Below are positions 1 to 64,000 of a DNA stretch of 64,000 nt, piece after piece. Source of the stretch: Earliella scabrosa (taxonomy: Eukaryota; Basidiomycota; Agaricomycetes; Polyporales; Polyporaceae); the NCBI GenBank assembly GCA_022605405.1, contig JABYQQ010000001.1:558001-622000 (forward strand), read 5' to 3'. Each line of letters begins with the position of its first letter. Position 1 is the first letter of the stretch. Under the pieces are notes generated by a model. That model was given only the letters and a program-made list of their open reading frames with translations. It did not search any database and had not been told where the DNA came from. Position numbers and translations under genes: made by a program.

Positions 1-591
1 CGTGGAATGATGAGAACGGGGGGAGACGACCGCGCGGTGGGTTTGTGACGAAGCCCGATGGCGGAGCGACAAGAGTGGTCAACCGTCGAGCCGGGGAGTC
101 GGACTGCGAGAAAGGAGGGGGGTTAAGGAGGATGCCAACGGGCAACTGGAGGGCCGACAAACAGGGTAATGCGCAGCGCGGGCAAAAGACATGCATGCGA
201 TTTCGATTCCGACACTGGGACTGGGAACGAGGGAAACACCACACACGTCACCCCTCCTTCCCTCTGCAGGCTCGTTCTTCGAAGTTCGCGGCGTCAGGAA
301 GAAGGAAGATGAGGAAGAGCGGTCGGGGCGTATCGCGCGCGTGCGTCCAGCACCAGCCTGCCCCAGCAGCTTCCACACCACGACCATCACCCCAACTCCG
401 ACAGAGCAGCCAGCTTCCCGGCGAGCCGTCCGAGGAGAAGCTTCAAGCATCTACCTCCGACGCGGGCGCTGGCACGCGCGCGCGCCTCCATCCGTCCGAT
501 CGTGCCTTTCCTTGCGCAGTGCTTCTCCGACCTTCACCTTCACCTGCTCCTCGTTCCATTCGACAATGTGCCTGCGGTTTTCGCGCGCGTC
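1..591. other. Window edge without a supported gene
   Basis: This GC-rich stretch lies downstream of the minus-strand gene that stops at 592. Several long open frames on both strands have arginine/serine/proline-rich translations that look like GC-driven shadow frames, and none continues a recognisable protein. It probably holds the 3' untranslated region of the neighbouring gene and part of the next intergenic space. Confidence 0.4.
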
Positions 592-1646
592 CTACTTGAC
601 GATGACCCGGCGCGTGTGTTTGCCCGCTCGCCTGCGCGCATTGTGCGGCGTCGGCCGGCGCCACGCCTCGTCGTCGTCGTCCTCGACGACCATCGCCTCG
701 CCCCCTCCCCCACCACCTCCTACTCCCACTCCTCCTCCCGCCGCGCGCTCGTGCTCCACGGGGGTCGGCGGGGGGCGGTTGATAGGGTAGCCAGGGTGCG
801 CGGGGACGCCGGGACCTTGGGGCGACGCCGCGGCAGGCGGGAGGGGGAAGGGCGGGGGTGCGTGCGTGCGCGGGGACGTTGCGTGCGGTGGGGGCGGCGG
901 AGGGGGGAGGTTCGCTACTGTCGGGGGCGCACGCTCGTGCGGGTGGGGGTGTGGGTGAGGATGATGGGGGTGCGCGGGGAGCGAGGGCGCGCGGGGATGG
1001 CGGTGGCGGTGTGTTGGGGAGGGGACACCAGGGCCCGAGGTCGGGGTGAGGGCGGAGGGGGTCGGGACACTGCTGGAGGTCGCGCCACCGACGGAGCCGG
1101 GATGGGAGAGGGTGTCGATCTCGAGGCGGAGGCGGACGATTTCTTTTCCTGCTTGCGCGAAGAACTTGCGCTCCTCGCGCTCGAAGAAGCCGCTCGTTGG
1201 GCCGGGCTGCATGAGCGGGGGCGCGGGCGGGAAGAGGGCCATGAGCTCGTGGCCGGTGGGCGGGGCGGGGAACTTGCCGCGGGCGGCGAAGGCGCGCTCG
1301 GGGTCGAGGGGGATGTCCACATCTGCGTTGTGGCGCGCGTGAGTAGGGGTTAAGAGGATGGGATGGTGATGGCGGGATCGGGACGCGGGGCAGAAATCAC
1401 ATGGGAGGGTTAATGGTGGCGGAGGGACTTACCGCGAAGCGACGAGGGCGAGAGCGGACGGCGGGGGCGCGAGTTTGTGGGGATGGGGGAGAAGTTGGTC
1501 GTTGCTGGAGGGGGCATGTTTGTCCGAGAGGACGGAAGGACACCGGGTGGAGAGCTGCGATCGCTGGCGGTGGAGGTGCTAGCGGTGGGGGACGAGGAGC
1601 GGGTCATGGCGGACACAGGCCGGAGGTGATATGTAGTAGCAGCCAT
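592..1646 (-). CDS. Conserved hypothetical protein, proline-rich with short coiled coil
   Basis: The model has two exons, 1433-1646 and 592-1322, joined across a 110-nt GT-AG intron (donor GTAAGT, acceptor CGCAG) in phase 1, giving a protein of about 315 residues. The start at 1646 is the first ATG before a Ser/Thr-rich region that holds HLRPVSAMTRSSSP. After the junction the protein reads DVDIPLDPERAF, then FPAPPTGHELMALFPPAPP, then a charged helical segment (FFEREERKFFAQAGKEIVRL) that could form a short coiled coil. The rest is histidine/proline/glycine-rich, with an acidic patch (EDDDDE) and a basic C-terminus. I see no enzyme motif, membrane span or signal peptide. The central block looks conserved rather than random, so I take the gene as real, but I do not recognise its function. 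The very high GC in exon 2 produces long antisense frames that should be ignored. Confidence 0.6.
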
Positions 1647-4600
1647 GGCAGGGGGCGTGCGCGAGGAGGAGGGGTATGCTCGGAGAAAGCGAGCGCTGGA
1701 CTGGAGAGTGGGAAGGGGGGAGGGGGTGGGCCGGAGGGGTGGGCTTATAAGGTGGGGGAGGACGGAGAAAGGGGACAAATGGGACGGTCGCATAAGGTTG
1801 TCATGGGCCGGGGCGGTGTGCTCTGGCGAGAATATCGGGAGGAGTTCTTGGACGGAGAGAGAGAGGCGCTGGGGCCGGCATCTTTTGGAGAGGGCGCAAA
1901 GTCAGCGAGGGACAGGACGTCGACTTCGGGGCGAGCGAGCAGATTCTCGCGAGGCCAGCGTCCTTCCACGCTAGACTCCTGCCATATCCGGCACGCGCCT
2001 CTTCTCGCCCCTTGCCGTAATCGCCCGTCTTCGCGAGGGTTCGCCCGCGTCTGCTGCTCGCTCCGGTCCGCAGCCTGCCAGATAGCGTTACGTGCTCTTC
2101 TCCTCGCTCTCATCTCCCCCATCCCCCACGGCCCCTTCCTCCGCCGCCCTTGCCCCGGTCCACGCCCACGCCCAATCCAGCTGCGAGCCCCTCCAGCGCC
2201 GCCCCTCGTCCGGTGGCGACTCCGGTCCAGTGCACGAGAACGTCGAAGGCGGCACTCGCAGGCGGACTTCTGAGCGAGTGCGAGGCATCTGCCGCGGCTC
2301 CGTGACGCGTCCCTGCTCATCTCCGTCTGCGGCGCACAATTGCCCGTCTGGTCCGAGTCCGAGCCGACGCATCTCTGCGATCTGGGAGTGACCGACTGCG
2401 AGTGGCCTTCTCTGACGCGCCCGATCCGACGCGGACGCGGTGACAGGATGACACGGCCCTGGCCTCGCTGCCCCGAACGGCAACCGCTCGAGAGCCGTCC
2501 CCGTTCAAGTTCGCCCAACGCCGTCCCTGCCCAATCTGTCCGATCCCTGCGCGCGGACGCCGATCTTTTCGCGAACCCCCGCCGCCGTCGACCTCTGTCA
2601 CGACAATGCCAGTCCTGTCGTCACGCCCGACGCCTGCCCGCGCTCCCTTCGAGTTCCCGTGCCTCGTCCCGACGTGACCTGTTCAGCCCACGCGACGACA
2701 CGTCCCAGCGGAATTACGTCTCCGAGCGGGCTCACGGCGAGTCAATCTGGTCAACAGGTCTGGTCACACTCCCTCGCCGCGCTCGACGTCCACACCTCTT
2801 ACGTTCCTCGGCCGAGCCCGTGTCTCTCTCTCTCTCCGGTCTTGTGTCAAGACGGAGACAATGACATTCCCGCGGCATGTATTCGCTGCATTTCATTTCG
2901 CCAACGCCAACGCACGCCAGCCGTCGCACCGGCCACTGATACGCTCTCCGTCTGTCGCCTGCCGTACACGTATGTCTCCGCGACATATGTATACAGTATG
3001 TCTCATCCGTGGTTCCTATCCGTATGTTCGACGGCGTACGTGTGACTGCGCCGCGCCCGCGTGCCCTTCACACCTTCTCACCGCGCTCTCATGCTCTCCA
3101 ATTGCAATCATTATTATTTCCCGCTCCTCCGTCCCCATATACTCATATGTACTTATGTCCACGCGGTTCGCTGCCTCGCTCGCATCACCGTGACGACTAG
3201 CCGCTGTCCGGAGTCTCCCTTCCCCCTGCAGCGGGATCTGCCACTATATGTACTTACCCCTTCCCGCCTTTGCGTCCGGCCGCGCGCGCGCGGGCTTCTC
3301 GATATCCGATTCCCAGACTCAATTGCCTGCAGCGTTCTCGTTGACCCCCACCTTCGAATTTACGCGGCGCTCCCAGCTTGGCGCCTTCCTCTCCTCACCC
3401 TGCCCTGCCCTGATTCTCGCCGGCATCCGATTCGCCCGCCGCCGCCACGAGGATCGCGCAGGGCAGGAGGGTTCTTCGGACGTGACACTTTATTGCGATA
3501 GCGGCGGTTCACCGGTTCGCGGCCACGGCCACAGCCAGTCGCCCGTCGCCCGTTCACGCACCTTCTCACACCGCCTGCGCGGGTGTGGCGCTTTGGCGTT
3601 TCGTATGTATCGCGACGCGGTCTACGGCAGGACCCTAGGTGCGATACGATCGTTCATCCCGGCTGCGTATTGCACACTGACGCGCGCGCCTTTGACCTTG
3701 CGCTGCCCAATGTGTTGATGAGGGCCCGGGGACGCGGCCGCGGGAGGGGGTGCCCGTGGCGGGCTATGCTATATGCATACATGCGTGGCCGGGTGGAGGG
3801 ATCCCTTCGAATGGGGGCATGTATGATATGTGGCTGGCTGGCTGGCTGGCTTCGGATTCTTCGAACCCTTCGAAGCTCGCAAGCTCGGACCATGGTGCAT
3901 AGTGCGTGGTGCCATGACGCGCTGCTGTGGTGCGCGCGACTCGCCCGTAATGCACGCATGCCCGTGATGCATTGGGACTTGGTGGATAGCTCAGAGACTA
4001 GAGTCAGTCGGACGCTCGCGAAGGGAGCACGGAACGTTCCTCGGCGGTCGCGGGACGGGCCTGACAGACATATGTACAATGCATGCAGAGGGTCTCTGAC
4101 AATGACATGTGGTTGGGCGTGAATGGTACCGGTGCTGGTTGCCTCCTTGTCAATGTCTGCCTCACTGGTCCGTCCCGCGTCCGTTGTCTGTCGTCTGTCA
4201 CGATTCTGTGTGGATGTACTGCATGTACATGTATCTGCCATATCGCGCAATGCCACACGCTCCGGATGTGCACTCTGTCTCGTCTCGGTCCTCAACGTTC
4301 AATCTCGGTCGACGCGGTTAGAGCGGCGCTATCTACTGGATCTGCTCCAGTGCCCCCGCGCTGAGCGAGGTCACGTCAGTGCAGACGCGAGCTGCCACCG
4401 CGCGTCGATTGGCACGTCCTGACGCGCGTCTGAATATCTGGATATCTGTGCCACATCTGGGCACTGAAAGACAAGTTATCTGCCACGACTGCCTGCGCAG
4501 GGCCGCGCATCCCAAGTTGGACCTTGATATCTTAATGATGCCTTCGCTCGGGGAGCTCGCCCGATGAGCGTTCGCCGGCCACAGCGGCAAGTCTGCTCCG

Positions 4601-7600
4601 TTCGTCCATTCGTCCGACTCGGATCGTCGGTGGTGTCAGAGTTGTGGTTACGCATACACATCCGACGCTGGGACGTCCATGGGTCCGTTGCATCGTGATC
4701 GATTGATCCGGTCTAGTATCTACTCGTATGGTGTGTAGACAGTGGAACGAGAATGTTGCAGAGCGAGCAGGTCGCTACCCAGCATATATATAATATTACA
4801 AGCAGGCGTCCGCCGCGTCTGATCTGGGATCCTGATCTGTGGACGTCTATGGCCACACCACTCTTCAAATGGCTTTCGAGTGGTTCAGACGGATCGATAT
4901 CCATGTCAACCCACCATGCACCAGGGTATCATCGTCCTTCCGCAATCGCACACTCCCGGACTCCAGCCCTCTTGGCGAGGAGCCGAGCATGCATGCAGTC
5001 TCATAGAACCCGCCGGTACTGACGTTCAATGGTGGCAGGTCGAAGTCCTTCTGCTGGTACCCACGCATGCCGCAACGGGACCTCTCGACTCCGACTCGGA
5101 GTTCTGAGCGTCGCCGGATATCCCATGGCGCTAGCCTGAGAGCCTGAGGCTATAGCCTCCGAGGTGCCACTGCCAACCTGAATGGACGATGATGACGCGC
5201 GCGAACGGCAGATTCCGAACGGACTTGCACGCGTGCATCATCAGGTGCGTTGCCCGCCGCTCGATGAATCTCAGTACCGCTGACCAGGAAGTGCATGCTC
5301 GGAGCGTCATGCGGAGAGCCTCCGAGAGGCGGCGCGTTGCATCATCGCCGGGTGCGTCCTATCTGCCAGTCTCAGTCTCAGGCCAGTGCAGGCGGTAGTT
5401 GTCTGACTTGTCTTCTTTTCTCGCGTTAGATAGTTCCTCTCAAGGTCTCGGGAGATGGAGCTTGAGGCTGCGCTTGTTCACTCCGAGCTCCTCTCAATAC
5501 AAACAGTCGAAAGACTTTGTGGCTGCACAATGCGGATGTGTTGAGACATTGTCAAGAGTCGACTCCCGGCGATCCGTGCTTGCTTGTCACCCCCAGCGCA
5601 CGCAAACGACCGAGTCGAGCTCCCAACACCGTGACGATGTGTACGAGATCACCTGCTTCAAGTCATGTTGCTGAACGGAAACTGGAATTGTGCGGCGGCC
5701 TTGGAATTCGGTCGGGTCGTCAGGGTCCCAGGGACGGAAGAGAAGAGACGCAAAGGCAACGCAAGTCCGCTGGCAAGTTGCAATCTTGGCGCGCGGCCGA
5801 CGACCCCGCCCGCCGGTCGCAGCGCAGATCAATGTCGGCTGCCAGTGGACCGAAAGCCTGAGGTTGACATGCTATGTGCGGTTCAGGCGGCGGCAGGCCG
5901 TGCGGAAGCGCGTCATGCAGGTTTTCCGACTCGGAGTCCAAGCTGGATCGTCCTCCGACTCGAAGGCAACCCGTGTATGCGTTGCCGGCGTTTCGAGCGC
6001 AGTGCGCACGATGCGCGGAGGCCCGCTTCCGCTGAGCGGGCCTGGAGGCTGGAAGAGGTAGTCGGACTGCTCGAACGCGAGCGCCGGGCGATCCCGAGCT
6101 GCCTTGTATGGGCGAGCGCACATCCACGGACCACGGGAAGAGGGTCCTGCGAGCCGGTACCTCGTCCTTCGAGTTCGGTCGGGCGCAGCCCTGAGGCCTC
6201 GTTGCGCGTTGCTCGTTGGCATCGCGTTTTGCCAGCCTCGCGTATCTTCAGGATTGCCTCAACCCTCGATCAAAGACAGCGTTGCGGTTTCTGGAAAGTC
6301 AAGAACGGGACCCGCGCGTGGACTCTGTGGGAGGGCCGGAGTCCAGCGGAAGGAAGGCGTACATACGCCGCCGTGGAGGATGATCCAGATTGGATCCAGG
6401 ATCCTCGCGCGATTCTGAGTCGTCCGTTGACCTGTGCACCTGTTGCATATGGCCAGGTCTTCCGTCACGGTGCACGCAGCTTGGCGCGCTGTACGTACGT
6501 GTACGGTTCGCCATCCATGACGAGCGCCGAGTTGCCGGCCCTACTCACCCTGACAGGGAGAGATTGATCACTCGGAAGTGCACACCACAGCCTGAGCTCG
6601 GACAAATCGACAAATCACGCGCGTACATATACTGCGTACCCGAGCCTGCGTGCAAAAATACCACTACATAGTCAGGCTTGCTCGAGCGTGGATCCCCCGG
6701 AAGGCTCGGAAAGTTCTGATCGCTGCCATTCAAGCTTGCGAGCGAAGGCGGCTTTTGCTTAAGGCAAGTAATCATGTGCGACGCCCCATGCCCGGGAGTG
6801 TGGAGCCTCGGAGGACGAGCATTGGCTCCGTCGAGAGGGGTGTGAGTGGGATGTGAGTGTAAATCAATATAGTTGGGTGTCATGCGTACATGAGTTGGCT
6901 CACAGGCTCGAGGATGGCATCAGGAAGAAGACTGAGGAAGGGCCGCCGTCGCGTCTCGCTCATTTCCGGATTTCGAGTCCGCTCTGTGAGGTCACAGCTA
7001 TATTCGTGTTGCGACAACGTTGACGCGATGAGCGCATTTGGATGAGGCCTCTGACTGTGGAGGATCCGAACGGGTGGGCGGGTGGATGCGCGTGTGCACG
7101 TAGATGGCGGATGGCCCGTCCCTTCCGATCGATGTGATCGTATGGCCCAACGCGCGCGCAGTGGGTCGCGCTATACGCAGAACGGCGTAGCAGCATCCGG
7201 ATTCTGCGTTGCGTGCTCGGGTGTTTGCTGGTGGGCTAGTGTAGTAAGTAATCGCGATGCGGCGATCTGCCTTGCTGAGTTCGGTCTCTTGGTCTGATTT
7301 TTCAGGCGCGGGCTTGCGCGCGGAACGTTCGGACCTTCCATCGTGTGCTTGCTCCGGGTTCGCGATCGGAGAGAATGCAGTCGAGTATGTAAAGGCTGCT
7401 AGCGCCGCTGATACAAGATGGTACTACGTACGTACGCGAGTGTCCGGATCCGGAGGTGTGGATATTAACTGGGTCTCCGCTCGATCACTGATCATCATCA
7501 GGATTCAGTGGACCGCAAGACACAAGGACACGTTCGCGGACCTTTTTCTGCTGCACTAGTGCTCGGCGCGCGAGAGACCATGGCCACGCGTTCCTAGGTT

Positions 7601-9278
7601 TCCTAGGACGTCTTTGTTCTGTGTCTCTCGATCGCTTTGTTCTGACTGCAATGAATCAGCGTTTCTGTTGGTTCTCTTTCCGTCATATACGTTGTGCCGT
7701 TCATTTCCGCCCTGCGCTGCGCGCGTACAACCAAACTCACTTCGGACTCTGATCAGGGCGGCGAATCCGCGATCATCGTCGATACGTGTGTTCCGCGTCC
7801 AATTCCAGACAATGACAGTCCAACGAGTCATACGTACATCGAGTCATCCAAGCGGACTACTGCCCGCAATGGCGAACCGCGCGCACCAGCAACGCTGGCG
7901 TAGTGCAACGTGAAGATGCACGCGTACGCTCAAGAGTCTTCCATCGGGCCACCTCTCCCGGGATCGCCGTCGACCGCGTCGTGTGCACGGATCCTCCGCG
8001 ATGAGCTCAGAGGCTCAGGTTCATCATGCTGCGGTCGGTGCTTATAGCGCAACCGCGCCATCCTGCTCCGGCCTAGTCCGCTCGTGTTCGTTCCAGCGTC
8101 CGAAATTGATGTAGATGGAGCGAGTTTGTCCTCGCGAGGCCATGCGGCAAATGCACATCATGGAGAGATGGCTAGAGACGGAGGCGGCGACATAGCCGGA
8201 AGGGCAGCGGCGTCCCCGCATATCCGACATGGTACCATCGCTCCGACGTCACCGGCTCGCGCTTCCAGACCGCGAGTGTGCACGGCTTGCATTCTCAGCG
8301 GAGCGGGATAGATCTTGACTTTGCCGATTTGAGGAGTAGAGGCCAGATGCGGCGTGCTGCAAGTACTTGGACTGACTTAGTGGCTCCCGCGCGTCCCTCG
8401 GCCTGGGGTTACTTACGCCCGAGTTCGGTGAGTCGCCTATAGTCCGTCATCATCCGACTACCGACGATCCCTTCTTGCAGCTGCAGGCCTAGTGGCGGGC
8501 ACACATGCGCCTGGTCGATGACGCAGGGGGTCGCGATGCAAGACCGTTATCTGGCGCAGAAGTCGGCCTATGTGGACGGATGCGGCATAGCCATAGTCCA
8601 TCCCCAGTCTGGCGAATGCAGACCCGGAGGCAGTGCTCTCGAGATGGTTTGAGTACTGCCCGCTGCGGTCGCGCTCTCCCAGGTGTCGGGGTCAGACTGG
8701 GGCTCGCGCCTTCGCTGCATAACTGCATCTGGTGCGCAATATCGCCTTTATGGGTAGGTGCCTTCCTGGACGCCAGGAATCCAGGGGAAGAAGCGCGAGG
8801 GATCTGCGGAGCGCACAAGCTGAACACAAGTCGCGACAGCGTGCGTCTGCTGCTAAGGATGCGTACTCGCCTGCTTCCAAGCTTGCTGTCACCGTGACGC
8901 TCGGCAGGGCTGCCAGACGGGCTTGTGCGGGTAAAGAGAGAGCGTGCAGCGTTTGGGCTCAGGCTGGGATGGACTCAGTGCGGATGCCTGTCAGAACGTT
9001 AACTTTGTTCGCTCTTTAGCCGCACGGATAGTACGACACGCACTGCATCCGTGCCTACTTCCTGAAGACCAGATATCCAGAATCGATGGTTCATGGAGGG
9101 CACGGTCGAGTTCTAGGGGTTCACGGCGACCTTCTTCGGCTCACGACTGGCGAGATACCTGCGTCCGAGGACGTACAAGGCCGCGTGGGTCCGGCGTGGT
9201 GGCGCAAGAAGAGTGTTCCTGGATATTCTCGTCCTGTGCACTGATATCCGTCCTCTGGCCTCGACATCTGTATCTGCT
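1647..9278. other. Gene-poor stretch, about 7.6 kb
   Basis: No frame here gives a recognisable protein or a convincing exon series. Notable texture includes a pyrimidine-rich stretch with a CT run near 2,825-2,840, a short CTGG tandem near 3,831-3,850, and clustered CGCG tracts. The first kilobase probably includes the promoter of the minus-strand gene starting at 1646. The open frames have frequent stops on all strands and the Arg/Ser/Pro-rich composition of unselected GC-rich DNA. I saw no terminal repeats or reverse-transcriptase motifs that would mark a retroelement. Confidence 0.4.
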
Positions 9279-9825
9279 TCATGAGCCGTGTTTGAAGGTC
9301 GGAATGCACATTGCGCCAGAAAAGCTCCTGCATATCGAACACACACTCTTTGACATGGGTTCTCGGCTCCTTGAGCGGCCAGTATGGTGGAAGGAGGGGT
9401 TCAGGGATTATCCAGATCAATGAGACTTTGTGCTAGTTAAGCTTACCGTGCATGATGCGTTCCATAGACTTCGCTGCCAGCGTACCTGGCCGCGCTTGCA
9501 TTAAACGTGTGCTTCTGGCATTTGCTGGCGAGTTCTGTCGGCGCTAGTTTGAGCTCATTATCCAGATATCGTACGTGCCTTTGCCAGAGTCCAATAGCGT
9601 CCTGGAAGTCTGGATAGCCGAAAGGGTCGTTGAACGACTGAACAGAGAAGTTCCGAGTCGAGAGGAACTGACGAAAAGTGCGGGCGTCTGCCACTTGCCA
9701 TATTTGGCCCTGATACCAACCAGGACAGCACAGCAATGACAACGGTGTGACAGCCAGATATCCTTGCCTTCTGCGCTCACTACGGACGGTGAACGCTCAC
9801 GCCCAACGCGCTTGCCGGTGGACAT
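9279..9825 (-). CDS. Predicted small protein of unknown function
   Basis: A three-exon model (9781-9825, 9447-9709, 9279-9369) gives 132 residues starting at the ATG at 9825. The introns are 71 and 77 nt with donors GTGAGC and GTAAGC. The central exon has balanced, selected-looking composition (DARTFRQFLSTRNFSVQS, LWQRHVRYLDNELKLAPTEL) and stands out from the nonsense frames around it. The C-terminal exon adds a CxxC (SVCSICRSF). I do not recognise a family, and no membrane span or signal peptide is visible. The last exon is the weakest part, because other acceptors downstream would change the tail. It could instead be a remnant of a larger gene, since the flanking 8 kb on either side contain nothing clearly coding. 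Confidence 0.4.
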
Positions 9826-12800
9826 AAGGGGCGACCTTTGTACCAGTGCGACGCCTCAAGACCCTTCGAACCCCTGGAACGCGACTAAACATAACACATC
9901 GGCCGCACACCCGTCAACCAGGACACTGCTACGGCGACACGTATCACAAGATATAGCCACCTCCGCCGGACGTGCTCTCGCCCTGGCGACGCGGTACGCA
10001 CGGCCTGTCGCACTGTCTCACGGTGCAGACAAAGGTACATGGGGTGCGTCGTCGCGCGGCGCACGAGTTGTGAAAGGGGAGCAGGCGAGTGTATTTAGTG
10101 GTGGCAGCCAGGCGGATCACTTCGTACGGTTCTTGCAGGTTTCAGATGTCGGAGAGTCGCACGCCGGGCATCCGTCTGTCTATTATCCCAGTCTTCTCTT
10201 CTCCAGGAATCGTTGCGCTTATGCGCGGTTCTAGCGGGGGAGAGAGCCCCCCAGAGACGTTCTTACTGATCATGAACATCGCAGGTGAGACGTTGCTAGG
10301 GAAGCTCCCGCGCGCCGCAGAAAACTATGAGATGTCCGCAGACCGCCACTCAGATCTCCAGCGATTCCGTCATCACTTACTTGACTGTTCGTGATGCGCA
10401 GTCAAGGAGGACGTAAAGGCCATCATCAGGGGCACGTCGCCCGGATGACATAGAACTGAGCCTCGGTAAGCCATCTGTTGGATCCTGTCCAAGAAGTGTT
10501 GTAGTAATTATGACAGAGCGAAACGCTAGGCACTCATCGGGTTCTGATCCCCCGCTCCGCTTCGTCACGCCGTAGACGGATTCTGACACTCCGCTTGCTC
10601 CAGATCCGTTATGCCCGGCACCTTCACGAACCTTTTACATGCGGCGCATCGTGTCCCGTCATCTCGACAAGCTGTGTGATCTGCAACAGTGTTCCTCCGA
10701 ACGTCTGGTGGGTATTCCGCTGATTGCTCTGCGGCGAGTACTAATGTCTCACTGCCCTTCGATGTATAGCATCGGGCGATAGTTATGTAACCCGCTCTAG
10801 GTATCCAACATGATGGTGGGCGGTCAGCTAAGTCGACCTGCATGGTCCTCATTGACGGGTGCACAGATAAAGACTTGCGTTATCGGCGCACAATATTCGA
10901 CAGCCTACCGTCATGGGCGTCCCTTGACGCGCGAGCAACTCATCTTGGTACTACTGCTTGCGATGGATGCATTTGCACACTCCAAGCCCAGGCATGCTGC
11001 TTGCGCAGTTGCCGACGCCGCTGACATGGAAATGTACGCATCCTGGGAGCAAGTTATAGACAGCAATGGCACTTCTTTCCGCGGCAACGACACCAGGGGG
11101 ACATGCCGTAACTACAAATGACATGAACAGAACAGTGGCCAGAAGTCAGTTGGTAGGGTCCATGTCCATCTCAGTGGGCTCCGCGCTAACCACGCTCGCG
11201 GCGTTCTACATCACAACATGACAGCTGTCTTCTGGCCAGTCTCGGTGACGTACCCTGCCATTATCCTACCAGGGTCCAAGCTCTGTTCGCTCACGTACGC
11301 GACCGCGGCTTCTCACGAGCCCGCATGGACGGAGCGATGGCATCCTAGGCGCGAACCGCGGCGGCGAGTTTGAAGGCTACCATATATGTCAGTCAGTCGA
11401 GCGACCGCCGGTCGTTACCAGGGCCGGCCACTGCTGAACGCGGCGAGCTTCGCGGAACAAGAGACGAGGACGACGGGCCCCGACGAAAATGACAATAGCT
11501 GTCAACCAGTCTTCTAAGCTCAGACTGCAGCATCTTTACGTTCGCATTTCTCGGCTCCCCGCATGCGTGCCTGGCGCGGACGGCAACTATAATGCCGTTT
11601 GTGCGGGAGGCCCTGAAGGAGGGCGAGCCCCCGTCCCCGCCGCCGATGGCTGGATGCTGGGAAGGGCCTGCGTACATAACATGCTCCAGGGCGTGGGCGG
11701 GGCCGCGTTCTTCTGTGGCATGAAATGCGGCGGAGACCACGGATCTGCCCCACTTCTGTCGCCGCCCCGGTTGCTAACTACATAGTGTTCGTACAGCTGG
11801 AATGGAAACATGCCCGCCTACCGCCAGTCACGGGCAGTCGTCTTCCTCGCCGGGGAGATGGACATACGGTGGCGGTAGACCGGTGCACGTCTCGTCAATG
11901 TCGTACGTCGCAGACTAGAAGACGACCGGTCTGGCGCGCAACGCCTCGAGGAGACGCCGTGACGTAGATATTACCGGTGAGTACGGCGACTTGACCCAAA
12001 CCGCCCAGTCGTGTCCATTCGAGACTGAATCGCACCCTGCAGGCACGGGCACGGACCACAGTATTCCATTTGCATGCCATACTGAGTGGTGTCCGGTAAG
12101 TAGATATCGGAGAAGGGGCGACTGAGAACGTGTGGCGTAGCGATCGCCCACTCGAAGCTTAGTGGACGTCGTGCCCCTCTGCCGGAGATTCTTGCGCCTC
12201 CCAGGCAGAGACGGCGATATATAGTCGAGTGCTCCAGGCAGCTTCCACACCAGGTGGTCTTGTGAGTGTCGCTATCATGATAGGCGGCGCGTGCGACACG
12301 GTCTCACGATGCACGTACACGCAGCATGCCCAACTGTCAGCTTGCGCCATCATGCGCGGGTGATGTCATGCTTCTGGCCCAGAGAAGCACTCATGCGTAC
12401 GTTGGGGCCGCTCCCTCTTCCTCCTGAACGGCACCGCGGTGATCACTTGCGGCCTCGGGGACAGGACGTTGTCAAGAGTATGGTCTAGTTGTCTGTGAGC
12501 GCTCCTTACGGCTAGGCCCCGCCACCGACACCGGAACGGGGTGTTTGGCTGCTCGATTACGATCGAGTGGCAGGGAATGCTTCCGTTTTCGATCGTGATC
12601 GCGCCCTTAGCCGGTGGGTTCTCTTCTTCTCTTGTCGCGGGTTCTTGGCACTGGCCAACCCGCCTTGCAATCGGTAGTGGCTGTAGTTCGGCCCACCCTG
12701 AAGTCTCTCGAGACAACGGCTAATGTTCAAGTTCATCAGTGAGCACGTTCCTCTTCATCTCGACTGAGTCTCAAAGTCATCGTGACATCTATAGGAAGCG

Positions 12801-15800
12801 GAATGGAGATGTTCCACGTATGAACGTATTTCCGGACGCCACAGCCTATGGAAGTCTACAAATATCTACGCTATCCGCTGAGATGAGCGCATCGATGGCT
12901 CCGATATCACTCGCGAGAAGCCTCAATACGTACACGACGAACCTGTAGGCCTCATCGGCAGCACCTCCGACCGAGCGTGGACCCAGAACGATGGGACTTT
13001 GAGGTGTACCAGACCGCTGGTTTTGGTGAGCGGCATGGAAGGTCCCAAGGCGTGCGCAACGCTAGGCTCGAAATATCCCCAGGTGCGTGCGCGTCGGGTT
13101 CAAGCTGAAAGGTGTTGTTGATTGACGGTCGTCCTCATGGCGCGAGCTTGTACCAGACCCGGATAGCAGCCCGCGCCCGTAGACCCCGGGGCGAACGCGC
13201 TGAGAACCTGTGTCCATAGCTGGTACACTCGGACACCGGGACTCGTAAGTTCATATACCAGATAGCGCCCCGTGAGTGCTCCCTTGAGGTTTGGTGATTG
13301 ACCAATCTGATGATCTTCCAGCCTTATCCACGTGCTCACCGTCAGGTATTGCAGATGATATGGGATTCAATGTGCAAGGCAGACCACCGTAATGTCTCCT
13401 GAGGAATCTGTAGTGTCTTCATCTTTGATCAGGGTCGTGGGACTGCCCGCTGCGCTGTCGTCGAAGGTTCAGCTTCCGGTGATCAACAGTCTTCCCTATG
13501 ACAGGAGATGTCAAAAGCGCGCCCCATTCAATACCGAAATGAGGATCCGTGTTTCTATCTACCGCTCGCATTACTCAATCATCCCAACGCCTACAGCACA
13601 CGATGCATTGCATCGCACTCGGAAGTCATGTCCACTCGAGACCGCTCACGTCAATTCCCGGAGGCTAGCGTCCGCACTATGCCAGGTATGTTCGCGATTT
13701 GCCGACTCGTGCATCTCGCGCGCTCTGCTCACTTGTCCGATTCATCTGATCATGCTGTGGGACTCACCCTGCTAGGGCGGGCATTCAGTGTCTTTGACGC
13801 GCTCAGCGAGCCGCCAGTACGTACGACATGTTGGCGCTCCGTGAGTGCACGCGGATTCCTTCTGGTGGCCCACAATCGCCATTGACGGACGCCTCCGACG
13901 AGGCTCCCATCGAGCGGAGTGGAATTCCAGGTGCGCCAGGATGGACATATGTCATGCTGATTGTGCTCCGATAGACCTCGTCGGCGTGCACGCCACCTCG
14001 TCACGATGGCCACCGGGCTTCACGCTCGCCCACGACGACACAGAAGAGGAATTGCGCTAGCTCTCTCCACCACTCGACTGGACCCTGCGGCGCTCGGAGA
14101 GTCGGCACCTTAGTGTTCGCTGAACCTTCTCGTAGGCGAGCGCCCTTACTTCGTCATTCCGCGCTGGTCACCGAAGGTTGGTCTCCGCGCTAGACCATTC
14201 CGAGAGCTCGCCTCCTGTTACCCTTCAAACTTTGTGATTTCTGATCGTCAATGTGTCGCAGCGCCGGCCGCTACCAATATCCTCCTTGCTTCTCAGCACC
14301 GCAAGGAAGCCGCGTTTAGGGCACTCCGCGACCTTCAGAGACTGCTGTCACAGCTGGGGAGGTTGTGGTATCACGAAGGCGAGGACGGACTGTAAGTGTC
14401 TTCTGTGGATCGCCTTCATTGCTCCGAAGCCGACTATTGTCAGTTCCTAACACCCATGTCGTCAATAAACATTGTGCAGCTTCCCTCCGATGCGTTTCAA
14501 TGCATTTATTCCCCTGCAGCGATGTCTACGCATTACGGACAACTGGACGCCCGCGCCGTGGCCCTGGTGCCGGACTCGGAATTAACGCTCCCGCTGGCGT
14601 CAGGTACGTAACCCCGCAAATGTCAGGTGTGCTAGAAGGACTCCCGCCGGCGTCATCGCGGGTTCTCGGGTCAGCGCTTGCAATCACCCGTTCTCACCGG
14701 CATGTGCTCACTAAGTACCTGCACCTGTGCAACGCACAACTATCTCACCAGCGTGTCGAGCGCTGCCCTGGTTCGGTTTGTGTGGGCACTGAGCATCTGA
14801 GACAGAGAAACCCCGCTGCGGTGCTCCGACCGTCGGAAGCGTAGCCTGCAGCGTGCCACTGGCGGCAGGCACTCCGCGGCGTTAGGGGCGAGAGGGGTGT
14901 TAGAACCAGCGGATGCACGGGTGGATGAGCCATGTTGTGATGGTTCATACTGCGAGCGAGCGAAGAGAAGCTGCGAGCCGCACTCACCCAAGCAGACATG
15001 ATAGGACGCGGCGTTCGAAGATTGTTCTTTCAGCTCCGCGGTTTGTCGGGCCCTGAGGGGCTATGCGGAGGCATGCACATGCCATTACGGTAGTATCACC
15101 CACGGTGGGCACCATTTCTCGGGGCCGGGTGCACTCTTGCCGAGCTCTTCGCGCGGCGGAGGGGGGGAGGGGCGCACCCTGCAGCGTATCGCACGCTGAT
15201 ATGGATAGGTTCATTCGGTGGTTTCCTCGTCGAGACCTCGACCACATCGAAGTGGTTAATAAAGAGCCGTGAGAGGTTGCAGGCAGGGCGAAGGATTCGT
15301 GGCATTTTGGTTTTGCCCAGAAACCCCGGTCATCATGCAGACTCAAGGTTCACGAGAAGACTGGCGGATTGCGCTCGCTGGGTTGCTCTCTCGTTCTAGT
15401 TCGAGAAGGATGGGATGTTTCCGCTTCCCTTCCCTTCGACGTTTGGTGGCGTTGGACTTCTTCGTTAGTAGTCTTCACATGGGCAATTCCAGACCATCGG
15501 CGTTGTCTCTCCATCCACCTATCTTGACCTATCGGACCGTTATTCCTCACCGTGCGTGCCCGCGATGACGTACAATACTGCGTCGTACTCGACAGGCGCA
15601 GTTGGCTCCTCTGGAGCTCACAAGCAGAGATCTGCAGGGTAACTTCCGGCTGTATAGTTCGCGATGCAGGGCACAGGCTACAGCGCATTGTGTCCGACTG
15701 TACAGCAGCCGGTGCTTTCTTGCATCGAACATGGCGCCATGAAATGCCCGGCCACGATAGACCGCATGCAGTGTCACGTCCGCTCCCCGACGTCGCCCGA

Positions 15801-17681
15801 GAATGCCAGCAGTAGGGCGGCAACGGGCTTCGCAAGCTTGATCTGCGGTCGGTAGATCAACGATCAGTTTCAACTTGGTCTACCGCCGGCAACTCGCTGA
15901 ATGTGGGCGAATGTTAGCGGTATCATCTATGGTGTGTTCTGTGTCTCAGCATGACGGCGCGAGCAAACGAACGCGACTGTCAGAACTTACGATTGCATTG
16001 GCAGTGACGCCTGCGCGAGTCCCCATCCCGCAAGGTTGAGCGTTGTATTAGTGTACAACTATGAAACGTGCAGCATAAGGCACGCCCCACCTCTTGGCGG
16101 GACGAGTATGACCCGATATCCAGTCGTGGATAGCTTCCAATGCAATTCGAATGTGTCTTGATGCCATTTGTATGATCTCGTACAGGGCTGACTTGTGTGC
16201 AAGAGACCCAACACGCGAGACCAACACTGTCGGTCCGGAGAGCCCTTGCAGATCGTCTGAGTCGCCTTCCAGGGGCATGGAAATGGAGATCTCATGTCTC
16301 GGCCTGGTACAAGGAAGTCTGTATCTACACAGACGCCGCAAGCTCAAGCTCAACATCCCAGGACCGCTCCATTAAAACCTGGGGACAACTACCAGTACCT
16401 GTATGTTCACGTAAGGTACACTCGCACATCCACTTCAGGGTCCGGCACGGAAACCGGATGCCTTGGTGATAGCCCTACGAAAGCAGCGATTCGCTCGACA
16501 TCCTTGGCTGGATTCCAGCGTTCTTGAAAACACGACTTCCTGCGCATCTGCGCCTTTAGCACCCCTGACCGTCGTGGCTGCGCGGTCAAGCCCCATGAAG
16601 CAATCGCATAGGCACGGACACCCAAGGAAGAAGTGCGCACATTCAGTACCATGAGCTGTGCGGGCTTCTCACCGGACTCCGTGCATCGTGGTAGAGGCAT
16701 AGTAAGCGGAAGCTTCACGTTCTGAGCGCATGAGCTCCCAATCGGTCCCACATCCACTGGATGCTCGCGTCTCTGCGGCACCCTCGAACCGTTCTCGAAG
16801 ACAGGCACGGTCATGAACCGTGTCATGCTCACGCGCGTTCTCGACGGTGGTAGTTCGGGCGGGGTCGCTTCGCTTCGAGCAATGGATTCGCCACTTCGAA
16901 TGGTCGAAGTTCAGGAACGCGTGCCGGCACATCCCAACGCCCGAAGGACTGAGCGCATGGGAGTGTGTCCTACCCATCACGTTTGAGTACTTGAGGAGAG
17001 TGGTGACCTCGAAGGCACTGAGGTAGCCATCGCACCGACGAGGCGCTATCATCAGCGCCCCGAGTACGGATCTGTGGCGGACATGTGGGCGTTGCACGTC
17101 GAGTGGGAGGGTATCGCCGAACGGCCACGTTGTATCGTGCGCGGCGGTATGACCAGCAGACCACCGGCTCGGAGCATACCTACTTCTGAGTCCTACACGG
17201 TGAGGCGCAGGTGACTATAGATACCAAGCAGATTCACTCACTTTGCATGTCCGTGCAAGAGAGGACGTATGGTACTGACATGAGGCAATTGCATGTGATC
17301 ATGGCACTGTCAGATTGAGCCTTCGGGCGGGGAATGTGACACGCTGGTAGAATGAAGCATTGCAATCCCCACGTCAGCCGTAAGATAGAAGCACTACGTA
17401 GGTTACCTGGCGCGCACCAGGATGCTGTCGGGGGAGACCTGAGCATGCACATGCTAATGAGGCTAGACACTCAGAATGCTGTTGCGGAAAATATGATATT
17501 TTGTCATGCGACTCGGCATAAGCGACAACTGGGAACGTGCTGAGGAGATCAAGATGAGCAAGAGACTGATATGTTCATAGAACGCACGAGATGTATCGTC
17601 TCGCCACTAACAGGGAATTGGGGATAGCCTCACTTCGACCTGTCGACGCAAGCAGGGCGACTCGAAGTCCTGAACACGAGT
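9826..17681. other. Gene-poor stretch with scattered coding-like fragments
   Basis: No complete gene could be assembled across about 7.9 kb. A few minus-strand segments read more like protein than background, notably around 13,100-13,340 (RLEDHQIGQSP, GRYLVYELTSPGVRVYQLW) and 16,080-16,290 (SALYEIIQMASRHIRIALEA), with others near 16,700-17,090. They are not linked by obvious splice sites and share no recognisable domain. They may be remnants of decayed genes or isolated exons of an unrecognised minus-strand gene. Confidence 0.35.
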
Positions 17682-18548
17682 TCAAGGCCCGACCTTGTCC
17701 TTCCTCTTCTTCCGTTTCTTCCCCTCCGAGCCAGGCTGATCTGCGACAGATTCGTGGTCTCTATCGCGCTTGCGTCCTTCAGGCGCCGCTTTCCGCGGTG
17801 GCGGCACGGGCTCGTCTACACCAGCAGGTTTGACAAAGCCCGTATCACGGGGTATGGATGTCTGCTCCGGTAGTGGCTGCTGCATAAACTCAGGTGGTCG
17901 CACAGACACGTCGTCCCTGATGAGCATCTGAGCAGTCTTCGTTCTAGGTTTCTTCTCGTCGCGTCGTGTCGACAGATGAGCCTTGAAGCCGGAGATTGAG
18001 GTAGGACGTTTCTCATACTTGGATCGAGGTCGATCGTCTGTATCTCGGCTCGCCTCTTCCACTTTTTGCTCGATGCGCCCGTCTGCTTGCGTTGTTGCCT
18101 ACATTACCCGCATGGAACATGCGTTCTGCATCTGTCTGTCCAGGAGCACTGGGTTACTGACCTCTCCGACCAAAACCTCCTTGCCCTTCGCATTGAAGGT
18201 GCGCCGACCTCTAAATCTTGTTCCGTTGTTATCTTGAGGATCTGAGGCAGAACCTTCGCCGACGTCCGAGCGGAAGATGAACGGCAGATACGACGTTTCA
18301 TGCTGGACTTCGTCACTAGTAGAGATCAGCCGCGACAGTTCGTCGAGCGAACAAACGTACGGGACTCACGAAGTACCCGAAGACCCGCCAATTCCCCATG
18401 CCTCCCTGATGTCCTGCGACACCGACCACTCCGCGTCGTCCTTAATCTTCGCCTGCTCCGCTTCTACTTGTGCCTGTAGTTTCGCCCGCTGGGCATTCTG
18501 CATGAACCGGAGGCTCAAGGTACCGTTGCTCAGAGCTTTGCCAGACAT
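17682..18548 (-). CDS. mpp6: MPP6-family nuclear exosome cofactor
   Basis: Three exons (18370-18548, 18162-18315, 17682-18098), with introns of 54 and 63 nt, give a 249-aa protein. The N-terminus, MSGKALSNGTLSLRFMQ followed by a run of Ala/Gln/Lys/Glu, matches the M-phase phosphoprotein 6 family, whose signature is a short conserved block with LRFMQ. A second block (SYLPFIF, RGRRTFNAKGKEV) and a basic tail ending KKRKKRKDK fit a nuclear RNA-binding adaptor. Known role of the family: Mpp6 binds the RNA exosome and helps recruit the Mtr4 helicase for nuclear RNA processing and surveillance. The tail is longer than in yeast, which is usual for mushroom homologues as far as I know. The gene shares a 255-bp promoter with the divergent asf1. 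The start is fixed by the conserved N-terminal block. Confidence 0.85.
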
Positions 18549-18803
18549 TGCTGCCAGTAAGAACTAGAAGATGCGAGGGAAGAGATACTGCCCTGCAACA
18601 GAGCGGTCCAGAAGTGTGTGGGTTCGAATTCGGTCGATCGCGCTCTTACCGTTTGACCATCTTGGCGGCGTGACCTAGTCACGATCACGCGTCAGTCACC
18701 GTGACCTGACGCGTCTTCGCGGACGCGCGGATTGCCACCGGACCACCATCTTCTCTCCTCTCCTCCTCTCGCTGTCCTCTCCACCCCGAACAAGTCTCGG
18801 ACG
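18549..18803. promoter_or_regulatory. Bidirectional promoter between mpp6 and asf1
   Basis: The two start codons are 255 bp apart and point away from each other, so this segment must contain both promoters. It holds two ACGCGT boxes and one ACGCGC within about 40 bp (described separately) and a CT-rich stretch just upstream of the asf1 start. No TATA box is obvious. Confidence 0.8.
18687..18714. promoter_or_regulatory. Inverted pair of MluI cell-cycle-like boxes
   Basis: Two ACGCGT hexamers at 18687-18692 and 18709-18714 form the outer ends of a dyad with arms ACGCGTCAG and CTGACGCGT around a near-palindromic centre, and a further ACGCGC follows at 18723. In fungi ACGCGT is the core site of the MBF/DSC1 G1-S transcription factor, which drives S-phase genes. 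Asf1 acts at replication forks, so MBF control of asf1 is a reasonable inference. The sequence is seen directly; the factor is inferred. Confidence 0.6.
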
Positions 18804-19558
18804 ATGTCCATTGTAACAATTAGGGTGCGTCTTACAGTGATATCTTCTTCACTTTTCCTATCTCACACCTCAGTTGGCCGTTAGAATGTGGAGTTCCTCA
18901 ACAACCCTGCGCGGTTCCTCGATCCATACCACTTCCGCGTCACATTCGAGTGTATAGCGCCCCTACCAGAAGGTAACTCTTTCAACTCATGCACCTAGCT
19001 CTTACACTAACACTACTGTGCCCCAGATCTCGAATGGAGACTCATTTACGTTGCATCCCCGGGAAACGAGGAGCTGGATCAGGAGCTGGATGATTGTCTT
19101 GTCGGGCCAGTCCCCGCCGGTGTCAATGCCTTCGAGTTCGAAGGGTCAGCACCTAATCCCTCCAAGATTCCTCCTGAAGATGTCCTTGGTGTCGCGGCCC
19201 TCATCCTCACCGGTTCTTACAAGGACCAAGAATTCGTGCGCGTCGGATACTATCAGAACACGGAGTATGACAACGAGGAGATGAAGGAGGCACTCCCAGA
19301 ACCCATTCGCTTCGACCGGTTGGTGAGGGATATCAACACCAAGCCACGGGTGACGCGGTTCCAGATCAAGTGGTGAGTGGCATTCTCTGTCTCGACGAAC
19401 GCATGACAGACTTGTGACGGTCGATGACCCTCAACAGGGACATTGTTCCTCCACAAGCTGGGACGACGGTGGCCGCAGGCGCGGCGAACTCTGCTGCAGT
19501 GCCGTCTGCGGACGATATCGATGACGAAGACCCCTCAGTGAATGGCAAACCTTCATGA
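18804..19558 (+). CDS. asf1: Histone H3-H4 chaperone Asf1
   Basis: Four exons (18804-18824, 18885-18972, 19027-19372, 19438-19558) encode 191 residues, with introns of 60, 54 and 65 nt. The sequence follows the Asf1 core throughout: [58 protein letters not shown], then [13 protein letters not shown]. Asf1 binds the H3-H4 dimer and passes it to CAF-1 and HIRA during replication-coupled and replication-independent nucleosome assembly. D54, R108 and Y111-Y112, all in the H3-H4-binding region, are present; the position matching the well-known V94 is alanine here, within GVAALIL. The acidic tail after the immunoglobulin-like core is short (DDIDDEDPS), as in many filamentous fungi and unlike the long acidic tail in budding yeast. 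The 21-nt first exon is supported because it supplies the universal MSIV start. Confidence 0.95.
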
Positions 19559-21632
19559 AGATCGACCAATGATGTACTCTCGTATCGCTTTCCGTTTGTG
19601 ACCAGGCTATAGTATTGCTATCTGTCTTTGTAGCTCATCTCCCTGTCTATGTGGTATCATTAGGACCAATCTCATCCTATCGCTCCGCAACCTCTACTCG
19701 GACTGCATGCTGACGTTCTGCATTGTTGGTTGGTGGTCGTCTCCAATGACGCCGGCGCTGTAGTCTTCACCGATTGCTCAACCGACGTGTCGACTGGTTC
19801 CTTCATCTCGCCGACCCTCGTCTCCGTCAACGAGCATCGCCAAGGATATGTCTATCCGACCGAGATCAACGTCAATGCGCAGTGATACCCTCGCTACCAT
19901 GAGGTGTCTCTCGAGCCGAATGTCTATGGCATACCATCTCAATCCACCCCCGCACATGCGAGTCCCTGCTCTGTTATGGCCACGTCGTGATAGTGAGCGG
20001 CACGGATACTCCTTTTTGGTGCCTCGGTGAACACGAACGTTGACTTGCCTTCTTAGTTTGAACCCGGCATATACATTTATTGAGAGACAAGTATCACGAA
20101 CATAGGTGTTTCGGCGCAGTTAGCTTCCCCGGACACAGTCATCCCCCGCTCGATGGGTCGCCTCGCAACATGGCTTGGCGCTGTGATGGTGACCCATTGA
20201 ACGGGGTGGGGACGTGACTCGAGTACTAGTCCCGAGGGCCACGAAGAGGCCTGCGCCACGAACGACCGCCTCATAAGGAGGCCATCGACCGTACCTCGGG
20301 GCCAGCGTCTTGAATCAAGGATCTGTTGTGGACTCCTCGAAGCCGGACCTCACGTATACTACTGCTGCTACACTACAATGAAGAATGCTAGTCCGTGGCG
20401 AGTCGCGTTTGTATTTGTGGCTATGCCGGGATTGTCTTGTTGTCTAGGTTGCATCTGTTGTTGAGGGTGGCGAGAGCGAAAGTCGTCCCAAGGGATTAGT
20501 CGAAAGCCGAAAAATACTGTCTTATGTTGAGTCGAATATCTGACCGTTGGTGGGTGAGTGACCCAAGAACCATGTGCAGAAGGATAGAAGAAAACACTTA
20601 TGCCGGTGTTCATTGATTCTCGTGTGGCGTCCCGTCCGGTGTGTTATAACTTGTACTTATGTCGGTTTTTTGTCAATGTAAAGCGTCGGTCCATATCTTA
20701 TCTTCTTGAAGTATCACTTATGTAGATTCTGTGTAGATGCCGTGTCAACAAGGACTCGGGGCGAGCACAGATGGACGAGGACGTACAATGTTGTTGCGTT
20801 GTGTGGAAATTTCTTGCGGATTAAGCTATTATCACCACTCAGCAGACCGCTTCGAAGCGTCGGGAAAGAGCACATACTTGATGTCTTGATGCGACGCCGA
20901 GCATTCCTCGACGTCGCTGTTGCCGTAACGGATTAACATTGTCTTGCAGGTTGGAATCGTTGATCTTGCAGCTTATATATGTCGTTTTATGGGTGTCGTG
21001 CATGTGGCGTTGTCGAATGTATCCAGTCTTAAAGTAGTCGTACGCAGTCAACCTTGAGGCACACTGTGTGGCGTCTGACTCGGTAATGGCGAATCGACGA
21101 GCGAATTATTGACGCACCATCTTTCTCACATTCTAACCAGGGGGCTTCATGGGTCACCCGAGCGTAGCCGATGTTGTAGAGAGCTTTGCTGCGAAGAGGA
21201 CGGTCAACACGGGGAGTCAACCGCGTGCAACTCACTGTCCAGTTGGGAGCTACCGTCGTGTTGGTTAGACGCAATCGCACGGTCGAACGATGTGTATGAA
21301 CGCACCAGACGAGTGGTTGGGGTGTTGCTGGTGGTTGGGGATGTGGCGCTTCGGATGTTAGTCGGGGATGGGGTGGCGTTCTCACTTCATTGTCACGTTG
21401 AGCAGAGAAAAGATCCGCGCTGGTAGCTGAGACGTCGTGGGATGTTGAAGGAGAAGCCTAACCAGAGTCTAGTCCAGAGCGCATGAGCAGGGGCGACGTA
21501 CAACAGTGAGCCGAGCTGAGCCCCAGGGCTGATGATCGACAACGTCGAGGAGGTCGGGGGAGGAGGGAGGAGGAGCCGGAGAGCTTGGGTGGGTGGCGGT
21601 TCTGAGGAAGGAGTGGGTGGAGACCGCCCGGT

Positions 21633-21640
21633 CTTTTATA
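21633..21640 (-). promoter_or_regulatory. TATA box, minus strand
   Basis: The minus strand reads TATAAAAG in a GC-rich context, a perfect TATA consensus. Downstream lies a CT-rich leader-like stretch of about 150 nt but no recognisable open frame. Its gene, if any, was not identified. Confidence 0.4.
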
Positions 21641-23133
21641 CACAACAAACACGAGGCTGAGAGGCGCCCACTCGAGCAAGTGGTTAGGGAGCCTTGTTGT
21701 GCCCCAAAGGCTTTGTCAGAGTTGCCTCTCGCTTGGCGGCACAACAGATAAGCCGCAACCGCACTGGAACCCGCGTCCTGAGTCTGTGGGCGGCGTGAAA
21801 TGTTCTTGATCCCGAACGGGGGGCGATTGCGCATACAGTGGCGGCAGGGTCTACTGGCATCTAATGTTCTGTGCACCTGGCGTTGCCCTGAAGCTAGTGA
21901 TACTCCTTCTAACGAAGTATGATGAGAGGATGATATGATGAGCTATCGATCATCATGGCCAATATTTGCGTGCAAATTTCAATTGCGTCTGTAGCAAACC
22001 TGAGGAGTCTGTAGGACACCATACCTGGAGTTCCTGATTTAACCGTTCCAATATGTGCTCACCTTCTCAGAGAGCTCTTTGTAACTCAGATAGGACACAA
22101 CAAGGACTGACAAGGAGCGTGACTACAAAGGCATGCCAGTGCCAGTTTGGATGGTCGCATTGAAGGCTTGGTCCAACTTGAACTTGAAGACTCGGTGAGT
22201 GATTGAACGACTGCGATATACTTGTGGAGGCTGCAGCGCCGGTAGCCCTTTTACCCTCTTACACAGAATACTACAACTGTGTGAGGTCGAGAGTCGAGAT
22301 CAAGATTCCTAATAGGTAGTTCAAGTTTGAGGCTGATCCTGAGGCTGACCTCCGTGTGGCGTAGCGCGCACATGGCGAGTCGGCCCGACGCGGGTCATTG
22401 TTTGCTTGTGTTTGTCCGTATGGCTGGCGGCCTCTAGTCTTAGTCGCTGTCGGTTCCGCAAAGTTGTACTTACTACCCATGTGCATGCACAATTGCAGCC
22501 AGCTGCAGCGAGCGCGGTGAGACCGCCTTCGACTATACGCTCTTAACTCTGGTAGCAGTATCAATAGCGATAGCAGGTCAAGTGCGGCTTCTCAATCCCG
22601 CACTGGCGTCCCAGCGGAGTCCGACTGCTGGTGCCAAACACGGTGAAGAGCGGTGCTTCGGTAAGCTAGGAGTGTATGCAGAAGGCTAGTTCGACTGACA
22701 GGTTCGATGGTAGGTATTCCCGCGAGACTTCGTCGAGTGGCAAGGCCGTTGTTGTCCGATCCTTGTCCCATCTCAGGCTGTCCAATTGTCTGCGTTTCCG
22801 TCCTTACGGCCGCCGAGGCATCCTTCATCATATGTTGAACGGCACACGTGTTTCAAGAAGTTCTGGGCAGGTATGGAATGATGAATACATAGGACCATTC
22901 TTGCTTCCAGCCCTGACATTCCGCCGCTCGTCAACCCTGCGCCAGCGCTGTTGAGTTGTTGAGCACTACAATCATATGGAGGAATTCTAGCAAGTTCTAC
23001 CGCGTTGGCAACTCGATGGGCGGCGTTCAGAGAAGCTCGACCTAAGGAGCCGAACTGGGGCGATCCCTTGTTAGCCGCCAAATGCTGACAACTTTGGCGC
23101 GCGCCGAACCTCGTGAGTCGTCAGCCTCCTGCG

Positions 23134-23141
23134 TATAAAAG
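23134..23141 (+). promoter_or_regulatory. TATA box, plus strand
   Basis: TATAAAAG is followed by a pyrimidine-rich stretch typical of a basidiomycete leader (about 23,150-23,230). Possible first ATGs lie at 23280 and 23315. It may be the promoter of the multi-exon gene that ends at 25206. Confidence 0.45.
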
Positions 23142-24762
23142 CTCCTCCGTCTACCGTCTGCTCCTTCTTCAGCACCACCACGTCCTCTCCCCTCGCTTAA
23201 CCCTCTGGAGCTGCGCAGCCCTCTTGACCACAATAACACTCATCATGATATAACACCAGCGAGGGTGACTGACGCTTTCATGGTCGGCGCCACACCTGCT
23301 AGCAGGCGACGACTATGGCGGGCAGCTCGACATCCATCCGTAAGTCTACCACCCCCATGGTTCTTGTCTCCTCGGCTTACGGGTCATCATACCTGCAGAC
23401 GACTCGACTGCCCAACCAATAGCACGGCTCGTGGGCCTACGCTGCTCACTCGAGACCCTGCCTGCGGCGTCTGCGATGATACCCCTTACTCTCCATCGTA
23501 CACGCTGCCTAGCATGGCTTGACCCACCACTACGTACGTCCCTTACAGCCCAGTACGCTTGGTATATATCGGTACTGATGTTCGGCATCTTCTAGCGCGC
23601 TCGCACGCACATGGTCAGCCGCCCTCGTCGTGTATAAGCCCACCTGGTGGCATCCGACGTTCGCGTCGTGTTGCGTTCAGGCTCCTGCCACTCTCCGTAA
23701 GCCGTTACCATTAGACGCAGGGGAGTGAGACAGATGAGACCACGCCTTTCCGGTCAAGTCACCTGTCGGGGATGGGTGACTCGGATTGTGCGGAGCGTGC
23801 ACGGCGCATTGCAAGGCTGAGCTTCCGATTGGTAAGTATCGAATAGCTGCGCATGCGTGTATCTGAGATGCTGACGGATTGTTCGATTTCTAGCGTTGGG
23901 TGACCCCTGTTGTGGTATCTGGACCACTCGTTCAGAGCAAGAGTCCGACTGCTAGTGCGACAATGCAACTATCCCAACATACTGACAGTTATCATAGGGA
24001 TCTAACTGGTGAAGTGATGGTGAGGGAAGCGGCGGGTGCTTATGCGACTTACGGTGATACTTAGTACTCGTGTATGTATCATAAGTAGGTAGACATTTCT
24101 CCAATATATCTTCGCTGTGGTGTCCGAGTCCTAACACTGCATGATTCTGTCCTTCCTATTCGGGTGAGCGAACGTGCAAGAAGGCCCAGCCGCCTTCAAG
24201 TTGGTCCAAACGGTCTCCGACTTCGTCTCTAGTATGCTATCAGAAAGTTTGCACTATCCCTAGTACCACTTGCAGGAGGCATCTTCACATGTCTGCCTCA
24301 TTCGTGAGGGCGCTAATAGAACGGCTATGACGGATAGCCACGTGGCTGACCTATCACAGGCGCAGCAGCGAAGGACGACGAGGTCATTCCCTTCCTCCAC
24401 TCGCTGAGACTCTGACTACGGCGAGACTACTGCTACACCTCACCCACCAGACGACGACGACAAGGACTGCCGTTGTCTATCCCTCCACGCAAGGTCGAAC
24501 GCCACAGTACTTCAGTCGCCTGAGTTAATCAATCCCAATGGCTGTCTTGCAGACTCGTGCAGGTACGCGTCCACCATCTCTATCCCTCTCATCCGGTCAT
24601 GCACGCTCGGCCGTAGTCACTATCAAGCCATCTGGTGCATCCGAATTGTGATACGCCGAGTGTATGGGTTGTTGTGCAGGGCTGTGACAGTAGAGCGAAC
24701 TGGTCGCAATTCTGTCCCGTTGGTCTTTTCTGAGTGGTTGCTGATTGCTCACTCAAGCTCAG

Positions 24763-25206
24763 AACCTCGACCGACAACGACGCCTGAACCTCTCGGCAAT
24801 TTTCCCATAATTTTCCTGTTCACAACATGCACTCTATGTGCTGTGTTCCTCCTATACCGTCGGGCATCGGAGCTTAGGACAGTCGTGGCTCATCAGTGCG
24901 TGATCATCTTCGTAGACCACTGGACCCGGCTGCTGACTCGTTCACCTCAGATTGACGACATGGAACTCCAGAGAAGGCAGGATTCGTCTCTCCACGGATG
25001 ACGGGCCATCCGCGCGTGAGTTCCTGGACGACGACTATGACGACGACAACGCGAGGGTGGGGGACGATGAACCGCTAGCCGTGACTGCAGAACGTCTACG
25101 GAAATCCTCATCTCCACAAGAGGTACAAGCAGATCCCGCGGCCCAGTCTACTTTGCTCTTCGAAGCCGACGCGGATCAGGCTCCGCCACCTCCACCTAAG
25201 TCTTGA
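24763..25206 (+). CDS. C-terminal exons of a predicted single-pass membrane protein (5' part unresolved)
   Basis: Two exons are supported: one ending at 24895 and one at 24951-25206, joined across a 55-nt intron (donor GTGCGT, acceptor CTCAG). They encode a Thr/Pro-rich stalk end, one hydrophobic span (GNFPIIFLFTTCTLCAVFLL) followed by the basic stop-transfer residues YRR, and a cytosolic tail with an acidic cluster (FLDDDYDDDN, GDDEPLA) ending in a proline run and KS. This is the layout of a type I Golgi, endosomal or plasma-membrane protein such as a kexin, a sortilin-like receptor or a carboxypeptidase, but the tail alone does not decide which. The upstream start given is only the likely acceptor before the stalk. 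Earlier exons probably lie between 23,134 and 24,700, where I could not trace a lumenal domain. It could also be a truncated gene. Confidence 0.45.
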
Positions 25207-26199
25207 AGGGGTTCTGCATAGGCGAGTGGCTCCGTGATTCGTCCGTGTGTCCCACCTCCTGATTTGTGGACCTTATATCACAGTCCCTGACCCAGTGTGG
25301 GCCGGTCTCGATGGCTACATGCTATCTGTGCTGCGGTCTTTATACGGATATTATTGTCCTACATCTTGATGTTACATGCAGCTCGTGCGCTCCGACGTAA
25401 TCGTATACTGACCTTAATCACATCTTATGGCTGGATGCTATCGCAAGACTAGGCAATTCCGGACTGTTGGGGGCTTTGACTCGCAAGACGGCGTCGACGT
25501 CGGTAATCTACACCAGTTCTCATCCGCCTACACTAACTACCACCATTCTTCTCCGCCGACAGACACCCGCTCTCTCCCCGAAGGGGTGTAACGAGGCAAG
25601 TCCCGAGGCAACGAGGCAGGCAGCTCAGCTTCTCATCGCTCAATGATTCCCCAAATAAGTGCTTCTCGCGCTACAGTGGTACTCTGCAAGTTGCTCGTTG
25701 GGTCACATTACGTCTTCTTCTCGAACCCGCCCTGTTATGCGTCACCATGCAGCCTTGCATTCATCCTGCCTCCAACGACCTATAGCACACGGCTCGATCC
25801 TTTGTTGCACGCGGCGGAGATTAGATGCACGGTGAGCTGTTCAATGCCGTTGACGCATAAAGGAACGCAGTCCCGCGACGTCGGGTATAGTAACAGCAAC
25901 TCCTTTAGACGTTCCGATCAACTCTTGACAGTTCAATTCACAGTGCAGCTGCAGAACGCGGGGCTGCCACGCGCGAAGACGTGTTGCGCAGCAGGCGCTT
26001 CATGATCACTGCCTCCTGGTGCCGCCTGCGAAGCAGACATATATAGCACCTCTTATCCCGCGGAGCCGTCCTGCAACCCGTCTTTCGTTTCTAGCAACTT
26101 GAAGCCTGAGCGTCAACTACTACGTTTTCCGCGGTTGCAGTGGGATCAAAGAGCGCGATCAAGACAGGATCGGTCCGTAGCACCCCATACACAGCGAGT
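25207..26199. other. Intergenic, upstream of the WD40 gene
   Basis: I see no gene here. A TATA-like TATATAG lies at 26040-26046, about 155 bp before the WD40 start. An F-box exon for the downstream gene was specifically looked for on the plus strand and not found. Confidence 0.5.
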
Positions 26200-27706
26200 A
26201 TGGACAACTTCCAAGCAAGCATCGCATCGCTCCCTGCGGCGATGGAGAGTCTCACTGTTGGTGGCGGTTCGTCCCAGCAACAAAGAGACATAGGTGACTA
26301 TCCTGCGGTTCTCAGGTCCAACGTCGTGAGTGTTCCCCTTTGTTCTACACCTCGCGATCTGCTGAACAAGGAGCGCATACGCCATCGGGTGGCTACTAGG
26401 AGCTAAACCATCTCACCTTGCCTGCACACGGCCATGCCGTCGTGACCTCCCTCCTGATCTCACATGGGCGCATCATCTCCGCGTCGGACGACCAGACGAT
26501 CCGCGTCTACTCCGCCAGCACCGGCAGCCTCGTCCACGTCCTGGAGGAGCACGAGGGCGGCGTGTGGTGCCTGGCGGCGACGAAGGACACGCTCGTCAGC
26601 GGCGCGACAGATACAACGGTGCGGGTCTGGGACCTCAGGACGGGACGCTGCACGCATGTCTTCGGCGGCCACACTGGTACTGTCCGGTGTATCGCGATTG
26701 CGAAGCCAGAGTGGATCTACTGCAAGGACGAGCAAGGGGACGTCACGCTGGAGAGGGGCCCTAAACGTCCGCTCATCGTCTCTGGGAGCAGGGACGGCAG
26801 TCTGAGAGTGTGGACGCTGCCGAAGCCGGGCGATAGAGAGTTCAGGTATCGCGGCGGCGCAGGTGATGCCAATGACGACGGCTCCGAGGTGCGTGAGGTG
26901 GCGTCAGTCCTGTTTGATGACCTTCACTCAACGTCGTACAGGGGAGTGAGGACGAAAACCCGTACCATCAGCTGCACCTTGTAGGCCATGATGCCTCGGT
27001 CCGTGCTCTCGTTGCACGGGGGCGCACGGCGGTGTCTGGAAGCTACGACTGCACCGTCCGGGTGTGGGACATTGTCACTGGCAAGTGTACATGGGTATGT
27101 ACCGGCCACACGCAGAAAGGTGCGATCGGTCGTTCATTCCGAAGTAGGTCCGAAGTAAGGCTGACGGAACCGCCATGCCCAGTGTACGCCGTCGCGCTAG
27201 ACCTCAGCCGCAACATAGCGTGCTCTGGCTCCATGGACGGCACCGTGCGCATATGGGGTCTCGGGACGGGACAATGCCAGCACGTCCTCACAGGCCACTC
27301 CTCGCTCGTCGGCCTCATCGCGATCAGCCCGTCCCACCTCGTGTCTGGTGCCGCGGACGGTACCCTCCGGGTGTGGAACCCGGACACCGGTGAACTGCGC
27401 CACGGCCTGTCGGGCAAGGGCGCGGTGACGTGCTTCCAGCACGACGAGCGCAAGGTGCTCTTTGGGTGCGAGGGGCAGCTGAGGATGTGGGACGTGCGCG
27501 ACGGCTCGCATGTGCGCGATATGCTGACTGGCGTCGCTGGCGTCTGGGAGGTCGCGTTCAAGGGCCGGTGGTGTGTCGCTGCGAGCAATCGCGAGAACGA
27601 CACGGTCCTGGACGTGTGGGACTTTGCGGGTGGGGAGAGCGCAGATGGGGTGGGCGACGAGGAGTCCGAGTATGGAGACGATGATGTAGAGATGGACACC
27701 ACTTGA
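26200..27706 (+). CDS. Cdc4-like WD40 protein without a visible F-box
   Basis: Four exons (26200-26325, 26400-26888, 26942-27119, 27183-27706) encode 438 residues. After about 50 N-terminal residues the protein is a WD40 propeller of about eight blades, with unit ends such as DTTVRVWDLRTG, DGSLRVWTLPKPG, DCTVRVWDIVTG and DGTVRIWGLGTG, and an acidic tail (YGDDDVEMD). The insertion after blade 3 and the motifs HTGTVRCIAI, SGSRDGSLRVW and HDASVRALV match the Cdc4/Pop1 family, where the arginines in these strands contact the phosphodegron. Cdc4 normally carries an F-box for Skp1 binding upstream of the propeller, and the whole protein is much longer. No F-box is readable in this gene or in the 990 bp upstream. 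The third intron (63 nt) is in frame and could be retained. It may be a truncated paralogue, or its upstream exons may be missed. Confidence 0.8.
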
Positions 27707-27847
27707 CGTCCATCTCGCTCGCGAGCAAGGTACATGTCGAAGATTGTAGGATACGCAATGGTCATGCATACCTCGGGATGAGATTACAATTACGCACTAA
27801 TGTACAATGACCATGCCAACTTCATTCACACATCAACACCTCACCGC

Positions 27848-29277
27848 TCATGCAATCGCCTGCCGGAGCTCCTTCACCTCATCCTCCGTCAGGTTCCACT
27901 TCTCGGCTACCTTCGCGTCCCCGCCCGAACTCTCGCTCTGCGCTCCCAACCACTCTCCAAGCGTCTTCCTGTCCTCGCCTTCAATCGGGCGTTTGCAGCC
28001 CACCGTGTACGTGTGCAGTGCGCGGAGCACTTTCTCCTCGAAGTCGGCGTCGCCCTCTGTCTCGCCGTTCGGGCCGTGCGGGATTGGTGATGCGAGAGAG
28101 GAGATCAGGGTCTGCAGGATGCCCTTCTCCTCCAGCGCCCGGGCGGTGGTGGGCGAGGTGGAGTACGAGGACGGGTCCGCGACCATGGACGCGTGTGAGT
28201 TGGGGTGGACGGTTTGGGGTGGTGAGACACCGGGCGCGGATTGCGACTCGGATCGAGCTTGCGCGTCAGAGGAGGTGGCGGATGAGAGAGCGACGGCGGT
28301 GGATGTCGAGGGAGGGGCGGATACAGGAGACTCGGATGAGGGTTGGATACTGAGGGATTGGAGCTGGTCCGATGCTGCCACGACGGCTGCGGTGGACGTT
28401 GGGACCTGGAGAGGTTGCTGGATATTCACTGGTGGTGCAGGCGGGCTTTGGGAGGCGGTCTGCGGTGGCGCGGTGGGGATGAGGAGGCTGTTGAGGAGGA
28501 ACGCGACTTTCCGTCGGACGGTGATGTCGGAGTCCTGCAGCGCGTCGCGGAGGGCGTCCCAGCCGTCGACTTCTTGCATCTGCCTCACGGCCGCAGCGTT
28601 GTGCTTCAACAGGCCGGACAGGGCATAGACAGCTTTGGAACGCGTCTTGCCAGATCGTACGGTTGGAGAGAGAAAGGAGAGCAGGGCGCGCAGCGGGTTA
28701 TGTGCAAGATACTGTGTTCAATAGGTTTGTAGTCAGCGTTGTGCGAATCGACTGAGAGGTATGTGGGTTCAGGACGTACTGCATTCTGTGCCGCGGGATT
28801 GTTCTGTACGGCAGTGCCAAGGATCCACAATGTTTGCATTTGGATCTCCTCGGAAGAGGTAGGGTTGGTGAGTAGAGAGTGAAGGGGCTCCCACATCTTC
28901 AGCTTCTCTAGGTCTGGTCGATCGGCTGGTCAGCACACTATGCATAATCTGTTAGAATGGATACTCTAGACGTACTATTCGCGTTGTCAATTTGCTCAAT
29001 GAGCTGATTGAAGAGGTACGTATTAGATAACGAGGTGACAAGTATCACGAGTATTGGTGCTCACCATCTCAAAGTCATCCAAGGCCTGTATCCTCTCGTC
29101 CTCGTCCCGCTTCTCGTCTACCGCTACAGCCAACGCCTCCTTCATGAGCTCCGAGTCGGGCTTCCCAAGGATGGCGTCGATGATCTCCGGGTTCAGGTCA
29201 GACCGCGGAGCCGGTGGCGGTTGGTTGACATCGCGCGGGTCCGAGTTCGCGAGACTCCAACGCAACAGGTTCTCCAT
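27848..29277 (-). CDS. fes1: Hsp70 nucleotide exchange factor Fes1
   Basis: Four exons (29065-29277, 28976-29003, 28780-28913, 27848-28711) encode 412 residues. The N-terminus MENLLRWSLANSD, the block NPEIIDAILGKPD, and the armadillo-type helices (LIEQIDNANDLEKLKMWEPL, ILGTAVQNNPAAQNAYL, SKAVYALSGLLKH, RRKVAFLLNSLL) are the Fes1/HspBP1 family pattern. Fes1 releases ADP from cytosolic Hsp70 and helps send misfolded proteins to the proteasome. A low-complexity Ser/Pro/Ala insertion of about 120 residues separates the repeats from a C-terminal helical block (KVLRALHTYTVGCKRP, WNLTEDEVKELRQAIA). This makes the protein longer than yeast Fes1 but usual for basidiomycetes. Exon 2 is only 28 nt. The gene converges on the WD40 gene, with 141 bp between the stops. 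Confidence 0.93.
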
Positions 29278-30426
29278 GTTTTTGGCGTGAAATGTCGTCG
29301 TGTAGTGAAGTTCTAGCGATACAGTTGAGTGCGATGCAAGATATAGAGCTACAGATGATGGAAGAGAGTGTGCAGAGGATGGTAGACGAGAAGTTCAAGT
29401 AGCCTAGCGTCGAGTGTGTAGGACGTGCCCGAAGGCGCAAGAAGACGCGAGAATCTTTCGCGCGACGCGGTCATCGATTCAGCCACATGCGCGTCGCGTT
29501 TCTGACGGAGCACCTGCGGAGTTTCAAACTGGGTAATATGGGTGATCGGCGCGTTTTGCCGAGCGAAACTTTTCCTCTCGCCGTCGTCTGCAAGAGCTCA
29601 AGGGAGTTGTGTTGTGAGTGTCCGTCTGCTCTTGTTGTAGTGATGATACAACCTCTATACCATACATTCCTACCGAAAACACATGTAGACAACGAGTCTA
29701 TCTAGTTTCAGCCTTGGCTGACCCTTGCGCGACCTCCTCCGCCGTTTCGCAGTTCGCTAACTGCTCTCCCTTCTTCACAGGTTGCATTCTCCTGCGGGTT
29801 CGTCTTGCGCCATCGGTGAGTATTTATTCTTCTCATTTCCGCTGCGGATGAAATCATTTCGATGGGCGGACACGAATGCTCCCGGCCTACACCAAAGTCT
29901 CCCAGTGTACAAAGTGGAGATGGGTTCGGGAGCTTGTTGATATGCATCGAGTACCTGACCTGCCTCTCGGTCGTTATGAAAGCATATGACTGATTTCTCT
30001 ATTCTCCTCCAGGCCCCGCGCTGCCCCGTGTCTGTGCTGTCCGTCATGCAAGATGACCATGTGCCTTTGCGCTCGTTCTTAGTCCCGATGATTCGCAGCA
30101 GTTGTGTATATGTAGTCGTCGCAAATCTACCTTTAAACTTCTCCTGCCTTCCATTGCTTTGGTGTGAGCGTGGATGGTGCTGAGTTTGCGTAAGATGGGG
30201 AATCCCGCGAGGCTAGAGCGCAGACCGACCGCGAAGGTGGTCGTTCGCGATGACGCGAGGCGCGAAACGCGCGAGCACATGATATCTGGCGCCCTCTTCG
30301 CGACTTGCTCATCGCCGCTCGCGTCTTCGACCCGCTCCCACCACTGTCCGCATCGACAAACCCATGACCGCTTGACGTTCCTTCTCTCACCGCCCCAGGC
30401 CACGCCATTGATTCCAACGATCCGCA
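29278..30426. other. Divergent intergenic region between fes1 and the first membrane-protein gene
   Basis: No gene is supported in these 1,149 bp; they must carry both promoters. Near 29,448-29,465, on the fes1 side, a GAA..TTTC dyad inside a GCGA/TCGC frame loosely resembles a heat-shock element, which would suit a heat-inducible co-chaperone, but it is not a full nGAAnnTTCn array. Confidence 0.4.
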
Positions 30427-32899
30427 ATGGGGCTCGGACATGTAATAGCTGCCGCCGCCGCCGCCGCCCCTGCTGTTCGCAACTACATGCATAGGCGGTC
30501 TCGTTCAGACGACTCAGACGGCACGATTATCCCATCCCGACCGCTTCACATCCCACCCGGTTTCAGCTTACCAAGAGAGCCCGACACCCCCACGACGGAC
30601 GAGATGGCGCGGAGACCGTTGCTCGTCGACACTCACACTTCTGCAAGACAGTCGTCCAGCTATAGCCACAACGCCGGCCCTACGATGAGCTACGGAGCCA
30701 TCCCGACAGAAAGCCCTACCGCTATCCGTGCAAGTCCGGAGAGGCATCGGAGAGACAGCTGGCTAGACCGCGTACCGGAGGAGGCAACTGTGGACCAGGA
30801 GGAGCTCGAGGAAGAGGATGAATGGGACTTGGCCGAGCTGGGGTACTACAGCGGTGAGTTACTGTCCTACAAACCTCACGGTGCTCGACATCCTATCGTC
30901 GGTGTTCTATCCCGGTATGGATCGAGGATGCAAGGGCGGTGTATGTTGGTTCCAAGGAAGACTCTGTCCTTGACTGAAGGATCAGGTGTCCTCGTTCGGT
31001 TCTCCTCGGTGCGCCTGATATGGAGGTTGAGAATGCAAACAATGCCACGGCGCATGGCTGGCTACAGCATTCCCCCGGTCGTACTAGACCCTTCACAGTC
31101 TAGGCTCGAAAGGTGGGCGCACGAGGACTGGGTCCTGCTGGTCCTCGCGCCTCTGTCTTCTCGTCCTCGGGCGGGCGTGTTCGTTCATGAAACGCGCTCA
31201 GCTGTATGCGCAAAACAAGCATATATCATGGCACTGGGCCGATGCCGTCTCGCCGTTATGCAGGTCAAGTACGAGCAGGCGAGCAATGAAGCCAACATGA
31301 GCGCGCTCTCTCGAACTCGTCGGGCTTCCTGACCAATGAACGGGTTCATCTGTCATCGGTGCGCCAAAGGATGGACACGCGCGATGCCGCTTAACTCGTT
31401 CATTGGTGGGTTAGGTCCAATGTCTGTTGCGGTCCTCTTACCTGTCGATGCCGAATCCTCCCGGGAGCATCGAGTACCGTGTCATGTAAACCATCTGATC
31501 CATGTGCAATGCATTCCCCTATTTGCATACTAGTCTTCATGCGCAGCGCGATCGAGCAAGAAGCTTGCAACGGAAGCTTATATAACCTCTCCGATCGTGC
31601 TCCCCATTTAACCAAGGTCTACACCATGTATGGCTCATGTCACTGACACTTGCCTGCTCTAGGATCATACCAACGAGCCGTCGCAGCGTACGGCTTCGTG
31701 CCTCTCACCTCAATAGTGGTCTTCTTGTTCCTTGCCCTTCTGCCGGAATGGATATGGTCCGACCGGACCCCGAGCCCGCCGACACTACCGCGTTCCTTGC
31801 CCTCACCTCTGCCAGAACTCATCATATCCGCCGCGTTCTGGTCCCTATCCCACCATCTCCGCGTGCCCCTCTATAATCTCGCTTGCCTCGTCTGCCCACG
31901 CAGATTCAACACGGTCCTCTTCAACTTGCTCTACGTGCTCCTGTCCCAGCTGCTCCGCTTAGCGGCGATGGCGACATTGCGCGTCCGGCACGAAATGAGC
32001 TTCCCTCGCCCCAATTGGCACGACAACGCGTTCTACACCGTGTGGTGGCTCGCGCTCGGCTGGGGGCTTGCCGAGGCCGCGACGAGCATCACGCAAGGGT
32101 ACCAGCAGCTCGCGCTGTACCGGAACGTGATGGTGCCGGAAGAGCGGGTGCGCGAGATCCTCGCGCAGTCAAAAGCCCAGGCGCAGTGGGGCACAGGGAG
32201 CGTCGCGGGGAGCATCAATGGGAGCAGAGAGTACATGCCGTTGAGCCCGCGCAATGAGCATGCGCCGGCGATGGGTGCGGCAGGCGCAAGTGCAGGTGCA
32301 AGTGCGAGTGCAGGAGAGGCCGGGTCGGCGAATGGGAGCTCGCGCCGAAGAAAGGATCCGATCAGTCTGGAGGAGGCGATCCGGCTCGCAGTCGACCAGG
32401 ACGTGGAACAGCTCATTCATTTGCAAGAACGGGAGGAACTGGAGGAGGTATACGGCGTGCCGGTCGTGGTGAGTGTTCTAGTTAGAGTGTTGATTGCGTG
32501 TGTGTGGGAGCGAAAGGCTGACTGGGCTGTTCCCCCTCTTCCCCCCCCGACCCTGGGGACGTGTGCTTCCCCCGTGCGCAGTACATCCCGGTGTTCGTGC
32601 CGTGCCTGCAGCGCGTCGACTCGTTCCTCTTCTCGATGGGCTTCACCCTCGTTCTGGCCTGGGCGTACCTGCTCTCGCCGCTCTCGTTTCCGCCCGGATA
32701 CGAGCCCCCGGCGATATACTCGGGCCGGCCGCTCGCGGTCGCGTTCCCGCTTGTTGTCGTCGTGCACGTCTTCCTCTCCCTCCTCCACTCGCCGCCCGTC
32801 CTGCCCCGCATTGGCGTGCACACGGCCGCGTACGTCGGGCTGCTCGTCGGGCTTGGCGGGTTCTTTATCGGCCTGGGCCTGTGGGGTGCGCTTTCATGA
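30427..32899 (+). CDS. Multi-pass membrane protein of unknown function
   Basis: Three exons (30427-30853, 31663-32468, 32582-32899) encode 516 residues. The first exon is cytosolic and Ser/Arg/Glu-rich (EELEEEDEWDLAELGYYS). After the junction come four hydrophobic spans (for example VPLTSIVVFLFLALLP, FNTVLFNLLYVLLSQLL, FYTVWWLALGWGLAEA), a soluble loop with an Ala/Gly/Ser-rich insert and a charged helix (QDVEQLIHLQEREELEEVYG), then three more spans near the C-terminus. I recognise no transporter or enzyme signature. The join YYS-G-SYQRAVAAYG keeps frame across an 809-nt intron, which is extreme here because most introns in the window are 45-80 nt. Exon 1 stays open well into that intron (to 31332), so an alternative shorter, soluble product is conceivable. 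The start is the first ATG of the open frame. Confidence 0.75.
30854..31662 (+). other. Unusually long intron (809 nt)
   Basis: Donor GTGAGT and acceptor GCTCTAG flank this segment and restore frame between two clearly coding exons. It is over ten times the usual intron length here and contains a hairpin-forming inverted repeat (31332-31407). The extra length may come from an old small insertion. Confidence 0.6.
31332..31407. repeat. Inverted repeat inside the long intron
   Basis: ACCAATGAACGGGTT at 31332-31346 pairs with the reverse complement of 31393-31407 at 14 of 15 positions, separated by 46 nt. It could be the remnant of a miniature inverted-repeat element or an intronic hairpin. Confidence 0.6.
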
Positions 32900-34160
32900 T
32901 CCCGATATCGGGCCTCTCTTTCTGGTTGTATTTGATCCTATGTTTCGCATTCGAGCAGACCGGTGCGGGTCTGATGATCTTTGGGGGACACATCTATCCA
33001 TGTTGGTGCCGTAGGCTAGTGCTTTGATATGGAAACAACTCTCCAGTGCGAGTGTTGCTCTGTGCAATGTGAAACACGTTGACTTTATCATCAGTTGTGG
33101 TTCGTGTGTCGCGTCCACCCGAGTCAGTATTGGCGGTGCATAATAGGTTGTAGGGAGTCTTCGTCATTCCCATTCGTTCGTCGACTGTCTGACTGTCGAC
33201 TGTTCTCACCCGCATTCGTCACTGCCGTTGCGGAAGTACATGGTTGTTTGACCTCGGAGATGTCGAGGAGATGGGTGAGATCCTGATCGGGAACATGCAA
33301 GTTCATGTGTACATTCCTTGGCGAAGTGAGTGGCAGACTGTGGCAGAGTCCAAGTCCACTGTGACATATCAATGCATCCGTGCTTTGGAGATTCTCCGGT
33401 CGGGTCCACTGCAGTGTCTACTCGGTCATTATTGTCCTCTCAAAGCCATCTGAGGTACATAGTAAAGTCGTAGACTCGTAGTAGTCGTCGTAATCCATAT
33501 CTGATTTGTTCTTCTCAGGTCGGATCGTACATAGATCTCGGGACATGGCGGGTAGATAAAGTTGGACCATGATCGCGGCAGCTCCAGCCTGACCCTGTAC
33601 GAGACGTTTTCTGTCATGACTCATCCGTCTCGATATCTGGACTCACTGCCTCCATCGAAGAATTACAGCCTCTCGCCCACTGGTTGATGCCACAGTCACC
33701 CTACAGGCCTGAGGCTTCCCATATATGTGACACTGCGTGCCTCGACTGCGCCGCCATCACGCCGAATATGGGAAGGCCCATATGACGGCCGCACCTCTCG
33801 TCGTCCCGCTCAACGATCAAGGCTGAGTGAGCGACGTCGCAGGCTGAGGCGGCGGAGGCCAAACATATATTCCTCGGCATATGTGTCCGGCGAGCTGTCG
33901 TCTCCCACCGTCACCACGCTGGTTGCCAACGCTGACAATTTAGCTCGCGCAACTCACCCAGTCTCACCTCCTTCCGTTTGCGGCGATAGCGGACGAACGC
34001 GCGTGCGGCTTTACCTGAGCAGCCAGCATTCCAACTTGGGCCTCCAACGCTCGTCCTCCCCTCCAGATCTCCTCCTTGTCGTCTCCCGTCACCACCCTCG
34101 CGTGCCCACCCCCGTTTCGCGCGCCTTGCCTCCTGCGCGACCCAGTTTGGACGCGGCCGA

Positions 34161-37016
34161 ATGGCCGCAGCCTTGTACCTTCACAATGCGATCTTCACGA
34201 CAGAGCCCGCCTCGCCTCCCTCCGTTGCACACACACACCGCTCCCCGAACCGGCGCGTCCCGCACGACCGCCAGCTGTCCTCCGTCTCGTCCGTCACCCT
34301 CCAGACATCCACCTCTGAACACTCCCACCCGACCGAGCCGCTCATCCACCCTGGCAGCTCCGAGTCCACCGTCTACCTCGACCTGCTCGCACGCCAGCCG
34401 ACGCACCCGAGCAGCCCCGCCGGAAGGACCCAGGGCCTGAGCTTGCAGGGAGACCCCGTCACGCCGAGGGAGAGGAGGATACAGCATGAGAGGGTGGTGC
34501 GGAGGCGGCTGAAGCGGTTGCGATTGGTGCAACGCGTGCTGTGGGTCATCATAGGTGAGCAGCTCGTCCATCCGTGCCCTTCATTCCTGGCCGTCCTTGT
34601 CCCATTCGGGGCCAGAGCGTGCGTGCGCTCGTCGATCTTTCGGGGTAGCCTGGAACGCGAAGCCTACAGGTATCGACCGGAGGCGCCGCAACGGTTCTGT
34701 TCGGGGAGCAGGCGAGACTGTGAGCGTGCGGGCGTCGTGGTGCGTGCTAGTGTTGGCGTGCGGGGGCCCTCGTCAGAGAGGTTGGCGAGTGTACTTTGGT
34801 GGCAAAGAGCTCTCTGAACTTGCGCGCTGTTGCTGCGCTCTTTGTGTGGCTGCGCTGATCGTCGGGGACCGCCACGGAACACCTATTGCGGCCCCGTGAA
34901 ACCTTCCAATATACCCCTGGTGCGCTCATGGGAAGGCGTTTGTAAAGCGGACTGTGCCCCCAAGCCACCCCCGCATCATCTACCCTTTCGTCCGCACACC
35001 GACCTCCTACCCCGCGTAACCACCTTGTGGATGGGAGGAGATCGGGGTGTGACATCTGTTGTCGTCGCGGACACAGCGTGACGGTCCAGACGTGCAACCA
35101 CCTTGCCCGTTTCAGCAGAAGTTGAGTACCAAGGACCGGCGCTTGTGTGAGGAGTGGTTCTATCGTACTTCAGTATGTGATGGGAATCTGCAGATCCCCG
35201 TCCTCCTACGCTTCCAGATCCCATGTTCTCTGTCGGATGTGTCTTGCCTCGTTCTCAGTGTTGACGCAGGATTTTCTATGTCTGCATGAAAGCTCCGCTG
35301 CTTCTCATACTGCGAGTCATGATGGACTAGGACGTGATTTGCGGTTAAGAGAGTACAGAGTGAGGGAGATACCGGAGATAGATTCGCCATAGCCTTTTGC
35401 TCGGTTGCTGTGATAGGGAAAACATGGCTGACCTTGACTTCGTCCCCCAGGTAGTTGGGCAACGTACAACACTGTTCGCTACTACGTGGGCGCGTGGCTC
35501 CATCCTTACCGCGAACGGCAAGTCATAGGTCTCGTGCTCGGCTCGTGCACGGCACTCTGTCTTGCATGCAACGTAGTCTCGGTGATAATCACCGCGACGG
35601 CACCCCACTTCGGCTGGTGGTACAGACCACGGTCGAAACACGTTCTCCTGCAAGCCTTCCTTCGATATTCATCTTCGCTATGTCTTCTCGCTCCCTCCGT
35701 CGTCAACCTCGTCCTCACCATCCTGTGGAGGAACACGTCCAACATCAACAATTCGTTGCATGGGCGGTGCCATTGGGACATCGACGTCGTATGGACAGGG
35801 CTCGGCGGACAATGTAGCAGCTCACCCGCTTGGGGATACTGGCTTGCAGGGTCCATCGTACGCCTGGTGATCACTGCCGCCTTTGTGGTGAGTAACGTCT
35901 GAGTCAGACTATTACGACAAAGAGACCGATACTGAGACGTCTTCGCAGATCGCCTACCACGCCGTCTCCTACAAGTACATGGTGACACGGCGCCCGTCGC
36001 GCCGAAGACACACCTCGTCGATCTTCCGCCACTCTGCTGCCTCGTTCCCATCAACATCGATCCAGACTACAGCCTCCTCTCGTAGCTTCCGACCAATGAC
36101 GACCGTCTCGAGCTCCACGATCCCCGTCTCGGCCGGCGCCGACAGTATGCAGTCTCAGTCGCCTCGGGAGCGGTCGGGGAACGCGAGCGACGGCGAGTCG
36201 CATGCGCTACGCAGCTCCCGGTCGCGCATCATGGCGGGCGAGATGTCGCCTTCCGGGTCGAACGTTGTACGTCGCGCTGTGTCCGCACAAGCCCTCAGAT
36301 CGCCGTCGTCTGCGGCTGCACGCTCATCGTCGCCCTCGTCCTCGGAAGAAGACACGGCGGAGAGTGGAGAGGATCGGTACGGGCGCGCGGTCCGCCGCAC
36401 ACCAGGGGGTTACACCTCGCTGCCCGTCGCGAGCCCGACGCGCGCCGACTCGGACTCGTACGCGACGCCGTGGGACCCCGTGCCGGACGCGGAGCTGAAC
36501 AGCTTCGCGGCGCACTTCCGCGCGCTCGTGGAGCAGGTGACGCGCGAGACGGACGAGGCGGTCGAGTACGCGCAGAACGACCTGTACGACTTTCCCGCGA
36601 CCTACGCGCGGGCCGGCCGGGCCGACGACGACAGTTCGCACATCGTGCTGGGCAGAACCATCCACCGGATGCCGACGATCGAATCCCTGGGCTCGCACGA
36701 AGTCATGAGCCTGGCGAGCATGAGTGCGGCCGGCGGGTTCTCGCGACCGTCGACGCGGTCGAACACGCTCAGCAACACGGACGCGCCGCACAGCCGGAGC
36801 GCGAGCCGCGCCAACTCGCTCGACGCTGCGGTCTCTCTGTCGATCTCCATTGACGGGGTGGCGGCGATGGGCGCAGGAGAGAGGGTTGGGGAGATGGGGG
36901 AGCTCACGCCGAGCTCTGCGACCAGTCTCAGCACGTCGTTCTTCCCTGGGACGAAGAGCACTGCGTCGTACCACACTGCGAAGAGCACACAACACGAAGG
37001 GTCGGAAGAGGCGTGA
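34161..37016 (+). CDS. Membrane protein of unknown function with long Ser-rich tail
   Basis: Three exons (34161-34554, 35451-35887, 35949-37016) encode 632 residues. Exon 1 is soluble, ending in a basic helix (RRRLKRLRLVQRVLWVIIG) that runs into a membrane segment completed by exon 2 (SWATYNTVRYYVGAWL). Further spans follow (VIGLVLGSCTALCLACNVVS, SSLCLLAPSVVNLVLTILW, GSIVRLVITAAFVIAYHAVS), giving about four in all. The C-terminal half is a long cytosolic tail rich in serine and arginine, probably phosphorylated. The exon 1/exon 2 intron is 896 nt, the longest in the window; the second intron is 61 nt. I do not recognise a family. It lies about 1.3 kb downstream of the other multi-pass membrane gene in the same direction, and the KDZ transposon has inserted 232 bp past its stop codon. 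Confidence 0.72.
34555..35450 (+). other. Unusually long intron (896 nt)
   Basis: Donor GTGAGC and acceptor CCCCCAG bracket this segment and keep phase 1 between two membrane-protein exons. No complete open frame of note lies inside it. Its length, like that of the 809-nt intron in the preceding gene, is anomalous for this genome. Confidence 0.6.
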
Positions 37017-37240
37017 GGTGCGCGTTGTTCCGCTCCTGTCTGGCGAGTATGTAGTATGTGCGCGAACGGCTCGATGCCGGTGTTTTCCATGGACGTTGCA
37101 GCTCATGTGTTATCTAACGGACCACCTACCTACCTGCCAGGGCTGTCGTTATCCGTTATCCGTGGACTTTTGCTGGGCCGGCGCTGCTTGACCATACCTT
37201 ACCTGACGAATGCGAATATTTGTAGGATTCCCTCATCTAT

Positions 37241-37248
37241 CTATACCT
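37241..37248. repeat. Target-site duplication, left copy
   Basis: CTATACCT directly precedes the left tip of the transposon and is repeated exactly after the right tip at 46785-46792. An 8-bp duplication agrees with the Zisupton branch of KDZ elements. Confidence 0.92.
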
Positions 37249-37316
37249 CACCTGATCATCACAACATCCCGGATCAACTAGCCTGCCAAGCACCCCCCCT
37301 TTTGCCTAGCTAACGA

Positions 37317-37385
37317 AGCCAGAAGGCTTATCCCCCGCTCACTGCCAATAGCACTGGCAGTAATTCCTGATTCCCTTGTTGGGAA
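37317..37385. repeat. Cluster of subterminal palindromes in the left TIR
   Basis: Three hairpin-forming motifs occur in 69 bp: AGCC-agaa-GGCT (37317-37328), ACTGCCA with TGGCAGT (37341-37361) and TTCCC-ttgtt-GGGAA (37371-37385). The same motifs are mirrored in the right TIR. Subterminal palindromes often serve as transposase-binding sites; that role is inferred. Confidence 0.7.
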
Positions 37386-37860
37386 ACACTACCTCCCGCC
37401 CTATATCCCATCAACTCCCTCTCTTGCCGAGCTCTCGCCGGCCATCCCCGAGTCCCCCTCGTAGCCGAGGAGGAGTAGTGCATCAGCGCCCTTCCTCGGC
37501 TATCGTCCGCCCTCCCGCCACGCTCGCATCAGCCCGCCTGCGCGCCCATCAGCCCGCCCGCGCGCTCATCGTCTCCGCGCCCTTCCCGCCGCTGTCTCCG
37601 ACAGCGAGCTCGCTATCTCGGTCAGTTCTCCTCCGTTTCGCTCCATTCTTTTTGTATTACTGTACTTATTACTTCCGCGAATACAATGGTGCATGCGTCC
37701 TTACAATAGCAGCGCTACACGGAGGAGGACTCGGGGCGGGGTGGAATTGGGGGAGAGTGCCAAGGCACGCTCAGCCACCGGCATCGCGGCCATGCACGGA
37801 TGGCGTCATCGGCCCAGACGCTGTGCCTGATGAAGGCATGGAATCATCAGGTAAGCTGAT

Positions 37861-37913
37861 GCGCGCACCGGCATTGAACGGCATGTCCTGCGCGCACCGG
37901 CATAGAACGGCAT
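37861..37913. repeat. Direct repeat pair near the inner TIR edge
   Basis: Two 24-bp copies (37861-37884 and 37890-37913) differ at one position and are spaced by 5 bp. Both are mirrored in the right TIR. They resemble iterated binding sites. Confidence 0.75.
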
Positions 37914-38076
37914 CCCCGCCCTCGCAGCGCGCGCGCCCTCCCGGTCATCGCATAGCGCGCGGGACCCTCTACCTCTACTGATCATCTTATCACTAGTATT
38001 TGCACATGTTAGTTCATGTACTTACACCCGCACAATGTATAGACATGCACGCTTCTCCCTCAAGTGGAGGTTCGCC

Positions 38077-41000
38077 ATGGCACGCAACGGCGGAGTATCA
38101 CGCAAGATCACTATTCTCGGAGCCACAGGGCGCAGCAAGCACCGCGTCGGGGGTCCCAAGAAGCAAACCGTCGGCATCAAAAAGTTCCCTGAAGCTCAAC
38201 AAAAGGCCCATGAGGACTACCAGAATCTCATACATGGTAGGAATGGGGTAAGACTCTATACCATTAGCTAACCGGTATACGGTACACAGGCCTGAGTTCG
38301 AAGAGCCGCCGAATCCTTGCGGAACTGCGTCACGATGACACCGAGGTCGCTCCAGATCGAGACGAGCAAGTCGAGATGATGATGGTGGGCGATAGCCAGG
38401 ACTGGGAGGACGTGAACGAGCCCGGCAGCATGGGCGTCGCGAATGAGGAGGCGGTTGCTGCCGCACTTCGCGATCTACTGGACGCCCGGTAAGCATTAAG
38501 GTTTGTATGCGATCGCTTCTGAATCTCACGATGTCATAGGCTCGGCTATCGGCAGTATAAGGACAAGCGAACATGGAGAAATCGTATTGAGACCATGGAC
38601 GCACGCTGGCAAGAACTTATGCCACGCATTATGGTGGCATATCTACAATGGAAGTACCGCACCACCCCTTCTCGTGAGCCCACCCCACCCGCGCAGGAGA
38701 ACGCCACACCGACCGAAGAAGAGGTCCCTGATGCTCAGGCTCAAACCGGCTCCCCCGACTACGATCTCGATCTTGATTGCCTTGACTTCTACACTCTCAA
38801 GAGCACCCTTCATGTTCCCCGCACCTCCTCTCACAGTCCTGCCGAGGCCCTCGTGCTCCATGGTTTTCTTGGTGCGACTCCGGACAATCCCTCCATAGCT
38901 GTCTCGTTGGAGACGCTGGAACTGTTCCGCGACATTCGTCGCTTCAAAGCCTCGTATAGCGTCGAAGCGTTCACCAAGCTGCTCTGCTACAGATATTATG
39001 TTTGTAAGATCAATACCCCAATGAATCCCTATCTAACTGCACGTTCTAGATCCCCTACCGTCGACGGTATCGAAAGGCAATATCCGACGCGTTTGACGTC
39101 TACCTGACGTTGATGGACGCAGTCGACAAGAAGGTTCAAGGAGCTTTAGGGCGCGGCGCAGACCATTGGCGTGCACGTCATGCATGTCCGGCATGTAGCT
39201 ATAAGGTGTGCGCCTCGGCTCGCTGCCGGATGTTGAGATACTGATGGTGCCTGAATATCAGGTCGAGGGCGAACGGCCGCCGGTCTTCGAGCGTATGATT
39301 GTGATGGACGGCAATAACTCGCTCAAGCGTATGGGTTCCGTCGGCAATCGCAAGGTCGGAGACACCCGAACATTTCACAGCGACTACTACATTCCCCAGG
39401 AAGAAGTCAATCAATTCGCTAATGAAGTGAAGTCTCGACAAACACAGCCACACGTCGAGGTCCCGGTCGCGGACGACGATGACGCCGAGGATGCGGAGAT
39501 CGAAGATGGCGATCCCACTGACGGAGCCCCGGCCTCGGCATGTGCAAGTAACTGGAAGGCTGCCGCGGCCGACGAGAAAAAGAAGATGTGGGCGATATTC
39601 GAGGAGACGGGCGTTTTTGCCTCGGCCTGTCGGCATGGCTTCATACTCTGGCTCATTGATATGATCCGGAGTGGTGAGCTGTAAGTGTCATTGGTATGGC
39701 CAATTCGCATGACTCATTTCAATTGTTGAAGTGCCAAGCTTCCCCTGGCAACTTCGAACCGAGTTCTCACCCTTCTGCAAGGCCCGATTATGATCGGGTT
39801 CGACATCGGCTGTACGTTCAAGACGACTCTCCTGGGTAGCAGCTTGGGCGAGACATTCAAAACATCGGGGTGTCAGGTCTGTGTGAATGCCTTCCATGGG
39901 TATTCACATTCCTATCCCTGCCAACTGGAGAACCATCCCAATATCATCCGCGGCATGGGGCTGGAAGATCTCGAGACACTCGAGCGCATCTTCAGCGCCT
40001 CGAACAATCTGGCGATCGTCACTCGCTACGCGTCGGCATATCGGCGCCACCTGTTCCTCCACACGTACTTCCGTCATTGGGATGAAGAGAAGTACGCCAA
40101 TCTCGGGACCATGCTCTACAACAATTATCTGCAGGCCCTCGATATCATTCGTTCCAAGACGCCCGTTGTCGAAGAGTCCCTCCAGTCTCTCCAGCTGACT
40201 CGGGATGACCTCGCCTCTTTCGAGCAGGACGAACGCGCCTACTTCAAGACACTTCGTGACGAACTGCCGTGGGATGTTCATGCCGTCGCGTACGTCGAGG
40301 CGCTACAAGAGCTTCGCACAGCATGGTAAGTGTTCATTTGATCATAAGCACTCGGCATTGATGGTATGTCTTAGCGAAGCCCTGGGAATAGCCGACGACC
40401 GGTTCCTGGAGGCTGTGCCGAGGAACTATCAGTGGGCGTCCCCGACTACCGGTCCGACGGACTACAACGTCGATGTCTCTGCTACCAAGAAGCTCGAAAC
40501 GCGCCGTCGCGAACTGGAGGAGACAGTCAGGCGTCTCACAACCCGCGTTATTGCCCTCGAGGTCGAGCTACAGATCAGCGTGCGATGGCAGCCCGGCGAT
40601 GTTCAGTTCGAAGAAACTCGGAAGTATATTGCCACGCGGAACTATCAACAGGCGCTCGGACGTCTACAGCGACTGGTAATTCAGCGGCTCTTTGAACTAC
40701 ATAAGTTGAACATCTCTCAAACAGGTGAGTAGCGTCTTGGTGTTATTGGATTCTAATGCGACATCTGACATATTGTACAGCATACCGGATGCGTACGCAG
40801 ATCGCGAAGAGTCTGCAGAAGAGATGCAAGGCAATCCGTACAGCAGTTCGACAATATAACGACGCGGCTGCGGCGTTGACACCCCCCCGTCCGCCGCTGG
40901 ACTGGTCCCAGGTCTCGCACTTCAGCTTTCTCGAGGAGTTCACGCTGTTGCAGGACACACGGAACGATATTCGCGAGAAGAAGTGGGCCCAACCCCTCGT

Positions 41001-41538
41001 GCGGGAGACGATGCGTGCAGTCCGTCGTATCACTCGCGCGCACGAAGAAATAGAAGCTGTCAATCGAGAGGCGCGCAGAGTCCATACGTCCATTCATGAC
41101 GAAGATCAGCTATTCACACAAGTCCAGCGCGATCTCGAAGCTCGGCGCGACCCACTGTTCGGCGCGGTGAACGATTACATCCGCCGCCGGCGCGGAGTTA
41201 ATGCGCACATCCTCGCCCACCTTCTCCGCCTGTACGCGATCGATGGCTTCTCCGGGGTTCCTTCTCCGGGGGTGCACTCGGGACCTCCCCGCGAAGACGT
41301 CATAGTTCATGATGGTCGGACCCGAGCGGCCCACTCCCCCGGCTCCCTCCCTTCACCCATGGACCTCGATGACACGCAGGATTCTCTTTCAGGACCATCC
41401 GTGGACGTGCTAGCAAGTGCCGAAGCCACAGTGGTAGCTGCAGAGGACGGAGATGACATGCTTGGCGCAGACGAGCACGAGGAAGGCGCAATATCCGACT
41501 TAGTAGAACACATCTCCAACATTGCTCTAGTTATGTAG
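38077..41538 (+). CDS. KDZ-superfamily transposase with CxC1-like N-terminal region
   Basis: Eight exons (38077-38236, 38290-38488, 38540-38999, 39050-39205, 39262-39680, 39732-40325, 40375-40724, 40781-41538) encode 1,031 residues without stops or frameshifts; the introns are 49-56 nt. The N-terminal half has the CxC1-like pattern (RTWRNRIETM, LETLELFRDIRRFKASYSVE, DAFDVYLTLMDAVDKKVQGA, ACPACSYK). The transposase core follows: VMDGNNSLKR, ACRHGFILWLIDM, GFDIGC (D489), NAFHGYSH (517-524), GLEDLETLER (542-550) and SAYRRHLFLHTYFRHWD. D489 and E549 are candidate catalytic acids by analogy with the RNase H-like fold; this is inferred. The tail is acidic and Ser-rich. The ATG at 38077 has a GCCATGG context; an in-frame ATG at 38035 would add 14 residues. 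It is the first gene of the element and starts just inside the left TIR. Confidence 0.93.
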
Positions 41539-42335
41539 TGATACGCGTTCCGAATAATCGTTAGACAGGTGTCAATTGTGAATGTATACGTCTACTTTGT
41601 ATATTGAATGTGTTACCTCACATTGGGGAGAAGTGCGGCAGGTAGAAATAGCTGCCCACGTTCATCATGCCCGACATTGGCTCGTACCCGCGAGGGACAT
41701 TGGTCCATTCTGAACCCAATATCACTGCTAGCTCCGCCCGTTTCATAACATGCATAGCCTATATATAGTCCTTGAATGTTCGCCCAACAGCTCAGTATAT
41801 ATATTAACGTGTCGTCCTATGGGAGCTTGCCGGACATGCTAACAGATGGTGCTATATGACACCGTTGTTCAGTTCATGGGCAAGGCAATGTACATAAATC
41901 ATCAAAATTGAACTCCTAGTCGGAGTTGTATGCAGGAGTGACTGTGCAAATTTTGGTGGGGTGGGGCGAGGATGCGCACCCGGACGAAGCAAAACATGCT
42001 CTTAAGTGAGAGTGCATTTCGTGAAATGTTGTACCGCGCACACTCCGAACGTGTTGCATCCATGTCGTTCCATGCACAAAGACACACGTCACAAAAATTC
42101 AGCAGCAAACTGTATATTACTGCTAGATTCTGAATCCAAGATTTGAGAGCATTTGGTGGGGAGGATCTCTGGATCGGGTTGCGTTGGTGCTCGGAGGACC
42201 GTTCGAAGCAAGAGCGCTTAAGACACGATCAACTGGGGATCGATCGGCGCCTAGCATTGGTCGCCTCTTGTCGTCCACCATCACCTCCCTCTACTGTCGA
42301 GTCCGTCGCCTCCCAGTCGCCTCTCCCACTTCCCG
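41539..42335. other. Intergenic segment inside the transposon
   Basis: About 800 bp between the transposase stop and the second gene. I see no open frame of interest. It is AT-richer than the rest of the element, with several ATATAT runs near 41,760-41,805, and probably holds a terminator and the promoter of the next gene. Confidence 0.5.
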
Positions 42336-43818
42336 ATGAGGATCAACGTCGAGAACGGTGCACCACGGACGGCGGGGCCCTACTGGGTCGTTCTGAGCCC
42401 GGATGGCCAGACCAACGGCATCCATGAGTATCACCGGTACGTGCTTCCCCCAGCGGCTCGATCTCATCGAAGCACATACTGATTACGTCCAGGCCGGAGC
42501 GGATGGCCATCGAGCGCCACCCCGACCTGCTTCCCATCGTCGTGACATGCGTCAACTACGAGGATGCGTGCGATGTCAACCGGCTCAATGAGGAGATCTT
42601 CGCGAACGCCCCCGTCAACGACTACGCTTACCTCCATGCCCGATTCAACGCGAGCCAGTATCTCAAGCAGCTCCTCCGGAACCGTGGGTACAAGAAGCAT
42701 CACTGTATTCGTATTGGGATCGAGACCGGCATCTGGGTCGGCTTTGAGTGGTGCGTCGCCCGGGTTCTCTCTATTCCCACGAGAATCACTCACTCTTTAA
42801 CAGGCCCAACATCGATCACTTCACGGACTACAAGGGCGCGAAGTATCAAGGCTTCGCGGCGTTCAGCGACGCCCTCCAGTGGATGATCGAGAAGCAGCCG
42901 CACATGTCCCGGGCGCCTCGGACTGGTCCTCCATCGCAGAGGATCCTGCCAGGTACCCCATCCAAGGCTGCCCCTGTCTCCGCTGCTCAGGCTGTGCCGG
43001 CCCCCACACACGCTACTCCGGCCTCCACTACTCCCACATACAGCATCCCCGTCCCCACTCCATCCGAACTCGCGTGTCGGACGTCGGTTGGCACCGAACT
43101 GCGCCTCGACCCCGCTTCGCAGGCTCTTTACGACAGGATCTTCCCACCCGGGACCGCTCCCTACCTCGGGTCGTACAGCGTCTCTACCCCGGTCGCCCAC
43201 ACGCATGTCAAGCCCGAGCCCGCGGACGTCAAGCTCGAACAGCTTGACTTCGAGCTCGAGACCGGCAAAGTCAAGCCTGAGCACCTCAACGCCAACGTCA
43301 ACGCGGGCGGAAGCAACATGGTGGGCTACGCGAGCCCTCTCAAGGACAAGGGCAAGGCGCGCGAGAGAGAAGGACCCACGGTCACCATCGCAACGCTTGG
43401 TGCCGTGGTGGCGCCGCCGCCGCCGCCGCCTCCAATCGCTGGACCGGAGCGTGCTCAGATGGCGTCATGTACGTACTCTTTGCCCGCACCAGAGGCTAAT
43501 GTACTGATCTCTCCCACAGTCGTCCAGATGATGATGCAGGCTCTCCCAGAGGCGACAGCCGGTTTACGAGCTGTCATCCGGCCTCTTCCATTGCAGGACC
43601 CGCTGGGGCCGACCACGCCTGCCGTCACGTTCGGCGCTCAAGCTGATGAGTGGCTCAGCAACCACGACATCGACGGGTACTTCTATCTAGACATCCTCCG
43701 CGCCCGCTTGTACAGCATCAACCGGCGTGCGTTTGCGTTCACCATGAGGGAGATGGGATGGAGCGAGGACGATTCCAACGCGTTCTGGGACCTCGTGGAG
43801 CTGCCTGGCGTTGAATAG
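42336..43818 (+). CDS. Transposon-borne viroplasmin / RNase H1 N-domain-like protein
   Basis: Four exons (42336-42436, 42493-42750, 42804-43468, 43520-43818) encode 440 residues. The N-terminal third is a folded block (YWVVLSPDGQTNG, VVTCVNYEDA). It leads into residues about 103-150, where CIRIGIETGIWVGFEW and then FTDYKGAKYQGF and DALQWMIEK match the caulimovirus viroplasmin / RNase H1 N-terminal pattern, in which GI..tW is followed by gaKYkgF and a final helix. This fold binds RNA/DNA hybrids or duplex RNA in other proteins. A Pro/Ala/Thr-rich linker follows, with three psi-K-x-E motifs (residues 255-279) and a six-proline run, then a C-terminal helical domain (DEWLSNHDIDGYFYLDILR, GWSEDDSNAFWDLVE). 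The last intron (51 nt) is in frame. Conservation beside a KDZ transposase suggests a role in mobility or regulation, but the biochemical function is unknown. Confidence 0.8.
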
Positions 43819-44026
43819 TCTGTGTCATGTGTATCTTGTCCGCCGTACTGTGGTAATGTCATCTGTGTGTGTGTGCGTCCCCCAGCGACTGGTGCTTGGC
43901 GCAATGCCCATGTCACGTGAGAGTGTTGAGAACTGGAGGGCTGCCACATCACACCCACGCTGTCATCACGCCGTGCTTCTCTTCCCACCGACGCCCACAA
44001 AGAACAGCCCCACGTTCTCGCGCCTC

Positions 44027-45828
44027 ATGCCGATTGCTAACGAGAGCGGCGTTCTCAAGTTGTCCAACAAGGACCGCAAGCCTGGAGGTTCTCGCACGAC
44101 CAATCCGACGAGGGAGCGCAGAAAACGCGCCAAGCCGTCCGACGAGGACCAAGCAAGGAAGCAGCAAGAGCGCGACGAGCGCAGGGCGAAGTTCGAGAGC
44201 GCGTTGGCTGGTGCACGCAAGAGCCTCTGGGATCTCGTGGTCAATCTGCACGAGCAGTTCCCCGAGCGCACCGAGGACTGGTTCTTCCAGTACCTCACCA
44301 TGCAGCCGAAGGTCACCCAGACGCAACGCGACATCACGGATTGGAACGCTTTCATAAGCATCGAGACGGAGAAGCTCAACAAAGGTACGTAATTACTTAT
44401 TGTACTGAGATTTTCTCGCATTCACCGTCGTGGCGCACACCGGTAGCCAAGGAGAAGGAAGGAGGCGAGAACGCCGCGTTGTCCCGCATCCGAGTCGGAA
44501 GCAAGGAGCTCAACGACATGCTGACCGCCAAGTGGGCAGCCATGTCAGCGGAGGAGAGGAAGGCGTACACTGCCGACAAGGTCGCCGAACTCACGAAGCG
44601 TCGGGAAGATCGCAAGGTGGGCGTCCGGAACACCCATCTAGCCGCCTTCCATGACGTCCGAAGCACGGTCGCTTCCCTACACAAGGAGGTACGCGCCAGT
44701 ATGCATGCCGATTCCATTCACGCTGCTAACTGCGTGTCCAGTTTCAGAGTTTGTACGAGCGGACCGACACGGAAATGCTATTCATCGCAGTCCGTTCCGA
44801 CCACACGGCATACAACAAGCCCGTAGTGTACTACTCGAGCGACCGTGTTCGGACCTACGTCGAGTCCCTGACCAATGTCAGCGTCATCGATTTTGGCATC
44901 AGAATGGAAGCCTACTGCATCGGCGGTATCGACGGTAAGTCCCGTTCGCTTCCCATTGCCATAATGCCGCGTTGACATATAGAAACTTTATTAGTTGTCG
45001 TTCGCAACCAACTGGCCGAGACGCTGGCTGCAAAGTCCAAGGCGTCGTCCCTGCTTTTGTCTCTGATCCGTACGTACATATTCTTGGGTTACTGACACTC
45101 TGATATGTATCCATTGTGCAGAGAAAACATGCACGCGCGGCGTGATTCTTCGCATGTACTACGAAAACTTCGACTATCACATCACCCTCAAGCACGGAGT
45201 TGTGCGCGGAGTATGGCCGCTCCTCGACTTCAAGAACCCAAGCTCGATGTCCCGCATGGAGGTCGAAGTCCTCCTCCATGCACTCGAGAGCGGCGCCGCG
45301 GTCTTCCGCTCCCTATCTGATGTGGAGTGGAAGGCGTGGGTCAGCAACTACTACGCCGACGGGGACCCAATGCCGAACCCAGCGGACAGCTCGGCGATGA
45401 TCCCAATCGACACCATTCCCGACCCCCTCTCTGACATCACGCCCGCATCGACTAACACTGAGCCTATCGTCGGCGAGAAGCGACCTGCCGAGGACGTGGA
45501 CACACAAGCAAAGCGGCCACGCATCGACGCAACTCCGGCGGCCGTCAATGTTCAATTCGTCCACGCTGTTGCTCCTATGGGAGACAGCGCCTTCCAAGCC
45601 CCGCTCGCTCCACAGGGCGCACGCCCGATGCGCAAGGTTCGCAAGGACAAGGGAGTCAAGCGCGGCCCTCGCAAGAAGTCCAACGAGAACGCCGCGCCCG
45701 TCGATGCTGCCCCCAAGAAGGCGCCGCCCAAGCCACGCAAGGTGCAGCGCCAGGCCGCCTCCGAGTCGGAGTCCTCGTCTTCGGTTACCAGTGCTCCTGG
45801 CGCCGCCGCCGCTGCCGCCACCGCGTAA
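44027..45828 (+). CDS. Transposon-borne basic protein of a mushroom-expanded family, HMG-like segment
   Basis: Five exons (44027-44384, 44447-44688, 44742-44934, 44995-45069, 45122-45828) encode 524 residues. Features in order: a basic N-terminus (TRERRKRAKPSDEDQARK); a helical segment (KWAAMSAEERKAYTADKVAE) that resembles part of an HMG box; AFHDVRSTVASLHKE; a strand-rich block (EMLFIAVRSDHTAYNKPVVY, VIDFGIRMEAYCIGGID); a second block (RMYYENFDYHITLKHGVVRG, WPLLDFKNPSSMSRMEVEVL); and a long basic, Ala/Pro/Lys-rich tail with a bipartite-type nuclear signal (EKRPAED...AKRPR). The family recurs in mushroom genomes, in my recollection often near KDZ elements. It is probably nuclear and DNA-binding, but its function is not established. 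An alternative acceptor at exon 4 would insert four residues. The ATG at 44027 is chosen because the conserved region begins there; an upstream in-frame ATG near 43,913 is possible. Confidence 0.8.
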
Positions 45829-46031
45829 GGCTTCTATTCCCCATTCCCTCCCCTACAACTATGGTATCATTTGTCCCTTCTGCGCTGGCGGAGCTCGTGT
45901 CCCTGCGCGTGCCTCCTGTCTCTACTCGGTCATCGTATGTCCTCATTATCTGTAGTACTCAGTACATACAGTGCGCTGGAATATCATGTCATGGCTTTCA
46001 ACACGTCGCGCGTGACGGGCGCGAGGCGCGA

Positions 46032-46081
46032 GGGCGTAGTGCGCGCCGTCGGCTTACTTACTTAGATATTGCGCGCACTAC
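46032..46081. repeat. Hairpin just inside the right TIR
   Basis: GCGTAGTGCGCGC at 46032-46044 pairs perfectly with 46069-46081 across a 24-nt loop. It lies directly inside the right TIR, and the left TIR has only a diverged counterpart. Confidence 0.7.
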
Positions 46082-46096
46082 GCGTTGACCGAGCGC

Positions 46097-46784
46097 GCGC
46101 GCGCGCTGCGAGGGCGGGGATGCCGTTCTATGCCGGTGCGCGCAGGACATGCCGTTCAATGCCGGTGCGCGCATCAGCTTACCTGATGATTCCATGCCTT
46201 CATCAGGCACAGCGTCTGGGCCGATGACGCCATCCGTGCATGGCCGCGATGCCGGTGGCTGAGCGTGCCTTGGCACTCTCCCCCAATTCCACCCCGCCCC
46301 GAGTCCTCCTCCGTGTAGCGCTGCTATTGTAAGGACGCATGCACCATTGTATTCGCGGAAGTAATAAGTACAGTAATACAAAAAGAATGGAGCGAAACGG
46401 AGGAGAACTGACCGAGATAGCGAGCTCGCTGTCGGAGACAGCGGCGGGAAGGGCGCGGAGACGATGAGCGCGCGGGCGGGCTGATGGGCGCGCAGGCGGG
46501 CTGATGCGAGCGTGGCGGGAGGGCGGACGATAGCCGAGGAAGGGCGCTGATGCACTACTCCTCCTCGGCTACGAGGGGGACTCGGGGATGGCCGGCGAGA
46601 GCTCGGCAAGAGAGGGAGTTGATGGGATATAGGGCGGGAGGTAGTGTTTCCCAACAAGGGAATCAGGAATTACTGCCAGTGCTATTGGCAGTGAGCGGGG
46701 GATAAGCCTTCTGGCTTCGTTAGCTAGGCAAAAGGGGGGGTGCTTGGCAGGCTAGTTGATCCGGGATGTTGTGATGATCAGGTG
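46097..46784 (-). repeat. Right terminal inverted repeat
   Basis: Reverse complement of the left TIR from the tip CACCTGATCATC inward to a GC dinucleotide run, which is a few units longer here than in the left copy. Confidence 0.93.
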
Positions 46785-46792
46785 CTATACCT
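46785..46792. repeat. Target-site duplication, right copy
   Basis: CTATACCT directly follows the right tip and is identical to 37241-37248. Confidence 0.92.
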
Positions 46793-49339
46793 GTAACTTA
46801 CTCACGCCTACGACCAGAGACGACATCTGTATTGCCGGACTATATGAATGCACCTGTATGCACGCTGAGGCGGAGATCACAAGGTTGACGTTACCTGTGC
46901 GAAGGAGAGCTCGACGGCCGCTACCGTGTTCAACGCGCGTGCGACTCTCGAAGATCACGCAGTCATGGTTTCGTGGCGCCTCACATGCGTGGTGTCTAGA
47001 TTGAGGCACCTCACCCCAAGTAGCGCAGGCAGCGTGTGGGTGATGGACGTTCAACGACAATAGCCTGGCGAGTGCCCATATTGGTGTCCAGGGAACGTCG
47101 CCTGTTCGCCGAGCAACATCAATTTCGCGCCTTCCTCAGCCTGCGTTCTCGGCATGCAACACGCGACAGCCAATTGCAAAGCAGAAGCGCAACACCTGGC
47201 TCTTGACCCCCACGGAAGCAGACGCACTGAAAGGTCCAGAGTGGTCTGCTGCGCGGTGCGTCTTCCTCATGTTTACGCAATCATAACACGAAGATGGGGT
47301 TTCACAACCACACTTGCGCTTGCAGGCCTGAACCCCATTGGGCCCCGCCCTACTGGCGCAGGCTGCGATTCCCGCCCACCGTGCATCCGGGATCGACCAC
47401 TTCGGATATCGAAGCGGGAGAACGTCGACAAACGGGCCCAGGACGGGCTTCCCCACAGCGCCCGGCAGTCAGAACGTTCTAGCGCGGCGGGCAACCGTCA
47501 GCCGCCCTGCTACCGTCCCCGCGAACATTTAGGAAGCTTTTGTCGGGAGGATGCGAATCAATGTGAGAGCTTCCGCTTTCTGGTCGTGCCCCGCGGTACG
47601 ATCATCGTGTATGCAGATGCTCATAACTGTGCTTTGCGCAGGGCGAGTCGGGTGTCACGGTGGCTCATCTCCCGCTGCGGCGGCCGCGCCGGTGGATCTT
47701 GCGCCATGGTGCACTTCCAGCTTCGCACGTTCCAACGACCTGTGGTCATGGCACTCCCTCGCGTGCTTGCGAGGGCCGTGGGCCATACTCCGCGAGCCCG
47801 CGCGATTCCCAAGAGATTCGCATGGCGATGGTGGCATTCAGCGGAGGACAAAGCTATCAAGGGTATCAGACCCTGAGAAGAGCAGACTAACCTCCTTTGG
47901 CGACGGGACTCGCGCTCATTGATGTGCTCTTGCTCTCTGGCCGACGAGCCTCGCATCGTCGCGACCCATGGCGCAGGGCCGACGCTTCCAGACTCGCGGT
48001 GCTGCAGCCGGTGCACGCAATGGTGGAAACTTCAGCCTCTAGACGTCTGCGCGGGGAGCTTCGGGGGGCGCCCTGCCAGCACGGGATCGTCTGCAGACCC
48101 TGATGGTTTCGTTTATCCTCCTCGTGTTCCCCAGATAGGGGGTCATGATTTGGAGACTCGCCGGGAGGGGCGGAAAGAACGGAAAGGGAGACGTTCACTT
48201 ACGGCAGACCTAGACTGCCCCGAGCAGGCTGCCCGCAGGTGAGTTACCTTTCCGGAGATGTCATGCTTTGGCTGACTGCCTCTCATTTCCAAAAGTGGTC
48301 ACTAAGTGGCCGAGTTGCACGGATACACCGCCTGACGGGTCGTTGGCGCTCTCCAACCGAACATGAGCCATCCATTCTCCGGCAATGGTGATCACCTCCG
48401 CGAAGATATAGGGTTATCTTCCCCCCGTTTTAGAACGGAAGCGGGCATGGGATGCGGTGGGAATGGTCATCCCCGTCCGCCACTGCATCGTGGCTGTCTA
48501 AGAATTGCCCTCATTTCGCGCCCCAGCGATCTGGCGGCTCAAGGTTCAGACACCGCGTGGTGCACTCAATGTTCATAAAGTGAACTGACGCGACTCGGGC
48601 TACGAGCCAGGATGGCTCGAGTCACGATAGACCGACGCCACTGTCATCATGAACCCCGCTAGGATAGGTCTGTTCCCCGTCTCAAAACTCGTTGCGAAAG
48701 TGACTATCATTCAGGTGCAATGCCGCTGATCCCCGCGTGTGTGTGGTCGTGTGACGATGGGCAACCGACAGTCGTACGTCTTCCGCTTTGAACTGCCGTC
48801 AGGGCGTCGACTGAGAACAGCCTACAAGCTTCAGCGTCTCGAGCTCGAGGAGCCTGAGCTACCGGTGAGACGCTTCGGAGAAGCTTGCAATCTGCAGAAC
48901 CACACGACATCGGCTGTGGCGACTGACTTCCCAGATCTGAACAGGCTGCGACCGATTCCTACCATTGCATCCGATAAGGAAGCGCACCAGTACCAGGTCA
49001 GAATCCCATCAATCTGTGAGTACGACCGGAATCGATAGAAGCCGCAAAGGACGGCCGCTGCCGTACGCGACGGTGGGCGTGTCCACCAGTGAGCGCTGCT
49101 GATCACAGGTGACCCACCGAGAAACATTACAAAGTTGCGTCATACGTGCTGCGTCCGTGGTTGACGCATCGGCAGTCGTGGAGATAAATTACGTGTCACA
49201 GAGACGGCGGTATAGAATACAGACGCATCGAACCATTAGCGGAAGCCTAGATATGAGCAATGATGACACAGGCGACGGGAAGTCCAAGAAGAGACTCGAA
49301 CAGCTTGGCGCACAGCAAGGAGACGTCAGCAACCGAAGG
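46793..49339. other. Gene-poor stretch beyond the transposon
   Basis: Open frames up to about 240 codons occur, but their translations are Arg/Pro/Ala-rich without domain resemblance or consistent splice sites. I see nothing assignable. Confidence 0.4.
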
Positions 49340-49740
49340 CTACTTCTGAGCCTGAGCTTGGGCAGCGCTGGAAGGAGCGTGGTCGGCAGATGGATGTGTG
49401 GCTCATAACAAAGGGACGTACACAGGCACATAGATGCATGGGATGCTCCGGCGTTGGCAATTTGCGCACGTTGGGCGTCCATCGCACTTCAGCTTCCTCC
49501 CTGGGGCAGATCGAGGGAACGGTGCATGAGATCGAGGAACACCCGCATCGGCAACCATGGCCATGGGTACACACCTCTGCAGAACTGGCACGCCATGGGC
49601 GTCCTGCGGGGCACCTTCGGCTTTGCACCCTCGCGTTCTCCGTCAGAGTTGTTCCCACTGGCGGAGTACTGGGCCTGATCAAGGGGTCAGATGGTAGACG
49701 TCAAATCGACGAACACTTTACGTACCGGCGTAGAGCTCAT
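49340..49740 (-). CDS. Very small Zn2Cys6 zinc-cluster protein (73 aa)
   Basis: Four exons (49726-49740, 49575-49674, 49422-49500, 49340-49367), with introns of 51, 74 and 54 nt, give a 73-residue protein. Residues about 33-61 form a complete fungal binuclear zinc cluster with spacing C-x2-C-x6-C-x5-C-x2-C-x6-C, visible as ACQFCRGRKLKCDGRPTC then ANCQRRSIPC. After the cluster only YVPVAAQAQAQK remains before a TAG stop. Zn2Cys6 domains bind DNA in fungal transcription factors, which normally carry hundreds more residues for dimerisation and activation; here those are absent. The phase agrees at every junction, and a TATA box lies about 100 bp upstream. If the last exon instead splices onward after AA|GTAGCC, the protein could be longer, but I found no convincing continuation. 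Confidence 0.7.
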
Positions 49741-49840
49741 GGCGAATGGTAGCCCGCTGGGCGGAAATAGATGGGAGAGAACAAAGGACGAGGAGTATTG
49801 GGATGGACGCTTGGACGGAGCCCTCTCGACTGGATGGGGG

Positions 49841-49848
49841 CTTATATA
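49841..49848 (-). promoter_or_regulatory. TATA box of the small zinc-cluster gene
   Basis: The minus strand reads TATATAAG, 101 bp upstream of the ATG at 49740, a normal TATA-to-start distance for a short leader. Confidence 0.65.
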
Positions 49849-52100
49849 GCGTTGGTGAGCTACTATGTCATCGTTTGGCGCACAGTGACCGTCGGCGAAT
49901 ACGCATTCATGAGCAAGGGTCAGCAGTCCGTCCGCACCAGGCGAGGAATCCAGGATCTCCGGCGGCCAACCGGCTGCGCAAAGCAATGTCCACGGCGGAT
50001 ACGGGCAGATACCTGCAAAACTAGGAGACGCCATCCCCTAGGGCATGGTCGAGGGCAGTCACCGTAAGGGTTGGGGATGCTAACCAAAGAGAGTATGTGA
50101 TAGAAAGTAGTCCGCCATTTACCGAGTCGGGTTCATGTCCGAGAGGCTACTACGACTTGCGGCGATTCGATGCGCGTGCTGTCAGTGTTTCTACCCCTCT
50201 TCCTATTCGTGACGCGTGGGTTATGTTAATGGCCTTCATTAGATGTCTACCGAGGACGTGCCCTGAAATGAAGTCACTGAAGTCCGGCGCAGTTGTTCTG
50301 ACGGGCGGAGGGGTCCAGGACGCTCTGGACTTTTAAATATGAGAACCCGTCAAGGAAATGGCCCTGCCTTCTGGAGACAATTGTGGGTCAATTCGTTAGC
50401 GCACAGTTCAAACTCTCGAACCGATAATGGAACTCTGGATACCGCGCAGAAAGATCGCAGAGATTGTCAGCGGATCCATCAGATGCGCCGAGAGCTGTAG
50501 CGACGACAAAGCGGCGCACTTCTCGCAGTTGGTATTCTGGCAGTGACAGTTTCGCGGAGTGTAGCAAACGTCGAGAGGGCAGAGACGGCGACGAAGGTGC
50601 GTGTTGTGGAGTCCGCAAGAACAATTTCTGCAGAGCTAAAGGCCACGTTGTGTGCACTTCTCACGTGCCCAGCGCCCAGTATGGCAGCGGCGATATCCAA
50701 CGTCTACCATCGGGGCCCTCTTACGCGCCTGCCATACTCTCTTCTCTTCCATTTTTTCTACCGTTCACTCTCGATATGGGCTCTTTACGCGCGCCCCGTG
50801 CTCACGGTATTTAATATCGCCCATGAAGGCAAACTGTTTGATCATCGTCCCCAGCCTGGGTTCTCGGTTACTTACAACTCAGGATATCCCGCCACCAGCA
50901 CGCTGACGGCATCTTGGCGACACGGAAGTCCCTCGGCCACGTAGCATTTCCTACACCCCACGTCCGCGTAATATCAATCCAACCCCTCGTCCGAGGAGTG
51001 GCTGGCCGAGGTACCGTCATGATCTAGACCCGCCGCTAACTGCGAAGGTCTTCCCGCCGCATCCATGCAAAGTGTCAATTCAAGTCAATCGACGCGTCAT
51101 GCCAATGGCCTATACATTCTTGCCCCTTTGCCCCGGTGCGAGAAGTCAAGGCGGCCGGTCGCTGATGCGCTTCGACTGTCATGTCTTCTCAGACAATCAA
51201 TTATGCGAAGGCAGCGCCTCCGAGTCGGAGCGCGAAGTGCCGCCTTCTAGTCAAGGGTCCCCGGCCTCGAGCCCCGGCTCGGACGACCAAATCCCGCACG
51301 GGATAGGGTGAGGCCTGTGGTTACCGCCGTGGACCGAGGTTTGAGCTCACTCCGACGGATTTGCGCCGTCCTGCGCTCGGCAATAATGCGGGCGAAGCAC
51401 CCCCCACGACGAGATCCACGAACGAATGTCCGACTCCTGCACCGGAGCGCCGTGATTGTGGAGTCGCAGCGTCGAGCACCACTGCCTCCTTCGAAGCTCT
51501 GCGCGCACTAGTCCCAGGTCTTGAAGTTCATAACGAACATGCCAAGAGCAGACCGTCACCGGCACCAGCTCCCCCTTCGGACCACTCGGATGACCCTGGA
51601 TGAGCTTCCCAACCCCCAGTCTGTTGTCATGGATCAACACTGTGATCGCAGTTATCCTCTTGCAAGGGCAGGACGATGTCCAAACACGATCGAGGTCCTG
51701 CCACTCGTCCTCCGCGTGTGTGCCATGCTTACGAACAGCTCGGGAGCGCCTGTAGCAGTCGAGCGCGGGCTGGATCTACGATCCGAACAACGAGGAGCAG
51801 CTGCCTCCGTATTGTCGCTACTGACTTGCCATAATATCGTCCTCGCTGATGCGTGCAGGTCCTCGTAGCCCCATTCTAGGACCGGGTCGACGATCCGCAA
51901 AGGCCCTAGGATTCGCCGACGCTCCTGTCGGACACAGCCATGCTCGAATTATGGCCCAGAAGTACAGTACGTACATCATCAGTACAAGGTCCTCGTATCA
52001 AAGACTAACGCTAGTGCTACAGTGATCATGATTCAGTATGTGGTGCAATGGCAATGAGCAAATGTTCATGCACGGATCGCATGCGTGCGTCTCGTTGCTC
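49849..52100. other. Gene-poor stretch between the zinc-cluster gene and OAT
   Basis: No gene is supported. Open frames of 60-130 codons occur on both strands without recognisable content. The part next to 52101 is the 3' flank of the aminotransferase gene. Confidence 0.4.
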
Positions 52101-54870
52101 TTAATTCGTGATCGTGTCCTGGTGACCCTTTTCGCTCTCGACTTCACCGGGTATGTCCTTGAGCTGAGATGATCCATCACACACAGGGGTTTGGCAATTA
52201 GCACCGTTGTTTCCTCATTGGCCTGAAACGCACGCACCTTGTCCAGGTCTTCCAGGGACGACTTGATGATGTCCACGGCCTGCATGAGATCTGTTTCCGT
52301 GATGACGAGGGGCGGGGCAAATCTTATGCTAAATTTGGGCAGAAGCATGAGCTTCTAGGCTGTCGATCGTGTTAGTTGGACCACCTACATGTTGACGTGT
52401 GTCGGCTTCGCGAGCACCCCGCGACTCTTCAGGAGAAGGCACAGCTGCCAAGCAGTGCGACCCTTGGAGCTAGCTTGCTCGTCGATAACGACAGCGTTGA
52501 GCAGTCCGCGTCCACGAACACTCTTAACGAGCGGCGAGTTGATCCCGCGGATCGCTGACCGGAACTGCTCACCGAGGACCTCTGCACGCTCAGCGAGTTT
52601 CTCCTCTACGAGCACATCGAGAGCAGTCATAGCTACAGCGCAGCCAAGCGGATTGCTGGCGCCTGCGGTTAGTGCTCATGAACGGGATTTACGTGGCGAT
52701 TACGAACGTACCCGCCATACGTGCTACCGTGCTCGCCTGGGCGGATGCAGAGCATGATCTCTCTGTCGGCCAAGACAGCGGAAACAGGATATACTGTGGG
52801 CCAAGGCATAAGAGGTCACTTCCGGATACCACAATGCGGCTATTACTTACCGCCACCAGACAGCGCCTTCCCGAGCAGAATCACGTCGGGGCGGACATCA
52901 TCGTGCTCGCAACAAAGCATCTTCCCCGTACGGCAGAGCCCCTGCCTTACTAGTCAGCAATTCCGAGCTACCAACCTTAACGCCACATTACGCACAGTCT
53001 GGATCTCATCGCATATGAGCAACACGTTGTGCTCCTTGCATAGTCTATGAGCTTCCGCAAGGTAGCCTTCAGGCGGCACAACAATTCTGAGGGGGCGATG
53101 TGAGTTGGGGTAGGTCTGTGAATGTAGGGGATAGGCCTAGAAGCGCAAGCTACATACCCCGCTTCGCCCTGGATCGGCTCAACCAAGAAGGCCGCCGTAT
53201 TCTTGCCATGCAGCTCCAATGCGCGCTGAAGGTCCGAGATCTCGCCGTAACGAATGGTCTTTGTGACACCATTGTCGTCAAATTCTGGACCGACGGCCTG
53301 CAGGTAGGGGCCGAAACCTCCGCGGCTCTCCGGATCGGTGCTCATGCTGGATGAGCGAGGCAGGGTCACGAGACAAAGGAGTCATGCAACGAGACAGATC
53401 AGCAGTTGAACACAAAAGCTTAAAGCTGATGAAACAGCCTGCAGATTAGATTACACCGCTACGCACCTGATGACACCAAGAGTTCTCCCATGGAAATTGC
53501 CCCCGGCGCTGAAGACGATCGCTTGACCATCGGCAACACCTTTCTTCTCGTACGCCCATTTGCGGGCCAACTTCAGCGCAGTCTCGACCGCTTCTGCGCC
53601 AGTGTTCATGGGCAAGACCATGTCATACCCAAACATATCCGTAATCTTCTGGGCGAATCGGCCGAAAACGGAGTTGTAAAATGCACGAGAAGACAGCGTG
53701 AGTTTCTGTGCTTGCTCGACCAGGGTACCGACGATCCTAGGATGGCAATGACCCTATACCCAGCCCTGATTAGCAAATCTTTCACAAATGCATACGACCA
53801 TTCAAATAAGAGAGTGATATGATTATGCGTCGGAACGCTTGCCGCCTGCGGTGCAAACAACCACGACCGAGGCATGCAACAACAATCGCCTCCGCGCCGG
53901 GGCACACAAGTAATTTCTGTGGCATATTGCTGGACCGGGATCTCGCACGCTGTTGGGTCCAATCCAGATTTGGGTCTGGAAGACAGAGTCCGCGACCCAC
54001 ACCAGATCGGCGATTGACCACCAAAGGGACCGAGCGGTGTCCGCGGCGCAGCGGCACAGACAGACCACCCGCAGTTGAGTCCAGTGGAGATGGCCTCCAC
54101 CTATGAGAGCGAGAGACCGTCGGAGTACGGATGTGGGTCGCATTTGTGTCGATACGGTCCCATGGCAGAACACTGACCTGATTCACAGCGCTGTTTAACG
54201 ATCGTATTATCATCATAAGCACCAAGACCAAAGGGCGACACGTAAAATATAACTCACGAATAAGCGGAGAGCATGTCAATGTATTCCTTTCCCTCCGGAT
54301 CCCACACCCTAATGACACAGTGAGTACGGGAACCGAAGCGACCGTCACGGATTACTCACTTCGCACCCTTCGCGGATTCGAAGACGACGGGAAGCGGGTG
54401 ATAACTGGTACACACATGACGTCAGTACGTATGTTACACCACAAAAACTCAACGGAGCGCGGACTGGTTTCGTTCTCCTGGCCCTTTCACGCGTCTTGTG
54501 CGCGCGAAGTATGGCAGCATCATCACAAGAAGGACTTCGTACAATGACTGTGAGAGAAGCAGGAGCGTGGTAAGTAGGTAAAAGGGAGACAGAGAACACC
54601 ATGGGCCACACCGTAGTTCTCTACGACCTGGCCGATGGTGTTCTCTGTCCCGGTTGGGGGGCAAGCGACTGATGTACATGGTGTACGGACGACCCCAAAT
54701 GCGTAAAACCAGAACAGAACTCACTTATGTGCCCCATATTCATGCTCCAAGCGAATGACTTCGGCGGATGAAATATGGACAGGTGCGCGCCCATTTCCTT
54801 TGTGTGTGGTCTTCGCTGGTTCGATCGTCGCACTGGCGGCCGTGTTCTGTAAGATAGCGGCGGGAGCCAT
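52101..54870 (-). CDS. Ornithine aminotransferase (EC 2.6.1.13)
   Basis: Twelve exons (54725-54870, 54360-54404, 54258-54308, 54178-54190, 53467-53753, 53158-53346, 52996-53086, 52851-52941, 52712-52793, 52389-52655, 52238-52328, 52101-52163) encode 471 residues. It is a class III PLP aminotransferase: [68 protein letters not shown] (D270), the PLP lysine K299 in [23 protein letters not shown] and [10 protein letters not shown]. The enzyme moves the delta-amino group of ornithine to 2-oxoglutarate, giving glutamate semialdehyde in arginine and proline metabolism. There is no clear N-terminal targeting peptide, so it is probably cytosolic, as in yeast Car2. Exon 4 is 13 nt. Two introns are unusually long (320 and 424 nt), the first with a perfect 15-bp inverted repeat. 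The start at 54870 has a good context (ACCATGG). Confidence 0.93.
54588..54649. repeat. Perfect inverted repeat in OAT intron 1
   Basis: GACAGAGAACACCAT at 54588-54602 pairs perfectly with 54635-54649 across a 32-nt loop, inside the 320-nt first intron. A second small palindrome (GTAG-ttct-CTAC) sits in the loop. This is a MITE-like or structural hairpin. Confidence 0.75.
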
Positions 54871-55266
54871 GGTGTGTAAAGAGGCGGATGGGGGAGCTGC
54901 GTGTTGTAAGGCGGTTCTGGGGTTGGTGGTGGTAGAAGGTCAAGAGCAACCTGGACCGTCAGTGGGAAGCCAGGCGGGAAGTTATTCGAGTGTGATCCGC
55001 CACAAATTCCCTTTTTCGGACAACGCACCTCGGATCTTGGCGTCTATCTAAGCATCTGACGGGGCGCCCGCTTCCGGGCTGCGCCGTCCTCTACCCGGAG
55101 TGCCGAAGTACCCTGTTGTTACCAAACGCGTGCACACGACCTCCTTCTGACACTTACTTACCAGGGCTCTCGTTGCCTAATGCACCGAAGGAGGCGGGGA
55201 AAGACGATGGAATAGAAGTATACAGCATCCGGGGAAGCGTACAAGTATGATACACGACCGACTATC
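54871..55266. other. Intergenic, OAT promoter and GH115 3' flank
   Basis: This 396-bp space separates two minus-strand genes. It should contain the OAT promoter and the GH115 terminator region. I see no TATA box or further gene. Confidence 0.5.
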
Positions 55267-58200
55267 TTACACGCGGATACTTTCTGGGGGGCCCAGGTAA
55301 CTTGGCCGCACACCGCCCGTGTCTGCGCCAAAGACATCACTCAGCTCGATCCAAATACCCGACAGAATCTCGTACACGCACCTATCACGATTTTTTGAAC
55401 AACCACCGCCGGCTCAATCATCCAGACCTGTCAGGTTCCGGCACGTCTCAGCATCGAAACCCCCGTATGTATTCCGTATTCCGTGACGTACCTTCAACGT
55501 GTGCGCCCCGGGCTGCACAGGGAAGACCATCGGTACTTCGATGATGCTGTTCGCTACCCAGCCATTAACGCCGCCCCATGCGCCAGGCAAGTTGCCGGGC
55601 GTCGCTCGGGGGACGAAATGGCTTGTCTGTGCCACCCCGTCATCAATTTGCAGCGCGATCCCAAGCGGTCGGTTATCCCCGAGCCCATTCAGCGACGGCG
55701 ACACCATCGTCCTAATAGTGACATTGCCGCCCTGCCCCTGGGTATTGAACAGGAAGAAGTCGTATTCGCTGTTCGCGGGCGGATATGGGCCGTCAGTGGC
55801 GTTCATCTCCCGGCGGAGAGAGGAAAGACGCACATGCTAGGTCCGTTGCCGGCGGTGAAGTTCAGGTCTTGGCCGCCGCGGGGCCAGGGCGTAACGCCAG
55901 ACAGCGTCTTCCCCAGTCCGGGGATCTCGACCCAGGTCAAACCTTGAACGGACGTGTTCCGAGACGAGTGTCCGGCTTCAATGGACACCGTACCATCGCC
56001 TTCCACGAATCCTGCCAAACATTGTTCGACATCATGGTCTCTGTCTGACACCATCGTGCCACACACCTGAGAACCCGTCCGGGACAACTGTGTGGTTCGC
56101 AGTGAACCTGACGGAAACTGACATTCGTGATTGGCCCTGCACGTCCGCGGCGAAGTTGATGACCGTGCTCTGGACCCCGGTCACTTTGCTCCAGTCGACG
56201 CTGAGGAAGACGCGCTGCTCGGGCGAGCTAGGGGAGATAGAGCCCGCCGCCGGGGAGATGGTCAGCCAGGAGGCACTGCTTGTTGCCGTGAACGTGAACG
56301 GCGTCGGACCACCAGCTCCAACGTCGACAAATCGGTTTCCTGCCGGCACAAATGGGTCGAGGGACAATGAGGGATTCGGACAGCCGTATCCTTGCGCGCA
56401 GTTGTTCACGTTGTCTCCCGGCCTGTACGATTTCGATGTCCGACGTTCAATATCGAATCCTTGCTCACCGGCCTCTGAACGTCGCCGTGAAAAGGTGTAC
56501 TCACCAGGCGCCTGAACTTCCTTCGGGTACAATCCTCATGGCTCCAGCAAGTGCCTGCTTCTTCGGCTGCACCTTTGTCACCATGGGCATTCTGTCCAGC
56601 GAAGATCAGACATATCCAGTCATCAATCAAGGGTCCACATACGTGTTGGCCATCGGCTGCTGCCAGTAGTAGTACATGACGTGGGTCTGGTCCATGATGT
56701 GGTCCCTGTCGGCTGAACATGAAGTGACTTCCACGCACTAGGCATGCTTCGTGTGCTTACCATTTTCCTGCACGAGGAGAGTAAGGTCAGACAGCTCTCC
56801 AAAGACTCGCGTGACACGGCGGCGTACCGTTCAGAATGCTGTGGTAGTCCACTTCGATGGCATAGTCCTGATCGAAGAGCTTCTCGACCTGCTCCATAAA
56901 GTCATTCGCACTGAGCCGAGCCTGCGATGCCCGGAGGTTGTTGATGCCCGCCGCCATCCACATGTTCGCCAGCGTGAGAGTCGCCTGGACAGGGTGGTGG
57001 ACCAGCTGGAAGAACGCAGGCTTCGTCTCGGACGGCAGAGCGTTGTAGATGCGAGTCGACGCAGCACTGACGTTCTGGAGCATTGCGAGGACATTCTCCG
57101 CTCTGCGAGACCCTGAATCAGCCGCATGCTCCGCGATGCGCATTGTGAGCAGTCACGCACTCGCGATAGTTGGTCAGGCTGTATGTGTCCGAGCTCCACA
57201 GCTCGGGCTTGCGCCGTGCGTTGTGACGCATGACGTTACCGATGATGCTCGCGACTTCTTCCGCGTTCGACGCGGACAGGTCGAATTCCCGCTGTGCCCA
57301 GCTCGTGACGAACGTGTGCACGTTGGACGGTGTCCATTTCTCGGCATCCCAGCCGAGGGTCAGGAAGAACTCGGAGTGCATCTCATATGGCTTCAGGTCA
57401 CCGACGTTCAGGATCCAGATGGTCGTCGCGTTGCGCGCCACCGCAGTAGAGAGCTGGTCGAACGTCTGTACACGAGTGTCAGGTAGGCTACAAGGTATAC
57501 AGCCGATGTACGCACCTTCTCAATCTGGCTGCTCTGTTGCGGTGAAAGGGGTGAGTTGTGAGCGTCATGTGATGACCCCTAGGCAGAATACGGCTAACCG
57601 TAATCCATTTGTAGTCTCTTGGATCGCCGACGTAGTCAACCTATTGGCGAACCTCAGCATTCGACCCTGTATAACCATTGGGTTCACCGCCTCACGTGGT
57701 AGTAGACACCGGATCCTCCCGTCCTATTACGTTCTTCCACAAGAGGGTACCTCCGCACATTACCCCAGCTATGTGAGGGTCAGCCTCGCGGCATACCGAG
57801 GATCTGTAATACAAAACGCACTTGTCGTCGGACCACAGAAGAACGACATCGTCTGGGACGCGCATGCCGTCGTCGTAGTATCCTTCGACCTCTTTGTCTA
57901 GGGTTCACTCGACATTAGCCACCTTCCAGCTATCGATGTGAAGTGTGATAGCTCACATAGCGTCCACACCTGCGGGATAGTCGTCACATCCGTCGTGTTG
58001 AACACGTCCATCAGCAACTGGCGCTGGTCCGACACAATCTTCTCGAGCAGGTCGATGTTCTGCCCCTCCGACAGCGGCACTGCACCAAAACGCTCTCAGA
58101 GCTCGGCACTACTGTGCAACGTAAGGAACGGGTCACCCACAGTCGCCTACATTGCACGGAAATGAAAATGAGCTCAGTCAGTCACCGGCAATCTCGACGC

Positions 58201-59534
58201 GACAAAGCAGGCAGGCGGGCAGGCACTCACCATTTCCACGCATCCCGATCGTGTACACGCCCTCATATGGCCTGGCGCGCTCGACGCCCTCCTTCCAGAA
58301 GTTGTACACGTTTTCCTGATTCGTCTCATAGTCCCACGCGCCGTCTCCAAAGATGTTCCACTCGACCGGCACCGAGCGCATCATAGGCTCCTCGTGGCTG
58401 GTGCCCATGACGATCCCGTACAGGTCCGCAAGCGGCTGGTTCTGCGGGTCGTCGGACCCAAACGCGCTGCAGGGCCGGATGCTGAGTCGAGACGCGATCA
58501 CATGAGGAGATGCGGCACATACCTGCTCCATTGTGCTGGCGTTGAAAGTCGCGTCTGAGGAAACGTGCTATCACGTAAGGAGACGATGCTACTCACCGGG
58601 CCACAAATAGTTGCCCTTCATGCGGAGGATCAACTCGAACCTGAACAACCACCGTCAGATGTCGTTGCCATTCAGAAACCGAAGAGAATCGTTCGTACAC
58701 TTTGGTATAGAAGAAGTGATTGAACGGAGATCCGGTGAACGGAGCTCCGGTCCCGTTGGTGAACTTCTCCATGGCCCAGTTTTGGAGCGCAGGCTGCTCG
58801 TCATTGAAGAAGATTCCGCGGTACTTGACAGTCGGGCTGCCGTGCGAACAGCCAGACGACGCGACGAAGAGCTCGTTATGTTTTGTTGTCGGGACATCCG
58901 CCCACCTGACATACGTATGTGAAGATTTGCACTCACGCGGACATACGAGAGGTGCTCACCAGGACCAAGGAGAGACGCCTGCAGCGCATGATGAGCATGA
59001 GGTATGTCTCCGTGTGAGGATCCAATACGCACCGAACTGTTCAGAGTGGTCATAGAGCGCGAATATCGTCCCACGCTTGTCAGACCCGATCATAACATAC
59101 GCGCTCTTGACGCCAGGAAGCGGGTTCGTGACCTCTTTGGTGAGGAACGCCTCCCACTTGCCTTGGATTGAAGATACGTCTAGCTTCGTTCGGTTCACGA
59201 TCTCGTCGATGAGCGAAGATTTTCCAAGGGTTCCAACGATGATCGGCGCTGAGCTGAGAGAAGAGGACGACCCGTTGATCGACGGTGAAGTATTATTCTG
59301 AAGAGTGGGTGTGACTCCCGTGACCTGTTGTATATCCGAGGCAAAGTCAACCGCAGCGCGCTGTACGCCAGGCCAGTCATCGGGTGACAGGAGGATGGGC
59401 GCCGCCTTGCCCTGGCTGACGATTGTGAAGGAAGAAGACGAGGATTTGAAGCCGACGCAGGTGTCCTGCCCGATTGCGAGCACAGTGGTAGCGAGTGCCA
59501 GCAGCAGGGTACTGACGAAGAGAGGAGGAGCCAT
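55267..59534 (-). CDS. Secreted GH115 xylan alpha-(1,2)-glucuronidase
   Basis: About 22 exons encode some 1,002 residues: 59033-59534, 58960-58978, 58699-58905, 58597-58640, 58523-58535, 58231-58466, 58141-58146, 57957-58079, 57822-57897, 57696-57768, 57599-57640, 57516-57533, 57161-57465, 56828-57102, 56761-56767, 56643-56705, 56505-56591, 56067-56422, 55834-56011, 55492-55768, 55382-55427, 55267-55322. A signal peptide (MAPPLFVSTLLLALATTVLA) leads into the GH115 pattern: GKAAPILLSPDDWPGVQRAA, SDKRGTIFALYDHSEQFGVS, SPTVKYRGIFFNDEQPAL, GNYLWPAQWSSAFG, YGIVMGTSHEEPMM, PLSEGQNIDLLEKIV, DDVVLLWSDDNWGNVRRYP, YVGDPRDYKWI, WDHIMDQTHVMYYYWQQP and HTLKVWMIEPAVVVQKIVI. The enzyme removes 4-O-methylglucuronic acid from xylan in wood hemicellulose outside the cell. 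Exons of 6, 7, 13, 18 and 19 nt are needed to keep the family sequence; the 6-nt one is least certain. A TATA box lies about 60 bp upstream. Confidence 0.92.
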
Positions 59535-59590
59535 CGCGCTGTGGAGCAAGGAAGAACGCAGTCAATTTCTTCCTCAACCCAACGCTCGGT

Positions 59591-59599
59591 CCTTATATC
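59591..59599 (-). promoter_or_regulatory. TATA box of the GH115 gene
   Basis: The minus strand reads GATATAAGG about 57-65 bp upstream of the GH115 ATG at 59534. The position suits a very short leader. Confidence 0.55.
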
Positions 59600-61844
59600 A
59601 CTGCGATATTCCGTCCGTGGACCTTTTTGAGGAGAGTGCACGAGGACAGGTTACGTGAGTTCTCGTGCCACATACGCTGAGCGGGGACGAATGTTGACGA
59701 CCACCTAGGGCACCATTGAAGTCGTTGTAGGCTCGTCAATCGAGGATGGAGTCTGTAGCACCGGGCGGTCCGAGAAGAAGGGGCTGCTAGTATCACCTGA
59801 CGTCACGGGCCGCATCGCAGAGCACTATCGCCGCTCAAGAAGCGATTTATTTTGGGAACGATCGAGCGGCGATGACTTCTGCTGCCGCATTTGCATCAGA
59901 AGCTGGCTACCTCGGAGAGTACGGAAGTACCTGACAGCGGAGCAGAAACACGACGGGAGTTTTGTCGTTAAACCACGGAAAAAACTTGAGCATGATATTG
60001 GTAAAGGTCAGTTCTTCCATGGCATAGCAACCGTTGTTCTTGACGTTGATTTTCTCCGGGGTTTTACATATGACGAACCTCCCAGATGTGAGTACATTCG
60101 AAGACTCAGAGGACTCACAGATGCAAGATGGGGTGAGGACGGAGCCAGTGGCTTGCAACTGTGTCTTCAACCATGGCCTGCAAAAGGTATGTTTCAAATT
60201 TGACTTGCCTGCATTAACAAAGCATATCCGACGGCGCATGGCGACTGGGGAACGAAGATTGCATAATGTGGGACGTATTTAGCGGCATGAGCGCCACGAC
60301 ACTATGAGCATATGGTCATCGAGACCCGTCTATAAGGAGTCACATACAGAGCGTCCGTAGGTCAGCAGGTGGACACACCGACGCATTGCAGCGTCACTCG
60401 CCTAGGGACGCAAACAGAATGCCCACCAGGGCTGAAGTCGAGGTCACGGAGCCTCATCCGTTTCCGTTGCGAAGTGCGGAGAGGCTAGGCCACGGGTTCC
60501 ACTGATGCTTCTTCCCGGGACACGGCTTTCCGCGGGTACTCGTGGGCACGGACAGCGACTCGTCGTCTTCCATCCAAGTGTATCAACGCCAACAGGCCAA
60601 CTCTCCGCGAGCTTCTGCGCGGCCGTGACAACAATCATGAAGACGCATGAAAGAATCACTTCATGGTGAGTAGCAGAATTGGACGGTCGACAAAGATAAT
60701 CACGCACTCAACAAGAGTCGGGGGAGCCACTGGCACCCGACGCGCGACTTGTACCGTCACCCTGAATGTCCATCTCTCCCTCGTACATCGCAATTTCGTT
60801 GTGTTGCAGTCTCCGGTTGACGACCAGATGCTTGGGTGAAGGAGGGAGGAGGGACACGTACCTAGCAAGTATTAGAGCCTTAGCTACTCGAGTTTCTGGC
60901 AGGAGAACTCTATCAGTTTTGAAGTTTCACATCAAGTCGCGGCAAACATGACAGACTTGACCGACGGTCCGCGCGAACCAACATATGATATGCATTTCTT
61001 TGAAGTATTGGATCATCATTAACAAGTAGCCTTACAACAACTTGAGAACGGAGGGAATGGAAGGAAGCTGGAAACATACCGCGGTGCCCCCTGCTTCAAG
61101 TTCACTCTGAAGCATTTCGGCGATTCGCACTATCATCGCTCCGGTCGCAGGCCAACAAGGATAGCCACAAATGAATTAACCCAACGCGTCCGCCGCAAGT
61201 AACGCTGGAAGGAAGGTGGACTCCTTCGTGAGAGAGAGGCGTAGGGAAGCAGACGAAGCTGCCACGGCTGCGAGCAGCTTCGGTGCGTCACTGGTGGGTT
61301 GTCCAGTGAGCTTGTTTACTCCTTCCATGCCGCATCGACGCACCTTTCTCCGAGTCTAACAACTACAGCGCTGCCATCATCCGCGAGCCACAGTATGTCG
61401 ACGTATGTGTGGGACGAGACGAGACCAAACGACTGGCCGAGGGCATCTTGGATGACTTTGCGGATGGTGAGGGCATCCGAGCACGGCGGCGACACAGCGA
61501 AGCGGACGTAACGGTGCGAGACGACGAGACGATGGGGCATTTCAGGAACGTTGACAATGCTCAGTACATGGATGTTGGGTTCAAGCCATGTTGACCGGGT
61601 CCGCGACCGTTCGCGACCATCTCAGAGAGATCGCAAAGTCAAACGGCGATCCACCAATCAAAGTGGCGCGCTTTATGGGCGCTTGCCGGAGGAGTGAATG
61701 ATCTCATCTTTCCCGAGGGCCGACGCAGCCTCTCGCCGACGGGCTCGCACAGAGTTCTCCGCTCTCGCCACCACCCACGCCCTCCTCCGTCTTTCCCCTC
61801 TTCTCTCATCTCCTCTCCACGTCTCGATCTCTCAAGAGCTCTGG
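59600..61844. other. Intergenic, about 2.2 kb
   Basis: No gene is supported. It separates the divergent GH115 (minus) and DHHC (plus) genes and should carry the upstream regulatory region of each. A pyrimidine-rich leader-like stretch lies at about 61,740-61,830, just before the DHHC start. Some open frames of 60-110 codons show no recognisable content. Confidence 0.45.
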
Positions 61845-63983
61845 ATGGCTGGCAATGGAATGTCACGAAAAGAAACAGAACACAAGTGCATCGGGATTGT
61901 CGAGGAGGCTCTGGAGAAACGCGAGGCCGCGCGCAACAGGCCCCAGCCTTGGATCGCACGCAAGCTCGCCGTCTTCATCACCATAGGGATCATTGGATAC
62001 GCTTGGTACGTCTATGTGGGGCGATTCTGCGTGCCTATGATCAGGCGGGACGAGGGGGCACTGGGGAGCAGAGCTATGGGAGGTAAGTCTCCAGGGCTAT
62101 CTGGCCACGCCAAGTGTGTGCTCACGCGCCTCGTCCATTCACAAACAGTCGCGTTTCTTGTGGTGTTCAGCATTCTAGGGCTTATCATGATCTGGGCATA
62201 CGAGAAGGTGCGTCGTTGTCGAGATACGAATGTGACCGCGAGTCTCCGTCTACCTCCTTGTGCATGATCACGCGAGTCCTATGTACAGAGGCCTCGCATA
62301 GTTTGTGAGAGCTGTATCACGTATTGCACAAGGACAACAACGTGATTACCCGTCTGCCATTGCGACTGCTGATCTTTCGGTTGCCATTAACTGACACCCC
62401 ATATGTGCTAACAGGTGATCCTCACATCCCCAGGGCTAGCGAAACATGTGGGTGTCTGGACTCCATTACATCGCCCTGCACGATTGTTTGACGTTGGTGT
62501 ATACTGCTAGCATGTGCCAAAAACGCCCCCACCCAATACAGACAACGTCGTTCCAACATGGTGGGAGACACAGAGCGAAGCAGATCTTGCCGCTGCTCGT
62601 TTTGAAGCCTCGCAGAACCCCCCTCAAGCCCCGCCACCCACTCATTACCAACATGCGCGCTCAGACTCGCGTCACCAGAGGGAAGCGACGGAGCAAAGGG
62701 TGGGGAACGGAGCACACGACAGCACCAACTCAAGACGACAACCCTCCCAGAACGGTGCGACCATCCACTTTCTCCTCCGCTTCCCAGGTTGTGCTCAAGA
62801 CTGTCACAGGACACGCGTCCGCTCCGTCAAGAGACGAGAACGCCGGGGTGACCGACGCCTTGCCCCCAGTCGCCGCGGTGAAAGCCAAGACGACAGTGGT
62901 GGATCTGCCGCCTCCGCCTCCTTCACATCAGCCTGGTCAGGCGCAGCCAACACCGCTACCTGGAACAGCGAGTTCGAGAAAACCGATGATGTATACCCGC
63001 GCTCCTCCTCAGACCCCCGTGCTCCTCCCCCAGTACAGGTATTGTCACAAGGATGGGTTCCAGAAACCGCTCAGAGCTCACCATTGTCGAGCGTGCGGCA
63101 CGGTGAGTAACTTTTGCACCTGTGTGGGTCATGATCTCACGGGCCGGGGATTGTCAGTGTGTTCTGAAGTACGATCATCATTGTCCATGGGTTGGGCAGT
63201 GTATAGGGGCGCGTAATCATAGGGTGAGAGCATGTTTCGAAGATTTACTTCGCTCGGCACTGACAGCTCCTCTAGTTCTTCATGATCTTTGTTTTCTGGG
63301 CGCTCCTCTTCTGCTCGTGGGTCTTCTCCACGCTGATCGGGCTCAACGCTCGAGCGTCGATGGTCCGTCCAAACTTTGACATTGACCCACAGAAGATCGT
63401 CATCATGGTTTTGTAAGTGGTCATCTCTCTTCGTGCGTTCCACAGTCGCTTGATATGTGTCGCACGCAGCTCTGGCTTCTTTGGCATCTTCACGATAGCG
63501 CTGCTCGTGTCGCACATCTTCCTGATCACGAACAACATGACCACCGTCGAGCAGTTCGGGATTCAGAGGATGCGCGAGCGGGAGGATCGCGTGCTCGCTA
63601 GGCTGCATTCCTGGCAGCAGTTCCGGTGCGTTCATCGGCTGTCCTTGTACGGTGACTGGTTCGCTCACACTGGAGATCGTACACAGGGAGAAGAGGGCGA
63701 CGCGGAGACAGTGGGATGCAGAGTGGGGGCGGATAGGACGCGAGGGATACATGTGGTGGCTCGGAAGCGCGCGGAAGAACTGGGAGTCGACGATGGGCGA
63801 CAAGATTTGGATGTGGTTCTGTGAGTCTCCCGTGTGCTTGATGCGCCTCCGTGATTGTTCATACGCCGCGCAGTGCCGATTGGGCAGAGTCCAGACGACG
63901 GCCTCAGTTATGTCGTGAACCCACGATTCGACAGGGAGGGTAGGTGGTTGCCCAGGAGCCAGTGGCCCGCGGAGTTGCGATGA
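61845..63983 (+). CDS. DHHC-type protein S-palmitoyltransferase
   Basis: Ten exons (61845-62082, 62149-62207, 62415-62447, 62511-62754, 62810-63102, 63158-63223, 63276-63412, 63470-63625, 63687-63820, 63874-63983) encode 489 residues. Two membrane spans ([36 protein letters not shown]) are followed by a Pro/Ser-rich cytosolic loop. The cysteine-rich domain comes next: [40 protein letters not shown], with the catalytic DHHC at about residues 295-298. Two more spans follow ([37 protein letters not shown]), then a TTVE motif (TTxE in the family) and a cytosolic tail. The enzyme attaches palmitate to cysteines of membrane-associated proteins in Golgi, vacuole or plasma membrane. The layout is Pfa3/Pfa4-like with no ankyrin repeats; I do not assign an orthologue. 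The third intron-exon block (207-nt intron, 33-nt exon) is the least certain. Confidence 0.92.
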
Positions 63984-64000
63984 CCCAGGAACCACGCGCG

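What the first reader, a model, noticed from the sequence alone, without database searches (positions are those of the whole stretch)
37249..46784. Complete, apparently recent KDZ transposon with long TIRs and three intact genes
The sequence shows directly a 9.5-kb unit with about 688-bp near-identical inverted ends, a perfect 8-bp target duplication and three uninterrupted spliced genes in one direction. KDZ transposases are a known superfamily with 8-bp duplications reported for the Zisupton branch. A complete copy with both ends, duplication and accessory genes defines the exact unit of mobility, which degraded copies cannot. It may still be active.
Basis: partly seen in the sequence, partly recalled or inferred. 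Interest (0 to 1): 0.92.

Follow-up and report, generated by a model that had tools for sequence, protein, structure and literature searches.

The report
Three-gene KDZ jumping gene, recently mobile
A wood-rotting fungus carries three almost identical copies of a 9.5-kb jumping gene at three unrelated places, each between its own 8-base duplication; besides its predicted DNA-cutting enzyme the element carries two partner genes that recur in seven related families of the same genome and likely help it move or stay switched on.

Summary
The window (Earliella scabrosa, Polyporales) holds a complete 9,536-bp KDZ transposon at 37249-46784 with terminal inverted repeats identical for 688 bp and the 8-bp duplication CTATACCT. 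The genome has two more full-length copies with unrelated flanks and their own perfect 8-bp duplications. The window and C7 copies are identical; the C11 copy differs by three bases, none changing a protein. Two related empty sites of the C11 insertion carry its octamer once. So it moved recently; present activity was not tested. Gene 2 (RNase H1 N-terminal-type domain) and gene 3 (probable HMG-box protein, weak MADS-like lead) recur in the same order in seven more KDZ families of this genome. Six of these have both ends, 8-bp duplications and 601-750-bp repeats. The trees of the three genes have one shape, and all three genes look selectively constrained. It is a known superfamily and, in the papers I could search, an undescribed three-gene variant. 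The partner proteins' roles (binding or bending the ends, shielding from silencing) are inferred.

The parts
37241..37248 (.). left 8-bp target duplication CTATACCT
   Evidence: read directly; equal to 46785-46792
37249..46784 (+). complete KDZ transposon, 9,536 bp
   Evidence: two further full-length copies on C7 and C11
37249..37961 (+). left terminal inverted repeat (first 688 bp identical to the right one)
37249..37266 (+). terminal 18 bp CACCTGATCATCACAACA, shared without mismatch by the Win, C8b and C18 families; first 14 bp fit CACCWGRNCATCAC in all eight families
37462..37504 (+). inverted pair TAGCCGAGGA / CCTCGGCTATC inside the repeat, conserved in three families; candidate protein-binding site (inferred)
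37540..37567 (+). 28-bp block without a mismatch in three families; candidate protein-binding site (inferred)
38077..41538 (+). gene 1, KDZ transposase, 1,031 aa; exons 38077-38236, 38290-38488, 38540-38999, 39050-39205, 39262-39680, 39732-40325, 40375-40724, 40781-41538
   Evidence: PF18758 at aa 334-582, E 1.9e-76
42336..43818 (+). gene 2, RNase H1 N-terminal-type protein, 440 aa; exons 42336-42436, 42493-42750, 42804-43468, 43520-43818
   Evidence: identical to NCBI protein P0006; PF01693 above cut-off in 3 relatives, not in this protein
44027..45828 (+). gene 3, probable HMG-box protein with basic tail, 524 aa; exons 44027-44384, 44447-44688, 44742-44934, 44995-45069, 45122-45828
   Evidence: HMG below Pfam cut-off, fold comparison of a relative
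46072..46784 (-). right terminal inverted repeat
46785..46792 (.). right 8-bp target duplication CTATACCT

Best explanation
This is a complete KDZ-superfamily DNA transposon, present as three near-identical full-length copies at unrelated sites, that likely moves by its transposase cutting at the inverted ends and inserting across an 8-bp stagger, with two co-inherited partner proteins predicted to assist. Shown: the exact unit, the 8-bp duplication at all three copies, a single octamer at two related empty sites of one copy, open genes, and the same three genes in the same order in seven further families of this genome with gene trees of one shape. Inferred: the transposase uses an acid triad (D341, D489 and one of E543/E546/E549, all invariant in eight families). 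Gene 3, an HMG-box-like protein with a basic tail, would bind and bend the long repeats (conserved blocks at 37462-37504 and 37540-37567) so that the two ends can be paired. Gene 2, with an RNase H1 N-terminal-type domain, would bind RNA-DNA hybrid or double-stranded RNA made from the repeats and so regulate the element or blunt silencing.
Confidence: 0.8

Rival explanations
1. Genes 2 and 3 are anti-silencing or regulatory proteins only, comparable to the silencing regulator of plant Vandal transposons or to fungal transposon-encoded TET/JBP enzymes, with no part in the cutting reaction.
For: Long identical repeats should give double-stranded RNA (inference); gene 2 has an RNase H1-N/caulimovirus-type domain. 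Kojima 2025 names the Vandal regulator and TET/JBP as precedents for transposons that counter silencing (PMC12730594, introduction read).
Against: Gene 3 looks like a DNA-bending domain, and the repeats hold conserved blocks that suit end binding; neither excludes regulation.
Confidence: 0.35
2. Genes 2 and 3 are host genes carried along by chance.
For: Fungal KDZ elements are said to carry accessory genes often (PMC12477816, passages). Gene 2 also has two loci without a KDZ match nearby.
Against: Gene 3 occurs only beside KDZ in this genome (10 of 10 loci); the order and the tree shape are the same in eight families; dN/dS is low.
Confidence: 0.05
3. The three copies come from segmental duplication or misassembly rather than transposition.
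For: The C1 and C7 copies are identical over 9,536 bp, as a duplicated assembly piece would be.
Against: Homology stops exactly at the repeat ends, the flanks differ, each copy has its own octamer, and the C11 octamer is single at two related empty sites.
Confidence: 0.02

Closest known systems
Cryptococcus neoformans KDZ1, KDZ2, KDZ3 (PMC12810828; passages and section 6 read)
   Same: KDZ transposase, about 9-11 kb, inverted ends, 8-bp duplications (KDZ1; 4-8 bp for KDZ2 and KDZ3), shown to move in culture
   Different: repeats of 139-241 bp against 688-713 here; a CxC1 domain is reported there and is only weak here; no such partner genes are named in the passages read
TET/JBP-bearing Kyakuja, Zisupton and Dileera of fungi (PMC12730594; abstract, sections 1 and 3.2 and passages read)
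   Same: KDZ transposase with a second conserved gene inside a complete element; CA..TG ends
   Different: the two Kyakuja families have 7-bp duplications and no terminal inverted repeats; here 8 bp and long repeats. No TET/JBP domain appears in the Pfam scans of the three proteins
Zisupton of fish (cited in PMC12730594 and PMC12477816; original paper not read)
   Same: 8-bp duplications and terminal inverted repeats
   Different: branch membership not tested here, no reference sequence was available
Giant KDZ elements of Ectocarpus (PMC12477816, passages)
   Same: large KDZ elements; the paper says that KDZ elements often carry accessory genes in fungi, citing Iyer et al. 2014, which is not held here
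   Different: algal, up to 30 kb; the gene pair is not named in the passages read

Membership tests
KDZ transposon superfamily | KDZ transposase domain PF18758 | tested here: met
   257 bits, cut-off 26.6, E 1.9e-76, aa 334-582
KDZ transposon superfamily | 7-8-bp target duplication | tested here: met
   8 bp, perfect, at three copies and at six relatives
KDZ transposon superfamily | conserved catalytic acids | tested here: inconclusive
   candidate acids are invariant in eight families, but the assignment is by pattern and recall, with no solved relative found
CxC1-KDZ transposases | CxC1 domain PF18802 | tested here: inconclusive
   13.7 bits on one exon, under the cut-off of 26.9 and not listed for the whole protein; C319 and C322 invariant in eight families
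Kyakuja as described by Kojima 2025 | 7-bp duplication, no terminal inverted repeat | tested here: not met
   8 bp and 688-713-bp repeats
Zisupton branch | position in a transposase tree with Zisupton references | not tested
   no reference sequence was used; 8-bp duplication and inverted repeats fit but do not prove it
TET/JBP-bearing transposons | TET/JBP dioxygenase gene | tested here: not met
   none in the Pfam scans of g1 and g3 (E up to 1) or g2
RNase H1 N-terminal domain proteins (gene 2) | PF01693 above its cut-off | tested here: inconclusive
   above the cut-off in 3 of 5 gene-2 proteins scanned; window protein 14.7 bits against 21, P0012 no match; 5 of 5 rows of alignment A1 match at E up to 1
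HMG-box proteins (gene 3) | HMG box by profile and by fold | tested here: inconclusive
MADS-domain proteins (gene 3, later part) | PF00319 or fold | tested here: inconclusive

The most novel reading that the evidence does not exclude
A lineage of KDZ transposons that is an obligate three-protein machine: a transposase, its own HMG/MADS-like architectural factor that assembles the 600-750-bp repeats, and an RNase H1-N-type protein that binds the hybrid or double-stranded RNA those repeats make and blunts RNA silencing, so that each element brings its own cofactor and its own shield.
Probability: 0.2. Interest if true: 0.72.

Novelty: new variant of a known kind. Interest (0 to 1): 0.5.

Why it matters
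Nine complete elements of seven families, plus one element with a single recognisable end, sit in one genome and share an end motif, an 8-bp duplication, very long repeats and a three-gene set. That defines the unit of mobility for this branch of KDZ. It also supplies a family of near-identical copies for an activity test. And it makes a clear question testable: why does a transposon keep an HMG-like and an RNase H1-N-like partner over such depth, when its transposases have diverged to under 50% identity?

Tried and rejected
Segmental duplication and misassembly: rejected by distinct flanks, octamers and related empty sites.

Empty site of the window copy: the joined flanks found only themselves. 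The C7 join matched a repeat on its left side but nothing across the joint.

Short non-autonomous copies: the end motif, which I derived from these same elements, gives 31 places. Of these, 18 are the paired ends of nine elements, one is C31 and 12 are single places (control with the pattern reversed: 3; about 6 expected by my own equal-base arithmetic). No short pair was seen; more diverged ends would be missed.

One origin of the gene trio on the 129-row KDZ tree: not decided. The label needs 6 changes and starred branches force 5, but the unlabelled rows were never checked for the partner genes, so they are not absences.

Repeat blocks in the four more distant families tested: of 24 tests only one short arm (C8a) was matched as well by no more than 1 of 200 shuffles; for the 28-bp block 6, 10, 10 and 52 of 200 shuffles did as well.

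MADS-like part of gene 3: fold and profile hints without any Pfam match in 4 of 4 pieces; a lead only. The host's own MADS genes were located but not read.

The first g1 model stopped early; two donor sites were moved. The gene-2 fold from a single sequence was useless (mean pLDDT 37). PDB sequence searches gave one match at E 0.59, the HMG domain of PMS1, for gene 3 and none for g1. The bacterial-type promoter scan does not apply to a fungus and found nothing. The literature search was badly chosen and listed nothing on KDZ. That this gene pair is undescribed rests in an open-licence library, mostly as listings; Iyer et al. 2014 is not held.

Full report
OBSERVATION. The unit is exactly as described. 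The arms 37249-37961 and 46072-46784 are inverted copies. They are identical for 688 bp, and 707 of 713 positions agree over the full arm. CTATACCT stands directly outside both ends. The ends read CACCTGATCATCAC...GTGATGATCAGGTG.

COPIES. A genome-wide search with 688 bp of the left arm found 12 places. Six are the arms of three copies: the window (C1), C7:1927251-1936786 and C11:438515-448050. Five belong to two diverged families (C8b, C18). One is a short 72% match at C23:418899 that I could not assign. All three copies are 9,536 bp. C1 and C7 are identical; C11 differs at three positions (window 37792, 41526, 43425), and the three encoded proteins are the same in all copies. The duplications are CTATACCT, AAACTGTC and ACTTTGTG, and the 1-kb flanks have no match with one another at E <= 1e-3. 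The tool warns that counts are lower bounds. I give no age.

EMPTY SITES. The C11 copy sits in a repeated sequence, and its joined flanks match four other places across the joint. Two of the four (C8:1104682, 92%; C30:359615, 87%) carry ACTTTGTG once. The other two (C8:954682, C12:533201) share a 10-bp gap that starts inside the octamer; I cannot say whether that gap has anything to do with the element. No empty site was found for the window or C7 copies.

SPECIES. The g2 model is identical over 440 aa to P0006, hypothetical protein C8Q76DRAFT_789089 of Earliella scabrosa. It is listed on 3 contigs, the longest of 5,425,013 bp, which is the length of the window's contig. The species is in Polyporaceae, Polyporales.

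A THREE-GENE LINEAGE. Gene 3 has matches at 10 loci of this genome, and all 10 lie within 10 kb of a KDZ match. Gene 2 has 12 loci, 10 of them beside KDZ. Of 83 KDZ loci (129 matches joined at 3 kb), 10 carry the trio. They fall into eight families: the window family (3 copies), C8b, C18, C9, C1b, C31, C8a and C19. In all eight the order is transposase, gene 2, gene 3 in one direction. Six of the seven other families have both ends: lengths 9,792-10,712 bp, repeats of 601-750 bp at 96-99.8% identity, and perfect 8-bp duplications (GAACTTCC, TTGCCTTC, CCCAACGC, CTACACTC, GACCACGA, AAAGTGAC). C31 shows only its right end. The gene models of the relatives come from a simple splice aligner of mine and are rough. 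Starts were not fixed for the transposases of C8b, C9 and C1b, gene 2 is only partly covered in the distant families, and C8a has one in-frame stop in its transposase model, real or not. Fourteen other KDZ loci were sampled, ten of them as pieces of about 1 kb; their best scores against the window's KDZ domain are 34-474, the low ones partly because the pieces are short.

CO-INHERITANCE. Trees of g1, g2 and g3 over the eight families have the same topology, every inner branch at 94% SH-aLRT or more and 95% bootstrap or more. Pairwise dN/dS over six pairs is 0.09-0.38 for g2 and 0.10-0.30 for g3; for g1 it is about 0.06 in the three pairs where dS could be computed. Low-identity columns were dropped before counting, which biases these downward, and dS is near saturation for most pairs. 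C9-C1b (dS about 0.6) is the soundest: 0.065, 0.19 and 0.095 for g1, g2 and g3. So the three genes appear to be kept by selection and to have travelled together.

OTHER FUNGI. Gene-3 relatives: 5 proteins (3 of Ganoderma leucocontextum, 1 Cerrena zonata, 1 Suillus placidus). Gene-2 relatives: 7 proteins, 3 of them of Earliella. Transposase relatives: 235 at E up to 1e-30, of which 120 are listed. Each search scored about 8,000 candidates only. In Ganoderma leucocontextum P0041 (g1), P0011 (g2) and P0003 (g3) all list a longest contig of 18,098 bp, so they very likely sit together. In Cubamyces lactineus P0030 (g1) and P0012 (g2) list the same 2,563,643-bp contig. The other gene-2 and gene-3 relatives outside Earliella gave no such match among the listed proteins.

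THE LONG REPEATS. Across the Win, C8b and C18 families the repeats share the terminal 18 bp, an inverted pair TAGCCGAGGA/CCTCGGCTATC and a 28-bp block without a mismatch, while synonymous sites of their genes are near saturation. The natural reading is that proteins bind there. In the four more distant families tested the internal blocks are mostly not above chance; only the end motif CACCWGRNCATCAC holds throughout.

MECHANISM. Shown: insertion of a defined unit with an 8-bp duplication, at three places, recently. Reported for the superfamily: KDZ elements insert into a reporter gene in Cryptococcus, with 8-bp duplications for KDZ1 and 4-8 bp for KDZ2 and KDZ3 (PMC12810828, passages and one section). 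Inferred: staggered cutting by the transposase; gene 3 as partner that binds or bends the ends; gene 2 as binder of RNA-DNA hybrid or double-stranded RNA. That the caulimovirus protein with a related domain suppresses silencing is recalled, not from a call. Whether the element leaves its old site or copies itself cannot be told from one genome.

NOVELTY. KDZ elements, and fungal KDZ elements with extra genes, are known. This conserved pair with repeats of this length was not met in the papers searched, but Iyer et al. 2014, the founding survey, could not be read. I therefore call it a new variant of a known kind.

Noticed in passing
G000 C18:1055230-1065000 and C3:1703001-1712771 (L028, L029): At least 9.77 kb, 99.86% identical at two places, carrying a gene-2-like gene (34% identity) with no KDZ match within 20 kb: perhaps another mobile unit that shares this partner gene.
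   Followed up: partly
G000 C8:954682-954996 and C12:533201-533520 (L050, L051): Two paralogues of the C11 target repeat lack 10 bp starting inside the target octamer; unexplained.
   Followed up: no
G000 C23:421741-422701 and 423440-424400 (L017): A 961-bp inverted repeat at 99.9% identity, near a short match to the element's repeat at C23:418899; the fetched stretch ends inside it.
   Followed up: no
G000 C31:38000-46506 (L018, L019): A related three-gene element with a recognisable right end but no left end in the 20 kb read.
   Followed up: partly
G000, 83 KDZ loci: KDZ transposase matches are abundant in this genome (129 matches, 83 loci), and 73 of the loci have no gene-2 or gene-3 match within 10 kb.
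   Followed up: partly
window 37860-37913: Inside the repeat a 25-bp unit occurs twice at 29-bp spacing, 24 of 25 identical.
   Followed up: no
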